Notes: generated by a model from the sequence alone, not told the origin. A DNA stretch of 64,000 nucleotides from Rhodothermales bacterium (GCA_024711125.1 JANJTM010000001.1:1-64000), one strand, 5' to 3'; positions 1 through 64,000 are shown, counted from the stretch's first letter. Numbers and translations are program-made.

Positions 1-534
1 ACGGCGCAGCGTCGCCGCCAGTTCCGACCGCAGCCGCTCGCGCGACCGCGTGGCCTCCAGGCGGATGCGCCGCAACTCCGGCGACGCGTCCTCCCGGATC
101 CGGCCTTCGGCGTCGAGCAACCCGTCGAGCGCGCGTTCCAGTTCGGGAAGCGGAACGAGCGACGCGGCCGTTCGGGCCAGCGCCGAACCCGGTTCGGCCC
201 GCGCCGCCAGGTACGTGTGCATGCGCCGCGCCAGGGCGGCCACCTGGCGGATGTCGTGCAACTCCTCGGGCTCGAGCCAGGCCCCCTCCGGGGCCGCCCG
301 TCGAAGTGCCTCTCCGACGGAGGGAAACGTGACTTCCGGAATCGGGTCCGAGAACCGGAGCAGATCCTGAAGACGGTCCACCCGCTCGAGCGCCGCTTCG
401 GCGTCAGGAACCGACGTCGGTCCCAGCAACGCCGCGCGTTCCGCTCCGTCGGCGCTGCGACAGGCCTCCACGATGCGGACCCGGACCGATTCGAATCCGA
501 GCTTCTCCTCGGCCCGGGGCGGAAACACCTCCAT
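1..534 (-). CDS. mutS2: Endonuclease MutS2, N-terminal part (cut by window edge)
   Basis: Reading the minus strand from an ATG at 532-534 gives an uninterrupted 178-residue frame running off the left edge. It begins MEVFPPRAEEKLGFES and contains the helical clamp/core pattern of MutS2 proteins: a Cys-x-Ser-x-x-Gly step near residue 25, the stretch LEPEELHDIRQVAALARRM near residue 105, and ASPELRRIRLEA near residue 155. MutS2 family proteins act on branched recombination intermediates and collided ribosomes rather than mismatch repair; the ATPase and Smr domains would lie outside the window. The start lies 11 bases after the stop of the upstream nucleotidyltransferase gene on the same strand, so the two are probably cotranscribed. 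The call rests on the N-terminal pattern only, because the Walker motifs are not in view. Confidence 0.8.
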   Translation of the reverse strand, partial: MEVFPPRAEEKLGFESVRVRIVEACRSADGAERAALLGPTSVPDAEAALERVDRLQDLLRFSDPIPEVTFPSVGEALRRAAPEGAWLEPEELHDIRQVAALARRMHTYLAARAEPGSALARTAASLVPLPELERALDGLLDAEGRIREDASPELRRIRLEATRSRERLRSELAATLRR

Positions 535-545
535 GCCGTGTTCTC

Positions 546-1556
546 TCAGCGGGACGGCAGTCCCACCGCGCTGTGGTCACCGACGTTGAGCGAGCCGGCG
601 AAGCCGTCGACCCGCGCATGGCGCCCTATGAGCGAATCGTCGAGCACCGAGCGGGAGACGAACGCCCGCTGGAAGACGATCGACTCCCGGACGACCGAAT
701 CCTCGACCCGGGCGCCGGCCTCGATCGTGGCATAGGGTCCGACGACCGATCCCGACACCACCGCGCCCTTCCCGATGAACACCGGCTCGTGCACGATGCT
801 GTCGGTCACCTGTCCCGGCTCCCCCACCGTGCGCTCCCTCTCGGTCACGATGCGCGTCGTGTCGCGCAGCGCCTCGATCGTTCCGCAGTCGAGCCAGTCG
901 GTCACCCCGGTCGTCGTGAAGACGACGCCGCGCTTGAGCAGGACGTCGAAGGCGTCGGTCAGGAAATACTCCCCGCCCGGTCCCTTGCGATCGGTCTCGA
1001 ACAGGTGATCGATGGCGCCGGCGAGCGCCGCCAGGTCCCGCACGTAGTAGATGCCGATCAGCGTTTCGTGGGAGACGAGGGTCTGCGGTTTCTCGACCAG
1101 TTCCACCACGCGGTCACCCTCGCGCACCGCCACGCCGAAACGGCTCGGATCCTCGATCCACTTCGTCCACGCCACGACGTCCGAACCCTCGAGCCGGACA
1201 CCCGGCTCCATGTAGAACAGCGTGTCTGCGAAGACCACGATGCCCTCCCCCTCGAGCCGGTCGCCCGCGCAGGCGACGGCGTGCGCCGTGCCGAGCGGCG
1301 GATCCTGGACCGCGAAGCGCGCTTCCATGCCGTGCCGATCGCAGATGGCCGTCAACTCGGCCCGGATGTCGTCCCCGAAGTCGGGCGCCAGGATGAACAC
1401 GCCCTCGTCGAGCGGTCGCGGCAGCACGGCGTTGAACGTATCCACGATGCGTTCCACCATGGACTTTCCGCATACCGTGATCAGCGGCTTGGGCGTGACG
1501 TGCGAATGAGGACGGACGCGCGTGCCGCGCCCCGCCATGGGGATGATGAGTTTCAT
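546..1556 (-). CDS. Sugar-phosphate nucleotidyltransferase with beta-helix tail
   Basis: A 336-residue protein. The N-terminus MKLIIPMAGRGTRVRP followed by TPKPLI is the nucleotide-binding signature of RmlA/GlmU/ManC-type nucleotidyltransferases, which join a sugar 1-phosphate to an NTP to give an NDP-sugar. An Asp in the FADTLF stretch is the likely metal ligand, and VELVEKP near residue 140 is another family motif. The last 80 or so residues (VHEPVFIGKGAVVSGSVVG onward) read as left-handed beta-helix hexapeptide repeats, as in two-domain sugar nucleotidyltransferases. A longer frame continues upstream, but this ATG starts exactly at the conserved beta strand. The exact sugar cannot be read from sequence. 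It is divergent from the LOG gene and upstream of mutS2. Confidence 0.85.
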   Translation of the reverse strand: MKLIIPMAGRGTRVRPHSHVTPKPLITVCGKSMVERIVDTFNAVLPRPLDEGVFILAPDFGDDIRAELTAICDRHGMEARFAVQDPPLGTAHAVACAGDRLEGEGIVVFADTLFYMEPGVRLEGSDVVAWTKWIEDPSRFGVAVREGDRVVELVEKPQTLVSHETLIGIYYVRDLAALAGAIDHLFETDRKGPGGEYFLTDAFDVLLKRGVVFTTTGVTDWLDCGTIEALRDTTRIVTERERTVGEPGQVTDSIVHEPVFIGKGAVVSGSVVGPYATIEAGARVEDSVVRESIVFQRAFVSRSVLDDSLIGRHARVDGFAGSLNVGDHSAVGLPSR

Positions 1557-1679
1557 GGGGTAAGGGGATGGAAGCCTGACAAGATAGCCCAGCGCGACGC
1601 CGCCCGGACAGGCGCGTGCGGCGCGCGTGCCCGGTTCGTATCCTTGTCCGCAGCCATCCTCCATCCCCGCACACGGCCC

Positions 1680-2399
1680 ATGGACCCCCGACCGAACGAC
1701 GACATCCTCCGCACGATGAGCCCCGCCGAGATCGACGCGTGGCACGAGACCCGGATCCGCGACCTCTGGCGCGTATTCCGCATCATGGGAGAATTCGTCG
1801 ACGGATTCGAGACCCTGTCGAAGGTCGGCCCCTGCGTTTCGGTCTTCGGTTCGGCCCGGACGAAGCCCGGTACGCCGGACTTCGAACTCGGGCGACGCGT
1901 GGCTCACCGGCTCGTGCAGCGGGGCTTCGGCGTGATCACGGGCGGGGGACCCGGCATCATGGAGGCCGCGAACCTGGGAGCGCGCGAGGCCGGGGGCGTC
2001 TCGGTCGGGTTGAACATCAACATTCCCATGGAGCAGCACGCCAACCCGTACATCGACGGCGACAAGCTCATCAATTTCGACTTCTTCTTCGTGCGGAAGG
2101 TGATGTTCGTGAAGTACGCGCAGGGCTTCGTGGTCCTTCCCGGCGGGTTCGGTACGCTGGACGAGCTGTTCGAAGCCATCACGCTGATCCAGACCCGGAA
2201 ATCCTCGCGTTTCCCGGTGATTCTCGTCGGAAAGGCCTACTGGGGCGGCCTCGTCGACTGGGTTCGCGACACGATGCTGGCCGAGGGGAAGGTCTCCGAG
2301 GAGGACATGCTGCTCTTCAGCCTCACCGACGATCCCGACGAAGCGGTGGGCGTCATCGAGCGCTTCTACCGCGACAATCTCCTCGTACCGAATTTCTGA
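1680..2399 (+). CDS. LOG family protein (TIGR00730 Rossmann-fold)
   Basis: A 239-residue protein of the LOG/lysine decarboxylase-like family. It shows the nucleotide-binding GGGPGIME motif near residue 90 and the diagnostic PGGFGTLDE near residue 155. Characterised members are cytokinin riboside 5'-monophosphate phosphoribohydrolases, releasing a free base from a nucleoside monophosphate; bacterial relatives often act on AMP or other purine nucleotides. Its length fits the longer type with an N-terminal extension (DEIDAW-like helix MSPAEIDAWHETRIRDL before the core). It is divergently placed from the nucleotidyltransferase with 123 bases between starts and followed 169 bases later by a TPR protein. 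The physiological substrate is unknown. Confidence 0.88.
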   Translation: MDPRPNDDILRTMSPAEIDAWHETRIRDLWRVFRIMGEFVDGFETLSKVGPCVSVFGSARTKPGTPDFELGRRVAHRLVQRGFGVITGGGPGIMEAANLGAREAGGVSVGLNINIPMEQHANPYIDGDKLINFDFFFVRKVMFVKYAQGFVVLPGGFGTLDELFEAITLIQTRKSSRFPVILVGKAYWGGLVDWVRDTMLAEGKVSEEDMLLFSLTDDPDEAVGVIERFYRDNLLVPNF

Positions 2400-2568
2400 G
2401 TCCCGGTGCGGGCTGCGGTTTGTGCCCCGATTTCGGCACTCGGATCGGAAACCTGGACGCGGGGAAGCCGGTATCAGGGTTTCGCCGCTTCTTCACACGT
2501 GCGCCGCAACCCGTGAAAACCGGCACCACGCTTCCGGAATCGTCCTTCCCAGTCCCCGTCAGCCTGCC

Positions 2569-3417
2569 ATGAACTCGACCCGCATGATCCGGCTCTTCCG
2601 CACGACCGTCACCCTGCTGATCGCCTTCACGCTGGCCCTTCCGGCCGCGGCCCAGGAGTACAAGGAGGCGTACAACGCCGCCCTTACGGCCGCAAAGGCC
2701 AACAACCTGACCGAGGCGCTCCAGAAGTTCACCCTGGCCGCCAACGGAGCCAAGGCGGCCGGCGATACCGACGTCGAGCGTCGCTCGAACAAGGTCATCG
2801 CGCAGATCGAATACAAGCTGGGCCTTTCCTCCACGCAGGCCGACGACTTCGCGGGCGCCCTGCGGCACTTCGACAACGGTATCGCCCGTTTTCCGTCGTA
2901 CTCCAAGAACTACCTCGGCCGCGGCCTCGCGCTGAAGAAGCTCGACCGCCTGGACGACGCCATCGCCGCGTTCCAGCAGGCCATCCAGGCCGGTGACGCC
3001 GAGGCGGACCGCCAGACGTCGCGCGCCGCGACCGAGGCCATCCGCGACCACTTCGTGTTCGTCGCGTCGAGCGCGCTGAGCAAGAACGGCGGACGTCCCT
3101 CGTCGGCCGATGTCGAGGAGGCCATGGCGTCGCTCGCGAAGGCCACCGAACTGCTCGAGGCCGATTCAGACATCCTGTACTACACGGCGCTGGCCTACAA
3201 GGCCAAGGGCGACCTGGCCAACACCGTCGCCTCGGCCGACAAGGCCCTCGAACTGCACCGGGGATCGCGCACCGACAAGGCCAAGATCTGGTTCGTCAAG
3301 GGAGAAGCGCTCGTCGCGCTCGGCGACGCGGCGGGTGCCCGCGCTGCGTTCACCGAGGCGGCCGTCGGCCAGTACAAGGCTTCGGCCGAGCACTACCTCG
3401 AGACGCTCGGCTCCTGA
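2569..3417 (+). CDS. Exported tetratricopeptide-repeat protein
   Basis: A 282-residue protein with a typical signal peptide: basic start MNSTRMIRLFR, a hydrophobic core, and a cleavage site after ALPAAAQ near residue 29. The mature part is helical with repeated Ala/Leu/Tyr-rich units resembling tetratricopeptide repeats, for example FDNGIARFPSYSKNYLGRGL near residue 105 and ILYYTALAYKAKGDLA near residue 205. It is likely periplasmic and serves in protein-protein interaction; no enzyme motif is seen. The next gene is separated by a strong intrinsic terminator, so this gene ends its own transcript. Partner unknown. Confidence 0.75.
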   Translation: MNSTRMIRLFRTTVTLLIAFTLALPAAAQEYKEAYNAALTAAKANNLTEALQKFTLAANGAKAAGDTDVERRSNKVIAQIEYKLGLSSTQADDFAGALRHFDNGIARFPSYSKNYLGRGLALKKLDRLDDAIAAFQQAIQAGDAEADRQTSRAATEAIRDHFVFVASSALSKNGGRPSSADVEEAMASLAKATELLEADSDILYYTALAYKAKGDLANTVASADKALELHRGSRTDKAKIWFVKGEALVALGDAAGARAAFTEAAVGQYKASAEHYLETLGS

Positions 3418-3435
3418 TCCAGGCTTTCCGATCGG

Positions 3436-3475
3436 AAAAGCCCGCGGCCGGTGCAGACCCGACCGCGGGCTTTTT
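3436..3475 (+). terminator. Rho-independent terminator after TPR gene
   Basis: The stem AAAAGCCCGCGG pairs with CCGCGGGCTTTT around a 15-base loop and is followed directly by a run of five T. It sits 18 bases past the TPR stop codon. The A run on the left and the T run on the right could make it work in both directions. Confidence 0.92.
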
Positions 3476-3527
3476 CGTATCGTGTCGGCCCATTCCCCGG
3501 CGCCCGCCCGACGCCCGGCGCCGCATC

Positions 3528-4292
3528 ATGCCAGCACCCATGGTACAGATCGACGAAACTGCGCGTCTCGGCACCGGCACCACCGTCGGCGCCTTCAGCG
3601 TGATCGGACGCAACGTGACGATCGGAACGGGCTGCGTACTCGGCAGCGGCGTCGTCCTGCACGACGGGGTGACGATCGGCGATCACGTGCGCATCGACGA
3701 CCACGCGGTGATCGGAAAACAGCCGATGCGCGCCCCCAACTCGGCCGTCACCGGCGACCGCGCGCATGACCCCACCGTCGTCGGCCCGCGCTGCCTCGTC
3801 GGGACCCACGCCGTCCTCTACGCCGGATGCAGGTTGGGCGAGAAGGTGCTCGTCGCCGACCTGGCTACCATCCGGGAGGACGTCACGGTGGGCGATTTCA
3901 CGATCGTCGGACGGGGCGTCGCGATCGAGAACCGGTGCGTGATCGGACGGTACTGCAAGCTGGAGACCAACGCCTACATCACGGCCTACTCGACCCTCGA
4001 GGACCGCGTCTTCGTCGCGCCGGGAGTGCTGACATCGAACGACAACTACATCGGGCGCACGGAGAAGCGGTTCGCTGCCTTTCGCGGCGTGATCGTACGG
4101 AAGGGCGGCCGACTGGGCGTCGGAAGCGTGGTCCTGCCCGGGCGCGAGATCGGCCACGATGCGGTGGTGGCCGCCGGAGCGGTGCTCACGCGCGACGCCG
4201 ACGCCGGCGTGATCCATGCCGGAGTCCCTGCGCGCCCGTTCCGGGACGTACCCGACGACGAGCGGCTCGAAGCGCAGGGGTGGATCGATTGA
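3528..4292 (+). CDS. Hexapeptide-repeat N-acyltransferase (sugar modification)
   Basis: A 254-residue protein made almost entirely of left-handed beta-helix hexapeptide repeats ([IV]G-x(4)), for example VTIGDHVRIDDHAVIG and VGDFTIVGRGVAIENR. This is the fold of acetyl-CoA or acyl-CoA dependent sugar acyltransferases such as WbpD/WlbB and the LpxA group. It is followed 43 bases later by a DegT-family aminotransferase. That pair (amination then N-acetylation of a 3-keto NDP-sugar) is the classic arrangement for making diamino- or 3-acetamido-sugars for surface polysaccharide; this is an inference from context. An alternative start at the second Met (MVQIDE, 12 bases later) is equally plausible. 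Not LpxA itself: it lacks the usual C-terminal helical domain. Confidence 0.8.
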   Translation: MPAPMVQIDETARLGTGTTVGAFSVIGRNVTIGTGCVLGSGVVLHDGVTIGDHVRIDDHAVIGKQPMRAPNSAVTGDRAHDPTVVGPRCLVGTHAVLYAGCRLGEKVLVADLATIREDVTVGDFTIVGRGVAIENRCVIGRYCKLETNAYITAYSTLEDRVFVAPGVLTSNDNYIGRTEKRFAAFRGVIVRKGGRLGVGSVVLPGREIGHDAVVAAGAVLTRDADAGVIHAGVPARPFRDVPDDERLEAQGWID

Positions 4293-4335
4293 GACCGGAC
4301 GGGCGTTCCTGCCCGCCGACCATTGGGCTACCGGG

Positions 4336-5496
4336 ATGAACGAACGCACGCCGATCCACATGGTGGATCTCAAGGGCCAGTACGACCGCATCGCCACGGA
4401 CATCGACGCCGGCATCCGCCGCGTGATCGAGTCGTCGGCCTACATTCGCGGACCCCAGGTCGGAGAGTTCGAGTGCGCCCTGGCGGGTTATCTCGACGTG
4501 CCCTACGCGCTGGGTGTCGCCAACGGAACGGACGCCCTGCAGATCGCCCTTATGGCGCTCGGAATCGGCCCCGGCGACGAGGTCGTGACGTCGGCCTTCA
4601 CGTTCATAGCGACTGCCGAGGCGGCGGCCCTGCTCGGCGCGGTCCCCGTGTTCGCCGACATCCATCCGGACACGTTCAATCTCGACCCCGCCGGATTGGA
4701 GGCCTGCATCACGCCGCGGACACGGGCGATCGTGCCGGTGCACCTTTTCGGCCAGCCGGCCCGGATGGACGAGATCGCGGCCATCGCCGAACGACACGGC
4801 ATTCCCGTCATCGAGGACAACGCCCAGGCGATCGGCGCGAGCTACCTCGGACGCCGGACCGGCGGAATCGGAACGATCGGAACCCTGTCGTTCTTCCCGT
4901 CCAAGAACCTGGGCTGTTACGGGGACGGGGGCGCGGTCGTCACGCGGGACGAGGACCTGTATCGCCGGATGCGCCTGGTGGCCAACCACGGATCGGCCCG
5001 CAAGTATCACAACGAGGTCGTCGGCGTCAACTCGCGACTCGACACCCTCCAGGCAGCGATCCTGCAGGCCAAGCTTCCGCACCTGGACGCCTACAACGCG
5101 GCCCGTCGGGCGGCGGCCGACCGCTACGACGCCCTGCTTTCCGGCATCCGCGGCATCCGGATCCCGGGGCGGGATCCCGATGGCGTGCACGTATTCCACC
5201 AGTACACGATCCGCGTGACCGTCGGAGACGGTATTGACGGAGGTGCGGCACGGGACGACCTGGCAGCGCACCTCGCCGCCGCCGGGATACCGAGCGCGGT
5301 GTACTATCCCGTGCCGCTGCATCGCTTGGCCGTTTTCGCGCCCGGCGGGCCGGCGACGGCCCGGTTCGGCGCGCTTCCGCACACCGAGCGGGCGGCGACC
5401 GAGGTGCTCTCGTTGCCGATGCACACGGAACTGACGGAGGAACAGCTCGTGCGGATCGCCGAAACCGTGGCCGGGTGGGCCGCCGACCGGGCCTGA
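4336..5496 (+). CDS. DegT/DnrJ/EryC1/StrS family aminotransferase
   Basis: A 386-residue PLP enzyme of the sugar aminotransferase family. Visible features are GTDALQIALMALGIGPGDEV (substrate/PLP region near residue 60), the EDNAQAIGA motif, and SFFPSKNLGCYGDGG with the PLP-binding Lys near residue 190. The enzyme moves an amino group from glutamate to a keto-NDP-sugar. The start was placed at MNERTPIHMVDLKGQY, which matches the family N-terminus (the conserved VDL.xQY stretch), rather than the longer upstream frame that overlaps the acyltransferase. With the acyltransferase it forms a two-gene amino-sugar unit; the dehydrogenase that would make the keto sugar is not in the window. It converges on pilB with 17 bases between the stops. 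Confidence 0.88.
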   Translation: MNERTPIHMVDLKGQYDRIATDIDAGIRRVIESSAYIRGPQVGEFECALAGYLDVPYALGVANGTDALQIALMALGIGPGDEVVTSAFTFIATAEAAALLGAVPVFADIHPDTFNLDPAGLEACITPRTRAIVPVHLFGQPARMDEIAAIAERHGIPVIEDNAQAIGASYLGRRTGGIGTIGTLSFFPSKNLGCYGDGGAVVTRDEDLYRRMRLVANHGSARKYHNEVVGVNSRLDTLQAAILQAKLPHLDAYNAARRAAADRYDALLSGIRGIRIPGRDPDGVHVFHQYTIRVTVGDGIDGGAARDDLAAHLAAAGIPSAVYYPVPLHRLAVFAPGGPATARFGALPHTERAATEVLSLPMHTELTEEQLVRIAETVAGWAADRA

Positions 5497-5513
5497 GCCC
5501 CGATTTCCGGGAT

Positions 5514-8477
5514 TTATTCCGACGCCGTCGTGCGCAACATCTCCTCGACCGAGGTTTCGCCGCGGAGCACGAGGATGCGCGCCGAATCCTGCAGGGTGAG
5601 CATGCCCTCGGCGATCGCGAGCTGCCGGATTTCGTCCTCGTCTACCTCGTTGCCCGATTCGGCGATGGCGTGGCGGATCTTCGGAGAGAACGACAGGGTC
5701 TCGCTGATGGCGCGGCGGCCCTTGTAGCCCTTTCCACCGCAGACGGGGCACTTGGCGTCCTGGCCGGCCTTGTAGATCGTCGCGCTCTCGATGTCCTCGT
5801 TCGAGAACCCGAGGTTTTTCATCAGGACGTGGTCGCGCTCGTGATCCTCGACCTTGCACTTCGAACACAGCGTCCGGATCAGGCGCTGCGCCACGATCAG
5901 GTTGATGGCGTACGCGATCAGGAAGGGCTCGATGCCCATCTTGTAGAGTCGCGAAACGGCCGCCGGAGCGTCGTTCGTGTGAAGGGTCGAGAAGGTCAGG
6001 TGCCCCGTGTTCGCCAGCTTGATGGCCAGTTCGGCGGTCGCCTTGTCACGCATCTCACCCACCATCACGACGTCGGGGTCGTGACGCAGCACGGCGCGCA
6101 GCGCGCCTTCGAGGTCGAGCTTGTTGCCGAGCTTGATCTGGCGCACGCCGCTGATGATGTACTCGACCGGGTCTTCGATCGTGAGCACGTTCACCTCGGG
6201 CGTGACGACCTGGTACAGCGCGGCGACCAGCGTCGTCGACTTTCCCGAACCCGTGGGACCCGTCAGGATCACCATGCCGTGCGGCTGGCGGATCGCGTGA
6301 TCCATGCGCGCCATGGCGGCCTCGAGCATGCCGAGCTGGCGCAGGTCGGTGAGCACCTTGCGGTCGTCCAGGATTCGGATGACGATGGATTCGGCCCGGA
6401 TCTCCTGGTTCGCCGACGCGATCGGCAGCACGCTGACGCGGAACCGGATCAGCGCGTCGTCGATGCGGCGCTGGATGTACCCGTCCTGCGCCATGTCCCG
6501 CTCGAAGCGGTCGACGTTCATCGAGTTGTCCTTGACGACCGCCAGGAACGACTCGGGGTGGATCTTGTCCTCGCACAGCCAGCGGCGCAGGCGACCGTCC
6601 ACGCGGAAGTGGATCTCGGTCTGCCGCTTGCCGTTCGGGAAGATGTGGATGTCCGACGCGCCCTGGCGCACGCCCTCGAGCAGGGCGGCTTCGAACAGGT
6701 TGATCAGCGTCGAGCGCGAGATCTCGGCCTCGAGCGCATCCTCGTCGATCAGGCCGTTGCGGGCCTGGTCGAAATCGGTGCCGAGGTCGTAGGCCATCGG
6801 ATCGTCCGACAGCTTGTCGAGGAACTCGTTGCGCCGCGGGTAGATGGCCTCGACCGCCGACGCGATGCCCCGTTCCGAGGCGTATCGGAGTTCGAACCGC
6901 CCCAGCTTGAGCTGGGCGATGGTCCGGTGCACATCCGCGCGGGCGGGGTCGTGGGTTACGAAGATCAGGCGCGCGCCGCCCGTTTCCGGATCGACGGCAT
7001 ACTCGTACGGAAGCAGGTTGAGCCGCAGCAGTTCGTCGCGGTGGTCCTCCGCGATGGTCTGCATGATGAGCTGCACGAACTCGTGGTCCGGCTGGCCCGG
7101 CCCGATGGGCACCTCGGGGAAAGCGTAGACCTTCGCCGACTCCGAGAAGACGACCTCGCGGTCGACGCCATCCGTGCTGGCCAGGGAGCGCCAGAGGGCT
7201 TCTTTTCCGCCCTCGCCCGCGTTGCGCTCGAGCGCCTTCGCCACCAGAGCCGGGGTGACGAGGCCCTTCTTGACGAGGTTGGCGACCACGCGGTCCTTGC
7301 GGATGCGACGGTCGAGCTGGCTGGCATCCGGGGGAGCGGACTTCGCGGCCTCTGCCGGTTCGGCGTTCGGCTCGTCCGTGGGGGCCTGGCCCTCCCTCTT
7401 CGGCCACGGTCGGGCCGACGCCCGGTCCGAAGCCGACGCCACGGGACCGCGATCCACGCGCGCAGGGCGCTGCGTTCGGGCAGCGTTGGCATGATCGAGT
7501 CCCGGAACCGGGACGGGCTTGGGCAGGACATCCGGCCACTCCTCGCGGCTTAGGCCCGTAGTCGGCAGCAGGGCCGCCAACACGGGAGCGATCGCGGACG
7601 GACGCGCGAACCTGAGCTCCGATTCCATCGGAAGGCGACCGCACAGTTCGGCCAGGACGGCATCGCCGGGGTCGGCGGCGGCCAGCACGATGCGGTAGCG
7701 GTTGGTTTCCTCGGCGATCCCGACGTCCACCGGCACCGCGCCCCGGGCGACGAGCGCGTCCACGCGATCCCCGGGCATCGATTCGCGCATCGACGCGAAG
7801 AGCGCCGCGGTCGGCGTCTCGGTGGTGAACACGTATTCCGGGAATCCGCGTTGGCGGGCCGCCTCGAGCAGGACGCGGTCCCGGTCCATGCCGTCGATGT
7901 CGACCAGGGCTCGCCAGAGCGGCACGTCGACCTGCTTCGCCCGGATCGCGGCATAGACGTCGGCAAGGCGTATCGCGTTGTCGTTGAGCAGCGCGAGCAC
8001 GACCTCGTCCTTGACCACGCCCGACGTGTCGGCAGTGTCCTCGCCGGGTTCCGTTCCGGTTTCCTCCGGCTGCGCGGTGGCGTCGGCGAATACCGCATCC
8101 TCCGCATCGATCGACCCGTCGCCCGTCGCCGATGTCGCAGACGCGGGCAGTTGGATGTCCGAAACGGTGATCAGGTCGTCGAGGCCGGACGCGATGAACT
8201 TCTCGACCTCCCGGTACACCTCGTCGAGTCGTTCGAGGCTCGACCAACGCATCAACTCCGGGTCACTCCCCACCTGCTCCAGCGCGGCCGCGTTCGCGGC
8301 CGGCATGAGGGTCTCGGCATCGAGATCGATATCGAGATCGGCCAGCTCGCGCGCCACCTCCTGCCACAGTTCGTCGAGCGGATCCGGCGCCGTGCGATCC
8401 GCATCCTCACCCGGCGCGCCGGCACCGGACGGCACGCCGGCGGGCTCGAGCGGATATCGGGAATCCTGGTGCTGCAT
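5514..8477 (-). CDS. pilB: Type IV pilus / type II secretion assembly ATPase (PilB/GspE)
   Basis: A 987-residue protein, far longer than the usual 550-570. The C-terminal 400 residues are a complete GspE/PilB motor: ASDIHIFP (Asp box start), Walker A GPTGSGKSTT near residue 742, Walker B-like VVMVGEMRD near residue 810, a conserved His region FSTLHTNDA, and a four-Cys zinc site (CSKC near 872, CPVC near 912). The N-terminal half holds an acidic low-complexity stretch (1-150), then two similar helical/alpha-beta modules (about 165-310 and 405-560) that resemble degenerate GSPII_E/MshEN domains, separated by a charged linker. It is the last gene of the minus-strand operon pilin-pilin-pilC-pilB. 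No retraction ATPase PilT is seen nearby. Confidence 0.9.
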   Translation of the reverse strand: MQHQDSRYPLEPAGVPSGAGAPGEDADRTAPDPLDELWQEVARELADLDIDLDAETLMPAANAAALEQVGSDPELMRWSSLERLDEVYREVEKFIASGLDDLITVSDIQLPASATSATGDGSIDAEDAVFADATAQPEETGTEPGEDTADTSGVVKDEVVLALLNDNAIRLADVYAAIRAKQVDVPLWRALVDIDGMDRDRVLLEAARQRGFPEYVFTTETPTAALFASMRESMPGDRVDALVARGAVPVDVGIAEETNRYRIVLAAADPGDAVLAELCGRLPMESELRFARPSAIAPVLAALLPTTGLSREEWPDVLPKPVPVPGLDHANAARTQRPARVDRGPVASASDRASARPWPKREGQAPTDEPNAEPAEAAKSAPPDASQLDRRIRKDRVVANLVKKGLVTPALVAKALERNAGEGGKEALWRSLASTDGVDREVVFSESAKVYAFPEVPIGPGQPDHEFVQLIMQTIAEDHRDELLRLNLLPYEYAVDPETGGARLIFVTHDPARADVHRTIAQLKLGRFELRYASERGIASAVEAIYPRRNEFLDKLSDDPMAYDLGTDFDQARNGLIDEDALEAEISRSTLINLFEAALLEGVRQGASDIHIFPNGKRQTEIHFRVDGRLRRWLCEDKIHPESFLAVVKDNSMNVDRFERDMAQDGYIQRRIDDALIRFRVSVLPIASANQEIRAESIVIRILDDRKVLTDLRQLGMLEAAMARMDHAIRQPHGMVILTGPTGSGKSTTLVAALYQVVTPEVNVLTIEDPVEYIISGVRQIKLGNKLDLEGALRAVLRHDPDVVMVGEMRDKATAELAIKLANTGHLTFSTLHTNDAPAAVSRLYKMGIEPFLIAYAINLIVAQRLIRTLCSKCKVEDHERDHVLMKNLGFSNEDIESATIYKAGQDAKCPVCGGKGYKGRRAISETLSFSPKIRHAIAESGNEVDEDEIRQLAIAEGMLTLQDSARILVLRGETSVEEMLRTTASE

Positions 8478-8497
8478 AGGGGACGGCCTGCGGGCGA

Positions 8498-9856
8498 CTA
8501 GTTCTTCTTCCGCAAGTCCTCGGCGCTGGGCTGGATGAGCGCCAGTTCCGAAGAGATGATCGTGAGACCCATGATGCCGATCGTGATGATGAGCGCGACG
8601 ACGGTCTGGATCATTTCCACGGTGGAACGAAGCTTCAGCGTCGTCTCGTTCTCGTAGTAATCGGCCATTTGTCGCGCGGCATTACGTACGTTTCCCGTTT
8701 CGGAACCGGACCGGAAGCGCGCGAGCGCCATCGACGTGAACACGCCGCTCGCTTCCATGGCGCGCACGAGATCCGCGCCCTGCGCGACCATCATGGGCAC
8801 CGTGATCGTCTTGATCCGGTGCTCCATGTAGCTGTTGCCGCACGCTTCGGCGGCGATCTTGATGACCGTGATGTTGTCTCCGGAGCCGGAGTACAGCACG
8901 GCGAACACGCGGCAGAAGATCTCGATGTTCAGTTTGTGGAGCAGCCCTCCGATGACCGGGATGCGGATCAGGTTGCGATGCAGCCAGAACTGCCCTTTCT
9001 GCGTGCGGAAGAACGCAACGAGCCCGCCGATGACCAGGACGAAGAGGCCGAGGATCCAGAGGTAATTCTGGTCCATCCAGGCCGAGAAGGCGAGCGTCTT
9101 CTGCGTGAGCGGCGGCAGTTCGATGTCGAAGTCGGCGAACAGGCCGGCGGTCTTGGGGAAAATCGACCAGACGTACCAGACCAGCGCGGCGATGAGCACG
9201 GCCAGCGTGATCGCCGGCGTGACCATCGCGCTCTTGACGCTCTTCTTGAATTCGTTCTGGCGTTCGAGGAACCGCGCCGTCGCGTCGTAGATCTCGCTCA
9301 TGTTGCCCGAGCGCGACGCGATACCCAGCATGTAGGCCGTGAACTTGCCCAGCATGTGCTGGTGCTTCATGAAGGCCTGCTGGGCCTCCATGCCGCCCTT
9401 GAGGTCGGCGTTCAGGTCGCGGATGACCTGCTTCAGGCTCTTCGACGACACGTCGTTGACCAGCAGGTTCAGGACCTCGTCGAACGGAAGCTTCTCCTTG
9501 AGCAGGTTCGCCGAAAGCCGCACGAACATGATCATGTCCTGCTGCGGCGGCTTCGACTGGTACTCGAACAGCGGTCGCTGGATCTTGATGACCGTGAGGC
9601 CCATCTTGCGCAGCGCGCCGGCGAGCTCGTCCTGCGAGAAGGCCTTCTGCTCCCCCTCGACGATCGTTCCGTTGGGATGCTTGACCTTGTAGCGGTACAT
9701 CTGCCGCTGAAGGATCTCGCGTGTGCGGAATCCGTGGCGTTCGGCCAACGCGTTGACCTTTCGGGTCGCCGCGTTGCGGTTCGCCGCGAATACCGTACCC
9801 TGGACCGGCTGCCCGACCCGGCTGGTTCCGCTGAACTTGAATTCCTTGACGGCCAT
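8498..9856 (-). CDS. pilC: Type IV pilus / type II secretion inner-membrane platform protein (PilC/GspF)
   Basis: A 452-residue polytopic protein. It contains two GspF/T2SSF repeats: one around residues 90-240 with FVRLSANLLKEKLPFDEVL, the other around residues 300-450 with EIFCRVFAVLYSGSGDNI. Three transmembrane stretches are visible near residues 215-235, 265-285 and 425-445. The first 80 residues form a small soluble start with PVQGTVFAANRNAA, the frequent PilC/GspF N-terminal stretch. PilC couples the ATPase to pilin extraction from the membrane. The gene lies 16 bases after the second pilin-like gene and 20 bases before pilB, so all are surely cotranscribed. Confidence 0.92.
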   Translation of the reverse strand: MAVKEFKFSGTSRVGQPVQGTVFAANRNAATRKVNALAERHGFRTREILQRQMYRYKVKHPNGTIVEGEQKAFSQDELAGALRKMGLTVIKIQRPLFEYQSKPPQQDMIMFVRLSANLLKEKLPFDEVLNLLVNDVSSKSLKQVIRDLNADLKGGMEAQQAFMKHQHMLGKFTAYMLGIASRSGNMSEIYDATARFLERQNEFKKSVKSAMVTPAITLAVLIAALVWYVWSIFPKTAGLFADFDIELPPLTQKTLAFSAWMDQNYLWILGLFVLVIGGLVAFFRTQKGQFWLHRNLIRIPVIGGLLHKLNIEIFCRVFAVLYSGSGDNITVIKIAAEACGNSYMEHRIKTITVPMMVAQGADLVRAMEASGVFTSMALARFRSGSETGNVRNAARQMADYYENETTLKLRSTVEMIQTVVALIITIGIMGLTIISSELALIQPSAEDLRKKN

Positions 9857-9872
9857 GGCGGTGGCGTCCCTG

Positions 9873-10286
9873 TCAGTCGTCGATGGTGATGCTGCCGTCG
9901 AATTTCACGTCGGTCCGGAGGACCTCGTATTCTTCGACGTACGTGCGGATACCCAGCTCGGGGTAACGCAGGCTCACGCCGGTCACTTCGAGCGTACCGT
10001 CGGTGGCGGCCGTGATGACGACGACCCCGGCCTCGGTGGTGTCCGACAGCCCGATCTTGGCATTGCCGTTGGTCGCCAGGCCGGCGTACGAGGCGTTGCC
10101 GCCCACGAACGGATCCTTGCGGATCTTCCAGGCGACGGCCGCCGAGGCGACCGTGAGTCCCCGATCGACCAGGCGGTCGGCCGCGCTCTGGCGGATACCC
10201 TGCTGCACGGCCTCGATGCCGGCGAGCACGGCGATGGCCGCCACGATGAGCGAGATCGCGAGGAGGAGAAGTTGCTGCTGTCCCAT
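9873..10286 (-). CDS. Pilin-like protein, minor/second copy (MGQQQ type)
   Basis: A 137-residue protein with a single N-terminal hydrophobic helix right after MGQQQ (LLLLAISLIVAAIAVLAG), then a helical stretch and a C-terminal part rich in beta-forming residues. This is the overall plan of a type IV pilin or pseudopilin, but there is no basic leader peptide, no Gly-Phe cleavage site and no Glu at position 5 of the mature chain. It is a diverged paralogue of the upstream gene: both share MGQQQLLLL, an Ala-Asp-x-Leu-Val-x-x-Gly stretch and an AW-K-[IL] motif about residue 50. Placed between the other pilin-like gene and pilC. No Shine-Dalgarno sequence precedes its ATG, unlike the first copy. 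Function as a pilus subunit is inferred. Confidence 0.7.
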   Translation of the reverse strand: MGQQQLLLLAISLIVAAIAVLAGIEAVQQGIRQSAADRLVDRGLTVASAAVAWKIRKDPFVGGNASYAGLATNGNAKIGLSDTTEAGVVVITAATDGTLEVTGVSLRYPELGIRTYVEEYEVLRTDVKFDGSITIDD

Positions 10287-10436
10287 GTCGTGTCAGAATT
10301 GGCAGTGGCGCAGGGCAGATCGAGGGCACCCGTGGGGTATCGTCGCCGTTCGCGTTTCCTTAACCCGAAGGGCGCGCTGATTTCGACCGTGGTCCAGGCC
10401 GGAGGGCGGCCGGACGCCGGGGCACAATAACGAAGC

Positions 10437-10462
10437 GGGCGGCACCCCGAAGAGTGCCGCCC
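10437..10462 (-). terminator. Stable hairpin between the two pilin-like genes
   Basis: A perfect nine-base stem GGGCGGCAC / GTGCCGCCC with an eight-base loop lies 35 bases after the stop of the first pilin-like gene. There is no T run on the minus strand, so it is not a classical terminator. A partial terminator or mRNA 3'-end stabiliser that raises the amount of the first pilin over the rest of the operon is plausible. Confidence 0.55.
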
Positions 10463-10496
10463 GCCGCGGAAGGTTCGAGGACAACCGTCCGATGAC

Positions 10497-10901
10497 CTAG
10501 AGCATCGTGATGGTCGTCGCGATGTCGTCGGGCGTCGTGCCGTCGACCGTCACCTCGACTTCAGCGAAGTCGCTCGTGCCGGTGATGACGAACTCGGTTC
10601 CGTCGGCCGTATCGACCGTCCACGTGCCGTTCAGGTTCTCGTAGTCGCCGTCGCCGTTGACCTGGTAACCCAGCGACTGGAAGTCGAGGCCGGTGAAACC
10701 GGTGATCGAGGCGCCGCCGCCGAAGGCAGCCGGCTTGAGCTTCCAGGCCTGCACGTCGCTGGCGATGCGGACGCCGTCATTGACGAGCGCGTCGGCGTTG
10801 GCCTTGGCCTGGTTTTCGGAGAAGGCCTGGATACCGACGACGACCGCGAGGCCGACGATGACGATACCGAGCACGAGGAGAAGGAGTTGCTGCTGACCCA
10901 T
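10497..10901 (-). CDS. Pilin-like protein, major/first copy (MGQQQ type)
   Basis: A 134-residue protein: MGQQQ, then a hydrophobic helix (LLLLVLGIVIVGLAVVVG) to about residue 24, a polar helix (FSENQAKANADALVNDG), a QAWKLKPAAFGGG motif near residue 52, and a beta-rich acidic C-terminus ending in EVTVDGTTPDDIA. It is the first gene of the pilus-like operon and has a clear Shine-Dalgarno sequence (GGAGG eight bases before ATG), rare among its neighbours, which suggests strong translation and a major-subunit role. The protein lacks the prepilin leader and Glu5 of canonical type IV pilins. Alternatives are a minor pseudopilin or an uncleaved membrane-anchored adaptor; the operon context favours pilin. 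Confidence 0.72.
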   Translation of the reverse strand: MGQQQLLLLVLGIVIVGLAVVVGIQAFSENQAKANADALVNDGVRIASDVQAWKLKPAAFGGGASITGFTGLDFQSLGYQVNGDGDYENLNGTWTVDTADGTEFVITGTSDFAEVEVTVDGTTPDDIATTITML

Positions 10902-11013
10902 GGTTCAACCTCCGGGGTTGTTTCGTTCAGTTGGGGCTTGATCGGATTGGCTCCGGGGGAGGTATCGACGGACTCTCGCCCGGCTTAAATCCGATCGGCT
11001 GACAAGTTGGTGT

Positions 11014-11043
11014 GAAGGGGTCGGCACCCTTGGCGACCCCTTC
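11014..11043. promoter_or_regulatory. Perfect 10-bp stem-loop in pilin operon leader
   Basis: GAAGGGGTCG pairs with CGACCCCTTC around a ten-base loop. It lies about 113 bases upstream of the first pilin-like start codon, so it would be in the 5' untranslated region if transcription begins at the AT-rich dyad further upstream. It could stabilise the mRNA or act as a regulatory element; there is no T run to make it a terminator. Confidence 0.5.
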
Positions 11044-11065
11044 GGGCAGCCCGGTGAGCCGGTCA

Positions 11066-11084
11066 CGGGACATATATCGTCCCG
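11066..11084. promoter_or_regulatory. Operator-like dyad with AT core
   Basis: The 19-base sequence CGGGAC-ATATATC-GTCCCG is a perfect six-base inverted repeat around a seven-base AT-rich centre. In such GC-rich DNA the TATATC core could serve as a -10 element, placing a dimer-binding operator over a promoter. It lies between the divergent pilin-like operon and the DUF4342 gene and could serve either. Confidence 0.4.
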
Positions 11085-11204
11085 GCCGTGACGGCCTTTA
11101 GTCGCCATCCCGTATTTTTTCCGTACCACCGATCGGGAGCCGTTCCGGGGCAACACCGAGGCCCCGTCGGCGTAGGAAACCGGCCATCATCCGGAGCCCG
11201 AACC

Positions 11205-11513
11205 ATGGACTCGTCCCGTATCTCGTTCGAAGAAATCAAGGTCAAGGGCAGCCAGCTCGTCGAAAAGGTCAAGGAACTCATCCACGAGGGCAGCGCCCGC
11301 CGCGTGACGATCCGCAAGGACGGTCGTGTCCTCCTGGAATTTCCGCTCACCGTAGGGGTCGGAGGTGCCACGGCGGCCATCATGTTCACTCCGGTCCTCG
11401 CGGCGGTCGGCGCGTTGGCCGCACTCGTCAGCGACGTGGACGTGGAGATCGAGCGGCAGGTCGACGACGAGACGGCCGAAGACGACCCCGCTTCGGAGGG
11501 CCCCGACGCGTGA
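11205..11513 (+). CDS. DUF4342 domain protein
   Basis: A 102-residue protein. The N-terminal half (FEEIKVKGSQLVEKVKELIHEG) and the following RRVTIRKDGRVLLEFPLT match the DUF4342 pattern; a hydrophobic Gly/Ala stretch (VGVGGATAAIMFTPVLAAVGALAALVSD) about residues 50-78 suggests membrane association. The tail is acidic. Function unknown; relatives are often found fused to or near ubiquitin-associated-like helical domains. Start chosen at MDSSRISFEE because the longer frame has no homology to the family. The stop overlaps the GTG start of the next gene (GTGA), so the two are translationally coupled. Confidence 0.75.
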   Translation: MDSSRISFEEIKVKGSQLVEKVKELIHEGSARRVTIRKDGRVLLEFPLTVGVGGATAAIMFTPVLAAVGALAALVSDVDVEIERQVDDETAEDDPASEGPDA

Positions 11514-12493
11514 CCGTTCCCCCGTCGGCTCCGGGTCCGTTGCCCGTTTCGTTCGACGACGTCCTGGAGGCCGCCGACCGCCTGGACGGCGTCGCCCACC
11601 GTACCCCCGTCGTCACGTCGCGGCAGCTCGACGCCGTGTGCGGCGCGCGGGTCTTCCTGAAGTGCGAGAATTTCCAGCGGGCGGGGGCCTTCAAGTTCCG
11701 CGGCGCCTACAATGCCCTTTCGCGGCTCAAGGAGCGGGACGGCGCCGACGCCGTGCTCACGTTCTCGTCGGGCAACCACGCCCAGGCGGTCGCCCTCGCG
11801 GCCTCCCTGCTCGGGCTCCATGCCGTCGTCGTGATGCCCGAAGACGCCCCGGCCATCAAGCGGGCGGCCACGGCCGGGTACGGTGCCGAGATCGTGACCT
11901 ACGATCGGACCACGACGTCCCGCGAAGAACTGGCCGCCCGCCTCTCTTCCGAACGCGGACTCCCCGTGGTGCCCCCGTATGACCACGTGGACGTCGTCGC
12001 GGGACAGGGCACGGCCGCGCTCGAGCTGATCCGCGAGACAGGTTCGCTCGACGTGCTGGTCGTGTGCTGCGGGGGAGGCGGACTGCTGTCGGGGAGCGCG
12101 ACGTCGGCGAAGGCTCTCCTCCCGGGATGCCGGGTGGTCGGTGTCGAGCCCGAAGCGGGCGACGACGCGACCCGATCGTTCCGTTCGGGCGTGCTGCACT
12201 CGGTGGTCAACCCCGATACGATCGCCGACGGCGCGCGCACGCCCAGTCTCGGACGCATCACGTTTCCGATCGTCATGGCCCGCGTCGATGACATGGTGAC
12301 CGTTACCGACGCCGCACTGGTCCGTGCCATGCGCTTCGGGTGGGAACGGCTCAAGCTGGTCATGGAGCCCACGGGCGTGCTCGGCCTCGCCGCCGTGATG
12401 GAGGGCGCGGTGCGCGCCCCGGGTGCCCGTATCGGAGTCGTGATCAGCGGCGGCAACGTCGACCCCGCGTCGGCGCTCCGATGGATCGCGTGA
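11510..12493 (+). CDS. PLP-dependent threonine/serine dehydratase-like enzyme (serine racemase / hydroxyaspartate ammonia-lyase group)
   Basis: A 327-residue fold-type II PLP enzyme. The PLP Lys is in FKFRGAYNAL near residue 62, preceded by KCENFQ; the phosphate-binding Gly loop is CCGGGGLLSG near residue 185. The stretch VGVEPEAGDDATRSFRSG and later TIADGARTPSLG closely follow threo-3-hydroxyaspartate ammonia-lyases and serine racemases, more than biosynthetic IlvA, which also carries a regulatory ACT domain absent here. The enzyme deaminates or racemises a hydroxy amino acid. GTG start, overlapping the DUF4342 stop by four bases; its own stop overlaps the next gene by 13 bases. Confidence 0.85.
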   Translation: MTVPPSAPGPLPVSFDDVLEAADRLDGVAHRTPVVTSRQLDAVCGARVFLKCENFQRAGAFKFRGAYNALSRLKERDGADAVLTFSSGNHAQAVALAASLLGLHAVVVMPEDAPAIKRAATAGYGAEIVTYDRTTTSREELAARLSSERGLPVVPPYDHVDVVAGQGTAALELIRETGSLDVLVVCCGGGGLLSGSATSAKALLPGCRVVGVEPEAGDDATRSFRSGVLHSVVNPDTIADGARTPSLGRITFPIVMARVDDMVTVTDAALVRAMRFGWERLKLVMEPTGVLGLAAVMEGAVRAPGARIGVVISGGNVDPASALRWIA

Positions 12494-13308
12494 AGATGGC
12501 CGGGGACCCCGCGGCCCTGAAGACCTACCTGGATGGCCTCGTGGAGCGTTTCGAACGTCCCGAGTTCATCGACGCCGACCCGGTTTCGGTCGTGCACGCC
12601 TTCGACGACCCCGGAGACCGGGAGGTGATCGGCCTCTACTGCGCGCTGTTGGCCTGGGGACGACGGGACACCCTGTTGCGGAACCTCCACGATCTCTGCG
12701 AGAGGATGCGCATGCGTCCCCGGGCGTTCGCACTCGGGTACGTTGACGCACGCGACGGGCCACGACTCGCAGGGTTCGTTCATCGCACCTTCCGACCGGA
12801 CGACGCGCGGTCGCTCACGGCTGCCGTGGGCCGGGTACTCCGGGACCACGGATCGCTCGGCGAGGCGTTCCGGGCCGTGGACGACCCGTCGTCGCCCGAT
12901 GTCGGTTGCGGAATCGAGGCCTTCAGCCGTCTTCTCGCGGAGTCGGCGCCGGGACGCCCCGCGCGGCTCCGAAAGCACCTGGCCCGACCGTCGACGGGTA
13001 GCGCCTGCAAGCGGTTCTGCATGTACCTGCGCTGGATGGTGCGTCCGGGACCGGTGGATACCGCTTCGTGGGAGGGGGTCTCCCCTGCCCGTCTCGTACT
13101 GCCCCTTGACGTGCACTCGGGGCGGCAGGCCCGCGCCCTCGGCCTGCTCGAACGCAGGCAGGACGACTGGAAAGCGGCGCTGGAACTCACCGGGGCCTGT
13201 CGACGCCTCTCGGCGGACGATCCCTCCCGGTACGATTTCGCACTGTTCGGCGCCGGAGCCTTCGGCGTTCCGCTCGACCCGCGTTTCGTGCGGGCTGCAA
13301 CGGCCTGA
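12481..13308 (+). CDS. TIGR02757 (DUF2400) family protein
   Basis: A 275-residue soluble protein of the TIGR02757 family, common in Bacteroidota and relatives and without a known biochemical role. Typical family stretches are visible: DPVSVVHAFDDPGDREVIGLYCALLAWGRR-like start (near residue 30), KRFCMYLRWMVRP near residue 180, and LVLPLDVHSGRQARALGLL near residue 205. The conserved His-rich/aromatic pattern hints at a helical DNA-glycosylase-like fold (HhH-GPD relatives), an inference only. It overlaps the dehydratase gene by 13 bases and converges with the flavin reductase gene with six bases between. Confidence 0.82.
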   Translation: MDRVKMAGDPAALKTYLDGLVERFERPEFIDADPVSVVHAFDDPGDREVIGLYCALLAWGRRDTLLRNLHDLCERMRMRPRAFALGYVDARDGPRLAGFVHRTFRPDDARSLTAAVGRVLRDHGSLGEAFRAVDDPSSPDVGCGIEAFSRLLAESAPGRPARLRKHLARPSTGSACKRFCMYLRWMVRPGPVDTASWEGVSPARLVLPLDVHSGRQARALGLLERRQDDWKAALELTGACRRLSADDPSRYDFALFGAGAFGVPLDPRFVRAATA

Positions 13309-13314
13309 GGCGGC

Positions 13315-13833
13315 TCAGTCGTCGGCGCGCCGGGCGAGTTCGCCCCCCACCGTACGGTACGAGCGAAGGAAGTACAGCACCGGCTCACCCGCGTCGACCG
13401 CCGAAACCTCCACGACCCGGCCGACGAAAAGCGAGTGATCCCCGGCATCGTACTCGGCCCACGGCTCGCAGACGAACGTGGCAAGTACCCCGTCCAGGAG
13501 CGGAAGCCCGTCCGGCTCGACGCGGTGCGGAACGCCCGCGAACTGGGCATCGCGATCGAGGCCGGGATCGGCGAACCGGTCGGACAGGCCCGCCTGGTCG
13601 GACGCGAGCACGTGCACGGCGAAACGCCGCGCGCCGGAAAGCAGGCCGTGGAATCGAGCCGATCGTTGCACGTTGAACGACACCAGGGGCGGATCCAGCG
13701 ATACGCTGGTGAACGAGGCGATGGTCACGCCGCGGGGCTCGCGTCCGCCGACGGTCACCACGGTCACCGTCGCCGGTACGAAGCGCATCGCGGTCCGGAG
13801 TCCATCCCCGTCCACGCTCAGTGGTTGCTGCAT
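13315..13833 (-). CDS. Flavin reductase family protein (FMN-binding split barrel)
   Basis: A 172-residue protein: LRTAMRFVPATVTVVTVGG, then GVTIASFTSVSLDPPLVSFNVQ near residue 40, and FAVHVLASDQAGLSDRFA near residue 70. These are the FMN-binding and dimer motifs of the flavin reductase-like/HpaC family, which hands reduced flavin to a monooxygenase or reduces FMN with NAD(P)H. It is 16 bases downstream of dnaJ, so it is likely read through from the heat-shock operon. No partner monooxygenase is in the window. Confidence 0.85.
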   Translation of the reverse strand: MQQPLSVDGDGLRTAMRFVPATVTVVTVGGREPRGVTIASFTSVSLDPPLVSFNVQRSARFHGLLSGARRFAVHVLASDQAGLSDRFADPGLDRDAQFAGVPHRVEPDGLPLLDGVLATFVCEPWAEYDAGDHSLFVGRVVEVSAVDAGEPVLYFLRSYRTVGGELARRADD

Positions 13834-13849
13834 CCTTGGGTCCGTTCGA

Positions 13850-15016
13850 TCAGGAGAAGACGTCCCGCACCCGGCTGAAGAACGACCGCTTGTCGTCCCG
13901 TGCCCCGGGATCCGGTTTGAACGAGACCGACCCCCTCAGGCGCTCGAGCAGGGCCGTTTCTTCGTCGGTCAGCGTGCGCGGGGTCCATACCTGGATCCGG
14001 ACCATCTGGTCGCCCCGGCGCGTGCTCTCGAGATCGGGCAATCCCCTCTCCCTCATGCGCAGCACCTTGCCCGACTGGACACCCGGATCGATCTGGACCT
14101 TCGCACGTCCCTTGAGTGTCGGAACCTCGACTTCCGTTCCAAGCGCGGCGTCGGGAAACGAAAGGTGCAGGTCGTAATAGACGTCGAGACCGTCGCGGCG
14201 GAAGTGCTCGTGCGCGAGTTCCTCGATCTCGACGCGCAGATCGCCCGCCTCCCCGCCCCGAATCCCGGCGTTCCCGGCCCCGCGCAGGGTCAGGTAGTGG
14301 CCCTCCAGTACGCCGGCCGGCACGTTGATGGCGATCGTCTCCTCCCCCTTCACGCGCCCCTCGCCGGCACAGGCGGCGCACCGGCTCTTGAGGATCCGTC
14401 CTTCGCCCCGGCACGTGGGGCACGGCTGCACGTTGACGAACTGGCCGAACACCGACCGCGTGACCTGGCGGACCTCACCCGAGCCCTGGCACATCGTGCA
14501 CGGGGCGAATCCCTCCTTCTCGTTCTCCACGCCCTTGCCAGCGCACTCGCCGCACGGCGTGTACTTGCGGACCTTGATCTTCTTCTCGACCCCCTCGGCG
14601 ATTTCCTCCAAGGTGAGCGGAAGCTTGATCCGCAGATCGCTGCCGGGCCTGCCGCCGCGCGGACCGCGCCGGGCGCGCTGCTGCGAGCCGAACACCTCGT
14701 CGAAGATCGAGCCCGAACTGCCGAAGATGTCGGAAAACGCGCTGAAGATGTCGTTGATGTCCTGGAACCCGGGCTGACCGCCCTGGCCCCCGTTTCCGCG
14801 TACGCCGGCGTGCCCGAACCGGTCGTACCGCTGCCGCTTCTCGGGGTTGGACAGCACCTCGTAGGCTTCGGCGGCCTCCTTGAAACGGGTCTCGGCCTCG
14901 GCATTGCCCGGATTGCGGTCCGGGTGATACTGCATCGCCAGCTTCCGGTACGCCTTCTTGATATCCTCGGCGCCGGCCGAGCGATCGACGCCCAGGATCT
15001 CGTAGTAGTCTCTCAT
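13850..15016 (-). CDS. dnaJ: Chaperone protein DnaJ
   Basis: A complete 388-residue type I DnaJ. J domain at residues 1-70 with the HPD motif ([14 protein letters not shown]); Gly/Phe-rich region about 75-130; zinc centre with four CxxCxGxG repeats ([32 protein letters not shown]) about 160-225; then the C-terminal substrate-binding domain with [17 protein letters not shown]. It stimulates the ATPase of DnaK. The gene is third in hrcA-grpE-dnaJ, 13 bases after grpE; dnaK itself is not in the window. Confidence 0.97.
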
Positions 15017-15029
15017 GCTCGGGGCCCCG

Positions 15030-15677
15030 TCAGGCCGAAACGATCACTTTGGCGTGCCGGAGCACCCGGTCGCCCATGCGGTATCCCTTCTGCAGCTCGG
15101 CGACCACGACACCCGGCTCCTGGCCCTCGGCCGCGGGCTGCTGCATCAGCGCCTCGTGCTCGGCCTCGTCGAACCGACGGCCCACGACCTCGAGTTGCTC
15201 GACGCCCAGGCGTTCGAGCTCGCCGCGAAGCTTCTCGTAGACCAGCACGACGCCCTGGCGCAGCGATACGAACGCGTCCGGAACGACCGCCGGGTCCGGA
15301 ACTTCCCCGACCCGCTGCGCGGCCTCGATGGAACGACCGAAATCGTCGAACACGTCGAGAAGTTGCTGGACCACGACGGACTTGCCCAGGGCGACGGCCC
15401 CGGTCTTCTCGGCTTCGGTCCGACGCCGGTAATTCTGGAACTCGGCCGCCTGGCGCAGCAGCCGCTCGCGCGCCGCGTCCAGTTCGGCACGGAGCCGTGC
15501 CAATTCCTCCACGGCGGCCAGGTCGTCGAGCCGGTCGCGGTCCTCTGCGGATTCTGCGGTCGAATCGAGCGACGGCTGCGCCCCCCGCTCCACCGGCTCG
15601 GTCGAGTCGTCGGGTGCCAGTTCGTGCAGCGTCGCGGGCTCGGGATAGCCCGTATTGTCCTTCTCTGGTTCGTTCAT
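15030..15677 (-). CDS. grpE: Nucleotide exchange factor GrpE
   Basis: A 215-residue protein. An acidic disordered start, a long coiled coil (about 60-115: [19 protein letters not shown]), the conserved [14 protein letters not shown] near residue 90, and the beta-rich head ending with [24 protein letters not shown]. It exchanges ADP for ATP on DnaK. The longer frame upstream runs into hrcA; the ATG at 15675-15677 (MNEPEKDN) gives a normal-length protein. It lies between hrcA and dnaJ. Confidence 0.95.
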
Positions 15678-15727
15678 TGGCTCCGGAATTCGTGCGGGCC
15701 GTGCGCTGCGGCAGAGCGCGCCCGAGG

Positions 15728-16807
15728 TCAATCCTCGTCTTCGGGCGACCAGCTGAGCATTGCGGCCATGCCCTCGACGAGCGCAACGACCCGCGCATAA
15801 TCCATGCGCATGGGCCCGATGATGCCGATCGTGCCGCGCATGGTCGCGCGCTGATACGGCGCGGTGACGACGGAGTACCGCTTGGCGCGTCCGGCCTCGT
15901 CGGCGTTCTCCGACCCGATGCGAACGGTAGCGCGCGCGACCTCCCCTTTCGGATCGGCCGACTCGAGCAACCGCACCACGGCGGCCTCATCGTCGAGGAG
16001 CGCGATCAGGTCCCGCACCTCGTCGGGCTCCCTGAACTCCGGTTGGGCGAGGATGTTCGGCGTGCCCGCCAGTTCCACCTGCCGGGTCTCCGGCGGCTCG
16101 CTGAACAGCACCGGCGAAGCGTCCATCAGCAGGCGCACGATGCCCGTGCGGTCGCCGTCGAGATCCTGGACGCGCGGTCGGCACGTCTTCCGGATCTCCT
16201 CGAGCGTGAGTCCGGTCAGGCGCTCGTTGAGCAGCGTGACGATCCGCTCGAGGGCCGACCGGGACAACTCGGTCTCGGCATGCATGATGATGGTGCGGAT
16301 CAGCCCGCCGCGGATCGACACGACGAACATCACGCGGGTCGACGACAGGGTCACGACCTCGAGCCGCTCGAGTCGGCCCGTGGAGATGCGCGGACTGATC
16401 GCCACACCCAGTAGATTGGCCAGTTGCCCCAGCAGCCGGGAGCTTTCGCGGATCAGCACGTCGGTCTGGTCGGCCGCATCCCGAAGGTGCGCCTCGAGGC
16501 GGGCACGCTCGGGTATCGTCAGCCGGGACTCGTCCATCAGCGCATCGACGTACGCCCGGTACCCCCGCTCGGTGGGAACGCGACCGGCCGACGTGTAGGG
16601 ATGGTCGAGAAAACCCCTCGCTTCGAGATCGCTGAGCGTATTCCGGATCGTCGCGGGGCTCAGGCCGAGGGGGTAATTCGTGGACAGGAACCTCGATCCC
16701 ACCGGATCGGCGGTATCCACGAAGCGCTGCACCACGAGGCGGAGGATATTCCGCTCGCGCTCCGAAAGAGGGAAGAAGGACGGGTCGGTCTGCGGGTGCC
16801 TGGCCAT
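15728..16807 (-). CDS. hrcA: Heat-inducible transcription repressor HrcA
   Basis: A 359-residue repressor. Winged-helix DNA-binding part with LSERERNILRLVVQRFVDTADPVGS and LSPATIRNTLSDLEARGFLDHPYTSAGRVPTERGYR near residues 15-75, and the C-terminal end IGIIGPMRMDYARVVALVEGMA, which is the family's signature ending. HrcA normally represses its own heat-shock operon by binding CIRCE. No intact CIRCE inverted repeat (TTAGCACTC-N9-GAGTGCTAA) is visible in the 154 bases upstream. The start MARHPQTDPSFFPL was preferred over a longer frame that runs through a GC hairpin. Confidence 0.95.
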   Translation of the reverse strand: MARHPQTDPSFFPLSERERNILRLVVQRFVDTADPVGSRFLSTNYPLGLSPATIRNTLSDLEARGFLDHPYTSAGRVPTERGYRAYVDALMDESRLTIPERARLEAHLRDAADQTDVLIRESSRLLGQLANLLGVAISPRISTGRLERLEVVTLSSTRVMFVVSIRGGLIRTIIMHAETELSRSALERIVTLLNERLTGLTLEEIRKTCRPRVQDLDGDRTGIVRLLMDASPVLFSEPPETRQVELAGTPNILAQPEFREPDEVRDLIALLDDEAAVVRLLESADPKGEVARATVRIGSENADEAGRAKRYSVVTAPYQRATMRGTIGIIGPMRMDYARVVALVEGMAAMLSWSPEDED

Positions 16808-16900
16808 GACCGAATGCAACGTACTGGGCGGGCTTGTCCAACCGGATCCGGGGCCCCGGGGTTTCCGACCGGCCGCCTTGGCTCCCCACCGGAATGCGGA

Positions 16901-16934
16901 CGCGCCGCCCCCCGGGACACCGGGAGGCGGCGCG
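16901..16934 (-). terminator. GC-rich hairpin downstream of repeat-protein gene
   Basis: CGCGCCGCC pairs with GGCGGCGCG (nine bases) and the inside can extend the stem through CCCGG/CCGGG. It lies 28 bases past the stop of the gene ending at 16962 and upstream of hrcA. There is no T run on the minus strand, so termination efficiency is uncertain. Confidence 0.5.
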
Positions 16935-16961
16935 CCGCCGCACGTCACGCCGCAGGGTCCG

Positions 16962-18575
16962 TCAGCGGACGCGCTGGATCGAACTCCGGCGATCGAACCG
17001 CAGCTCGGCTCCGCCGCGCGTATCGAACGACCAGGTGTCCTCCTGGGTCAGCGGTTCCCCGTTCCAGGCGCGGTCCGAACGCCCGCCGTAGTAGGCGTCG
17101 TAGTCGTCGGTGCGGGCACTCAACGCCTCGACCCCGTAGTCCCACAACCATCCGTCGCGGTCCGGCAGCAGGGAGACGGGGACCATCGCGCCGTACCCTT
17201 CCGGGTCGAAGAAACGACTCCGGCGGATCGGTTCGACGCGGTTCCGCCCGAGATCCACGGCCCCGGCACGGTAGCCGTCCTCGACCCGGTAGTCGTCCAT
17301 CACCCATCCGTCATAGGGACGGGTGGCGATGATTTCGAAGCCGACGAACGGATCCCCCATGAGGAAGATGTCCTGGTCGAATTCCACCGCGCCGTCGCGA
17401 TACACCGTCGCGTCGATGCGGGAAAGGTTGTCCGGCAGGCGATCGACATAGCCCAGGTAGCGGCCGTCGTCGTAGATCTCGACCCGCTCGATGCGGATCG
17501 CGATCGACGCCCGGTCATCGGTGGCGTAGCGCACGCGATGGCTGTAGACGGTCTCCACCTCGATGTTCGACCAGTCCCGGCGGCTGCCCCAACCCACCTC
17601 GATGCGGTAGGTCTGGCGGTAGCGGTACACCGGCGCCCACGCCCGCTCGTAGCGGATCAGCCACGGCCACTCGATGTGCACGTGGATGCGCGGCCAGTGC
17701 ACGCGCAGGTACGTCGGCGTGTAGACGCGCACGGGCGGCCGCCACCAGTAGCGCGGGTACCATACCGTGCGGTCCCATCGGGCGGCATGGTACGTCGGGC
17801 GCCAGTCCGGGCGCGTCAGGACCGAGCGCCCGCCGACCACCCGGCGGTTGTCGTACGGGTTGACGGAACGCTCGCGTCCGATCACCTGGCGACCTCCGTC
17901 GATGACCGGGCGATCGCGGCCCACCGTCGAGCGCGAGTCGCGCACGGTGCGGTCGGAACCGATGACCGGTCGCTCCGAGCCCACGGCGACGCGGCCCCCT
18001 CCGGCCTCACGGCCCTGGCCGCTCGGTATGCGCCCGTCGCGAACCGACCGATCGGTCGGCACCGTGACGTCACGCCCCCCGCTGCTTCCGCGGGACGGCG
18101 TATCGACCGACGGACGGGTCTGCCGACGCGTCGGGTCGGAGATGGCCGGGACGGATCCTCTGGACGGAGCATCGACACGCGCCGACTCCCGCGTGCGGGT
18201 CGGCGTGTCGACCCGCGGCGCGGTCGAGCGCGACGGCGCCGGCCGGGTGGCGGGCGCCGAAACCCGCGGCGCGGTCGAGCGCGACGGCGCCTGCCGGGTG
18301 GATGGGGCCGAAACCCGCGGAGCGGTCGAGCGCGACGGCGCCTGCCGGGTGGATGGGGCCGAAACCCGCGGAGCGGGCTGGGAACGGCCAGGGGACACGG
18401 TTCCGCGGGATGCCGACGAACCGCCGGTCGAGCGGCGCTCCACGCGCTGGGTCGTACTGCCCCGGGTCCGTTCGCTCTGCCTGGCGCCGGCAGGCGCAGC
18501 CGTGGCTACGCACAATGCCAGGCCGATCAGCAGGACGACGAGGGGGGATTGCATTCGATTTCGTCGGGTTGTCAT
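16962..18575 (-). CDS. Secreted Ser/Arg/Pro-rich repeat protein of unknown function
   Basis: About 537 residues. A signal peptide (MQSPLVVLLIGLALCVATAAPAGA) ends near residue 31. Residues 35-230 are low complexity, rich in Ser, Arg, Pro and Thr, including three 17-residue tandem copies built on APRVSAPSTRQAPSRST and a fourth partial. Residues 260-330 are strikingly rich in Trp, Tyr, Arg and Pro (YPRYWWRPPVRVYTP, HWPRIHVHIEWPW). The C-terminal 200 residues look globular with beta strands (YDDGRYLGYVDRLPDNLSRIDATVY). No catalytic motif recognised. The highly basic, disordered half suggests binding to polyanions such as LPS, DNA or peptidoglycan; this is a guess. An alternative start is the internal Met at 18552-18554. 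Confidence 0.6.
   Translation of the reverse strand: MTTRRNRMQSPLVVLLIGLALCVATAAPAGARQSERTRGSTTQRVERRSTGGSSASRGTVSPGRSQPAPRVSAPSTRQAPSRSTAPRVSAPSTRQAPSRSTAPRVSAPATRPAPSRSTAPRVDTPTRTRESARVDAPSRGSVPAISDPTRRQTRPSVDTPSRGSSGGRDVTVPTDRSVRDGRIPSGQGREAGGGRVAVGSERPVIGSDRTVRDSRSTVGRDRPVIDGGRQVIGRERSVNPYDNRRVVGGRSVLTRPDWRPTYHAARWDRTVWYPRYWWRPPVRVYTPTYLRVHWPRIHVHIEWPWLIRYERAWAPVYRYRQTYRIEVGWGSRRDWSNIEVETVYSHRVRYATDDRASIAIRIERVEIYDDGRYLGYVDRLPDNLSRIDATVYRDGAVEFDQDIFLMGDPFVGFEIIATRPYDGWVMDDYRVEDGYRAGAVDLGRNRVEPIRRSRFFDPEGYGAMVPVSLLPDRDGWLWDYGVEALSARTDDYDAYYGGRSDRAWNGEPLTQEDTWSFDTRGGAELRFDRRSSIQRVR
18211..18380. repeat. 51-bp tandem repeat inside the Ser/Arg-rich gene
   Basis: Three in-frame copies of a 51-base unit (18211-18261, 18262-18312, 18313-18363) followed by a partial fourth copy. 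Copies two and three are nearly identical; copy one differs at several bases. Each encodes 17 residues (APRVSAP[SA]TR[QP]APSRST). In-frame length means copy number can change without breaking the protein. Confidence 0.9.
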
Positions 18576-18724
18576 GATCCACCTCGACCGGTTGATGTGG
18601 AAGGCTTCGGTTCGGACCCTGCCCGAAACCCGATACAAAGCCGTGCCACGACGGTCGGGGCGCGAAATCAGGCTCCTGTGATGGATTACGTCACCCGACC
18701 CTGCGCTCTCACCCGTACGGACCG

Positions 18725-18731
18725 TATACAA
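18725..18731 (+). promoter_or_regulatory. Possible -10 element for sppA
   Basis: TATACAA lies in otherwise GC-rich intergenic DNA about 73 bases before the sppA start. It resembles other TATA-type elements found upstream of several genes in this window. No matching -35 box stands out. Confidence 0.3.
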
Positions 18732-18803
18732 TCGAGGACATCCGTCCAACGGGCACCCAATTCCGTCGACCTGCGTATACGGCGACCCATTCCGCCCTGC
18801 TTC

Positions 18804-20615
18804 ATGCGATTCCTATCGACCCTCGCCGCCGCCGTGCTCGGCACCCTCATCGCACTCGGCCTGGTCTTCTTCATCGGCCTGGTGTTCCTGTTCGGGCTCG
18901 CCGCGGCCGGCGACGCCACCCCGGCCGTCCGGACCGGATCGATCCTGGTGGCCGATCTGTCGGGCGCCTGGCCGGAAGCCGTTTCGGGCGACCCCCTCGC
19001 GGCCGCCTTCGGCGGCGAGGCCAGGCTGGACCTTCACGACGTGACCGGGGCGTTCAGGAAGGCGGCATCCGACCCGCGCATCGAAGGGGTCTGGCTCCGG
19101 ATCGGTTCACCGGCGTCGGGCTGGGCCTCGCTGGACGCCGTGCGCCGCGCCATCGATTCGCTTCGGGTGACCGGCAAACCGGTGTACGCGACGTCGGCCG
19201 ACTACTTCATGGCCGAGAACGGCTACTTTCTCGCGTCGGCCGCCGATTCGGTGTTTCTCGAGGAGGAGGCGCTCTTTGAATTCAACGGGTTCAGCCTGGA
19301 AGTCCTCTTCTACCACCGCATGCTGGAGAAGCTGGGAGTGAAGCCCCAGGCCATCCGAGCAGGATCGTACAAGGGAGCCGTCGAACCGTTTACGAGGGAC
19401 GATCTTTCGCTGGAGAACGAACTCCAGCTCGGCGCCATCGCGCGGGATACCGAGGAGCGGTTCGTGCGAGAGGTCGCGTCACGACGGGGCATCGAGCCGG
19501 CGGCACTGCGGTCCCTCATGCAGAACGGTGGCACGTTCACGGCACGCGAGGCCCTCGAACACGGTCTCGTGGACGGCATGGCGTACAAGGACGAGGTCGA
19601 GGACCTGTTCCGCAGGCGTCTCGGACAGGACGACGGGGAGCGCCTGCGCACCGTATCGCTCGCCACGTATGCACGGGTCCCCGCCGAGCAGGCCGGTATC
19701 CGCACCTCCGGCCGCGACGAGATCGCGGTCGTCATGGCCGAGGGCGACATCGTCGCGGGCAAGGGCGGAATCTCGCCGCTCGGGGGCTCCGGGGCGCTGG
19801 GGTCGGAAACCCTGATCGCCGCCCTTCGGGACGCCCGCGAGGCCGAGTCGGTGAAGGCCGTGGTGCTCCGCATCAATTCGCCGGGCGGGTTCGCGCCCGC
19901 GGCGGATGCCATGCTGCGGGAGATTGAACTCCTCCGTGCCGAGAAGCCGGTCTTCGTGTCCATGGGCGACCTCGCCGCATCGGGCGGGTACTGGATCGCC
20001 ACCGCGGCCGACACCGTCGTCGCCGAAGCGCTCACCCTCACCGGATCCATCGGCGTCTTTTCGCTGATGTTCGACGGATCCGGACTGCTCGAGGATCGCC
20101 TCGGCATCACGTCGGACGTCGTCACGACGGCCCCCTCGGCCGACATGATGTCGATGCTGCGCCCGTTGACCTCCGCCGAAACCGGGCGCCTCGAGGCGTC
20201 GATCGATCGGACGTACGCGAACTTCCTCGACAAGGTAGCCTCGGCACGCGGTATGACCCCGGAGGCCGTCGATGCGGTGGCCCAGGGACGGGTCTGGACG
20301 GGCACTTCGGCCGTCGGCGCGGGGCTGGTGGACGTTCTCGGCGGACTGGACACGGCGGTCGCCCTTGCCGCCGAGCGCGTCGGTCTCGCCGAAGGCGCGT
20401 ATCGCACCCGGGAGTTTCCGCGCAAGAAGACCTTCGTCGAGCAGCTGACCGAATCCCTCGAAGGCCGCGCCCTGGCGTTCGCGGCGTCGCGGGGACCTCT
20501 TGCCGGCCTGGCCCCCGCCGACCCGGTGTTGCGCGCGCTGGCCGACCTGCGACGCCTGTCGGCCGGCGGAGGATCGGTCCAGGCTCGCCTTCCGTTCTCG
20601 TTATCGGTGCGTTAG
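18804..20615 (+). CDS. sppA: Signal peptide peptidase SppA, 67K type (protease IV)
   Basis: A 603-residue membrane-bound serine protease with the Ser/Lys dyad and tandem S49 domains. A single N-terminal membrane helix (residues 5-34). The N-terminal domain holds the general-base Lys in IRAGSYKGAVEPF near residue 190; the C-terminal domain holds the nucleophile Ser in GDLAASGGYWIA near residue 393, preceded by RINSPGG. Both are intact. SppA degrades cleaved signal peptides in the membrane. The gene faces gpmI tail to tail and the two stop codons overlap by two bases. Confidence 0.95.
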   Translation: MRFLSTLAAAVLGTLIALGLVFFIGLVFLFGLAAAGDATPAVRTGSILVADLSGAWPEAVSGDPLAAAFGGEARLDLHDVTGAFRKAASDPRIEGVWLRIGSPASGWASLDAVRRAIDSLRVTGKPVYATSADYFMAENGYFLASAADSVFLEEEALFEFNGFSLEVLFYHRMLEKLGVKPQAIRAGSYKGAVEPFTRDDLSLENELQLGAIARDTEERFVREVASRRGIEPAALRSLMQNGGTFTAREALEHGLVDGMAYKDEVEDLFRRRLGQDDGERLRTVSLATYARVPAEQAGIRTSGRDEIAVVMAEGDIVAGKGGISPLGGSGALGSETLIAALRDAREAESVKAVVLRINSPGGFAPAADAMLREIELLRAEKPVFVSMGDLAASGGYWIATAADTVVAEALTLTGSIGVFSLMFDGSGLLEDRLGITSDVVTTAPSADMMSMLRPLTSAETGRLEASIDRTYANFLDKVASARGMTPEAVDAVAQGRVWTGTSAVGAGLVDVLGGLDTAVALAAERVGLAEGAYRTREFPRKKTFVEQLTESLEGRALAFAASRGPLAGLAPADPVLRALADLRRLSAGGGSVQARLPFSLSVR

Positions 20616-22129
20616 ACCAGCACGTCGCCCGTCATGTCGGCGGGCGGCTCCAGGCCCATCAGCGCGAGAATCGTCGGCGCGACGTCGCCCAGTTTTCCCG
20701 GGCGGATCGGTCCGTGGAACCCGTCCTTGAGGACGAGGTGCGGAACGAGGGCGGTCGTGTGCGCCGTGTTGGGTGAGCCGTCGGGATTGCGCATGCGGTC
20801 GGCGTTGCCGTGATCGGCGATGATCGTCACGCCGTAACCCGCCGAACGGGCGGCCTCCACGATCGTCCGTGTCCCCGCGTCCACGGTCTCCACCGCCCGC
20901 ACCGCGGCTTCGAACACCCCGGTGTGACCCACCATGTCGGGGTTGGCGAAGTTGACGACCGCGAAGTGCACCGGCTCCTCGACGAGCGAGCGGGCGACCC
21001 GATCGGCCAGCTCCGGCGCGCTCATCTCGGGCTGCAGGTCGTAGGTGGCCACCTTCGGGGACGGGACGAGGATGCGGTGCTCTCCCGCGAACGGTTCCTC
21101 CCGTCCGCCCGAGAAGAAGAACGTCACGTGCGGATACTTTTCGGTCTCGGCCGCACGCAGCTGCCGGCCGCCGAGGGAGGAGATCACTTCCCCGATCGTG
21201 CGCTCGAGGTTCACCTTGCGAAAGGCCACCTCGCAGGGAAACGTCTCGTCGTATGGGGTGAAGGTCGCGTAGTACAGGTCGCGCGGCACCTTCCGCTCGA
21301 AACCCGGAAATCCGTCCTCCAGGAACGCGCGTGTCAGCTGCCGCCCACGGTCTGCGCGGAAATTGAAGAAGACGATGGAATCGCCGTCGCCGATGCGCCC
21401 CTCGACGCCGTCGACGACACACGGCCTCACGAACTCGTCGGTGACCCCGTCGGCGTAGGACGCTTCGAGCGCGGCCCGGGGCGACGCGAACAGGGCGCCC
21501 GTTCCCTCGACCAAAAGGTCCCACGCAAGGCGGACGCGCTCCCAGCGCTTGTCCCGGTCCATCGCGTAGTAACGACCGATGACGGTCGCGATGCGGCCGC
21601 GCGCTCCGACGGTGCGTTCGAATCGGTCGACGTAGGCCACGCCGGCACGGGGATCGGTATCGCGTCCGTCGGTGAAGGCGTGTACCAGTACCCGGTCGCG
21701 ATCGAGTCCGGATTTCGCCGCGAGCTGTACCAGCGCTTCCAGGTGGTCGAGCGAGGAGTGCACGCCTCCGTCCGAGAAGAGACCCAGGAGGTGGAGGCGG
21801 GTACCGCGTTCCCGGGCGTGCCGACAGGCCGCCAGCAGCACTTCATTCCGATCGAACCCGCCGAGCGCGATTTCCCGGTCGATGCGTGTGATGTCCTGGT
21901 AGACCACGCGTCCGGCGCCGAGATTCATGTGCCCGACCTCGGAGTTGCCCATCTGCCCCTCCGGAAGGCCTACCGCCAGGCCCGACGCTTCCAGCGTGGA
22001 GTGCGGAACCGTCGCGAAGAGGTGATCCAGGTACGGTTTCCGGGCTGCGTGGATCGCGCTCACCGAGGGGTCGGTGGCGATTCCGTATCCGTCGAGTATG
22101 AGCAGGAGGTGTCGCTGGTCGTCTCGCAT
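20612..22129 (-). CDS. gpmI: 2,3-bisphosphoglycerate-independent phosphoglycerate mutase
   Basis: A 505-residue enzyme of the alkaline phosphatase superfamily. Seen are LLILDGYG (first metal Asp near residue 13), GNSEVGHMNLGAGR with the phosphorylated Ser near residue 63, HAFTDGRDT near residue 130, the catalytic His-rich VTFFFSGGREEPFAGEHR region, NFANPDMVGHTG, and IADHGNAD near residue 450 with metal ligands. It converts 3- to 2-phosphoglycerate in glycolysis, using two Mn ions and no bisphosphoglycerate. The start was placed at MRDDQRHLLL, next to the first catalytic strand, instead of a GC-rich longer frame. Divergent from the DUF4105 gene. Confidence 0.95.
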   Translation of the reverse strand: MRDDQRHLLLILDGYGIATDPSVSAIHAARKPYLDHLFATVPHSTLEASGLAVGLPEGQMGNSEVGHMNLGAGRVVYQDITRIDREIALGGFDRNEVLLAACRHARERGTRLHLLGLFSDGGVHSSLDHLEALVQLAAKSGLDRDRVLVHAFTDGRDTDPRAGVAYVDRFERTVGARGRIATVIGRYYAMDRDKRWERVRLAWDLLVEGTGALFASPRAALEASYADGVTDEFVRPCVVDGVEGRIGDGDSIVFFNFRADRGRQLTRAFLEDGFPGFERKVPRDLYYATFTPYDETFPCEVAFRKVNLERTIGEVISSLGGRQLRAAETEKYPHVTFFFSGGREEPFAGEHRILVPSPKVATYDLQPEMSAPELADRVARSLVEEPVHFAVVNFANPDMVGHTGVFEAAVRAVETVDAGTRTIVEAARSAGYGVTIIADHGNADRMRNPDGSPNTAHTTALVPHLVLKDGFHGPIRPGKLGDVAPTILALMGLEPPADMTGDVLV

Positions 22130-22335
22130 CGCTTCGGGCGCGTTGTCGCGGGTGTGCGCAGACCGATGCCGAGCGCGACCCTTCGCGCCCACCGGTCCGG
22201 GCCGTCCGAAAGTACGGGCCCGAGGGGGCGTCGTTCACGCACCCGGAGCCCCATCCCGTCGATCTTCTCGCAGAATCGGAACGGGACCACGCCGTAGATT
22301 GCGCGCCGACCGAGCCGGGATCCCCGTACCGACGC

Positions 22336-23514
22336 ATGCTTCGTTTCCTCCTGCCGATCGTCGGCCTGCTGGCCGTCGGAGCCGCCCCCGCGGCATCCCA
22401 ACTGCCATCCCGCGTGTCCGGCTCGGCCGAGGTTTCGTTGATCACGGTCACCCCGGGTGACGCGCTCTATTCCCTGTTCGGGCATTCGGCCATCCGGGTC
22501 CACGACCGCGTATCGGGCCTCGACGTGGTATTCAACTACGGCACCTTCGACTTCACGACGCCGTGGTTCGTACCGAAATTCGTGCACGGCGCGCTGGACT
22601 ACCAGTTGTCGGCCTCCTCGATGGCCGCCCTGCTGTACGGTGCCGGGGCGGAACGGCGGGGGGTCGTGGAGCACCTCCTTCGGCTGGACTCCCTGGAGGT
22701 GGAACGGCTCTGGAACGCACTCACCGTGAACTACGCCCCGGAGAACCGCACCTATCGCTACGATTTCTTCTTCGACAACTGCTCCACGCGTATCCGCGAC
22801 ATCGTCGACCGCTCCGTTTCGCCTGACTGGGCGGAAGGCGAACCGAACGGGCCGACCCTTCGCCACCTGCTCCGCCCCTACACTGCCCATCGACCCTGGA
22901 CGGGTGTCGGCATCGACCTGCTGCTGGGATCCGTGACCGACCGTGCCGCGACGTCGCAGGAGCGCATGTTCCTTCCGGACGGGCTCGACGCTGCCTTCCT
23001 GTCTGCGAGCGGTAGCCACGGCGGGTCACTCGTCTTGCGCACGGATACGCTGCTCGCGTTTCCGGAGCGGAACGCCGTGCGACGGGGAGGCCCGTGGCCG
23101 GCGCTCGTCGCCGGTCTGTTGCTCCTTGCCGCGATCGGGGTGCCGTCGATCCGGCCTCGAACCCGCGGGAGGGTGACGGGCGCCGACCGGGCAGCTCTCG
23201 CGGTGCTCGGTTGCGTGGGCATCGTACTCTGGTTCCTGACGTTCTTTTCGCTGCATGCGGCGATGGCGAAGAACCTCAACGTGCTCTGGGCGCTGCCCCT
23301 CCACCTGCCGGTCGCATTCCTTGGACGTCGGCTCCTGGTCCGCATCGGCGCCTGGTGGTTCCCGGTCACGGCGTTCCTGGCCGCCGCGTGGTTGGCGGCG
23401 GTTTTCGCCGGCATCCAGTCGGCGCCGGTGCCCATCGCGCTCCTGGTCGCAGCGATTTTCGCGCGGTCGGCCGTGTTGGCCGTCGGAACGCGGGCTACGG
23501 CCGGGACCGCCTGA
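22336..23514 (+). CDS. DUF4105 / Lnb-type periplasmic domain membrane protein
   Basis: A 392-residue protein. A signal peptide or first membrane helix (residues 1-22) precedes a periplasmic domain of about 230 residues with the DUF4105 pattern: GDALYSLFGHSAIRVHD near residue 45, VFNYGTFDF near residue 65, and YRYDFFFDNCSTRIRDI near residue 142. The conserved His, Asn and Cys of this family resemble papain-like NlpC/Lnb catalytic residues. The C-terminal third has four membrane helices (about 255-390). Fold similarity suggests a hydrolase acting on lipid or peptide amide bonds, but this is inferred. It is 206 bases from gpmI on the opposite strand. Confidence 0.8.
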   Translation: MLRFLLPIVGLLAVGAAPAASQLPSRVSGSAEVSLITVTPGDALYSLFGHSAIRVHDRVSGLDVVFNYGTFDFTTPWFVPKFVHGALDYQLSASSMAALLYGAGAERRGVVEHLLRLDSLEVERLWNALTVNYAPENRTYRYDFFFDNCSTRIRDIVDRSVSPDWAEGEPNGPTLRHLLRPYTAHRPWTGVGIDLLLGSVTDRAATSQERMFLPDGLDAAFLSASGSHGGSLVLRTDTLLAFPERNAVRRGGPWPALVAGLLLLAAIGVPSIRPRTRGRVTGADRAALAVLGCVGIVLWFLTFFSLHAAMAKNLNVLWALPLHLPVAFLGRRLLVRIGAWWFPVTAFLAAAWLAAVFAGIQSAPVPIALLVAAIFARSAVLAVGTRATAGTA

Positions 23515-23541
23515 CCGGCGAGCCGGACGAGGGCTCCCCGG

Positions 23542-24684
23542 TCAGGCGAGGGCCTCTTCCCACGCGGCCCGGATTCCGGCCAGCATCCGTTCCTTCCGGA
23601 ACCCGTCGTCGAACCGCCGACGTCCGGCCGCACCCAACGCATCAGCCCGGCCCGGATCGGCCAGGAGGCTCGTTATCGCCGCGCCCAATGCCTCCGGGTC
23701 GTCGGGCGGCACGACCGTGCCCGTTTCCCCGTGCCGGTTGACCCACGGCACTCCCGATCCCTCGATGCGCGTCGAAACAACGGGTTTGGACCACGCCATG
23801 GCCTCGAGCTGAACGAGTCCGAACGCCTCGACGCGCGACACCGAGGGCAGCACGAACAGGGCACACGCCTCGAAGAGCGCACGAACCCGCCCGTCCTCGA
23901 GCCCACCGGGCAGCAGAACCCGGTCCGCCAGACCCTGCTCGCGGACGAGCCGCTCGAGCGACCCGGAGAGCGGACCCGTGCCGGCGACGACCACCGCGAC
24001 ATCCTCCGGCAGCCGGTGCGCCGCCTGGACCAGCCGATCGAATCCCTTGTACCATACGAGCCGACCGAGCGCCAGCACGAAGCGCCGGCCCGAGACGAGG
24101 CCACGTACCCATGCGCGGTCCGGTTCGGTCGGGGGAAGGGTCGTCGGATCCTCGATTCCCAGCGGGATCACGCGGACCCTGTCCTTGCGCCGGCGAAGTC
24201 CGGGCGAAGCGGCCGCATACGCCTCGCTCGTCGCGAGCACGAGCCTGCACCGCCGCAAAGCCCATCGGTGGAGGGGGGCCAGGATGTGCCTGAGCAGCCG
24301 CTGCCGCTCGACGTCCATGTGCCAGTGCAGCACCACGCGGGGACCGGAGCCGAGCAACGCGAGAACGATCAGGCCCCACGGATTCGGCATGTGCACGTGC
24401 ACGAGGTCGAACGAGCGACGGTGGCGGATCGCCCAGGGCAGCATGGACAGGGCAATCGGAGCCGAACGAACCGTCAGTTCCGTCCGGAAACGGAGTACCC
24501 CCCGCCCGTCGTCGGACGCGCCGGAAGGATCGCCGCCGTCGAAGCAGGCCACCACGCTGGCCCCGGCGTCGGCCAGCGCAAGACGATGGAGGTCCTCCGT
24601 TATGCGCTCGGTTCCGCCCTGGACCGGCGGATAGTACTTGCCGAGGTGCAGGATGCGTGACGACGGCAGGCGGGACTGGGACAT
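23542..24684 (-). CDS. Glycosyltransferase family 4 (GT-B fold)
   Basis: A 380-residue glycosyltransferase. Typical features: RILHLGKYYPPVQGGTERI at the N-terminus with the acceptor-side GG motif, FDLVHVHMPNPWG near residue 100, VIPLGIEDP near residue 175, and the donor-binding E-x7-E motif (EAFGLVQLEAMAWSKPVV) near residue 290. It likely adds a sugar to a surface polysaccharide or lipid carrier. An upstream Met at 24708 would add eight residues. It stands alone between the convergent DUF4105 gene and the tRNA genes. Confidence 0.88.
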   Translation of the reverse strand: MSQSRLPSSRILHLGKYYPPVQGGTERITEDLHRLALADAGASVVACFDGGDPSGASDDGRGVLRFRTELTVRSAPIALSMLPWAIRHRRSFDLVHVHMPNPWGLIVLALLGSGPRVVLHWHMDVERQRLLRHILAPLHRWALRRCRLVLATSEAYAAASPGLRRRKDRVRVIPLGIEDPTTLPPTEPDRAWVRGLVSGRRFVLALGRLVWYKGFDRLVQAAHRLPEDVAVVVAGTGPLSGSLERLVREQGLADRVLLPGGLEDGRVRALFEACALFVLPSVSRVEAFGLVQLEAMAWSKPVVSTRIEGSGVPWVNRHGETGTVVPPDDPEALGAAITSLLADPGRADALGAAGRRRFDDGFRKERMLAGIRAAWEEALA

Positions 24685-24785
24685 GCCGGTTCCTCGTGGG
24701 CGGCTCATGCCCGTGACGGTTGCTCCGGGGCCGGAAGGCCAGGTATGCAGAACGCCCCGGAGGCCGGGCCCCCGGGGCGTTCCTG

Positions 24786-24858
24786 TACCGCGTACGGGAT
24801 TCGAACCCGTGTTACCGCCGTGAAAGGGCGACGTCCTGGACCCCTAGACGAACGCGGC
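24786..24858 (-). tRNA. tRNA-Glu (UUC)
   Basis: The minus strand folds into a 73-base cloverleaf: acceptor GCCGCGT / ACGCGGT, T-arm GGTTCGAATCC, and anticodon arm CGCCC-TTTCACG with anticodon TTC. The first pair is G-U. CCA is not encoded. It follows tRNA-His by about 30 bases on the same strand. Confidence 0.93.
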
Positions 24859-24888
24859 ATTCCGACGCCGGAGGCCCCGGCGCGGGAG

Positions 24889-24963
24889 GGTGACCGATGG
24901 GATTTGAACCCACGACCTCCAGGGCCACAACCTGGCGCTCTAACCTGCTGAGCTACGGTCACC
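24889..24963 (-). tRNA. tRNA-His (GUG)
   Basis: A 75-base cloverleaf on the minus strand with anticodon stem CCAGG / CCTGG and loop TTGTGGC, anticodon GTG. The extra G at position -1, paired to the C discriminator, is encoded, as expected for bacterial tRNA-His. T-arm GGTTCAAATCC. It is upstream of and probably cotranscribed with tRNA-Glu. Confidence 0.95.
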
Positions 24964-25056
24964 GTATGTATCGGCAGACAAGAAAAATACGCTTCCTGTC
25001 GCACGGCTTCAACAGGGCACCGGAAAGCGCCGATGAAGAATCCCCGGACCGACGTG

Positions 25057-27399
25057 CTACCGGACGACCGCCAGCCGTCCGTAGGCCGTGCCTTCGCCGT
25101 CGTTTCCGACCGCGGCCACGAGGTACATGCCGCTCGGAACGAGCCTGCCTCCGCGGTCCCTCCCGTCCCAGGTGACCATGCCACCACGGGCCTGGAGCGT
25201 GGCGACCGCCACGCCGGCGGCCGAGAGAATGCGAACTTCCGTAGCCTCCACGAGCCCGGAGATCACCACCGCCTGGGCGTCGACACCGGGGCGGAACGGG
25301 TTCGGAGCCAGCGCCAACTCGCGGACGACCGGGGAAGGCGCGATCGCGTCGCCCTGCCAGGCGACCAATCCCCGATCCGTGGCGAAATGGACCAGGCCCG
25401 ACCCCGGCTCCACGACTACCGAGAGGACGATGTCCGACAGGATCGGGGAATTCTCCGTGGTGAAATGGTGCACCAGTTCGTATCCCGCCTCACCCGAAGC
25501 GATCAGCCACGCGCCTTCATCGGTCGCGACCCAGAGCCGGTTGGCCGGATCGACCGCGAGGTCGTTCACCTTGAGCCCGAAGAGAACGAAGGTGCCTTCC
25601 GACCGGTCGGCCCACGGCGGCCAGATCGGCCGGGCTGCCGCGTCGGCCGCGACGATGCCCGTGTTCACGAAATACGCGATTCCGCCGTCGGTGCCGATCC
25701 ACACGAGACCGTCGCGGTCCTCCACGACCGATGTGACGGTCGTGCCCGGCAATCCCTGTCCGGCCGAGCCCTTCTCCTCGAAGAGCCGGAACCGGTCGTC
25801 CGACGTGGAGGTCGGGGAGGCCCCCGTATCCAGCACGAGCAGGCCGCGTACCCGGTTGAAGTTGTTCTCGTCCCGCAGGATGATCCACTTCTGGTCGTAC
25901 GAATCCACCATGATGGACCCGTAGGCCGTCGATCGCTCGGTCAGTCCGCCGCCGACGTACCCGGACAATCCCGTCCAGGCACCGTCCGGAGTGCGAACGT
26001 GCAGCGGTGTGGACGCTCCACGGGTCGTGATCCAGATCGCGCCGTCCCCGTCTGCCGCGACACCGCCGGCAATGACGAAGTCGGTCGTGCCGGCCGCCGG
26101 CAGGAGCGTGCTGTTCGAGCGGTCGTACACCGTCAGGGCACCGTCCGGCGGGATATGGAGCGCACCTCCGCCTTCGCTGGCAGCCCATGCCGAACCGTCA
26201 GGCATCGCGAACACCCGGGAATAGCGGCTTCTGCCGACCAGCAGCGGGTTGGTGTCCCCGTTGAACGCGGTCCAGGTGCCGTCGGGTGACAGGCGATGCA
26301 CACCGGATCGCGCTTCGGACGTTCCGCCGGCGAACAGGGTGCCGTCGCCGGCGACCGACAGGTCAGAGAACGTGTTCACGAGCGGACCCTGCGGAACGAT
26401 GTCCAGCTCGGGCGCCCACGCGGGGCCCGTCGACGACCTGCGAACCCGGAGCAACCCCCCGTCGGCATCGCCGACCCACCAGGTCCCGTCCTCCGCGGGC
26501 AGGAGCGCCGTCGGGGCATCGTGCCCCTCGATCGCCTCCCTGGTGGCCGCGCCGTCGGAGGTGACCGTCACCAGGTTGAACTGCTCCGCGGCGACCAGGC
26601 GATCGGCGTGCACCACGATCTCGTGGAATCCGAACCCCGACATGGAGAGCGGAACGGCCCGCGCGGCCGACGCGCGCTCGTACAGGTCCACGTCCGTTCC
26701 CAGGTACAGCAACCCGCGGAAGCTGCCGAGGGCCCGGACGGCACGACGGTCGGCGGCCGAGCCGACGACCTGGTTCGACCAGGCGGACGGGTCCTGGAGG
26801 TTCGCGCCGTCGAGCGGCGCCCAGGCGAGGCCCTCGGCCGTTCCGAGCCAGAGCGTATCGGAACGTACCAGCACGTCGTGGACGGCCATGGCGGCGGTGA
26901 ACGAGCCAAGCCGCGTGTAGGCATCCCGTACTTCGCCCCGCACCGGATCGAACACCACGAGGCCGAAGTCGGTCGCGACGTACACCGTATCGCCGCGCGC
27001 AAGGATCCGATTGATGCCGCGGGCCGGGAACTGCCGTGCCCGCCGGATATCGAGAAACGTAGTCACGGCGCCCGATACCGGGTCGAGGCTCTCCACGACG
27101 CCGTCCTGGTACCCGAGCCAGAGGACCGAACGCGTTTCGTCGAAGGCCAGGCGGCGTACATCCACGCTGTGCAGGCCATCCACGACCGAATATCGGACGA
27201 TCTCGCCGTCCGACTCCCGGTAGCCGAAGACTCCGCCGGCCGTCGCCGCCCAAACCGAGCCGTGCCCGCGGGCCAACGCCCGCACCGACGTGTACGACGT
27301 GTGCGCCACCCACCGGCCGGCCTGCGCGGCGACGTCATGGGCGCCAGCAACAAGGAGGAGCCCTAGGACTGCGAACGCTAGCAGGGAAACACGGCGCAT
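25057..27399 (-). CDS. porZ: PorZ-like type IX secretion beta-propeller protein
   Basis: A 780-residue exported protein, matching the usual PorZ length. Signal peptide 1-25 (ending DVAAQA). Then two seven-bladed-type propellers built of repeats such as GSVWAATAGGVFGY, VLWLGYQDGVVES, VYVATDFGLVVFD, LWVATDEGAWLI and VHFATDRGLVAW. The last 90 residues form a C-terminal secretion-tail-like domain: LAPNPFRPG, a G-x-x-V turn and TWDGRDRGGRLVPSGMYLV. In Bacteroidota, PorZ is a surface component of the attachment complex that delivers anionic LPS to PorU. Assignment as PorZ rather than a generic propeller protein rests on length, the N-terminal SYTSVRALARG start and the two-propeller plus tail order. 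PHP gene is 11 bases upstream. Confidence 0.72.
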   Translation of the reverse strand: MRRVSLLAFAVLGLLLVAGAHDVAAQAGRWVAHTSYTSVRALARGHGSVWAATAGGVFGYRESDGEIVRYSVVDGLHSVDVRRLAFDETRSVLWLGYQDGVVESLDPVSGAVTTFLDIRRARQFPARGINRILARGDTVYVATDFGLVVFDPVRGEVRDAYTRLGSFTAAMAVHDVLVRSDTLWLGTAEGLAWAPLDGANLQDPSAWSNQVVGSAADRRAVRALGSFRGLLYLGTDVDLYERASAARAVPLSMSGFGFHEIVVHADRLVAAEQFNLVTVTSDGAATREAIEGHDAPTALLPAEDGTWWVGDADGGLLRVRRSSTGPAWAPELDIVPQGPLVNTFSDLSVAGDGTLFAGGTSEARSGVHRLSPDGTWTAFNGDTNPLLVGRSRYSRVFAMPDGSAWAASEGGGALHIPPDGALTVYDRSNSTLLPAAGTTDFVIAGGVAADGDGAIWITTRGASTPLHVRTPDGAWTGLSGYVGGGLTERSTAYGSIMVDSYDQKWIILRDENNFNRVRGLLVLDTGASPTSTSDDRFRLFEEKGSAGQGLPGTTVTSVVEDRDGLVWIGTDGGIAYFVNTGIVAADAAARPIWPPWADRSEGTFVLFGLKVNDLAVDPANRLWVATDEGAWLIASGEAGYELVHHFTTENSPILSDIVLSVVVEPGSGLVHFATDRGLVAWQGDAIAPSPVVRELALAPNPFRPGVDAQAVVISGLVEATEVRILSAAGVAVATLQARGGMVTWDGRDRGGRLVPSGMYLVAAVGNDGEGTAYGRLAVVR

Positions 27400-27410
27400 G
27401 GAGGTCGACG

Positions 27411-28244
27411 TCAGGCGGTGCGTCCGGCGCGCAGTCGCGCGAGACGCAGCCGCTCACGCAGAAGGGAGAGCTGCGGTTCCGGCACGCCCCGAGCCGGCGG
27501 CGGCGGGTCCGCGCCATGATCGTCGGTCCCCCCGGTCACCGCCAGCCCCCATCTTTCGGCCAGGTCAAGGTAGTAGGCTTCCAGCCGGGCGTCGTGCGAC
27601 GGATGCCAGGCCTCCAGCGCGTCCATGCCCCACGCGACCAGCGCTCGAATCGTGCCGTGGGCCGTCCAATCGCCGGGATGGGCAACGGAAACCAGCCCCC
27701 CGGCCGCGTGGACCCGCTCGATGGCCTCCCTCGCGTCCCTTCGCGGCATCGGCACGCAGGCGGGCCGGCCGTCGCCGAGCCAGGTCTCGAATGCCTCCCG
27801 GACCGTGGCGACGGAACCGGCGTCGACCAGGGCCTGCGCGAGGTGGGGACGTGCGATCACCCCCACCGCGATGCGGGCCTCCACGGCATCGGTGTCGATG
27901 CCCACGCCGAGACGCGCCAGCCGGGCGACCGTCTCTCGCGCGCGCCATTCGCGCTCGCCGCGATATCCGTCCATCCAACCCAGGAGCGCCGGATCGTGGG
28001 GATCGAAGCCGTAACCCAGCAGGTGTACCGATTCGGAACCCACCGAAACCGATAACTCGACGCCCGCCAGGAACTCCACCCCGAGGTCCAGGGCCGCGCC
28101 CCGCGCCTCCCGAAGCCCCGCCAGGGTATCGTGGTCCGTGACGGCGACACAACCCGCTCCCCGGGCCACGGCCCGCTCCACGGTTCGGGCCGGACCGTGC
28201 GCTCCGTCCGAAGCCAGCGAGTGTAGGTGAAGATCGGCGATCAC
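27411..28244 (-). CDS. PHP-domain phosphoesterase
   Basis: A 277-residue protein with the metal-binding motifs of PHP phosphoesterases: DLHLHSLASDG at residue 4, VTDHDTLAG near residue 37, GVELS near residue 62, ISARPH-like VIARPHLA near residue 130, VSVAHPGDW near residue 185 and GGTDDHG near residue 247. Relatives include RNase AM/TrpH, which removes 3',5'-bisphosphates and 5'-RNA ends. It precedes the PorZ-like gene by 11 bases in the same direction and diverges from the HIT gene. Confidence 0.88.
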   Translation of the reverse strand: MIADLHLHSLASDGAHGPARTVERAVARGAGCVAVTDHDTLAGLREARGAALDLGVEFLAGVELSVSVGSESVHLLGYGFDPHDPALLGWMDGYRGEREWRARETVARLARLGVGIDTDAVEARIAVGVIARPHLAQALVDAGSVATVREAFETWLGDGRPACVPMPRRDAREAIERVHAAGGLVSVAHPGDWTAHGTIRALVAWGMDALEAWHPSHDARLEAYYLDLAERWGLAVTGGTDDHGADPPPPARGVPEPQLSLLRERLRLARLRAGRTA

Positions 28245-28323
28245 GGGGCGGTCGTTTACGCGGTCCTACCCGTCGGCCGTCGCCCGGTTCGGATCTCGCT
28301 CGGACCGGAACCGCCCTCCGACG

Positions 28324-28330
28324 TATACTT
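28324..28330 (+). promoter_or_regulatory. Possible -10 element for the HIT operon
   Basis: TATACTT sits 24 bases before the HIT start codon in a 110-base divergent spacer, a suitable place for a promoter with a very short leader. No clear -35 box. Confidence 0.35.
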
Positions 28331-28354
28331 GGCCTACGACCAGGACATGCCGGC

Positions 28355-28855
28355 ATGGACCGACTATGGAGCCCCTGGCGCTCGCTCCACGTCTCGTCGT
28401 GGGGTGAGCGCGAAGAAGAAGACCGAGCGGGCGTATTTACCCGGATCGCCGCCTCGCCCGACGACGAACGCAACCTGGTGATTCACCGGGGCGTCCACTG
28501 CTTCGTCCTGCTGAACCGGTTTCCTTACAACAACGGGCACTGCATGATCGCTCCCTACCGACGGGTGGCGTCGTTCGAGGACCTGACGCCGGACGAGCGG
28601 TGCGAGATTTCGGACCTCACCGTGCGCTGCCTGGGCTCCCTGCGCAGGGCCCTGTCGCCGGACGGCTTCAACGTCGGCATGAACCTCGGGGAAGCCGGCG
28701 GCGCGGGCATCCCGCAGCACGTGCATGTGCATATCGTGCCCCGCTGGTCGGGCGACACCGGGTTCATGGCCTCGACCGCCGACGTGCGGGTCATGCCGCA
28801 GGCGCTCGAGGAGACCCATGCACTCCTGAGACAGGCCTTCGCCGACGCGGACTGA
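28355..28855 (+). CDS. HIT family nucleotide hydrolase/phosphorylase
   Basis: A 166-residue protein. The start MDRLWSPWRSLHVSS, the NRFPYNNGHCMIAPYR stretch near residue 55 and the histidine triad QHVHVHIVPRW near residue 118 (preceded by MNLGEAGGAGI) match diadenosine tetraphosphate-cleaving HIT proteins. These split dinucleoside polyphosphates made under stress. The stop overlaps the ATG of the next gene (TGATG), so translation is coupled in the HIT-flippase-DUF72 unit. Confidence 0.9.
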   Translation: MDRLWSPWRSLHVSSWGEREEEDRAGVFTRIAASPDDERNLVIHRGVHCFVLLNRFPYNNGHCMIAPYRRVASFEDLTPDERCEISDLTVRCLGSLRRALSPDGFNVGMNLGEAGGAGIPQHVHVHIVPRWSGDTGFMASTADVRVMPQALEETHALLRQAFADAD

Positions 28856-29961
28856 TGCATCCGATGTCCTCCGCGTCCACACCAACGGAGCGCGCGGGCG
28901 GGCTTCCGCTCGCACGGATACTCTGGCCCATCGGCCTGAGCCTGGCCGTACTCGCCCTCATCGCGGCATTCACGCTCGAGCCCGGCACCTTCGGCCGCAT
29001 CCGCGACGAACTGGACGGCACGTGGATCTCCTTCGCCTTCCTGCTGGTCGCGACGCGCGTCCTGTTCGGCGGATGGCGGCTCAGCCACGTTTCGCGGGGA
29101 CGCCTGTCCTTTTCCGCGGGAATCCGTGGTCAGCTGGCGTGGGATTTCGCCTCGAACATCACGCCGTCGCTGGTCGGGGGCGCGCCGCTCGCAGCGATGT
29201 TCGTGGCGCGCGACACACGGCTATCGGGGAACGACGCCTCTACCGTCGGCGAGGTCGGGGCCTTCATGCTGTTCGTGATGCTGCTCGACCAATTGTGGTT
29301 CGCCTTCACGGCCCCCGTGGTGCTCGTCGCCGCCCTGTTCATCGAGGTCATCCCGGATTCGCTGGGCAGCGTGGGAATGGTTACGAGCGTGGCCTACCTG
29401 GCCTTGTTCATGACGTGGACCGCCATTTTCGCGTACGGAACCCTTTTTCGGCCAATCCTGCTGCAGCGCCTCCTCGGGCGGGTGTTCTCGCTGCGCCCGC
29501 TGCGGCCGTTCCGGGAACGCGCGATGCTCGAAATGGCGCGGTACGGTGAACAGGCGGCGCATATCCGGTCGCAGCCGGCACGATTCTTCGCCGTCGGATT
29601 CGGGCTCACGGCCGGGACGTGGTTCGCCCGGTATTTCCTCGCGGTCGCCGTCATTGGGGCCGTCGTACCCGGCCTGGACATCACCCTGACCGTGCTGCGA
29701 TCGGCCGCCATGGCACTGGGCTCCCTCGTCCTGCCCACTCCCGGAGGAGCCGGGGGCATCGAGGGACTGTACGTCCTGTTCTTCGCGTCGCTCATGCCGA
29801 AGGCCTTCGTGGTTCCGACGCTCCTCGCCTGGCGTTTCCTGGCCTACTATCTCTTCGTGGCCATCGGCATCGCCCTGTCGACCCATCACGTGCACCGGAC
29901 GATGCGCAACCGCCGGTTGGAGAACGGCGCGTCGGTCGCTGCCGGGCCCCCTTCGACGTGA
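28855..29961 (+). CDS. Flippase-like / lysylphosphatidylglycerol synthase TM-region family membrane protein
   Basis: A 368-residue protein with about eight membrane helices. Family landmarks are WDFASNITPSLVGGAPLAA near residue 98, the TPGGAGGIEG motif near residue 297 and the intervening cytosolic loop with LRPFRERAMLEMARYG. These match the LPG_synthase_TM / UPF0104 (YbhN) group, thought to move lipids or lipid-linked sugars across the membrane or to pair with synthase domains; no catalytic synthase domain is attached here. Start overlaps the HIT stop; stop overlaps the DUF72 start. Confidence 0.82.
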   Translation: MHPMSSASTPTERAGGLPLARILWPIGLSLAVLALIAAFTLEPGTFGRIRDELDGTWISFAFLLVATRVLFGGWRLSHVSRGRLSFSAGIRGQLAWDFASNITPSLVGGAPLAAMFVARDTRLSGNDASTVGEVGAFMLFVMLLDQLWFAFTAPVVLVAALFIEVIPDSLGSVGMVTSVAYLALFMTWTAIFAYGTLFRPILLQRLLGRVFSLRPLRPFRERAMLEMARYGEQAAHIRSQPARFFAVGFGLTAGTWFARYFLAVAVIGAVVPGLDITLTVLRSAAMALGSLVLPTPGGAGGIEGLYVLFFASLMPKAFVVPTLLAWRFLAYYLFVAIGIALSTHHVHRTMRNRRLENGASVAAGPPST

Positions 29962-31061
29962 TGGGCACCGAATCCGCCGACGACCGGGCCGCTCGTGCGG
30001 CTGCCCTGGATTTCCGCTCGCTCCTCCCCGGCGTGCGGTTCGGGACCGCCAGCGACCGGTACGCCGGTTGGATCGGCCAGATCTACGGGCCGCAGTGGGC
30101 GGCCCGCGTGCAGTCACGGCGAAAGACCCTGGGAGCGGAAACCTACCAGGAACGTACCGTTCCGGTCGAGTCGGTGGGCGAGTACTTCGAGCACTTCGAT
30201 GTCCTGGAACTCGATTTCACGTTCTACAGGCCCCTGCTGGAAGAGGACGGTAGCCCTGGGCCCAACGCCTTCGTTCTCCGTCGTTATGCCGAACACGCGG
30301 GGACCCGTGCGCGCTTCCTGCTGAAGGCGCCGCAGGACAGCTTCGCCCGGCAGGTGCGCGCGTCGGGCGGACACGCACCCAACCCGGGATTCCTCGACGC
30401 GTCCGCCTGCCGCGCCCGTTTCGTGGAACCTGCCATCGACCTGCTCGGCGACCGGCTGGCCGGCTTCGTGTTCGAGCAGGAATACCTTCCGAAGAAGGCG
30501 TCTCCGTCGCCCGCGCAGAACGTGGCCGAACTCGACGGCTTTTTCGCGGCGCTGGCCTCCCCGGTGCAGTGCCACCTCGAACTGCGCTCTCCGCACCTGC
30601 TTGATGGCCTGTACTTCGAGTGGCTGGCAAGCCGCGGTCTCGGGTTCGTTTTCAGCCACTGGACGTGGCTGCCGCCGCTGCGGGACCAATGGCATCGGGC
30701 GGGATCACGCTTCACGGCGGGAAACCGCGAGGCGGTCGTTCGGCTGCTCACGCCGCTTCGCATGGCGTATGCCGACGCCTACGCGCTCGCATCGCCGTTC
30801 GACCGCCCGGTCGAGGCGCTTGCGGGCACTCCGGGCGCACGCGCGATGGTCCTCGACGCGACCGCGCTCGCGCTCCAGGCGGCCGTGCAGGACGCGACCG
30901 TGAACATCATCGCGAACAACAGGGCGTGGGGCAACGCGCCCCTTCTCGCGCAGGCGATCGCCCTGCGGGCACTCGAGGAGGAAGCCCGCCGGGGAGCCGG
31001 AACGAACCGGGACCCGTGGGCCCGGCCGCTCGCACGGCCGACCGGTCACGACCGCCCGTAG
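29961..31061 (+). CDS. DUF72 domain protein
   Basis: A 366-residue TIM-barrel-type protein of the DUF72 family: VRFGTASDRYAGWIGQIYGP near residue 24, FDVLELDFTFYRPL near residue 77, and RARFLLKAPQDSF near residue 115. The function of the family is unknown. It is longer than many members (about 250-300), with extra sequence in the middle and a basic C-terminal tail. Third gene of the HIT unit. Its 3' end overlaps the convergent cupin gene by 16 bases. Confidence 0.82.
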   Translation: MGTESADDRAARAAALDFRSLLPGVRFGTASDRYAGWIGQIYGPQWAARVQSRRKTLGAETYQERTVPVESVGEYFEHFDVLELDFTFYRPLLEEDGSPGPNAFVLRRYAEHAGTRARFLLKAPQDSFARQVRASGGHAPNPGFLDASACRARFVEPAIDLLGDRLAGFVFEQEYLPKKASPSPAQNVAELDGFFAALASPVQCHLELRSPHLLDGLYFEWLASRGLGFVFSHWTWLPPLRDQWHRAGSRFTAGNREAVVRLLTPLRMAYADAYALASPFDRPVEALAGTPGARAMVLDATALALQAAVQDATVNIIANNRAWGNAPLLAQAIALRALEEEARRGAGTNRDPWARPLARPTGHDRP

Positions 31062-31402
31062 TCGTCCTCGATCCGGATGATATCGTCCTCGATGCAGAGC
31101 CCGAGCTGCGTCTCGATGATGACGAGCGGCTCCTCCCCCACGTTCTCGATCCGGTGTACGCCGCCGACCGGGATGAAGAGGGCGTCACCCGTCGTCACCG
31201 GGCGTACGGCGTCATCCAGCGTGAAACGGCCGGAGCCGGACGCAATGGCCCAGTGCTCGCTGCGGTGCCGGTGCTTCTGCAGCGACAATCGCTGCCCCGG
31301 GTGCACGATGATGCGCTTCACCCGGTACCCGGGCTCGTTCAGGTATTCCTCCCACCGTCCCCACGGACGGTCGTCGGCATCCAGCCAGCGGGGATCAGCC
31401 AT
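31046..31402 (-). CDS. Cupin protein, mannose-6-phosphate isomerase type II-like
   Basis: A 118-residue single-domain cupin. RPWGRWEEYLNEPGYRVKRI, then PGQRLSLQKHRHRSEHW with metal-binding His residues and Glu, and FIPVGGVHRIEN with the third His: this is the pattern of the isomerase half of ManC/AlgA type II enzymes. As a stand-alone domain it could isomerise mannose 6-phosphate or be a sugar-binding cupin. Last gene of the symporter-upp-cupin run, three bases after upp. Confidence 0.82.
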   Translation of the reverse strand: MADPRWLDADDRPWGRWEEYLNEPGYRVKRIIVHPGQRLSLQKHRHRSEHWAIASGSGRFTLDDAVRPVTTGDALFIPVGGVHRIENVGEEPLVIIETQLGLCIEDDIIRIEDDYGRS

Positions 31403-31405
31403 GGT

Positions 31406-32050
31406 TCAGTGGTCGGTTCCGAATACCCGGTCGCCGGCATCGCCGAGACCGGGACGTATGTAGGCGTTCGCGTCGAGCTCGCGATCCAGCGCCGCGACGA
31501 ATACCGGCATCTCGGGATGCGAGGCCGCGATCCGGGCGATTCCTTCGGGTGCGGCGACGAGGCCCACGAGGATCACGCGCTTCGCGCCGGCCGCCTTCAG
31601 CCGGTCGACGGTCTCCACGGCCGATCCCCCGGTCGCGAGCATCGGGTCGACGACCAGCACGCACGCTTCCTCCAGCCCCGACGGCAACCGCTGGTAATAG
31701 GAAACGGGCATCCGGGTACGTTCGTCCCGGTAGAGCCCGACGTGGCCGATGCGCGCGTCGGGAACGAGGCGCAGGATGCCGTCGACCATGCCGAGCCCGG
31801 CCCGCAGGACCGGAACGACGATCACGGGCTCGTCGATCGCGTGGCCGGTCGTGGTCTCGAGCGGCGTGACGACTTCGATCGACCGCTCCCGGAGGCTGCG
31901 AAGGGCCTCGTAGGCAACGAGCGCCGAAACGTCGGCCAGCAGGCGCCGGAACTCGCCGTGCGACGTCTCCACGCTGCGCAGGCGCGCAAGATCCCGTCGG
32001 ATGAGGGGGTGATCGACGACCGTCAGGCGCGGCCCGGCGGTTCCGTCCAT
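31406..32050 (-). CDS. upp: Uracil phosphoribosyltransferase
   Basis: A 214-residue enzyme making UMP from uracil and PRPP. Conserved stretches: VVDHPLIRRDLARLR at the N-terminus, RAGLGMVDGIL near residue 85, the PRPP loop LVVDPMLATGGSA near residue 132, and the uracil-binding C-terminus DANAYIRPGLGDAGDRVFGT. Length matches the family (about 208). The start at MDGTAGPRL is used; a longer frame is not conserved. It lies between the symporter (five bases upstream) and the cupin. Confidence 0.95.
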   Translation of the reverse strand: MDGTAGPRLTVVDHPLIRRDLARLRSVETSHGEFRRLLADVSALVAYEALRSLRERSIEVVTPLETTTGHAIDEPVIVVPVLRAGLGMVDGILRLVPDARIGHVGLYRDERTRMPVSYYQRLPSGLEEACVLVVDPMLATGGSAVETVDRLKAAGAKRVILVGLVAAPEGIARIAASHPEMPVFVAALDRELDANAYIRPGLGDAGDRVFGTDH

Positions 32051-32055
32051 GAGGT

Positions 32056-33780
32056 TCACGAGCGTTTCGTCTTCTTCGCTTCGGCGATGGCCTTGTGCAC
32101 GACCTCGTTCTCGAGCCACGGCTTCCGCTCGAAGTACGAATCGGTGATCCTCTTGAGCAGGCCCGAGAGCAGGATCAGCGTCAGCACGTTCGGCAGCGTC
32201 ACGAGCGAGAGCGCCACGTCGCCGAGATCCCAGATGGTCGTGACGGCGACGACCGCCCCCAGGAAGTGCATCAGGAGGAAGACGAACTTGTACGGCAGGA
32301 TGGCGGCCCGACCGAAGAGGTAGTTGGCGCAGCGGTCTCCGTAGTAGCTCCACGAAATCGCGGTCGAGATCGCGAACAGGAAGACGCAGATGAGCACGAT
32401 GTAGTTGCCCATGAAGCCGAAGCCGATCCTGTCGAGTCCCCGCTCGAAGCCCAGGGCCGTGAGCGGAGACGAATTGCGCACCGCGTCGCCGTACAGCACC
32501 GCGTACGTCTCGCCCGTCGACGAGACGGCGCTGGCCTGCAACGGGCGCAGGGTGCCGGAGAACGGCTGCGTCTGGCCCGGGTCGACGAAGAGCGGTTCGA
32601 CCGCCACGTCGTAGAACGCCAGGCGGGGTGCGGACGCGTCGACCACCCGCCCGTCCACGTATTCGACGGCGTCCGGTTGGCGCGTAGCGGACATGCCCCC
32701 GTTCTCCATGACCTCCACGTAGGCGACGTTCGTGGCCCGGAGCGGGATCGTGGTCGGAATCCGGTCGTCGTAGACGCCCGTGGAAACGATCACGAGCCCG
32801 GTCATCGTGCAGATCACGATCGTGTCGATGAACGGCTCGAGCAGGGCGACGACGCCTTCCGACACGGGTTCGTCGGTCTTGGCGGCCGAGTGCGCGATCG
32901 GGGCAGAGCCCTGGCCGGCTTCGTTGGAGAAGAGCCCGCGCTGCACACCGAACCGGACGGTGAAGAGAAACACGCCCACGCCCGTTCCGGCGACGCCGGC
33001 GGTCGGGTTGAAGGCCTCGGCGACGATCGTCGAGAACGCCGGGAAGAGCGATGCGGGGTCGGAAAGCAGCACGACGAGGGCCCCGACGACGTAGATCGCC
33101 GCCATGATCGGGGCCAGGAGCGAGGTAACGGCGCCGATCCGACGGATCCCGCCGATGATGACCAGGCCGACGAGGCTCGCCGAAATGAGGCCCGTGATCC
33201 AGTTGGCCACCCCGAAGTTGTCATGGACCTGCGTCGCGATCGTATTGGCCTGGATCGCGTTGCCCGTCATGAAGGAGGTCAGCAGCAGCATTGCCGCGAA
33301 GAAGACCGCCACCGGTTTCCAGTTCCAGCCGTAGACTTCCTGGATGCCCTTCTCGATGTAGTACATCGGGCCGCCGGCGACCGAGCCTTCCATCGCCGTG
33401 CCGTCCTTGATATGCACGCGGAAATGCTGCGCCAGCGTCACCTCGCTGTACTTGGTGGCCATGCCGAGCAGTGCGGTCATCCACATCCAGAACAGCGCGC
33501 CCGGACCGCCCCAGTGGATGGCGAGCGCGACGCCGGCGATGTTGCCGATGCCCACCGTGGCCGAGAGGGCCGTCGTGAGCGCCTGGAAATGCGACACGTC
33601 CCCGGGCTCGTTCGGGTCGTCATACTTGCCCGACGTGACGGCGAACCCGTGCGCCAACCGGCGGAACTGGACGAACCCGAGCCGAAGCGTCAGGAACGCG
33701 CCGGCGCCGAGCAGGCCGATCACGAGGATGGGCGAGAGGTAGCCGTTGACGGTATCGATGAAATGGGCGAGAGCTTCCAT
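32056..33780 (-). CDS. Sodium:alanine symporter (AGCS family) with a large loop insertion
   Basis: A 574-residue membrane protein. AGCS landmarks: ALTTALSATVGIGNIAGVALAIHWGGPGALFWMW-type region near residue 70, GGPMYYIEKGI near residue 140 and FSNEAGQGSAPIAHSAAKT near residue 290. It imports alanine or glycine with Na+. The usual length is about 450-490; the extra part is a polar, soluble-looking block at about residues 350-440 (from ATNVAYVEVMENGGMSA to DAVRNSSPL) between two membrane helices. The start was placed at MEALAHFIDTVNGYLSP, the conserved N-terminus. Upstream gene of the run that continues with upp and cupin. Confidence 0.9.
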   Translation of the reverse strand: MEALAHFIDTVNGYLSPILVIGLLGAGAFLTLRLGFVQFRRLAHGFAVTSGKYDDPNEPGDVSHFQALTTALSATVGIGNIAGVALAIHWGGPGALFWMWMTALLGMATKYSEVTLAQHFRVHIKDGTAMEGSVAGGPMYYIEKGIQEVYGWNWKPVAVFFAAMLLLTSFMTGNAIQANTIATQVHDNFGVANWITGLISASLVGLVIIGGIRRIGAVTSLLAPIMAAIYVVGALVVLLSDPASLFPAFSTIVAEAFNPTAGVAGTGVGVFLFTVRFGVQRGLFSNEAGQGSAPIAHSAAKTDEPVSEGVVALLEPFIDTIVICTMTGLVIVSTGVYDDRIPTTIPLRATNVAYVEVMENGGMSATRQPDAVEYVDGRVVDASAPRLAFYDVAVEPLFVDPGQTQPFSGTLRPLQASAVSSTGETYAVLYGDAVRNSSPLTALGFERGLDRIGFGFMGNYIVLICVFLFAISTAISWSYYGDRCANYLFGRAAILPYKFVFLLMHFLGAVVAVTTIWDLGDVALSLVTLPNVLTLILLSGLLKRITDSYFERKPWLENEVVHKAIAEAKKTKRS

Positions 33781-33925
33781 CAGGGCCGGGCGGTTGATCG
33801 GTACGGGCGGGATTGGATGGCGTCGGCACCCGATGCTGGGGCGCGCGCCGCGGGATTCGTGCGTCGACTGCGGGCCCCGAACGGGCCTCGCGGGGTTCCT
33901 CGCAGATCCCGTGAAGAGCGGCGGC

Positions 33926-33932
33926 GAATATA
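33926..33932 (-). promoter_or_regulatory. Possible -10 element for the symporter operon
   Basis: On the minus strand the sequence reads TATATTC in the middle of a GC-rich 225-base spacer, about 146 bases before the symporter start. The same heptamer appears upstream of pyrC and of the response regulator gene. Confidence 0.35.
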
Positions 33933-34005
33933 ACCCGCCCCTCCGAGGGTGCCAAACCCGTCCCGCGGCGCCCAAGCGTCTCGGGACCGGCGCCGGACCG
34001 TGCGA

Positions 34006-34695
34006 TCAGGCCCCGAGCGTCTCGGGATCGACCTCGAGCAACTGCCCTCCGACCACCGCGAGCGTACGCGAAGGGTACTTGCGCACGATGCGGTAGTCGT
34101 GGGTCGCCATGAGGATCGTCATGCCCTGCGCGTGCAGGTTCATGAACAGGCGCTGGATGTCGTCGGCGACCGCCGGGTCCAGGTTGCCGGTCGGCTCGTC
34201 GGCCAGCATCACGTACGGTTCGTTCGCGATGGCGCGCGCGATCACGACCCGCTGCTGTTCGCCGCCGGAGAGCTCGTGGGGAAGCCTGCGCCGCTTGTGC
34301 GCCAGCCCCACCCACGTGAGGACGTGCATCACACGCTGGCGGATCTCCTTGTTCGGGCGCCCGGTAACGTACATCGGGAACGCCACGTTCTCGTACACGT
34401 CCCGATCGGGAAGCAGCTGGAAATCCTGGAATACGATGCCGAGGGACCGTCGCAGGTACGGCACGTCGGCCGGCTTCATCCGGTCGGAACGATGGTCGGC
34501 GACCCTCACGTGCCCGGCATCGGGCCGGACGTCCATGTAGAGCAGCTTGAGCAGCGTCGATTTTCCCGACCCGGTGGGGCCCACGATGTAGACGAACTCG
34601 CCCCGACCCACGAACAGCGACAGCCGGTCGAACACCACCCGACGCTCCCCCCCGGGGACGTCGTACGACACGCGGACCTGGTCGAACTCGATCAT
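34006..34695 (-). CDS. ftsE: Cell division ATP-binding protein FtsE
   Basis: A 229-residue ABC ATPase. Walker A GPTGSGKST near residue 39, QDFQLLPDRDVYENV (Q-loop) near residue 88, signature LSGGEQQR near residue 141, Walker [14 protein letters not shown], and the switch His in MATHDY. The sequence RRSLGIVFQDFQLLPDR and the short length are typical of FtsE, which with FtsX activates cell-wall hydrolases at the septum. No ftsX is adjacent: downstream lies the symporter. Its ATG overlaps the stop of the methyltransferase gene by four bases. Confidence 0.88.
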   Translation of the reverse strand: MIEFDQVRVSYDVPGGERRVVFDRLSLFVGRGEFVYIVGPTGSGKSTLLKLLYMDVRPDAGHVRVADHRSDRMKPADVPYLRRSLGIVFQDFQLLPDRDVYENVAFPMYVTGRPNKEIRQRVMHVLTWVGLAHKRRRLPHELSGGEQQRVVIARAIANEPYVMLADEPTGNLDPAVADDIQRLFMNLHAQGMTILMATHDYRIVRKYPSRTLAVVGGQLLEVDPETLGA

Positions 34696-35474
34696 GCCGG
34701 CGTGCCTCCGCGGGGTCGACGAACGACCCAATGGGCGCGTTCGGTGTCCGGTCCCGCCGGGTCCCGGTCGAATCCGTCCAGGACGGCCAGGATCTCGAAG
34801 CCGCTCTCCAGGACGAGCGGGCGCACCTCTTCGATCGGCCAGGCCCGCTGCAGGTGCACTTCGCGGTACCGTTCGCCTTCGATTTCGAGGTCGAACGTGG
34901 TCCGGTGGAGGTTGGTGGCCGCGTCGAAGGCCGATCTCCTGCGGTACCGGAAACCGTCCTCCTCCCCCTCGTCGTCGAAATACTCGGCGTTGTTGATCGA
35001 GTTGGCGGGTGTCGACAGGTCGAACACGAACATCCCGCCCGGCCGCAATGCCCGGAAGGCACATCCGAAGAGGTCGCGAAGCGCGGTCTCCCCGGTGAGA
35101 TAGTTGATGCCGTCGAAGAGCAGCAGCAGGGCGTCCACCGGCCGATCCACTGCGAAATCGGTGAAATCGGCCGCCTGGAAATCGATGTCGGCGCCTTCCA
35201 TACCGGCCTTTTCGCGGGCGACGTGCAGCATCTCCTCCACCCGGTCCGTGCCCGCGTAGCGGTACGCGCCCAGGGGCTGCAGCGCGAGCGAGAGCGAGCC
35301 CGTGCCGCACCCGAGCTCGAGGATCGATTCGACCCCGTCCCCGAAGTCCTGAAGCAGCTCGTGCACGTAACCCGCCCACTCGTCGTATTCGACGTGTTCC
35401 ATGACCAGGTCGTACCCGGCGGCCAGCGCCCGGTATGCCGGGACCTCGTTCGGCGGCAGTTCGGCGTCGCTCAT
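34692..35474 (-). CDS. Class I SAM-dependent methyltransferase
   Basis: A 260-residue protein. SAM-binding motif I is ESILELGCGTGSLSLAL near residue 50; later LLLLFDGINYLT (motif near residue 115) and RALRPGGMFVFDLSTP near residue 145. The AYRALAAGYDLVMEHVEYDEWA start is common in small-molecule methyltransferases of this type. Substrate unknown. Coupled by four-base overlaps to pdxA upstream and ftsE downstream. Confidence 0.85.
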   Translation of the reverse strand: MSDAELPPNEVPAYRALAAGYDLVMEHVEYDEWAGYVHELLQDFGDGVESILELGCGTGSLSLALQPLGAYRYAGTDRVEEMLHVAREKAGMEGADIDFQAADFTDFAVDRPVDALLLLFDGINYLTGETALRDLFGCAFRALRPGGMFVFDLSTPANSINNAEYFDDEGEEDGFRYRRRSAFDAATNLHRTTFDLEIEGERYREVHLQRAWPIEEVRPLVLESGFEILAVLDGFDRDPAGPDTERAHWVVRRPRGGTPA

Positions 35475-36508
35475 CCCTGGTGCCCTTCGGTGACGGCGCG
35501 GCGGCGGCGGGCCACGTCGATAGCGAGATAGACCGCGGCGCGCATCGACGACGCCGATGCACGACCGAGGCCGGCGATATCGTAGGCCGTGCCGTGGTCC
35601 GGCGACGTCCGCACGATGGGAAGCCCGGCCGTGAAGTTGACCCCGCTCTCGAAAGCGAGCGTCTTGAACGGCACGAGTCCCTGGTCGTGATACATGGCGA
35701 GCACGGCGTCCACCTCTGCGAATCCCCTCGAGGCGAAGAACCCGTCGGCCGGGTAAGGGCCGAACGCGTGCAAGCCTTCGGCGCAGGCCGCGCGGACAGC
35801 CGGGGCGATGACGTCTCGTTCCTCGCTGCCGAGTACGCCTCCGTCCCCTGCGTGCGGGTTCAGCCCGAGTACGGCCACCCGGGGGCGCTCGATGCCGAAG
35901 TCCCGGCGGAGGCTCTGCGAAAGGTCCGCGATGCGCTGCTTGACCAGGCCCTGGGTGACGGCTTCCGGAACCGCACGCAACGGCACGTGGGCCGTGACCA
36001 GCGCCACCCGCAGGCGATCCGAAACCAGCATCATGAGGGGCCGACCGCCGGTCAGGCCTGCGATGAACTCGGTATGGCCGGGCGCGTCGTAGCCGGCCAG
36101 CGAAATGGCCTCCTTCGATATCGGCGCGGTCACCATCGCGTCGAAACTTCCCTCGACGCATCCGCGAACCGCCGTTTCGACGGCCCGCATGGCCGCCCGT
36201 CCCGCGGCGGCGGTAATCGCGCCGTACTCGACGGCGGGCGTCAGCGCCGGATCCGGGTCCAATACCGCAACGGCACCGACGGGCACCGTCTCGCCGGGGA
36301 GCGAAATGGTGTGCAGCGCCACGTCCTGGAGTCCGAGATCGGTGCGATGCCGCTCCAGGACACCCCGCGGACCCACGAGAACCGGCTCCACGTACCGAAG
36401 CAGGCGCGGATCGGACACGCACTTCAGGGCGACCTCCGGCCCGACGCCGTTGGGGTCGCCGGCCGTGACGGCCAGGCGCATCCGGGGCTTGGCGGCGTTC
36501 GGATCCAT
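35471..36508 (-). CDS. pdxA: 4-hydroxythreonine-4-phosphate dehydrogenase
   Basis: A 345-residue enzyme of the DXP-dependent vitamin B6 route; it oxidises 4-phosphohydroxy-threonine. Motifs: LAVTAGDPNGVGPEV at residue 11, APISKEAI near residue 132, APGHTEFIAGLTGG near residue 147, TAHVPLRAVPEAV with a metal His near residue 180, GLNPHAGDGG near residue 213, and AMYHDQGLVPFK near residue 270. Full length. It lies nine bases after pepA, and pdxH lies upstream in the same run. Confidence 0.95.
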   Translation of the reverse strand: MDPNAAKPRMRLAVTAGDPNGVGPEVALKCVSDPRLLRYVEPVLVGPRGVLERHRTDLGLQDVALHTISLPGETVPVGAVAVLDPDPALTPAVEYGAITAAAGRAAMRAVETAVRGCVEGSFDAMVTAPISKEAISLAGYDAPGHTEFIAGLTGGRPLMMLVSDRLRVALVTAHVPLRAVPEAVTQGLVKQRIADLSQSLRRDFGIERPRVAVLGLNPHAGDGGVLGSEERDVIAPAVRAACAEGLHAFGPYPADGFFASRGFAEVDAVLAMYHDQGLVPFKTLAFESGVNFTAGLPIVRTSPDHGTAYDIAGLGRASASSMRAAVYLAIDVARRRRAVTEGHQG

Positions 36509-36517
36509 GCGCGCCGC

Positions 36518-38014
36518 TCAGCCGCGCCGACGGTCGGCGTACTCGCGCAGGTATTCCACCAGCAGGCGGACGCCGAAACCGGTTCCGCCGACCGGACGGT
36601 ACGGCATCTCCTTGCGAAGGAACGCCGCACCCGCGATGTCGAGGTGCACCCACGGGTACGAGACGAACGCTTCCAGGAACTTGGCCGCGGTGATCGCGCC
36701 CGCGCCACGGCCGCCGATGTTCTTGAGATCGGCCACGTCCGACTCGATCTGCTTCGCATAGTCCTCGTACATCGGCATCGGATGCACGCGTTCCCCGGTC
36801 CGCTCGCCTGCTACCTGCAGGGCCGCGATGCGATCGGCCGCGCCGGCATCCTCGCTGGTCATCAGGGCGGCGGCGTGGTTTCCGAGCGCCACCACGGCCG
36901 CGCCGGTAAGCGTGGCGAGATCGATCACGATTTCGGGGTTATACGTCTTCGCGTACGACAGCGCGTCGGCGAGGATCAACCGGCCCTCCGCGTCGGTGTT
37001 GAGCACCTCGACGGTCTTGCCGGAGTGCATGCGCAGCACGTCGCCGGGCACGTAGGCGTTCTCCCCGGGGCGATTCTCGGTCGCGGGGATCAGGCCGACC
37101 ACGTACACCGGGAGTTCCAGCCGCGCGACGGCCTCCATGACGCCGATCACGGCGGCCGCACCGGCCATGTCGCTCTTCATGGCGTCCATCGAATTCTCGG
37201 TCTCCTTGAGCGAGAGGCCGCCCGTGTCGAACGTGATGCCCTTGCCCACGAGAACGACCGGGTGCTCGTTCCGCCGGTTGTCGGGCATCCACTCGAGCAC
37301 GGTGAAGGTCGGCGGCTCGACCGAGCCCCGGTTGACGGCGAGCAGGCCGCCCATACCCTCTTCCTCGATGAGCGCGCGATCCCAGACCGAGGCCAGGTAT
37401 CCGTACTTCTTCGCCGAACGCTCCATTGCGCGCGAGAGCAGAACGGGCGTCTTCTCGTCCGGCGACAGGTTCACGAGGTCGCGCGCCGAACAGACGCACT
37501 CCGCGACCACCCGGCCGCGTTCCGCCCCGCGCCGGACCGCCTTGTCCTTGTCCACCGCCTGCAGGACGAGTCGCTGCACGGATGCCTCCTCGGCATGCTT
37601 CGTGCGGTACCGCTCGAACCGGTAGGACCCGAGAATGAATCCCTCCACGAGGGCCTGGGACGCGTCCTCCGCATCGACGGACCAGTCTCCGACCGAGATG
37701 CCCACGGTCTCGGCCTTGACCTGACGGGCCAGCCTGGCGCCCTCTGCGGCCGCCCTGCGAAGGTGTTCGTTCGTGACGCCGTCGGCCGCACCGAGACCCA
37801 ACAGGGCCACGCGCCGGGCCGAACCGGTCTCGGGGTAGAGCAGCAGCGAGACTCCCGGCTCACCCGAAAAGTCGGGCGCCGCGCGGCGCACGGCCCCGCC
37901 GAATCCGGACGTGAGATCGCTCATCGCGCCGTCCGACTGTTCGCGCGTGCGCAGGATGAGCAGGAGATCGACGTCGAGTTCGGCGACCGAAATGGTCGTT
38001 ACGGATACTTTCAT
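36518..38014 (-). CDS. pepA: Leucyl aminopeptidase (M17)
   Basis: A 498-residue M17 cytosolic aminopeptidase. N-terminal regulatory/hexamer domain (1-170); catalytic part with VLVGKGITFDTGGLSLK (metal Lys/Asp near residue 255), the signature NTDAEGRLILADAL near residue 340, and GAAFLRKEMPYRPVGGTGFGVR at the end. It removes N-terminal residues from peptides. Start MKVSVTTISVAELDVD overlaps the nrnA stop by four bases. Confidence 0.95.
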   Translation of the reverse strand: MKVSVTTISVAELDVDLLLILRTREQSDGAMSDLTSGFGGAVRRAAPDFSGEPGVSLLLYPETGSARRVALLGLGAADGVTNEHLRRAAAEGARLARQVKAETVGISVGDWSVDAEDASQALVEGFILGSYRFERYRTKHAEEASVQRLVLQAVDKDKAVRRGAERGRVVAECVCSARDLVNLSPDEKTPVLLSRAMERSAKKYGYLASVWDRALIEEEGMGGLLAVNRGSVEPPTFTVLEWMPDNRRNEHPVVLVGKGITFDTGGLSLKETENSMDAMKSDMAGAAAVIGVMEAVARLELPVYVVGLIPATENRPGENAYVPGDVLRMHSGKTVEVLNTDAEGRLILADALSYAKTYNPEIVIDLATLTGAAVVALGNHAAALMTSEDAGAADRIAALQVAGERTGERVHPMPMYEDYAKQIESDVADLKNIGGRGAGAITAAKFLEAFVSYPWVHLDIAGAAFLRKEMPYRPVGGTGFGVRLLVEYLREYADRRRG

Positions 38015-39087
38015 GATCGCTTGGCGCGGTTCTTCGGATTCATCAGGGAGTGCAGGTAGGCCTCGTCCTCGCTCGAGAGCACCGGTTCCTCGGCCTCGTC
38101 CGGTTCCGCGCCCACGTACCGGGCGGCCTGCCCGAGTACCGTGTCCACGGCCGTATCGAGCCCCATGCGGAGGAAGGCTCCGGACGCATTCACGTGGCCT
38201 CCGCCGCCCAGGCTGCGGGCCCAGGCATGCACGTGGGTGGCACCCTTCGAGCGGAAGGAGACCTTGGTGCCCTTCTCGGTCTCGGTAAAGATCATGGCGA
38301 CCTCCACTCCCTCGATCGAGAGGCCCCAGTTGACGAAGCCCTCGGTCTCCTCGACCGAGGCCCCGGTGTCATTCAGGGAGCGCGCCGACACGATCATGGA
38401 CGCCACGCGGCCCCCGTTCGACAGGGTGAGCGTCTGCAGGACGCGGCTCAAGAGCTTGAGCCCGGGCAGGGACCGCTTGTCGAAGATCTGCGCGTGAATC
38501 GGGGCGGGGTCCAGGCGGCCGCGCTCGAGCAGGTCGGCGATCACCCGGTGCACGGTCGGCGTCACGTTCGAGAATCGGAACGAGCCCGTGTCGGTCATGA
38601 TGGCGACGTACAGGGCGACCGCCATCTCGTGGTCCACGAGGGACGGGTCGTCCGCCGCCACGAGGTCGTACACCAGCTGCCCCGTAGAGGACGTGGTCTC
38701 GTCCCGGAATACGAGGTCGAACCACGATTCGGGCGCGGTGTGGTGGTCGATGAGGATCCGCGTGGCAGACGACGCCCGTACCGAGGCTCCCAGGGACCCG
38801 AGCCGGTCTTCGGCGTTCGTGTCGAGCACGACGATGACGTCTGCGTTCGCGACCGCCTCGAGCTGGTCGAGCGACCCGTCGAACACCTCGATCCTGGAGG
38901 CGCCCGGCATCCATTCCAGCGCGTACGGCGCCGGGTCGACGTTCAGGATGCGGACGGGTACGCCGATACGGTCCAGGTACCGGGCGAGGCCGAGTTCCGA
39001 CCCTATCGCGTCGCCGTCGGGACGCGAATGGGTGGTCAGCACGACCCGGCGGGCCTTCCTCAGCGTCGTTACGATTTCCCTCGGCAT
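38011..39087 (-). CDS. nrnA: DHH-family nanoRNase / pAp phosphatase (NrnA-like)
   Basis: A 358-residue phosphoesterase. DHH motifs: THSRPDGDAIGSELGLARYL near residue 20, VVLDTNAED near residue 85, LIDHHTAPESW near residue 113 and MTDTGSFRFSN near residue 165; DHHA1 C-terminal part with RSLGGGGHVNASGAFL near residue 310. NrnA degrades 2-5 base RNA and pAp. Start chosen at MPREIVTTLRKARRVVLTTH, matching the family N-terminus, rather than a longer frame. Coupled to pepA. Confidence 0.9.
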   Translation of the reverse strand: MPREIVTTLRKARRVVLTTHSRPDGDAIGSELGLARYLDRIGVPVRILNVDPAPYALEWMPGASRIEVFDGSLDQLEAVANADVIVVLDTNAEDRLGSLGASVRASSATRILIDHHTAPESWFDLVFRDETTSSTGQLVYDLVAADDPSLVDHEMAVALYVAIMTDTGSFRFSNVTPTVHRVIADLLERGRLDPAPIHAQIFDKRSLPGLKLLSRVLQTLTLSNGGRVASMIVSARSLNDTGASVEETEGFVNWGLSIEGVEVAMIFTETEKGTKVSFRSKGATHVHAWARSLGGGGHVNASGAFLRMGLDTAVDTVLGQAARYVGAEPDEAEEPVLSSEDEAYLHSLMNPKNRAKRS

Positions 39088-39182
39088 CCGGACATCCACG
39101 GTGGCGACAACAAAGCCCGGGTTGAACGCCCTCGCCCTTCCGTTGTTCGGAACCCGCTCCACGCCCCGCGGCGCACCGGCCG

Positions 39183-39512
39183 TCAGCCCACGCGAAACAA
39201 CTGCTGGAAGCGCATGGCGGTCGCCATGGCCCCGGTGACCTTCATCCGGCCCTTGATCACGAGCGCCATGGGATTTGCGCGACCGGTCGAGACCGCGATC
39301 CAGTCCTGCACCCGACACGCGACGGTCGCCAGCGGAGCCTCGTGCACCCCCGGTTCGATGCGGAGGGCGCGGTCGCGCACCTCGAGAATCCAGTCACCCC
39401 CGTCCTCACCCGAGAGTCTGAGCTGGACGGCTCCGTCCACGCCGTGCGCGCGGTCGGGAAGGAATCGCGCGCGGTACTCGTCGAACAGTTCGTGCAGTGT
39501 TCGTATTTCCAT
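39183..39512 (-). CDS. SCP2 sterol/lipid-binding domain protein
   Basis: A 109-residue protein composed of one SCP2-like domain: GAVQLRLSGEDGGDWILEVRD, then CRVQDWIAVSTGRANPMALVIKGRMKVTGAMATAMRFQQLF-type ending (the GRM-K-G-x2-x-A motif). Such domains bind lipids or acyl chains in a hydrophobic tunnel. It is 95 bases upstream of nrnA and 54 bases after pdxH in the same run. Ligand unknown. Confidence 0.85.
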   Translation of the reverse strand: MEIRTLHELFDEYRARFLPDRAHGVDGAVQLRLSGEDGGDWILEVRDRALRIEPGVHEAPLATVACRVQDWIAVSTGRANPMALVIKGRMKVTGAMATAMRFQQLFRVG

Positions 39513-39566
39513 GGGTTCCGTCTCCTCGGCGCCGCGACCAACCCGCCGGCGCACGTCTCGTTCCGA

Positions 39567-40220
39567 TCACGGGTACAGGCGGTGCGTACTCCAACCCGAT
39601 CCCTCCCGCTCGAACACCAGCCGGTCGTGGAGGCGGAAGAGCCGCCCCTGCCAGAACTCGATGCGGTGCGGCACGACCCGGTAACCGCCCCACGTCTCCG
39701 GCAGCGGGATGTCCCCACCGGAGAACTCCCGCTCGTAGCGGGCGACGGCCTCCTCGAGTTCGGCTCGCCCCGAGAGAAGCCGGCTCTGACGGGAAGCCCA
39801 CGCGCCGATCCGGCTTCCGCGCGGGCGCGAATCGAAGTAGGCCTTCGACGTCTCCCGGTCCACACGCTCCACCCGGCCTTCCACCCTGACCTGCCGCTGG
39901 AGGAACGTCCAATGGAAGACGAGGGCCGCGCGGGGATTCGCATCGAGTTCGCCCGCCTTGCGGCTCTCGTAGTTGGTATAGAACACGAAGCCCGTGTCGT
40001 CCACTTCCTTGAGCAGCACCATGCGCGCCGACGGGGCCGCCTCGGCCGACGCGGTCGCGAGCGTCATGGCCTCCGGCATCAGGATGCCCGCCCTTTCGGC
40101 GTCGCGGTACCAGGAGCGGAACAGGTCGAACGGCTGCGCCCGGTCGTCCGGCTCGGCGAACCCGACCGATACGCCCCGGCTCATCGTCCAGAGAGCCCGT
40201 ATGCCTTCGAGAATCGTCAT
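39567..40220 (-). CDS. pdxH: Pyridoxamine 5'-phosphate oxidase
   Basis: A 217-residue FMN enzyme that oxidises PNP/PMP to PLP. The conserved parts are ARMVLLKEVDDTGFVFYTNYESRKA near residue 65, LVFHWTFLQRQVRVEG near residue 97, SRPRGSRIGAWASRQS near residue 130, and GGYRVVPHRIEFWQGR near residue 180. Full length. The conserved VGFAEPDDRAQPFDLFRSWY lies near residue 20, so the chosen start is reasonable. With pdxA it places two B6 genes in one run. Confidence 0.95.
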   Translation of the reverse strand: MTILEGIRALWTMSRGVSVGFAEPDDRAQPFDLFRSWYRDAERAGILMPEAMTLATASAEAAPSARMVLLKEVDDTGFVFYTNYESRKAGELDANPRAALVFHWTFLQRQVRVEGRVERVDRETSKAYFDSRPRGSRIGAWASRQSRLLSGRAELEEAVARYEREFSGGDIPLPETWGGYRVVPHRIEFWQGRLFRLHDRLVFEREGSGWSTHRLYP

Positions 40221-40287
40221 GCGATGCGCTGCGTCCGGAATGCGCCGTCGAACGATCGGCCCGAGCGCCGGGTCCCGGGCTCCCGAT

Positions 40288-41259
40288 TCAGAACGAGGTG
40301 GCGGTCGGCTGCCGATCCCAGCGGTGGGCACGGAGCGTGGCGAGCAGGCCGGGCTCCAGCGGACCGGCATCGCTCGCCGCGCAGTTGGCGCGCACGTTGC
40401 GCAGTTGCCGCATGCCCGGGATCACCGTGGCCACCCGCGGATCGGACAGCGTGAAGCGGAGCGCCGCCTCGGCCAGGCCCATGCCGTCCGGCAGTGCGGC
40501 GGCCACCGCCTCGGCCCTGGTGACCGATTCGACGAGGTTCTGCGGCGTGAAGTACAGGCTGCGCCAGTCGCCCGGAGGCCATGAACTGTCGCGGGTGAGG
40601 GTACCCGTCAGTGATCCCTCGTCGAACGGGACGCGGGCGATGATCGCCACGTCGTGCTCGGCACAGGCAGGGAACAGTTCGTCCTCGGGATTCCGGTCGA
40701 AGACGTTGTAGATGACCTGCACGGCGTCGATCCGACCCGAACGCACGGTGCGGATCCCGTTCCACGGCTCCCAGCGGTTCAGGCTGATCCCCATTTCCGA
40801 GAACAGCCCCTGGCGCCGCAGGTCGTCCATCCTGGCGTACCACGCGTCGTCTTCCGACCAGTCGTCCTCCCACACGTGGAACTGCATGAGGTCGAACCGG
40901 TCGAGACCCGCGTTCTCCAGGCTGCGATGAACGTATTCCTCGATGTAGTCCGGCGGAAAAACGTCCTCGACGCGGAATCCGCGCCGACTGGGCCATCTCC
41001 GGTTCTTCGGCGGGATCTTGGTAGCGGTGTAGAGGCCCTTTTCCGGGTGGGCGCGCACCAGCCGGCCGAGCAGACCCTCGGATCGCCCTTCGCCGTATCC
41101 CCACGCCGTATCGAAGAACGTGCACCCGAGGCGCACCGCTTCTTCGAGCGCGGCCATCGACGCATCGTCGTCCGCGTCGTGCCAGCTGCCCATGCCCCAC
41201 ATGCCCACGCCGACCTCGCTGACGCTCCGGCCGGTCCGTCCGAATCTCCTGTACCGCAT
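40288..41259 (-). CDS. Aldo/keto reductase
   Basis: A 323-residue NAD(P)H-dependent oxidoreductase. The catalytic tetrad is visible: Asp and Tyr in FFDTAWGYGEGRSE near residue 50, Lys in TATKIPP near residue 81, and His in LMQFHVWEDDW near residue 126. The N-terminus MRYRRFGRTGRSVSEVGVG is typical of AKR subfamilies with peripheral sugar- or general-metabolism roles. Substrate unknown. It follows lolD by 12 bases. Confidence 0.9.
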   Translation of the reverse strand: MRYRRFGRTGRSVSEVGVGMWGMGSWHDADDDASMAALEEAVRLGCTFFDTAWGYGEGRSEGLLGRLVRAHPEKGLYTATKIPPKNRRWPSRRGFRVEDVFPPDYIEEYVHRSLENAGLDRFDLMQFHVWEDDWSEDDAWYARMDDLRRQGLFSEMGISLNRWEPWNGIRTVRSGRIDAVQVIYNVFDRNPEDELFPACAEHDVAIIARVPFDEGSLTGTLTRDSSWPPGDWRSLYFTPQNLVESVTRAEAVAAALPDGMGLAEAALRFTLSDPRVATVIPGMRQLRNVRANCAASDAGPLEPGLLATLRAHRWDRQPTATSF

Positions 41260-41271
41260 ACGTTGTCCGGG

Positions 41272-41976
41272 CTAGGATTCGGTCGCAGTATACGCAGGGG
41301 CATCGGGTCGCAGCACGCCCGCCTCGAGGCGGAAGACCCGGTCGGCCCGGGCCGCGAAGGCCGGGTTGTGCGTGACGACCACGAACGCCTGGCCCATTTC
41401 GCGCGCGAGCCGCAGGATCTCGGCCTGCAGCGCGTCTCCCGTGCGGACATCGAGATTGCCCGTGGGCTCGTCGGCGAGCACGAGCGCGGGCTCGTTCATC
41501 AGGGCGCGCGCCACGGCCACGCGCTGCTGCTCGCCTCCGGACAACTGGGACGGCCGGTGGGCGCTGCGGCCGGTGAGTCCGAGGCGCTCCAGCAGTTCGG
41601 CCGCGCGGCCGCGCGCTTCCCTGGCCGTGCGACCGGCCACGAGGGCCGGCATCAGGACGTTTTCGAGGGCCGTGAACTCGGGGAGCAGGTGGTGGAACTG
41701 GAAGACGAAACCGACCGACTCGTTGCGGAACCGGGCCAGTTCCCTTTCGCTGCGCCCATGGACGTCCCGCCCGCGAAATACCACGGTGCCTGCGTCCGGG
41801 CGGTCCAGCGCGCCGAGCAGGTGGAGGAGCGTACTCTTGCCCGTTCCGCTCTCTCCCACGACGGCGACCACCTCGGCCTGTTCCACGTCGAGGTCCACCG
41901 ACCGAAGGACTTCCAGCGGGGTGCCGTCGGCCGACGGGTAGGCTTTGGCGAGCGATCGCACCTCGAGCAGCGGCAC
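41272..41976 (-). CDS. lolD: Lipoprotein-releasing-type ABC ATPase (LolD/MacB family)
   Basis: A 234-residue ABC ATPase. Walker [19 protein letters not shown] near residue 41, Q-loop [17 protein letters not shown] near residue 91, signature LSGGEQQR near residue 146, Walker [13 protein letters not shown] and switch His in VVTHNP. The LLGALDRP and [10 protein letters not shown] stretches are typical of LolD, which powers release of lipoproteins from the inner membrane with LolC/E. No permease gene is adjacent, so the exact transporter cannot be fixed; a MacB-type role is possible. Confidence 0.82.
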
Positions 41977-41989
41977 GGTTCCCTCCCGG

Positions 41990-43387
41990 TCAGGCGTGGG
42001 AATCGGAGCCGCGCTCGATTCCGTACTTGTTCATCTTGTTGTACAGGTGCGACCGCTGGATCCCGATGGCTTCGGCCGTACGGCTGATGTTCCAGTCGAA
42101 CTGGGCCAGCTTGTGCTCGATGAAGAGCCGCTCGGCCTCGTCCCGGAACTCCGAGAAGTCGGCGAACCGGTCGAGCAGTCCCGCCACCGGGTTGGCCGCG
42201 CCGCCGCCGGGCACCACGTACCGATCCACGTCGGCGGCCGTGATCGCATCGCCCTCGGCGAGAATGGTCAGCCGCTCGACTACGTTGTAGAGTTCGCGAA
42301 CGTTTCCGCGCCAATCCATGCGCGACAGGGCGTCGATGGCTCCGTCGGTGAAAGGCCGCGGCGGGACGCCGTTCCGGGTCGCGATGCGCTCGGCGATCGA
42401 CCGCGTGATGATGCCGACGTCGCCGCGGCGCTCCCGAAGCGGCGGGACATGCACCAGGATGACGCCGAGACGGTGGTAGAGGTCCTCGCGGAACCGGTGC
42501 TCGTCGATCTGGGCGATCAGGTCCTTGTTGGTCGCGGCCACCACGCGCACGTCCACGGGCAGCGCACGGTCCCCCCCGACCCGCGTGATGCGGTTCTCCT
42601 GGAGCGCGCGCAGCACCTTGGCCTGGGCCGACAGGCTCATGTCCCCGATCTCGTCCAGGAACAGGGTGCCGCCGTGCGCCTGCTCGAACTTGCCGATGCG
42701 CTGCTTGGTCGCCCCGGTGAACGAACCCTTCTCGTGACCGAACAGCTCGCTCTCGATCAATTCCGACGGGATGGCCGCACAGTTCACCTCGACGAGCGGA
42801 CCTTCCTTCCGGTTCGACAACTGGTGGATCCAGCGGGCGACGAGTTCCTTTCCCGTCCCGGCCTCGCCCGTGATGAGCACGCGCGCCTCGGTGCGCGCGA
42901 CGCGCTCTATCGTGTCCTTGATCCGCCGGATGGCCGGACTGTCCCCGAGGATCGGGGTAAGCTCTGTTCCGTGCCGCTCGGCGATGGCCTGCCGCATGCG
43001 GCGGTTCTCGGCCGTCAGCTGCCCCCGGTCCATCGCGTTGCGGATGGTCACCAGGAGGCGGTTCAGGTCCGGCGGCTTCTCGATGAAATCGAAGGCACCC
43101 AGCTTCGTGGCTTCGACGGCCGTTTCGATGGTGCCGTGACCCGAGATCATCACGACGGGCACCTCGGGCTGATCCTCCGACAGCTTCTGGAGCACGTCCA
43201 GGCCGTCGAGCCGCGGCATCTTCACGTCCAGCAGGACGAGGTCATACCGGGTCGCGCGGGCCTTTTCGAGCGCCTCGACCCCGTCGACGGCCTCCTCGAC
43301 GGCAAAGTCCTCGTACTCCAGGATCTCGCGCAGCGCCCGGCGGATGCTGGCTTCGTCGTCGACTACGAGGAGGGTCGGAACGGCCAT
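41990..43387 (-). CDS. NtrC-family sigma-54-dependent response regulator
   Basis: A 465-residue regulator. Receiver domain 1-120 with phosphoacceptor Asp near 54 ([13 protein letters not shown]); AAA+ domain about 145-385 with Walker A GEAGTGKE, the sigma-54 contact loop GSFTGA (usual GAFTGA with one change) and Walker [12 protein letters not shown]-terminal HTH near 445 ([19 protein letters not shown]). It activates sigma-54 promoters when phosphorylated. No histidine kinase is next to it, so it is an orphan regulator here. Eight bases downstream of the TPR gene. Confidence 0.93.
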
Positions 43388-43395
43388 GGGAGCGC

Positions 43396-44091
43396 TCAGG
43401 CGCCGCCGACCCGCGCCAGGAAGAACTCGATGTCGCGGGCCTCCTCCGATTCCGGATAGTCGTCGCGCACTTCGCGGTACACCCGGGCGGCGTCGTCCCT
43501 GCGGCCGGCGGCCTCGAAAGCCCGTCCGGCCTTCATCAGGTAGGCCGGCGACGTGACGTCGCTCTCGAAGATCGACGCGGCCCGGCGATAGACGGCAGCC
43601 GCTTCGGCGTGCTCCCCTTTCAACTCCAGGACGGCGGCCTCGCCGGCCAGCGCGGCAGCGCCGAGGTGATTGGAATCCTTGTCGTAGTCGCGGAAAAGTT
43701 CGAGCGCCTGGTCGTATTCCCCGAGGCGGAAGTGTGCTTCGGCCGCGTAGTACCGGGCGAGGTTGCCCGAGGCGGTGGATCCGAAGTCGTCGACGATGTC
43801 GGCGAGGCCCAGGAAGGTCTCGGTGCCCTCGAGCGCGGTCCGGTAGTCGCCCGACTCCCAGGCCCTCACCGCCGATGCCATGCGCTCGGCGGCCGTGACG
43901 TTGCGCGACGAGGTAAGCCAGGTGAGGCCCACGACCGAAACGACGATGATGACGATAGCGGCTGCTCCGTACAGCACGACCTTCCGGTTGCGCTCCACGA
44001 GGTCGAGCGCCCGGGCATACAAGGTGATCACCTTGTCCTCGCGCAGTTCGTGGCGGCGGGAGATCTTTCGGGTCGGATTCGTGGTCGACAT
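43396..44091 (-). CDS. Membrane-anchored tetratricopeptide-repeat protein
   Basis: A 231-residue protein with one membrane helix at about residues 37-58 (VVLYGAAAIVIIVVSVVGLTWL), preceded by a basic cytosolic start, and a C-terminal TPR-like domain outside: AEAHFRLGEYDQALELFRDY near residue 120 and YLMKAGRAFEAAGRRDDAARVYREVRDDYP near residue 190. This plan resembles YfgM/BamD-like ancillary proteins and Bacteroidota TPR proteins with DUF2133-like starts. Its role is unknown. First gene of the long minus-strand run that continues with the NtrC-type regulator. Confidence 0.78.
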   Translation of the reverse strand: MSTTNPTRKISRRHELREDKVITLYARALDLVERNRKVVLYGAAAIVIIVVSVVGLTWLTSSRNVTAAERMASAVRAWESGDYRTALEGTETFLGLADIVDDFGSTASGNLARYYAAEAHFRLGEYDQALELFRDYDKDSNHLGAAALAGEAAVLELKGEHAEAAAVYRRAASIFESDVTSPAYLMKAGRAFEAAGRRDDAARVYREVRDDYPESEEARDIEFFLARVGGA

Positions 44092-44172
44092 GGGACAGCG
44101 GCGACGCGTCGTCGGGGGTCGGGGTGGGAACGCACCGTGGTCAACGAGTGCGCATCGAGACAAAGACTGTTA

Positions 44173-44179
44173 AAATATA
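44173..44179 (-). promoter_or_regulatory. Possible -10 element for the TPR-ntrC-lolD run
   Basis: The minus strand reads TATATTT, extended on the 3' side to TATATTTTAACA, about 82 bases before the TPR start codon. It is the most AT-rich spot in the spacer. Confidence 0.4.
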
Positions 44180-44348
44180 GCCGTAGCCCGTCCATTGGCA
44201 ATCGCCGAGCGCGCCCGGACCCCCGGTTTGACAATTCTTCGACGCGCGGCCGGACCAGGCCCGGGGCCGTCGCTGACCGGAAGCGCTTTCGGCTCAACGG
44301 TTTATCCTAATCTTCGCAGCGGACGCCGGCCTGCCGTCCGACCTTAGC

Positions 44349-44367
44349 GCGGGTATAGAAGACCCGC
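44349..44367. promoter_or_regulatory. Inverted repeat upstream of gap
   Basis: GCGGGT-ATAGAAG-ACCCGC is a perfect six-base dyad with a seven-base centre that contains a TATAGA -10-like core, 58 bases before the gap start. Same geometry as the dyad at 11066-11084 but different arms. Candidate operator of a glycolytic repressor; unproven. Confidence 0.35.
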
Positions 44368-44395
44368 CTGCCGGCCGACCTGCCCGGCGGCCTGA

Positions 44396-45433
<1,038 letters not shown>

Positions 45434-45455
45434 TCCCGATCCTTTCGCCACTCGG

Positions 45456-45510
45456 AACGGGGAGCGCGGACCGACGCCGGCAGGACCGGCCGCGTCCCGC
45501 TCCCCGTTTT
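45456..45510 (+). terminator. Terminator-like hairpin between gap and pgk
   Basis: AACGGGGAGCG pairs with CGCTCCCCGTT (eleven bases) around a GC-rich inner region, followed by TTTT. It lies 23 bases past the gap stop and ends 17 bases before the pgk start. Partial termination here would give more gap than pgk mRNA. Confidence 0.8.
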
Positions 45511-45527
45511 CATTTCCGGAAGCACGC

Positions 45528-46724
45528 ATGAACAAGCTCAAGCTGCAGGACCTCGACGTGCACGGCCGGCGCGTGCTGGTCCGCGTCGATTTCAACGTCC
45601 CGCTCGCCGACGGCCCGGAGGGTCGCACGGTGACGGACGACACGCGCATCGTGGCCGCGATCCCGACCCTGCGCTCGATCCTCGAACGCGGTGGCCGTCC
45701 CATCCTTACCAGCCACCTCGGACGACCCAAGGACGGTCCCGATCCGAAGTACAGCCTGGCGCCCGTCGCCGGACACCTCGCGAAGCTCCTGGGAACCCAG
45801 GTGCTCTTCGTCCCGGACCTGGTCGGAGAAGCCGCGCGCGCGGCGGCCGACCTGCTCGAGCCGGGGCAGGTGCTTCTGCTCGAGAATACGCGGTTCTTTG
45901 CCGGCGAGACGAAGAACGACGCCGCGCTGTCGCAGGCGCTGGCGGGGCTGGCCGACGTGTACGTGAACGACGCGTTCGGATCGGCCCACAGGGCCCATTC
46001 GTCGACGGAGGGCGTCACCCGTTTCGTGCCGCTGTCGGCGATGGGCCTGCTCCTGGAGCGCGAGGTGAAGTATCTCTCGACGCTGCTCGGCACGCCCGAA
46101 CGCCCGTACGTGGCCGTGCTCGGGGGCGCGAAGGTATCAGACAAGATCCTGCTGATCGAGAATCTCCTCGAGCGGGTGGACACGATCCTCGTGGGCGGCG
46201 CGATGAGCTACACCTTCCTCAAGACGCAGGGCGTCGAGGTCGGGTCCTCGCGGGTCGAGGAGGACCGCCTCGAGGAGGCACGGGCGCTGCTCGAACGCGC
46301 CGGGGGCAAGATCCGGCTTCCGCTCGACCACGTATCGGCCACCGCCTTCGCGGCGGACGCCGAACATCGCGTCACCGCCCCCGGCATCCCGGACGGCCTG
46401 ATGGGCCTCGACGTGGGTCCGGCTACGCTCGCGGCCTACCGCGACGTCGTCCTTTCGGCGCGCACGGTCGTCTGGAACGGTCCGATGGGCGTGTTCGAAA
46501 TGCCGGCTTTCGCGAAAGGTACGGTCGGAATGGCGCAGGCTCTTGCCGACGCGACGGCAAGCGGCGCGCTCACGGTCGTGGGCGGCGGAGACTCGGTGGC
46601 CGCGATCACGCAGTCGGGCTTCGAGGATCGGGTCAGCCACGTATCCACGGGCGGCGGTGCGATGCTCGAGACCCTCGAAGGCAAGATCCTGCCCGGCGTC
46701 GCGGCACTTACCGACGCCGACTGA
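45528..46724 (+). CDS. pgk: Phosphoglycerate kinase
   Basis: A 398-residue enzyme. Signature RVLVRVDFNVPLADG at residue 15, SHLGRPKDG near residue 62, LLLENTRFFAGE near residue 115, VNDAFGSAHRAHSS near residue 147, VLGGAKVSDK near residue 200, and GGGDSVAAI near residue 350. Complete and of normal length. Transfers phosphate from 1,3-bisphosphoglycerate to ADP. Second gene after gap. Confidence 0.97.
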   Translation: MNKLKLQDLDVHGRRVLVRVDFNVPLADGPEGRTVTDDTRIVAAIPTLRSILERGGRPILTSHLGRPKDGPDPKYSLAPVAGHLAKLLGTQVLFVPDLVGEAARAAADLLEPGQVLLLENTRFFAGETKNDAALSQALAGLADVYVNDAFGSAHRAHSSTEGVTRFVPLSAMGLLLEREVKYLSTLLGTPERPYVAVLGGAKVSDKILLIENLLERVDTILVGGAMSYTFLKTQGVEVGSSRVEEDRLEEARALLERAGGKIRLPLDHVSATAFAADAEHRVTAPGIPDGLMGLDVGPATLAAYRDVVLSARTVVWNGPMGVFEMPAFAKGTVGMAQALADATASGALTVVGGGDSVAAITQSGFEDRVSHVSTGGGAMLETLEGKILPGVAALTDAD

Positions 46725-46738
46725 ATCATCGCGCGGGC

Positions 46739-46762
46739 GGGGGTGCGGGTCGCCGCGCCCCC
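46739..46762 (+). terminator. GC hairpin after pgk
   Basis: GGGGGTGC can pair with GCGCCCCC around an eight-base loop just past the pgk stop. No T run follows, so it may only slow or protect the transcript end. Confidence 0.35.
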
Positions 46763-46836
46763 CCTGCGCGGCGTCACCGGGGTGCCCGGCATCGGGCGTT
46801 TCGTTCGTATCCTCGGTTCCTCTCACGAGGTTCGCC

Positions 46837-47901
46837 ATGGCCCGCAACGTGCGCCCCCGAAAAGCCAAGGTCGGGCTTTCGCCCGGAACGCTGGTCTACA
46901 CCGGGTCGCCTGTCGGCACGGCTCCGCGCATCACGCTCTTCTCGTACGACCCGGATCGACTGGTGGAGCGCAGGATCGAGAGCCCGGATGAACTGGGACC
47001 TCTCCTGGCAGGACCCGGCTTCCACTGGCTCAATGTCGACGGCGTGCACGACACCGGCCTCGTGGCGTCGGTGGGCTCCCTCGTGAACGCCCATCCCCTG
47101 GCCCTCGAGGACGTCGTGACGCCCGGCCAGAGACCGAAGATCGAGGAGTTCGACGAGGTCACGTTCGTGGTCGCGCGCGAGGTGACGTACGACCGGGAAT
47201 TGCGGCAAGTCGAATCCGAACAGATCTGCATCCTGCTGACCGACCGCATACTCGTCACCTTCCAGGAGCGGGAGGGAGACGTGTTCGGGCCGGTCCGTGA
47301 CCGTCTTCGAGGAGGCGCCGGCCGGCTGCGGCGCCTCGGTCCGGAATACCTGGCGTACGCCCTGCTCGACGTGATCGTGGACCAGTATTTCGTCGTGCTG
47401 GAGGCGCTGGGGGACGAGATCGACGCACTCGAGGACGACGTGCTGGATCCACGCTCGCCCGAAGTGCAGCCGAGACTCAGGGCGGTGCGCGGCAACCTCG
47501 TGCACGTCCGTCGCGCATGCTGGCCGGCGCGGGACGTACTGGCGACCGTCGCCCGGAACGATTCGCCCCGTTTCTCGTCCGAAACGAGGCTGTTCGCCCG
47601 CGACGCACACGATCACGCCGTCCAGGTGGCCGAGGTCGTCGAATCGCTCCGCGACGTCGTGAACGGCCTTTCGGATCTCCACATGGCGTCGCTTTCCCGG
47701 CGGATGAACGAGACGATGAAGGTGCTGACCGTGATCAGCACGCTGTTCATCCCGCTCTCGTTCATCGCAGGGGTCTACGGGATGAACTTCGTCAACATGC
47801 CCGAACTGGTCTGGCCGTACGGGTACGCGTTCTCCCTGGGCCTGATGGCCGCGACCGCCACCGGACTCCTTCTCTTCTTCCGCAACCGACGATGGATCTG
47901 A
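46837..47901 (+). CDS. corA: Magnesium/cobalt transporter CorA
   Basis: A 354-residue CorA. A large cytosolic N-terminal domain with GFHWLNVDGVHD near residue 60 and HPLALEDVVTPGQRPKIEEF near residue 87; a long helix region; then two membrane helices at the end flanking the pore motif YGMNF (near residue 311) followed by NMPELVWPYGY. This GMN motif is diagnostic. The gene overlaps mscS by ten bases. Confidence 0.95.
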   Translation: MARNVRPRKAKVGLSPGTLVYTGSPVGTAPRITLFSYDPDRLVERRIESPDELGPLLAGPGFHWLNVDGVHDTGLVASVGSLVNAHPLALEDVVTPGQRPKIEEFDEVTFVVAREVTYDRELRQVESEQICILLTDRILVTFQEREGDVFGPVRDRLRGGAGRLRRLGPEYLAYALLDVIVDQYFVVLEALGDEIDALEDDVLDPRSPEVQPRLRAVRGNLVHVRRACWPARDVLATVARNDSPRFSSETRLFARDAHDHAVQVAEVVESLRDVVNGLSDLHMASLSRRMNETMKVLTVISTLFIPLSFIAGVYGMNFVNMPELVWPYGYAFSLGLMAATATGLLLFFRNRRWI

Positions 47902-48884
47902 CCCCCGATTCGCTGCGCACGCAGGCCGACAGCGCGCTCACCCGGCGCCTGGCTTCGGAACTGCAGACCCCGGTCGAGCGGGGCAGGACGATCGTCGAAA
48001 CCGTGACCGACGCGGCCCGGGACCCCGATTTCTGGCTCCTGGTCATCGGCCACGTGCTCGAGACGGTCGTGATCGTCGCCGCGGCGTGGGGCATCATCTT
48101 CGTGGTCTCCCGGGCCGCACGGCGCTGGATGCGCGGATTCGAGGATCTTCCGGCCATCGATCCGGGACGCCAGCGTGCCCTGACCATCGGAAACCTGCTG
48201 ATATCCACGTCGAAATACGTCGTCTGGCCGTTGGCCCTCATCACGATCGTATCCGAGTTCGGCGTGAACGTCGCGGCCCTCATCGCGACCGCCGGCTTCG
48301 CCGGCCTGGCGGTCGGATTCGGCGCCCAGACCCTCGTCCGGGACGTGATCAGCGGGTTCTTCCTGCTGTTCGACGACACGATCCACGTGGGCGATACCAT
48401 CACCTTCAACGGAATGACCGGGGCCGTCGAGCACGTCGGTGTGCGACTGATCCGCATGCGTCGCTTCGACGGCGAGCTCGTGATGATTCCGGCCGGCGAA
48501 CTGCGGGTGTTCGGAAACCGCAGCGTCGATTTCGCCCGGGTGCTCGTGGAGGTGGGCGTTTCGTACGAGCAGGATACCGAACAGGTCATCCAGGCGCTCC
48601 GGGACGTCGCCGCCGAATGGGCCGAGGCCAACCGGTCCATCCTGCTGGACGAAGCACCCGAAGTGCAGGCCGTGCTCGCGCTCGGCGATTCGGCGGTGAC
48701 GCTGCGGGTGGTCGCGAAGGTGATCCCCGGCGAGCAGTGGGAAGGCGAGCGGTCCCTGCGCCTGTTGGTCAAGCGACGTTTCGACGACCGCTCCATCGAG
48801 ATCCCGTTTCCGCGGCGAACCGTCTACGTGCGGCAGGATCCCGGAACACCCGACGCCTTCGCGCCCCCCGAAGCCACCGCGTGA
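47892..48884 (+). CDS. mscS: Small-conductance mechanosensitive channel (MscS family)
   Basis: A 330-residue channel. Membrane helices near residues 47-75 and 98-118, and the pore helix region AALIATAGFAGLAVGFGAQTLVRDVISGFFLLFDD near residue 130-165, with the Gly/Ala packing pattern of MscS TM3. The beta domain follows with GDTITFNGMTGAVEHVGVRLIRMRRFDGELVMIP. Releases solutes under hypo-osmotic shock. Its ATG lies inside the end of corA, so the two are coupled. Confidence 0.92.
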   Translation: MDLTPDSLRTQADSALTRRLASELQTPVERGRTIVETVTDAARDPDFWLLVIGHVLETVVIVAAAWGIIFVVSRAARRWMRGFEDLPAIDPGRQRALTIGNLLISTSKYVVWPLALITIVSEFGVNVAALIATAGFAGLAVGFGAQTLVRDVISGFFLLFDDTIHVGDTITFNGMTGAVEHVGVRLIRMRRFDGELVMIPAGELRVFGNRSVDFARVLVEVGVSYEQDTEQVIQALRDVAAEWAEANRSILLDEAPEVQAVLALGDSAVTLRVVAKVIPGEQWEGERSLRLLVKRRFDDRSIEIPFPRRTVYVRQDPGTPDAFAPPEATA

Positions 48885-48949
48885 GGCCTCCGCATCCAGC
48901 CACCCGATTCTCGACCCGTACCATTCCGCACCCAGGCTCTGCCCGTTCC

Positions 48950-49828
48950 ATGATCCACGAACTCCCGGGCTCCCTCCCCGCCGCCGTGCCGATGCCCCTG
49001 CCCCGGCGCGTCCTGCTCACGACCCCGGACCACTTCCAGGTCCAGTACGTCATCAATCCCCACATGGAGGGGCACCTCGGCTCGGTCGATCCCGATCGCG
49101 CGGCGGCGCAGTGGAGCGCCCTCCGGGACAGGTACTCGGCCCTCGGAATGGACGTGCACACGTTGGCAGGACAGCCCGGCCTTCCGGACATGGTGTTCTG
49201 CGCAAACCAGACCCTTCCTTTCCTGGACACCGACGGGCGCCCCGGCATCGTGGCCAGCCGCATGGCGTCGTCTCACCGCGCCCCCGAGGTGCCGCATTTC
49301 GAGGCATTCTTCGCGGATCGCGGCTACGTCGTGGTCCCGGTCGAAGCCGGAGCGGGCGGATCGTTCGAGGGCATGGGAGACGCGCTCTGGCAGCCGGGAA
49401 TACGGCGACTCTGGGGCGGCTACGGGTTCCGGACCGACCGGGCGGTCTATGACCGGATCCAGGAACGACTGGACGCCGACATCTGTCTCGTCGCCCTCGA
49501 CGACCCCGACTTCTACCACCTGGACACCTGCCTCTCGATCCTCGACGGCGACACGGCGCTGTATTTCCCGGGAGCCTTCCGACCCGAGGGCGTCGAACTG
49601 CTGCGACAGGGGTTTGCCCGGCTCATCGAGGCCCCGGAAGACGAGGCCCGCCGCCTGTTCGCCTGCAATGCCCACTGCCCCGACGGCCGCCACGTGCTGA
49701 TCCAGCGCGGATGCAGGATCACCACGGCACGCCTTCAGGCAGCCGGCTATACGGTGATCGAGTTGGACACCGACGAATTCCTCAAGTCCGGCGGATCCGT
49801 GTTCTGCATGAAGGTGGTTTTCTGGTAG
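48950..49828 (+). CDS. Amidinotransferase-fold arginine/dimethylarginine hydrolase-like protein
   Basis: A 292-residue protein of the guanidino-modifying superfamily. Visible are the substrate-binding PDMVFCANQ near residue 80, FEGMGDAL near residue 138, the catalytic His in FYHLDTCLSIL near residue 188, and the nucleophile Cys in KSGGSVFCMKV at the C-terminus. Such proteins hydrolyse arginine, methylated arginines or citrulline-like guanidino/ureido groups; the exact substrate is not certain. It ends six bases from the convergent TonB receptor gene. Confidence 0.82.
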   Translation: MIHELPGSLPAAVPMPLPRRVLLTTPDHFQVQYVINPHMEGHLGSVDPDRAAAQWSALRDRYSALGMDVHTLAGQPGLPDMVFCANQTLPFLDTDGRPGIVASRMASSHRAPEVPHFEAFFADRGYVVVPVEAGAGGSFEGMGDALWQPGIRRLWGGYGFRTDRAVYDRIQERLDADICLVALDDPDFYHLDTCLSILDGDTALYFPGAFRPEGVELLRQGFARLIEAPEDEARRLFACNAHCPDGRHVLIQRGCRITTARLQAAGYTVIELDTDEFLKSGGSVFCMKVVFW

Positions 49829-49834
49829 GGCACC

Positions 49835-52420
49835 TCATCTCAGGGTGTAGCGCACCGATACGAACGCGTGCCGCGTGGCCGCCGGGAAGAACTGCGGGGT
49901 CCCGTAGCCCACGTTTCCGAACATGAGCACCCGGTCATCGAGCAGGTTCGACACGTCGAGCGCCAGTTCGAGGCCGTCGAAACGGGTGTCGCGGGCAAAC
50001 GCGTAGCGAGCCGACAGGTCGACGAGCAGGAACGGGTCGACGTGCAGGTCGGGCTGCGGGACGCCGTCCGCATCCCGACCGTTGCCGTTGTCCACGTACT
50101 GGCGCCCCACGTGGGACACGGCCAGGCGCAGCGACGCGCCCCCCCGCTGGGCGGTCAGCCCGGCGTTGAGGATGAGGTCCGGAAACCCGGAAATGGCGTT
50201 TCCGGCCCGGTCGGCGGCCACGACCGACCCGTCGGAAGCCGTCACGAACTCGGTGAAGCGCACGAAGCGGTTGCGGGACCACGTGACGCTGGCCGACGCG
50301 TCGAGCCCCGGCGCCAGGCGCACGGCGCCCTCGGCCTCGACGCCCGAGTGGCGGGTCCGGTCGGCATTGCCCGTGCGCGGCACCCCGAACTGGTCCAACC
50401 CGCCGCTCGGCACGATCTCGTCCCGGAATTCCATGCGGAACAGGTTCACGGCCGCGCGCCACGTATCGCGTTTCCACGAGGATCCGGCCTCGAAATCCAG
50501 GACCCGTTCCGAGCCGACGACCGGGCGTGCCGTATCGTACGACCCGTCGGCGCGCTTCTCGAACCGGGGCTCGAAGCCGGCGCCGGCTTCCTCCCCGTCG
50601 TAGAGGTCCTTGAGCCGCGGTTCGCGGGACGCCAGCGCGACGCTGGCGTACGCGCTGAACGGCTGCTCGGGACGCCACGTAACGCCGAAACGCGGATTCA
50701 GGAACGAGTACGGGCGGTCGAAGGCGTTTCCGAAATACGCCTCGTCGTGGACCCGGTATCGTCGCCAGGTCGCCTGCAGGTCGCCCTGGAGCACCCAGTC
50801 CGGGGACAGCCGCTCGGTGTGGGACACGAACGCCGAGGTGATGATCTTCTCCCCCCGGAACGAGTAGACCCTGCGGTCGGCCTCCGGACCGGCATAGGTC
50901 GATCCCAGGGCCTCGCTGCGTTCGATGCGCCCCCATCGCTGCGAACGGTGAAGCCTGGCTTCGAGGCCGAGGCGGGTCTCGCCGCCGTCCCGCCGGAGCG
51001 TCAATCGGGGAAGCCATCCCACCTGCCACTGCTCGAGCGCGGCCCGGAAGAACACGTCGGTCCCCGGGCTGGACAGGTAGAGCGGCGCGGCGCGGTCCGG
51101 CCCGGCGGCCACGAATTCGTCGCCCAACCGCAGGTAGTCGGCCGACCGGAACGTACCGTCGAAATCGAAATAGCCGGTTCCGCGGATCCAGAACAGCGTC
51201 TGCTCCAGTTCGGTCGCGTCGTCCAGGTTCAGCCGGTGGATCACCTCGGCGTGCGGCTGGTGGAAGCGCTCGCGCTCGCCGGTGGCCGCGCTGTAGTTGC
51301 TGCGGCGGTCGACGGTACCCCCCCACCCGTCGTCCACGGGTCCCTCGTTCGCCGCCTTGGGAATGCCGACGTACGCCAGCCCGTCCTCCTGGGGGCCGCC
51401 GTAGCCCTGGAACGTCAGCGTGGACCGCTCGCCGAAACGCGTGACCCCACCGAACACCCGCCAGAAGCGGGACCACGAATTGACGCGGTACCCGTCGGAC
51501 GCGAGGCGGCTGACGCGTCCGTAACCGATCCACCGGCCGCCGAGTAGCCCCGTGTTCGCCTCGAGCGTGAGCCGGCGGGTGCCGAACGCGCCGTAGCCGA
51601 CCTGCGCCCGGGCGAAACGCTCCGGACGATACGGATTCGCGCGGATGTTCACCGCGCCGCCGATCGCCGCCGGACCGTAGAGGGCCGAACCCGCACCCCG
51701 CTGCACCTGGATGTCGTCGGTGACCCCGGACAGATCGAAGAAATTGATCCAGTAGACGTTGAACTCCTCGGGGTCGTTCTGCGGGATACCGTTGACCGAA
51801 ACGGCCACGCGCCGCTGCCCGAATCCACGCAGGTGCAGGTACGTGTACCCCATGCCGTTGCCGTTCTCGCTGTACCACGTCACCGACGGCAGGGCGGCGA
51901 GCTGCGCCGGCAGGTCCTTCATCGACGGCTGGCGCTCGAGTTCGGCACGGTCGACCGACGAGAGGGTGACCGGCGAGAGCCGCGGACGGGAGCGTTGGGC
52001 GGTGACGACCACCTCCGGATGGTGGATGGCCGACGAGCGCAGCACGACGTCCGGTGAGCGGAATCCGGTCCCGGACACGTCGATCGTGCCTGACCACGGC
52101 GCGGTGCCCAGGTACGTGGCGCGCAGGGTCCAACGCCCGGGCCGCACCCCGTCGATTCGGAAGGAGCCGTTTTCGTCGGTGGTCGTGCCGTGCACGAGGA
52201 GCCCCGAGGCGGGTTGGGCGAGCGTGACCTCTGCGCGCGCGATCCCGACGCCGTGCTCGTCGGTGACCCGGCCCGAAACGGTCGCGAGGGCAGCCTCCTG
52301 CTCGACGGGTAGTCCCGCCTGGGCATGCGCCGACGGCAGGGCGAGGAACGAAAACAGGATCGCCAGCAGGGCGCCTGCGAACGGAAGCCGCGCGGGGCGG
52401 CGGGATCTGGTCGTCTTCAT
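49835..52420 (-). CDS. TonB-dependent outer-membrane receptor, TPP-riboswitch controlled (predicted thiamine uptake)
   Basis: An 861-residue receptor. Signal peptide 1-34 (ending PSAHAQ); a carboxypeptidase-regulatory-like beta domain about 47-125 (VSGRVTDEHGVGIARAEV); TonB-dependent plug about 135-260 (LHLRGFGQRRVAVSVNGIPQNDP, VQRGAGSALYGPAAIGGAVNI); then a 22-strand type barrel to the end. The C-terminal residue is Arg rather than the usual Phe, after FVSVRYTL. The gene is preceded by a TPP riboswitch and a terminator, so its expression should fall when thiamine diphosphate is high. Thiamine or a precursor is the inferred ligand. No TonB box was assigned. Confidence 0.88.
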   Translation of the reverse strand: MKTTRSRRPARLPFAGALLAILFSFLALPSAHAQAGLPVEQEAALATVSGRVTDEHGVGIARAEVTLAQPASGLLVHGTTTDENGSFRIDGVRPGRWTLRATYLGTAPWSGTIDVSGTGFRSPDVVLRSSAIHHPEVVVTAQRSRPRLSPVTLSSVDRAELERQPSMKDLPAQLAALPSVTWYSENGNGMGYTYLHLRGFGQRRVAVSVNGIPQNDPEEFNVYWINFFDLSGVTDDIQVQRGAGSALYGPAAIGGAVNIRANPYRPERFARAQVGYGAFGTRRLTLEANTGLLGGRWIGYGRVSRLASDGYRVNSWSRFWRVFGGVTRFGERSTLTFQGYGGPQEDGLAYVGIPKAANEGPVDDGWGGTVDRRSNYSAATGERERFHQPHAEVIHRLNLDDATELEQTLFWIRGTGYFDFDGTFRSADYLRLGDEFVAAGPDRAAPLYLSSPGTDVFFRAALEQWQVGWLPRLTLRRDGGETRLGLEARLHRSQRWGRIERSEALGSTYAGPEADRRVYSFRGEKIITSAFVSHTERLSPDWVLQGDLQATWRRYRVHDEAYFGNAFDRPYSFLNPRFGVTWRPEQPFSAYASVALASREPRLKDLYDGEEAGAGFEPRFEKRADGSYDTARPVVGSERVLDFEAGSSWKRDTWRAAVNLFRMEFRDEIVPSGGLDQFGVPRTGNADRTRHSGVEAEGAVRLAPGLDASASVTWSRNRFVRFTEFVTASDGSVVAADRAGNAISGFPDLILNAGLTAQRGGASLRLAVSHVGRQYVDNGNGRDADGVPQPDLHVDPFLLVDLSARYAFARDTRFDGLELALDVSNLLDDRVLMFGNVGYGTPQFFPAATRHAFVSVRYTLR

Positions 52421-52436
52421 CGCGGTCCGGAAACGG

Positions 52437-52472
52437 AAAATGCCGACCCGAACGCAGGTCGGGGCGGCATTT
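52437..52472 (-). terminator. Intrinsic terminator of the TPP riboswitch (expression platform)
   Basis: On the minus strand AAATGCCG pairs with CGGCATTT, with a second inner stem GACC/GGTC, followed by TTTT. It lies between the aptamer and the receptor ATG, only 17 bases before the start codon. That placement fits transcriptional attenuation by the riboswitch. Confidence 0.8.
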
Positions 52473-52551
52473 CGATGGAATCCGGCCCCGCGCTGCGGGA
52501 CCGGACGGACCGTGGGCCTCGGGGTCCCCGGAGGGACCGTCGGACGCGTGC

Positions 52552-52633
52552 CGTTTTCCTACGCCGGTATGAGCCGGGTCAGGTTCCAAGGGTATGCTCT
52601 CAGCCCACCGGGTCGCGGTGGACACCCCCAACG
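52552..52633 (-). ncRNA. TPP (thi-box) riboswitch aptamer
   Basis: The minus strand carries the conserved THI-element order: GGGGGTGTCC, then GGGCTGAGAGCATACCC (core CTGAGA at 52598-52605), GGAACCTGA at 52579-52586, CCGG..ATACCGGCGTAGGAA. The ends CGTT and AACG can form the P1 stem. It is about 130 bases upstream of the TonB receptor and senses thiamine diphosphate. Confidence 0.95.
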
Positions 52634-52674
52634 TGGCGATCAGGCCTCGAAAGAACTCGCGCCTGACACGACGC

Positions 52675-53127
52675 TCAATCGGCCTGGTTCCGCCCGACCT
52701 GCCGGTTCCAGGCGAAAACGCCGATGGTGGAGATGATCAGCATGACCGCACTCATCGCGGCGTTCGACCACGCGATGCGCCGCTGCGTGGGTCCGATCTC
52801 GACGATGACGATCTCCTGCGCCGCCCCCGGCAGCACGCGCACGGCGAGCGACTCGGCGTCCACCCGGTGCGCGACCGAATACGGGAGGGCGAGCCGATCG
52901 TGGACCAGCGTCGATCCGTCGGCGAGTTGCACGCGGAGGTCCACCTCGGCCTGGGTCACGTCCTTGCGGTCGCTGCGCAGGTATCGCGTCACTTCGGCCA
53001 TCGCGGGCTCCCCGCGATCGAGCGTCACCCCGAGATCCCTCGCGGCCTTTCCCTGGTGGATCGAAAGCAGCAGGAGGGTGAGCGGAACGAGCCACGCGGC
53101 ACGCGCGACGGCCACGGAGGCGGTCAT
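52675..53127 (-). CDS. Small membrane protein of unknown function (DUF3592-like plan)
   Basis: A 150-residue protein with a hydrophobic helix at each end (about 10-22: WLVPLTLLLLSIH; about 122-140: SAVMLIISTIGVFAWN) and a polar beta-rich middle with DVTQAEVDLRVQLADGSTLVH and ALPYSVAHRVDAESLAVRVLPG. This is the layout of DUF3592-type proteins, in which an extracytoplasmic domain sits between two helices. Function unknown. The start overlaps the HNH stop by four bases. Confidence 0.55.
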   Translation of the reverse strand: MTASVAVARAAWLVPLTLLLLSIHQGKAARDLGVTLDRGEPAMAEVTRYLRSDRKDVTQAEVDLRVQLADGSTLVHDRLALPYSVAHRVDAESLAVRVLPGAAQEIVIVEIGPTQRRIAWSNAAMSAVMLIISTIGVFAWNRQVGRNQAD

Positions 53128-53624
53128 GACAGGAACAGGTAGGGTTTCCAGTGCTCGTCGAGCGTTCCGACGAAATCGCGGATGAACATCACGTAGCTCG
53201 GTCGGAAAGGACGTTTTCGCAGCGGCATCCGGGCCTCCTCCGGCGTCCGGCTCCCCTTGCGGTTGTTGCAGGGTACGCACGCCGTAACGAGGTTCTCCCA
53301 CGTGTCGCGTCCGCCGCGGGATTTCGGCAGGACGTGATCGAGCGTGAGACCGTCGCGATCGCCGCAGTACTGGCACCGGTGGTGGTCGCGCCGAAAGACG
53401 TTCTTTCGCGTGAGCGAGATGTTCGAGAACGGCACCGCGACGTAGGCACGCAGACGGACCACGCTGGGCCAGGGAACCTGCGTCGACGGGGATCGAAGCC
53501 TGCGACGGTCGTCGGCGGCCACGAGTTCCGCTTTCTCGAGCATGACGAGGATCGCGGCGCGCTCGACGCTGCAGATCGTGAGCGCCCGGTAGTCCTGGTT
53601 GAGTACGAGGACATGACCGTTCAC
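53124..53624 (-). CDS. HNH endonuclease family protein
   Basis: A 166-residue protein. The HNH core is complete: FRRDHHRCQYCGDRDGLTLDHVLPKSRGG near residue 78 with the first Cys pair and catalytic His, then TWENLVTACVPCNNRKGSRTP with the Asn and second Cys pair. The N-terminal NGHVLVLNQDYRALTICSVERA is a widespread stand-alone HNH form in many bacterial genomes, of unknown role. Not linked to any intron, phage or restriction gene here. Four-base overlap with the small membrane protein downstream. Confidence 0.9.
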   Translation of the reverse strand: MNGHVLVLNQDYRALTICSVERAAILVMLEKAELVAADDRRRLRSPSTQVPWPSVVRLRAYVAVPFSNISLTRKNVFRRDHHRCQYCGDRDGLTLDHVLPKSRGGRDTWENLVTACVPCNNRKGSRTPEEARMPLRKRPFRPSYVMFIRDFVGTLDEHWKPYLFLS

Positions 53625-53810
53625 GGCCGCGACCCTCCGCGCCGTTTGCCGGTCACGCCGGCCTCGACGCCTTTCTGCCGGATGCCTATCCCGAAAACAC
53701 TTCCTCCGCCGCGTGCATAACGGCTATCAAAAGTCCCGGAACCCCGCGCCTCCCAAGTATCGGCAATGCAGGGGTTTCAGGCAAGAGGGATCCCGGACCG
53801 CAGTAACGGC

Positions 53811-54620
53811 TCACCGGATGACTACGTCGTCACCCACCCGGACTTCGCCGGGACCGCGGGGTACGAGGTTGACGCCGAAGCGTACGCCCCCGCCCCAGCG
53901 CCGGAAGGCGGCGAGTGCGCGCAAGACCCCGTCCGAACGGCGACCATCCACCGGATCGGTGTCCACGACCACGCATCGCTTGCAGGGCTTCACCCCGTCG
54001 AACCGGACCGCACCGACCGACAGCCGTCGCCAGTCGTCCTCGGCAAACGCCGGCGACCCGTCGACCACGAGATTCGGGCGGAAGCGGTCCATCGAGAGCG
54101 TGCGCCCGACCCGTCGCTCGACGTCGGCCAGGGAGGATGCAGACGCCAGCAGGAGCGGGTAGCCGTCGGCGAAGGATACCGTGTCGCCGGGTTGGCCGTA
54201 CCGGGGATCCACGGCCCGGCGGGAGACGGACGGAAGGTGGACCAGCCGGCACCGACGGCCCAGCGCCTCGCTGACCCACGCGTCGGCCTCGGAAGGGCCG
54301 CTCACGGCGACGACCTCGTCCTTCCAGACCCGGACCGGGGCGCTTTCGCCCGGTGCCGCCACGCGGGGTATCCAGGCGGAACCGCGACCCCCGGCAGCGA
54401 GCCGGAAGCCCTCGCCCTCCGGCTTGACCGAGACGCCGAACATGGCGGGCACCTCGCGACGCGTGAGGAACAGGCCGTCGGGATCCACGACCATCCACCG
54501 GCGGTCGTCCCGGAGGCCCGGGCCCTCGACGACGGCCGACTCCACTTCGATTCCCCCCAGCGACTTGACCGGGTAGATCCGGATCGACGCGAGTCGTGCG
54601 ACGGGCTCTGCGGAATTCAT
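53811..54620 (-). CDS. MOSC domain protein (YcbX-like)
   Basis: A 269-residue protein. MOSC N-terminal beta-barrel domain (RLASIRIYPVKSLGGIEVE) followed by the MOSC domain with FRPNLVVDG near residue 180 and the conserved Cys pair KPCKRCVVVDTDP near residue 213. MOSC enzymes bind molybdenum cofactor and take part in reduction of N-hydroxylated compounds (YcbX in E. coli, mARC in eukaryotes). No ferredoxin domain is attached, unlike full YcbX. Its start overlaps the stop of the M28 peptidase gene by four bases. Confidence 0.9.
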   Translation of the reverse strand: MNSAEPVARLASIRIYPVKSLGGIEVESAVVEGPGLRDDRRWMVVDPDGLFLTRREVPAMFGVSVKPEGEGFRLAAGGRGSAWIPRVAAPGESAPVRVWKDEVVAVSGPSEADAWVSEALGRRCRLVHLPSVSRRAVDPRYGQPGDTVSFADGYPLLLASASSLADVERRVGRTLSMDRFRPNLVVDGSPAFAEDDWRRLSVGAVRFDGVKPCKRCVVVDTDPVDGRRSDGVLRALAAFRRWGGGVRFGVNLVPRGPGEVRVGDDVVIR

Positions 54621-55594
54621 TTCCGGCGCGGCGGCACCTGCCCGAGAGACCGGTCGATCGCGGCAACCGAGGCGATGACGGTCTCGACGGCCCCGACGAA
54701 GAAGTCGGGCCGGATTCGCTCCACGTCATCGGTCGGGCGGTGGTAGTCGTCGTGGTCCTCGACGCCGAAATAGACGAAGGGGATGCCCTGCGCATGGAAC
54801 GCGGCGTGGTCCGACTGACGGGTCCAGTCATTCCCTCCGTCACCGGGCCGGTCGTGGCCGAACAGGAGCTTCACCGGCGCCTCGTCGACGATCGGGGCTA
54901 GTATCTCGAGCAGCGCCGGGGTGTGGTACGTGCCGGCGGCGTACAATTCTCCGCGCTCGTTTCTCCCGACCATGTCCATGTTGACGTTGACCGCGAGGTC
55001 GTCGAGCGGCACGGGCGGAGCGGCCACCAACGCGCGCGCACCCTGCAGGCCCACTTCCTCGGCATCGAGAGCGGCGAAGACGATGCGATGCCTCGTGGGA
55101 TGCGCCCTGAACCACGCTGCGGCGGCAAGGAGCGCCGCGGTGCCGGACGCGTTGTCGTCGGCGCCGTTGTAGACCACGCCGTTCCGCGTGCCCAGGTGGT
55201 CGAAATGTGCCGTCACCACGATCGTGCGTCCGCCGGTCTCCCGGCCGGGCAGGACGCCGACCACGTTGGCGGCCTCACCCAGACCCGTTTCGAACGGGTG
55301 GACGTACGCATCGCCGGCCGGCTCGAGCCCGATGTCCCGGAATCGACCGACGAGCCAGTCGCGCACGGTCGCGTTCTCGGGGGTGCCCGTACCCCGCCCG
55401 GCGCGTGCGTCGTCAGACAGCCACGCGAGATCGGCCAGCAGCCGCTCCCGGGCCGCGGCGTCCAGCGCCGGCCAGCGGACATCCGACACGTTCGACGACG
55501 GTTCGGGCACCGTGGAATCGGGACCGTCAGGCACGGGCTCGGCGCAGGCCGCGGGAGACAGCAGCACGAGGAGGAGCGAGAGGATCGGACGCAT
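54617..55594 (-). CDS. M28 family zinc metallopeptidase
   Basis: A 325-residue exported aminopeptidase-type enzyme. Signal sequence 1-17 with a Cys at residue 17 (SPAACAEP), possibly a lipoprotein although the lipobox lacks Leu at -3. All metal and catalytic residues of M28 are visible: His in TAHFDHLG, Asp in YNGADDNASG, Glu-Glu in ALDAEEVG, Asp in NVNMDMVG and His in SDHAAFHAQG. It degrades peptides in the periplasm. A longer upstream frame was rejected since it runs through psuG on the other strand. Confidence 0.9.
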   Translation of the reverse strand: MRPILSLLLVLLSPAACAEPVPDGPDSTVPEPSSNVSDVRWPALDAAARERLLADLAWLSDDARAGRGTGTPENATVRDWLVGRFRDIGLEPAGDAYVHPFETGLGEAANVVGVLPGRETGGRTIVVTAHFDHLGTRNGVVYNGADDNASGTAALLAAAAWFRAHPTRHRIVFAALDAEEVGLQGARALVAAPPVPLDDLAVNVNMDMVGRNERGELYAAGTYHTPALLEILAPIVDEAPVKLLFGHDRPGDGGNDWTRQSDHAAFHAQGIPFVYFGVEDHDDYHRPTDDVERIRPDFFVGAVETVIASVAAIDRSLGQVPPRRK

Positions 55595-55666
55595 GGCTAC
55601 GGGACGAATGACGAAGAAACCCGCCGGGCCCCGCGCGGTTTCGATGCCGTCCCCACTGCCGTGCCC

Positions 55667-56566
55667 ATGCCGGACGCCCACGCCGGAGCCGCTCTCGTCG
55701 CCCTGGAGTCCTCTGTCATCGCGCAGGGGCTGCCGCGTCCGCACAATCTCGCTCTCGCGCGGACCGTCGAGGCCGCCATCCGGGACGAAGGCGCCGAGCC
55801 ACGGACTACCGCCATCCTGGAGGGTCGGCCGGTCGCAGGGGTCGACGACGAAACGCTTGTACGGCTTTCCGCCACCGACGGCCTCGCCAAGGCAAACCTC
55901 GCGAATCTCGCCGCCATCCTCGCGACCCGGCGAACCGCGGCCACGACGGTCGCGACGACGGCCTGGATCGCTCATCGGGCCGGAATCCGGGTCATGGCGA
56001 CCGGGGGCATCGGGGGCGTGCACAGGACGGTCGGAGAGGAACCGTCCCACGACGTGTCGTCCGACCTGACCGCGCTGGCGTCGATACCCGTCACGGTGGT
56101 CTCCTCGGGCCCGAAGACCCTGCTGGATCTTCCCGCAACCCGCGAGCGGCTCGAAACGGCCGGAGTGACCGTCGTCGGATGGCGCACCGACCGCATGCCC
56201 GGCTTCTGGGTGGCCGATTCGGGCCTTCCGGTGGATGTGCGCTGTGACTCGGCCGCCCAGGTCGCCGACATCGTAGGGGCGCGAGACCGGCACGGCCTCC
56301 CGGCGGCGGTGCTCGTGTGCGTCCCGGTACCCGAATCGCATGCCGTGGAGCCCGGCACCATCGAGCCGGCGATACGGGAAGCGATGCTCGCGGCCCGTGA
56401 GCGGGGCGTCGCCGCAGGCGCTGTCACGCCGTTCGTCCTCGCCTGGCTTCGCGAGACGGTCGGCGACCGGCTGCTGAACGCCAACCTGGCCCTCCTCGAG
56501 CGCAACGCCCGCGTCGCGGCCCGCGTCGCCCTCGCACTCGCCGGACGCCCGGACCGCCTCTCCTGA
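55667..56566 (+). CDS. psuG: Pseudouridine-5'-phosphate glycosidase
   Basis: A 299-residue PsuG. Conserved stretches are LVALESSVIAQGLPRPHN at the start, AILEGRPVAGV near residue 47, VMATGGIGGVHRT near residue 109, VVSSGPKTLLD near residue 145, and GAVTPFVLAWLRE near residue 250. The enzyme splits pseudouridine 5'-phosphate into uracil and ribose 5-phosphate. The kinase partner psuK, normally next to it, is not seen in the window. It is 72 bases from M28 on the opposite strand and converges with ddl. Confidence 0.93.
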   Translation: MPDAHAGAALVALESSVIAQGLPRPHNLALARTVEAAIRDEGAEPRTTAILEGRPVAGVDDETLVRLSATDGLAKANLANLAAILATRRTAATTVATTAWIAHRAGIRVMATGGIGGVHRTVGEEPSHDVSSDLTALASIPVTVVSSGPKTLLDLPATRERLETAGVTVVGWRTDRMPGFWVADSGLPVDVRCDSAAQVADIVGARDRHGLPAAVLVCVPVPESHAVEPGTIEPAIREAMLAARERGVAAGAVTPFVLAWLRETVGDRLLNANLALLERNARVAARVALALAGRPDRLS

Positions 56567-56572
56567 CGTGCC

Positions 56573-57811
56573 TCAGCGTGTTCCCTTCGCGCCCTTGAGC
56601 CCGCCCAGGTCCTTCTCGGACAACAGGTTGACGTCGTACGAGCGCACCCGGTGGGTCCGGTCCCGGTGCTGCGCGAAGGCGATCTCGACGAGACGGTCCA
56701 CGAGCCGGTCGAAGGGTATGCCGCTCGGCTCCCACAGGTAGAAGGAGAGCGAGCCCGGGATGGTGTTGATCTCGTTGAAATACAACTCGCCGGTCCCGCC
56801 GTCCCGGAGAAAGTCGATGCGGGCGACCCCCGCGCACTCGAACGTGCGGAAGACACGGACCGCGAGGTCGCGGGCCCTTGCCGCCTCCTCGTCGGCGAGC
56901 GGAGCGGGAATCAGCCGGTCGAGCGAGGCCATGCCCTCCCCGGCGGCCGGAGCCTGCCGGGCCCCCTTGGCACTGGAGCCCGCTCCGAGGTACTTGTCCC
57001 GGAAGGACAGCACGGCATCCTTCATGACCGGCTCCTCGAGCACGCTGGCGATCGCTTCGTCGGGATCCCCCAGCACCGAGCAGTTGATCTCGCGCAGCGG
57101 GTGTACGGCGCGCTCGACGATCACCTTGCCGTCGTAGCGGAAGGCCTCCTCGATCGCCGCGTCCAGCGCCGACCGGTCGGCGGCCCGCGAGATCCCGATC
57201 GAGGATCCCAGCCGCGCCGGCTTGACGATCGCCGGCAGGCCGAGTTCGGCCTCGCAGCGCTCGAGCCATTCCGCTTCCCGACCCGCCCACGCGGCTTCGC
57301 GGATCTCCACGAAGTCGACGACCGGGATACCGTGCCGACGGCACAGGTGCTTGGAAACGACCTTGTCCATGCCGACCGCCGAGCCGAGCAGGGAACTGCC
57401 GACGTACGGCACTCCGAGGACTTCGCACAGGCCCTGCAGGCCACCGTCCTCGCCCGACCCGCCGTGCAGGACGGGAAAGACGACGTCCAGTTCGATGCGC
57501 TTCGGCCGCTTGAACAGTCCGACGCGCGGGGTCTCGAGCGCCAGGCGGTGCGTCGCGCCCGGAACGAGGGCGACTCGCTCGGCCCGCGAGCGCAGGCGTC
57601 CGAGGTCCCGGAAGGTCTCCACCTCCCGCAGCGCGTCGCCGGTCCACCACGAGGCGTCCTTGGCGATGAATACCGGCACCGGCTCGAACCGGCCCGTATC
57701 GAGGGCCGCCAGGGCCTGGAGACCCGAGATGATCGAAACCTCGTGCTCGGGGGAAACTCCTCCGAACACCACGCCTACCGCGGGACGCGCCGGCTGGTGG
57801 AACCGCGTCAC
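56573..57811 (-). CDS. ddl: D-alanine--D-alanine ligase
   Basis: A 412-residue ATP-grasp enzyme, longer than usual Ddl (300-370) through inserted polar stretches near residues 260-300 and a tail of about 30 residues. Core motifs: AVGVVFGGVSPEHEVSI at residue 11, VFPVLHGGSGEDGGLQGL near residue 115, AIVKPARLGSSIGIS near residue 190, and FNEINTIPGSLSFYLW near residue 345. Joins two D-alanines for peptidoglycan. GTG start overlapping the pyrC stop by four bases. Confidence 0.93.
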   Translation of the reverse strand: MTRFHQPARPAVGVVFGGVSPEHEVSIISGLQALAALDTGRFEPVPVFIAKDASWWTGDALREVETFRDLGRLRSRAERVALVPGATHRLALETPRVGLFKRPKRIELDVVFPVLHGGSGEDGGLQGLCEVLGVPYVGSSLLGSAVGMDKVVSKHLCRRHGIPVVDFVEIREAAWAGREAEWLERCEAELGLPAIVKPARLGSSIGISRAADRSALDAAIEEAFRYDGKVIVERAVHPLREINCSVLGDPDEAIASVLEEPVMKDAVLSFRDKYLGAGSSAKGARQAPAAGEGMASLDRLIPAPLADEEAARARDLAVRVFRTFECAGVARIDFLRDGGTGELYFNEINTIPGSLSFYLWEPSGIPFDRLVDRLVEIAFAQHRDRTHRVRSYDVNLLSEKDLGGLKGAKGTR

Positions 57812-59103
57812 AGGGGCGCCTCCGTCCACCGGGAGCGGTTGTAGGTCGCCCAGGCCTTCCCGACCATGGGCGCGCCGATGAAGGGCGTGTTGCGCGAGCG
57901 GGAATGCACGTGCCGTTCCTCGAACGTCCAGCGCGTGGTGGCGTCGAAAACGGTAACGTTGGCCGCCTCGCCGACCTCGATCCGCGGCACGGCAAGGCCG
58001 AGGATCCGGCGCGGCGCCACGACCAGCTTGTGTACCGCCTGGGCCAGCGTGAGCACGCCCGGCTCGACGAGTTCGCGGACCGTCAGGCCCCAGGCGGTCT
58101 CCAGGCCCAGTATGCCGAACGGCGCGGCCGTGAATTCGACGTCCTTCTCGAAAGCCGCGTGGGGGGCGTGATCGGTGCAGATCGCGTCGATCGTTCCGTC
58201 CCGCAGCCCGTCCTTGATCGCCGCCACGTCGGCCGCGGTGCGCAGCGGGGGATGCATCTTGAGGTTCGTATCGAAGACGCTGTCGGCGATCGCCTCGTCG
58301 GTGAGGGCGAAATGGTGCGTGCAGACCTCGGCGGTCACGCGGATTCCGCGCGCCTTGCCCTGCCGGACCAGGTCCACGGCCCGGCCCGTGGAAATGTGCG
58401 CGACGTGCACGTGTCCGCCCGTGTACTCGGCGATCAGGATGTCGCGGGCGATCATCGCCTCCTCGGCGATGCCCGGGATGCCGGCGAGTCCGAGGCGCGT
58501 CGAAACCGCACCCTCGTGCATGTGCCCGTGCGGGTTCAGCCCGAGGTCCTCCATGTGGTTGACGATCGGCCGCGATAGCATCCGGGAGTATTCGAGCGCC
58601 GTGCGCATGAGCCCCGAATCCTGCACCGGCGCGCCGTCGTCGCTGAAGGCCACGGCGCCTCCGTCGGCCAGTTCCGCCATTTCCGTGAGCTGCTTGCCGG
58701 CACGGTCCACCGATACGCAGGCGATCGGGTGCACGTCGACCGGCGTACGCGCGCCCCGCTCGACGAGAAATTCCACCACGTCCCGAGTATGGATCGGCGG
58801 ATTCGTGTTCGGCATGCACGCGACGGCCGTGAACCCGCCGAAAGCCGCCGCGGCGCAACCGGTCTCGACCGTTTCCTTGTACTCGAAACCGGGCTCCCGG
58901 AGATGAACGTGCATGTCCATCCAGCCGGGCGAGACGTAGCGACCCGAAGCGTCGTAACGGGTCACGCCGTCGGCCGTGAGCCCGGCACCTACCGCGGCGA
59001 TTCGACCGTCGCGGATGAGCACGTCGGCCCGGGATTCGACGCCCGTTTCCGGGTCGAGCACGATGCCGTTGGAGATCAGGAGGTCGGGAGTCACGGTCGA
59101 CAT
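57808..59103 (-). CDS. pyrC: Dihydroorotase, class I
   Basis: A 431-residue amidohydrolase. The metal motif DMHVHLREPGFEYKET at residue 62, FTAVACMPNTNPP near residue 88, an Asp in VAFSDDGAP near residue 150, HMED and HVHVAHIST later, and CTDHAPH near residue 315 with the catalytic Asp. The DxHxHxREPG start marks class I, where Asp replaces carbamylated Lys in many lineages. Closes dihydroorotate in pyrimidine synthesis. Followed by ddl. Confidence 0.95.
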   Translation of the reverse strand: MSTVTPDLLISNGIVLDPETGVESRADVLIRDGRIAAVGAGLTADGVTRYDASGRYVSPGWMDMHVHLREPGFEYKETVETGCAAAAFGGFTAVACMPNTNPPIHTRDVVEFLVERGARTPVDVHPIACVSVDRAGKQLTEMAELADGGAVAFSDDGAPVQDSGLMRTALEYSRMLSRPIVNHMEDLGLNPHGHMHEGAVSTRLGLAGIPGIAEEAMIARDILIAEYTGGHVHVAHISTGRAVDLVRQGKARGIRVTAEVCTHHFALTDEAIADSVFDTNLKMHPPLRTAADVAAIKDGLRDGTIDAICTDHAPHAAFEKDVEFTAAPFGILGLETAWGLTVRELVEPGVLTLAQAVHKLVVAPRRILGLAVPRIEVGEAANVTVFDATTRWTFEERHVHSRSRNTPFIGAPMVGKAWATYNRSRWTEAPL

Positions 59104-59137
59104 GGAAGGACGGTCGCGCGGGCCGGTTTGTCGCGGT

Positions 59138-59144
59138 GAATATA
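59138..59144 (-). promoter_or_regulatory. Possible -10 element for pyrC-ddl
   Basis: The minus strand reads TATATTC 35 bases before the pyrC start, the best placed of the TATATTC elements in the window. No strong -35 hexamer. Confidence 0.42.
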
Positions 59145-59292
59145 GGGGACGTGCCCGTCCCCGGGTGCAGGAACGCCACGGGTCGACGACGCCGAAAGAG
59201 GCCGAGTTCGTCCAATCTTTGTCGCCTTCGTGTGGCACAGGGAACGCGGCCCCACGATACTTCGGACCGTTCCGGCATTCCTGGTTCCTGCC

Positions 59293-60411
59293 ATGGTTCC
59301 TCCGAGACTTCTCGCCGTCCTTCTCGCCGCCCCGCTCCTCGCCCTCCCGGCTTCCGCCCGCCAGGCGCCCGACGACGCCAACGTGCGTTCCGGCGGCGGG
59401 GCCCGGCTCACCCTTACCGGCGGAATCCAGGCGCGCGCGTCCTGGGGTTCGTCGGACGCGGGCGAGCGCTTGGGCTTCGGATTGCGCCGGGCGCGCTTCC
59501 GGATGAACGCGGCCCACGGCTCCGGCGCGGGTGCCTACCTGCAGCTGGAAGGGGCGGGAGGCAACGTCTCCGTGCTGGACTTCTACGCGCAGTACCAGGC
59601 CGGGGGTGCCCTCCGCTTCCGGTTGGGCCGTTTCGCATCGGCCCAGCCGCGCTCGCTCATCCTCACGTCCATGTTCCAGATCGACGTGGCCGACCGCGCC
59701 GCCATCGCCGAGCGGTGGGCCTCGGCGACGACCGGCAGCGACGGCCGTGACTTCGCCCTGGAGATGCGCTGGAAGCGTGGTGCCACGGAGGTGCTGGCGC
59801 AGCTCCACAACGGGGACGGCAACTGGGACCGCGCCCGGGGCAACTTTCGCCCCGCGATCTCGGGCGGATCGGCCACGGACGGAGGTACCGGTACGGCGCG
59901 GGCGTTCACGGCGTCGATCGAGCGCACGGTCGATGCGGGCCGTGGTCTCGTGGTCGGAGGATTCGCGGGCGTGAACCGACACCGGAACCCCAACGCGGCC
60001 GTCGACGGGGTGGGGCGCACGTACACGACCGGCGGCGTGCATGCCTACCTGGGCGCCGAGCCGGGATCGCAACCCGTGCGCGTGAAGCTCGATGCGCTCG
60101 CGATCCGCTACGAGGCGCTGCCGGGCGCCCCGGATCCTCGCCTGGCCACCGGGGTCTCGCTGCTCGGCGCCGCGCGGTTCGGCCGCGGTGTCGAGGGGTT
60201 CGCGCGCATCGAATCGTTCGATTCCGACCGGAACGACGCCGTGCAACCGGACGTGTACCCCACGGCCGGCGTCACGGTCAGCCCGTCGGCCCTCCGCGGC
60301 GCCCCGTTCCACAGGGAACGCGTCACCCTCGCGTGGCAGCGGTTCGATCCGGGAGCGGACGGACCCGGCAACGAGAACCTGGTATTTCTCCAGCTCCAGA
60401 TCGCGTTCTGA
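59293..60411 (+). CDS. Outer-membrane porin (OprP/phosphate-selective-like)
   Basis: A 372-residue exported protein. Signal peptide about 1-24 (LLAVLLAAPLLALPASARQ). The mature part is a run of amphipathic beta strands, such as FGLRRARFRMNAAHG, FRLGRFASAQPRS, MFQIDVADRAAIAERW and ARAFTASIERTV, and it ends in Phe (FLQLQIAF) like outer-membrane barrels. The LRRARFR... start and GRFASAQPR loop recall OprP-type porins. Substrate not known. It is five bases from alr and likely cotranscribed. Confidence 0.72.
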   Translation: MVPPRLLAVLLAAPLLALPASARQAPDDANVRSGGGARLTLTGGIQARASWGSSDAGERLGFGLRRARFRMNAAHGSGAGAYLQLEGAGGNVSVLDFYAQYQAGGALRFRLGRFASAQPRSLILTSMFQIDVADRAAIAERWASATTGSDGRDFALEMRWKRGATEVLAQLHNGDGNWDRARGNFRPAISGGSATDGGTGTARAFTASIERTVDAGRGLVVGGFAGVNRHRNPNAAVDGVGRTYTTGGVHAYLGAEPGSQPVRVKLDALAIRYEALPGAPDPRLATGVSLLGAARFGRGVEGFARIESFDSDRNDAVQPDVYPTAGVTVSPSALRGAPFHRERVTLAWQRFDPGADGPGNENLVFLQLQIAF

Positions 60412-60416
60412 ACGCC

Positions 60417-61550
60417 ATGCCCACGCTCCTTCCTGACGATCCCGCCTCGGCCGTCGCCGAAATCGATCTCGGGGCGCTGCGCGACAACCTGGACGCGCTG
60501 CGTCGACGAGCCGCAGGCCTCGACGTCGTCGCGGTGGTGAAAGCCGACGCCTATGGCCACGGGGCGGTGCCGGTGTCCCGGTTCCTGCGGGCCGAAGGAG
60601 TGGAACGGTTCGCCGTCGCCACCCTGGAGGAAGCGCTGGCGCTGAGGGCGTCCGGGCTCGACGCATCGATCCTCGTGTTCGCCGCACCGATTCCTGCCCA
60701 GGTGGAACGCTACGTGCGTGCCGGGCTCGAACTTACGGTCACGTCGCCCGAGGTCGCCGAGGCCGTCTGCGCGGCGGCGCTCCACGCGGGGCCCGTCCGG
60801 GCCCATGTGAAGATCGACACGGGTATGGGCCGCATCGGCCTGGCCCCGGACGACGCGGTCGGGACGGTGCGGCGGCTCGAACGGGCTCCGGGGGTCGAAC
60901 TCGCCGGGCTGTGGACCCATTTCGCCTCCAGCGACGAGCCGCAGGACCCCTGGAACCGGGAACAGTGGCGACGATTCCGCGAGGTGATCCGGAAGCTCGG
61001 CGGTGCCCCGGCGCCGATCCACGCCGCCAACAGCGGCGGCCTGCTCTGCAACCCGGTGGCCACCGACCCGGCCGAGGTGAGCGCCGTCCGCCTCGGGATC
61101 GCCCTCTACGGCCTGTACGATCCGTCGGAGGCGGTCGCCGAACTGCGGCCGGCCATGCGGCTCGTCTCGCGCCTCACGCAGGTGAAGACCGTCCCGTCCG
61201 GTACCCCGATCTCGTACGGTCGTACGTGGACCGCGACCCGCGAAACCCGCATCGGTACCGTGTCCATAGGGTACGCCGACGGCTATCGCAGGTCCCTGTC
61301 CAACCGCGCCGAGGTCGGGGTGCTCGGCGCGCGGTGCCCTGTGGCCGGCAGGGTCTGCATGGACATGGTGATGGTCGACCTCGGCCCCGACGGGCAAGGC
61401 GTACCCGCCGGCGTGGGCGACGAGGTCGTTCTGTTCGGCCCCGGAGGTCCGAGCCCGTTCGAGGTCGCGCGCTGGGCGGGAACGATAACTTACGAGGTCG
61501 TCTGCGGCATCACGGGCCGCGTGGAACGCCGGGTTCTGCCGGCGCGCTGA
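60417..61550 (+). CDS. alr: Alanine racemase
   Basis: A 377-residue PLP enzyme. PLP Lys in VVKADAYGHGA near residue 42; the catalytic Tyr in PISYGRTW near residue 267; HIKIDTGMGRIG-type stretch (VKIDTGMGRIG) near residue 130; CMDMVMVDL near residue 310. Full length. Makes D-alanine used by Ddl, whose gene lies 2.6 kb away on the other strand. Confidence 0.95.
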   Translation: MPTLLPDDPASAVAEIDLGALRDNLDALRRRAAGLDVVAVVKADAYGHGAVPVSRFLRAEGVERFAVATLEEALALRASGLDASILVFAAPIPAQVERYVRAGLELTVTSPEVAEAVCAAALHAGPVRAHVKIDTGMGRIGLAPDDAVGTVRRLERAPGVELAGLWTHFASSDEPQDPWNREQWRRFREVIRKLGGAPAPIHAANSGGLLCNPVATDPAEVSAVRLGIALYGLYDPSEAVAELRPAMRLVSRLTQVKTVPSGTPISYGRTWTATRETRIGTVSIGYADGYRRSLSNRAEVGVLGARCPVAGRVCMDMVMVDLGPDGQGVPAGVGDEVVLFGPGGPSPFEVARWAGTITYEVVCGITGRVERRVLPAR

Positions 61551-61588
61551 CCACCGGCGGGACCCGCTTTGAATTTCCGGTCGAATCG

Positions 61589-61595
61589 TATATTC
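61589..61595 (+). promoter_or_regulatory. Possible -10 element for the two-component genes
   Basis: TATATTC 38 bases before the response regulator start. Same heptamer as upstream of pyrC and of the symporter. Confidence 0.38.
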
Positions 61596-61633
61596 GAGCG
61601 CTCGGCGTTCCACCCAAACACCGTCCATCCACC

Positions 61634-62341
61634 ATGGCCAGCACGTTCGATCCCTCCCAGTTGCACATCCTCGTCGTCGACGACGAAGAGGACGTCGCCG
61701 AGGTCGTCTCCCACTTCCTTCGCACGGAGGGATTCAACGTCCAGGTTGCCCATGACGGTCACCAGGCGCTGGACAAGGCGACGGGCGACATCGACCTGAT
61801 CGTCCTGGACATCATGCTTCCGGGCCTCGACGGGTACGAGATCTGCCGCCGGCTGCGTTCGCGCGTCGAGACCGAGACCATTCCGATCGTTTTCCTTTCG
61901 GCCAAGGCCGAGGAGGACGACCAGGTGAAGGGGCTCATGCTGGGAGCCGACGCCTACCTGACGAAGCCGGTGTCCCCCCAGGTCATCGTCGCGCACGTGA
62001 AGGCGGTGCTGCGCCGCTCGGGCATCGAGGAGAGCCGAACCCTGCAGGTGCGCGACCTCACGATCTACGAGGACGAGTACCGCGCGTCGCTGGGCGGAAA
62101 GGACCTCGGGCTCACGCTCACCGAGTTCGAGCTGGTGCGCTACCTCGTCCGGCATCCGCGCAAGGCGTTCACCCGCCAGCAGCTGCTCGAGACCATCTGG
62201 AAGGACGCCATGATGGTGACCGAGCGCACGGTCGACGCGCACATCAAGAACCTGCGCGAAAAGCTGGGCACGTTCGCGCGCCACATCCAGACGGTCAGGG
62301 GTGTGGGCTACCGGTTCGTCGAGGAAGACGTACAGGACTGA
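61634..62341 (+). CDS. OmpR/PhoB-family response regulator
   Basis: A 235-residue regulator. Receiver domain 1-125 with acidic pair DDEED near residue 16, phosphoacceptor Asp in LIVLDIMLPGLDG near residue 59, and Lys in YLTKPV near 108. The winged-helix DNA-binding domain follows with LTLTEFELVRYLVRHPRKAFTR and TVDAHIKNLREKLG. The kinase gene is 21 bases downstream. Confidence 0.95.
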   Translation: MASTFDPSQLHILVVDDEEDVAEVVSHFLRTEGFNVQVAHDGHQALDKATGDIDLIVLDIMLPGLDGYEICRRLRSRVETETIPIVFLSAKAEEDDQVKGLMLGADAYLTKPVSPQVIVAHVKAVLRRSGIEESRTLQVRDLTIYEDEYRASLGGKDLGLTLTEFELVRYLVRHPRKAFTRQQLLETIWKDAMMVTERTVDAHIKNLREKLGTFARHIQTVRGVGYRFVEEDVQD

Positions 62342-62362
62342 TTCCTTCGCACCCGGAGGACG

Positions 62363-63517
62363 ATGTCCCGCCTCGGTAGCGCCGCCGGGCGCCTCGCCGC
62401 CTGGATCTTTCCGTCCCGCGCGTCCACCCAGCGCTGGATGGTGCTCACCTTCGTGCTCTTCGTCGGCATCGCCGTCGTCGCCGTCACGCTGTACGTGACC
62501 TTCGCGGTGCATGCCGAGGTCGAAGCGACCCTCCAGCGTACGACCGCCGATCCGGCGATTTACGATCTCGCGAACAGGCTGCGGCTGACGGTCGTCTTCG
62601 CGATGCTGTTGGCCCTCCTGCTGGCGGTCGTGGCCAGCTGGATCGCATCGCGACGCGTGACCGAACCGCTGGAATCGATCCGGAAGGCGGCCCGGCGCAT
62701 CAGCGAGGGCCATTTCGACCAGCAGATTGCCGTGGATTCGCGCGCCGCCGAATTCCAGGACCTGGCGGCAAGCCTGAACCGGATGAGCGACGCGTTCCGC
62801 GAGAAGATCGTGCACCTCCAGCGGTTGGCTGCACTGCAGAACGAGTTCCTCGGCAACGTCTCGCACGAGGTGCGGAACCCGATCTTCGCCGTGGGCGGAT
62901 ACCTCGAGGCCCTGGCGTCGTCCAGCCTGACCCCCGAGCAGCGCCGGTTCTACGCCGAAAAGGGCCTGGCCAACCTGGAACGCCTGAACAACCTCTTCAA
63001 CGACCTGATCGAGATCGCCCGACTGGAATACCGGGAGGACATGATCAAGCCGGCCGATTTCGACCTCCAGGAACTCGTCGAGGAGATTTCCGACATGCTC
63101 CGCACCAAGGCCGAGGACAAGGGCCTGGAACTGATCACCGACAACGCGTCGATCCGGGTGCGCGCCGACCGCAACCGCATCCGGCAGGTTCTCGTCAACC
63201 TGATCGACAATGCGATCGCGTACAGCGACGAGGGAACCGTGCGCTGCCGGTTCCGGCGCCACCTCGCGAAGGTGCGCATCGAGGTGGTCGATACGGGGAG
63301 GGGCATTCCCGAGGAACACCTCGAGAAGGTCTTCGAACGCTTCTACCGGGTCGACCCCGACCGTTCGCGCAAGAGCGGGGGCACGGGGCTGGGCCTCTCG
63401 ATCGTGCGCCAGATCCTGCACGCGCACGGCGAAGCGATCCACGTGGAAAGCACGGTCGGCAGGTCCACGAGGTTCTGGTTCGAGCTTCCGCTGGCGCCGT
63501 CGGCGGCCGAAGCCTGA
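62363..63517 (+). CDS. Sensor histidine kinase with minimal periplasmic loop
   Basis: A 384-residue kinase. Two membrane helices (about 28-52 and 73-98) enclose only about 20-25 residues outside, so there is no sizeable sensor domain. HAMP about 98-150; phosphoacceptor His in GNVSHEVRNPIF near residue 171; ATPase domain with N box VLVNLIDNAIAYS, G1 DTGRGIPEEHLEKVF, F box RFYRVD and G2 GGTGLGLSIV. Partner of the regulator upstream. GGAGG four bases before ATG acts as ribosome binding site. Confidence 0.94.
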   Translation: MSRLGSAAGRLAAWIFPSRASTQRWMVLTFVLFVGIAVVAVTLYVTFAVHAEVEATLQRTTADPAIYDLANRLRLTVVFAMLLALLLAVVASWIASRRVTEPLESIRKAARRISEGHFDQQIAVDSRAAEFQDLAASLNRMSDAFREKIVHLQRLAALQNEFLGNVSHEVRNPIFAVGGYLEALASSSLTPEQRRFYAEKGLANLERLNNLFNDLIEIARLEYREDMIKPADFDLQELVEEISDMLRTKAEDKGLELITDNASIRVRADRNRIRQVLVNLIDNAIAYSDEGTVRCRFRRHLAKVRIEVVDTGRGIPEEHLEKVFERFYRVDPDRSRKSGGTGLGLSIVRQILHAHGEAIHVESTVGRSTRFWFELPLAPSAAEA

Positions 63518-63629
63518 CGGCACGTTCCGGCTTCCCGCGTCCAAACCTTTGCCCGAACCGGGCGTTGACGCTGTTTCGGCCCGACTGACGCCGTCCCCCA
63601 CGACACCAGCCCGACCCGACCCCAGGAGC

Positions 63630-64000
63630 ATGCCCGGAACCGCCCGTCCGAAGAAGACCGCCGCCGGCCCTGCCGTCGCCGCCGCCGACAGCCCCGCTTC
63701 CTTCCGCATCGCCGGCGATTTCCGGGTCGAACCCGCCGTTCCGTCGCAGTTCGATCCCGAGGTCCTCCGGGGGGTCTACCGCACGATGCTCACCTCGCGG
63801 CGGCTCGACGAGAAGATGCTCAACCTGCTCAAGCAGGGCAAGGGCTTCTTCCATATCGGCGCCGCAGGACACGAAGCCGTCCAGGCCGCGACAGGGCTGC
63901 TCAGCCGACCCGGCCACGACTGGTTCTCGTTCTACTACCGCGACATGACGATGAACCTCATGCTGGGCGGAACCAGCGAGGAGGTTCTCCTTCACCACCT
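63630..64000 (+). CDS. 2-oxoacid dehydrogenase E1 component, N-terminal part (cut by window edge)
   Basis: A frame of 123 residues opens at ATG 63630 and runs off the right edge. After a low-complexity start rich in Ala/Pro it reads YRTMLTSRRLDEKMLNLLKQGKGFFHIGAAGHEAVQ and then WFSFYYRDMTMNLMLGG: the start of the alpha domain of the thiamine-diphosphate dependent E1 (pyruvate or branched-chain type). In Bacteroidota this protein is often a fusion of alpha and beta parts, which cannot be checked here. It follows the two-component genes by 112 bases. Confidence 0.85.
   Translation, partial: MPGTARPKKTAAGPAVAAADSPASFRIAGDFRVEPAVPSQFDPEVLRGVYRTMLTSRRLDEKMLNLLKQGKGFFHIGAAGHEAVQAATGLLSRPGHDWFSFYYRDMTMNLMLGGTSEEVLLHH

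Follow-up and report, generated by a model that had tools for sequence, protein, structure and literature searches.

Gene organization of the locus

The window analyzed here is a stretch of 64,000 nt from Rhodothermales bacterium (GCA_024711125.1 JANJTM010000001.1:1-64000), and the locus under study occupies positions 5514-10901 on its minus strand. As read from the open reading frames (ORFs), the order of transcription is MGQQQ-1, MGQQQ-2, pilC and pilB, and all four ORFs were found where the original prediction had placed them. MGQQQ-1 (10497..10901, 134 aa) encodes a predicted leaderless pilin, probably the major subunit; direct reading of the sequence revealed a Shine-Dalgarno-like GGAGG (10909..10913) 7 nt 5' of this gene. 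MGQQQ-2 (9873..10286, 137 aa) encodes a second predicted leaderless pilin. The two genes form a conserved pair before pilC and are paralogues (E = 4.7e-11), which agrees with the earlier assignment of both to one family. Between them, a terminator-like scan and RNA folding detected a strong 14-bp hairpin with a UUCG loop (10434..10465; RNA fold z-score, -2.54), a candidate attenuator that could possibly lead to an excess of MGQQQ-1.

The downstream genes had been described as canonical, and both clearly matched the expected domains. pilC (8498..9856, 452 aa) encodes the platform protein (T2SSF in Pfam, E = 1.4e-29, with additional GspF/PilC matches in NCBIfam), and pilB (5514..8477, 987 aa) encodes the extension ATPase, which has a long N-terminal region (T2SSE in Pfam, E = 1.6e-98; TIGR02538 PilB, E = 9.5e-115, under the cut-off of that model). 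Profile self-comparison of this PilC and its homologues showed that the N-terminal cytoplasmic module is duplicated in tandem (P = 9.5e-6). The duplication is visible by profile comparison only, the pairwise self-alignment of the PilC N-terminus being weak. Open frames of PilC in MGQQQ systems are mostly 443-505 codons long, against 375-415 codons for most canonical second PilC frames of these genomes; as judged by length, the canonical PilC lacks the duplicated module. Any tie between the duplication and the leaderless pilins is speculative.

Absence of the leader peptide

The open frames around MGQQQ-1 and MGQQQ-2 comprise 135 and 139 codons, respectively, and because a stop codon is located almost directly upstream of each, a leader cannot be encoded at either gene. 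Among 152 distinct MGQQQ homologues, 144 have no in-frame alternative start upstream and just 3 have one at leader distance, and thus the absence of the leader is a property of the family rather than a miscalled start codon. The class III signal peptide of the type IV filament superfamily, a leader of 6-26 aa ending in Gly (PMC4471445), is accordingly missing from these proteins, which begin at the helix. Also missing is Glu5, a feature of the major pilins of this superfamily: none of the 152 sequences has an acidic residue at positions 3-9, and L8 occupies the aligned place of Glu5. The earlier claim that the leader, the Gly|Phe site and Glu5 are all absent is therefore upheld, and the MGQQQ starts are true N-termini. 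Residues 1-10 are uncharged and the segment following the helix is slightly negative on average (mean -0.9), from which we infer that the proteins are inserted N-in. Their N-terminus may be Met1, or Gly2 after the action of methionine aminopeptidase.

Predicted fold and relationship to known pilins

We predicted the structure of MGQQQ-1 with AlphaFold2, using an alignment of 67 sequences. The model (pLDDT 95.4) consists of a 53-residue helix (3-55), a loop and strands 93-97, 104-109, 113-119 and 127-133; that is, the extended N-terminal helix and beta C-terminal head for which the original prediction proposed to look. Type IV pilins are built from an alpha1 of ~50 residues and a four-stranded beta-meander (PMC4471445), and the predicted architecture of MGQQQ-1 corresponds to this plan, though without a significant Foldseek match: against the PDB, the best E-value was 0.54, and among the 50 matches listed the sole pilin was Shewanella PilA (rank 12, E = 1.4). 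No significant structure or homology match to a non-pilin family appeared.

Sequence comparisons pointed in the same direction at low scores. The MGQQQ pilins matched no family in Pfam, NCBIfam or PHROGs above the cut-off. A search of the PDB with the MGQQQ profile yielded ten matches up to E = 5, the best at E = 0.4-0.8 and none significant alone, and six of these were type IV pilins (geopilin three times, PilE1, a fimbrial protein and Thermus PilA5); an earlier MGQQQ profile ranked PulG first, weakly. These weak matches are mostly type IV pilins and share one gap-free register. In this common register, MGQQQ position n corresponds to mature pilin position n-3; a profile-profile comparison against six canonical pilins from the same phylum recovered it too, with a weak score. 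(For PulG, the register was read downstream of the membrane helix, because HMMER set a two-residue gap inside that helix.) G17 is consequently paired with the conserved pilin G14, F27 with F/Y24, L8 with Glu5 and Q25 with Pro22, and M1-G2-Q3 forms a three-residue overhang. Q5, counted from Met1, was also considered as a stand-in for Glu5 and was dropped, since independent alignments agree on the +3 register.

Distribution and conservation of the MGQQQ family

A protein search for relatives of MGQQQ-1 was positive for 103 of the 146 class genomes, and a profile search that combined the two paralogues was positive for 128 of the 395 phylum genomes; such a distribution indicates that the MGQQQ ORFs are not chance ORFs. 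We also scanned the contigs of named genomes with the peptide MGQQQLLL, which was not used in the protein and profile searches, and kept 80 of 450 related stretches, including those from Rhodothermales, Rhodothermus, Roseithermus, Salinivenus, Balneolaceae, Melioribacteraceae, candidate division KSB1 and Neomarinimicrobiota. Of the 58 named loci followed by 3 kb or more of sequence, 52 have a same-strand pilC just downstream of MGQQQ, no more than 3.5 kb away. Conservation is highest over the first ~25 residues of the protein. In the 67 aligned sequences, M1-G2-Q3-Q4-Q5-L6-L7-L8, G17 and G62 are invariant, part of the N-terminal invariance being an ascertainment effect, because the contig scan used MGQQQLLL.

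The original prediction proposed that MGQQQ proteins should co-occur with pilC and pilB in other genomes. In the class, PilC is present in 98 of the 103 MGQQQ-positive genomes (MGQQQ alone, 5; PilC alone, 6; neither, 37; Fisher's exact test, P = 7e-23, where this and the following tests treat genomes as independent and ignore shared ancestry), and the expected co-occurrence was thus observed. MGQQQ-1 is likely the major subunit: it is more widely conserved, it is duplicated in several relatives, and the strong hairpin downstream could lower the expression of the later genes.

Several loci depart from the common arrangement. Two identical tandem copies of MGQQQ-1 occur in L067 and L088 (also in L012 and L022), which suggests that the major pilin gene was recently duplicated or underwent gene conversion. 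In L090, L095 and L096, from genus g4 of the same family, pilC is largely deleted or MGQQQ is fused to pilB remnants, and the system looks to be in decay, or else misassembled. Orphan pilin copies, with MGQQQ and no pilC within 3.5 kb downstream, were found in L075, L097, L110, L113, L124 and L142.

Absence of Peptidase_A24 from most MGQQQ-positive genomes

A search of the source genome (G000) for PF01478 (Peptidase_A24) gave no match even at E <= 1; the same search gave matches in 12 of 14 genomes of a control set. Matches over the cut-off were obtained in 13 of 146 class genomes and 49 of 395 phylum genomes, and 15 phylum genomes contain both A24 and MGQQQ. No dedicated prepilin peptidase was detected in the source genome, nor in 92 of the 103 MGQQQ-positive class genomes, closed chromosomes included (both present, 11; no association, P = 0.35). 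MGQQQ therefore tracks PilC, not the prepilin peptidase. Loss of the peptidase in assembly gaps is an unlikely explanation, since the one-contig MGQQQ-positive genomes G003, G004, G010, G030, G035 and G060 also lack a match over the cut-off.

The distribution of A24 follows instead that of canonical N_methyl prepilins (in the class: both, 12; A24 alone, 1; N_methyl alone, 3; neither, 130; P = 5e-14). We inspected eight A24 loci from MGQQQ-positive genomes and found a canonical prepilin motif close to the peptidase in seven of them (e.g. DEDGFSLTELLIVLAIIGIL; G|FSLTE type), the six prepilins that could be fully read having leaders of 14-34 aa; at the eighth (G043), the peptidase and an N_methyl match are ~1 kb apart. 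These results indicate that the peptidase is kept with a second, canonical system, and that the MGQQQ system can be present whether or not the canonical one is.

The original prediction had left two alternatives, namely cleavage by a prepilin peptidase after MG and use of the subunits uncleaved. Because most MGQQQ genomes, the source genome included, lack Peptidase_A24, cleavage after MG by the standard enzyme is disfavored, and uncleaved use is the best reading. An unrecognized peptidase outside the A24 family might remove a leader of two or three residues (MG|QQQ or MGQ|QQ), after which the N-terminal Gln may cyclize. Such an enzyme would account for the invariance of M1-G2-Q3-Q4-Q5 in the collected set, as expected of a cleavage motif, and the +3 register places Q4 at mature position 1. 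However, the invariance stems partly from collection by the pattern MGQQQLLL, a small residue at position 2 is accounted for by methionine aminopeptidase alone, and the minor-pilin-like proteins of the same operons, which begin with MPQT, MNTGE, MISLLD or MGKS, do not carry the motif. As the known prepilin peptidases are missing as well, we consider processing of this kind improbable.

Other components of the machinery

The locus had been regarded as a minimal operon with no peptidase, secretin or alignment genes nearby. This description is accurate for the locus itself, but a secretin and alignment-like genes are located on another contig of the same genome (C70; L150), together with PilT and further leaderless minor-pilin-like genes, and the designation 'minimal' must be rejected. 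The source genome contains three T2SSE genes and one secretin. On C70, genes oriented in one direction encode four leaderless minor-pilin-like proteins, starting with MPQSLLAF (3466-3855, 129 aa), MISLLDHIS (about 3858-4442) and, twice, MGKSAL (4560-6365 and about 6590-8194), followed by PilT (8228-9802; TIGR01420, E = 2.3e-93), a PilM/N-like protein (9828-11678), a PilO-like protein (11704-12732) and the PilQ secretin (12714-14159; Secretin over the cut-off, TIGR02515 E = 1e-27). PilT scored 313 bits against a curated TIGR01420 cut-off of 319, and we take it to be the retraction ATPase. The PilM/N/O labels are tentative and reflect gene position and weak PilN matches in relatives (E = 0.011 and 0.072), where the genes appear in the expected order and PilP was not identified.

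In relatives, the gene set found on C70 directly follows pilB, often with a cNMP-binding regulator in between; in L119, L139 and other Balneolales loci, the cNMP-binding domain protein after pilB is a possible motor regulator. In order, size and motifs, the small membrane genes resemble the PilV/GspI, PilW/GspJ and PilX/GspK sets, and the minor-pilin-like proteins of both the source genome and its relatives likewise lack the leader. The model of a PilW/GspJ-like protein (L126:6551-7111; pLDDT 90.2) comprises a 56-residue helix and seven strands, and Foldseek found no significant match for it in the PDB.

A second PilB-type ATPase gene (L151 8584-10482; G000:C79:21101-22285) lies next to a same-strand ORF of 215 aa. 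No PilC was found near it, T2SSF in this genome being confined to the pilC of the window. In five relatives (L111, L115, L120, L137 and L084, three of which were scanned against Pfam), a Wzy_C O-antigen-ligase-type gene is inserted between the MGQQQ gene and pilC. This arrangement is known for pilin glycosylation ligases, and the Wzy_C-type gene is a candidate for such a ligase.

These components bear on the possibility that the genes specify a type II-secretion-like pseudopilus, acting as a periplasmic piston for protein export, rather than a surface pilus. The weak PulG/GspG profile match and the resemblance of the minor-pilin set to the GspI-J-K trio are in line with this possibility, and the so-called type II secretion system of Bacteroidetes groups with type IVa pili (PMC6668835). 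Nevertheless, we judge it unlikely, since a PilT-family retraction ATPase, typical of type IVa pili and not of type II secretion, lies in the same cluster as the secretin, the secretin itself scores highest as PilQ, and the Wzy_C ligase gene found next to the pilin gene in five relatives suggests that the subunits are exported and glycosylated. Although the absence of any significant pilin match by sequence or Foldseek would suit small bitopic membrane proteins that use PilB and PilC otherwise, for example as a sensor or scaffold, this is very improbable given the high-confidence pilin-type model, the pilin-like register with G14 and F/Y24 conserved, the nearly one-to-one occurrence with PilC in genomes mostly without a detected canonical pilin, and the accompanying secretin, PilT and minor-pilin-like genes.

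Discussion

We consider it quite probable that the window encodes the pilins, platform and motor of a complete type IV pilus-like machine, one with leaderless pilins and no prepilin peptidase. The gene content, distribution, conservation, predicted fold and absence of both the leader and the A24 family are results of this analysis; filament formation, membrane topology, the N-terminal state and function are inferences. MGQQQ-1, as the probable major subunit, and MGQQQ-2 would be translated without a class III leader peptide and inserted N-in via residues 6-24, with the beta head in the periplasm. PilC and PilB would then polymerize the subunits without removal of a leader by a prepilin peptidase, Met1 being at most trimmed by methionine aminopeptidase. 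PilT, the PilM/N/O-like proteins, PilQ and the leaderless minor pilins encoded on the other contig would complete the machine, and the outcome would be a filament that can retract and serves in adhesion, surface motility or DNA uptake. Somewhat less firmly, we favor the broader view that these systems constitute a phylum-crossing class of filaments without any prepilin processing, in which all pilins are made near-mature, with no charged leader and no pairing of an N-methylated residue 1 with Glu5.

The motor, platform, retraction ATPase and secretin families are common to this system and type IVa pili, as are the predicted subunit fold, with its N-terminal helix of ~53 residues and four-stranded beta head, and the minor-pilin set after pilB. 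In contrast to type IVa pili, all pilins of the system lack the class III leader, the MGQQQ majors lack Glu5 and Pro22, the PilC module is duplicated, PilM/N/O are barely recognizable and most MGQQQ genomes have no prepilin peptidase. Since the class III leader and the prepilin peptidase, both of which serve to define the superfamily, were looked for and not found, we place the system apart from the standard members of the type IV pilus group. It resembles the type II secretion pseudopilus in that PulG is among the nearest profile matches and an I/J/K-like minor trio is present. GspK has no acidic residue at position 5, and neither does the K-like minor pilin of the MGQQQ system. Unlike type II secretion, the MGQQQ system has no leader or GspO and carries PilT and a PilQ-type secretin. 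Archaeal type IV pilins and archaellins also often lack Glu5 (PMC4471445), but they keep class III leaders, with a peptidase in nearly all phyla, whereas the MGQQQ system is diderm bacterial, with a secretin and PilT.

Type IV filament machines are said to have few universal parts, the leader peptide and the prepilin peptidase being two of them (PMC4471445). A large comparative survey likewise treats both as universal, and it notes MSH loci that probably borrow their peptidase and peculiar systems in Bacteroidetes (PMC6668835). We found nothing in the open-access literature describing the MGQQQ family, leaderless or unprocessed pilins, or peptidase-free bacterial type IV pili. The genome paper on Melioribacter roseus reported pilT, pilQ, pilB and pilC, with pilA and pilD 'not found', and took the set as incomplete (PMC3534657). 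Melioribacteraceae loci carry MGQQQ right before pilC-pilB, and the MGQQQ genes are likely the missing pilins.

The range of the family covers many Bacteroidota (Rhodothermia, including Rhodothermus and Salinivenus; Balneolales; Ignavibacteria) as well as KSB1 and Marinimicrobia. It explains the annotation of pilus machinery without pilA and pilD in those groups, and supplies the pilins missing from surveys that used canonical N_methyl models. A lineage without leader or peptidase makes it possible to test directly what prepilin cleavage and Glu5 do, and, if the system is confirmed at the bench, the textbook definition of the type IV filament family would break.
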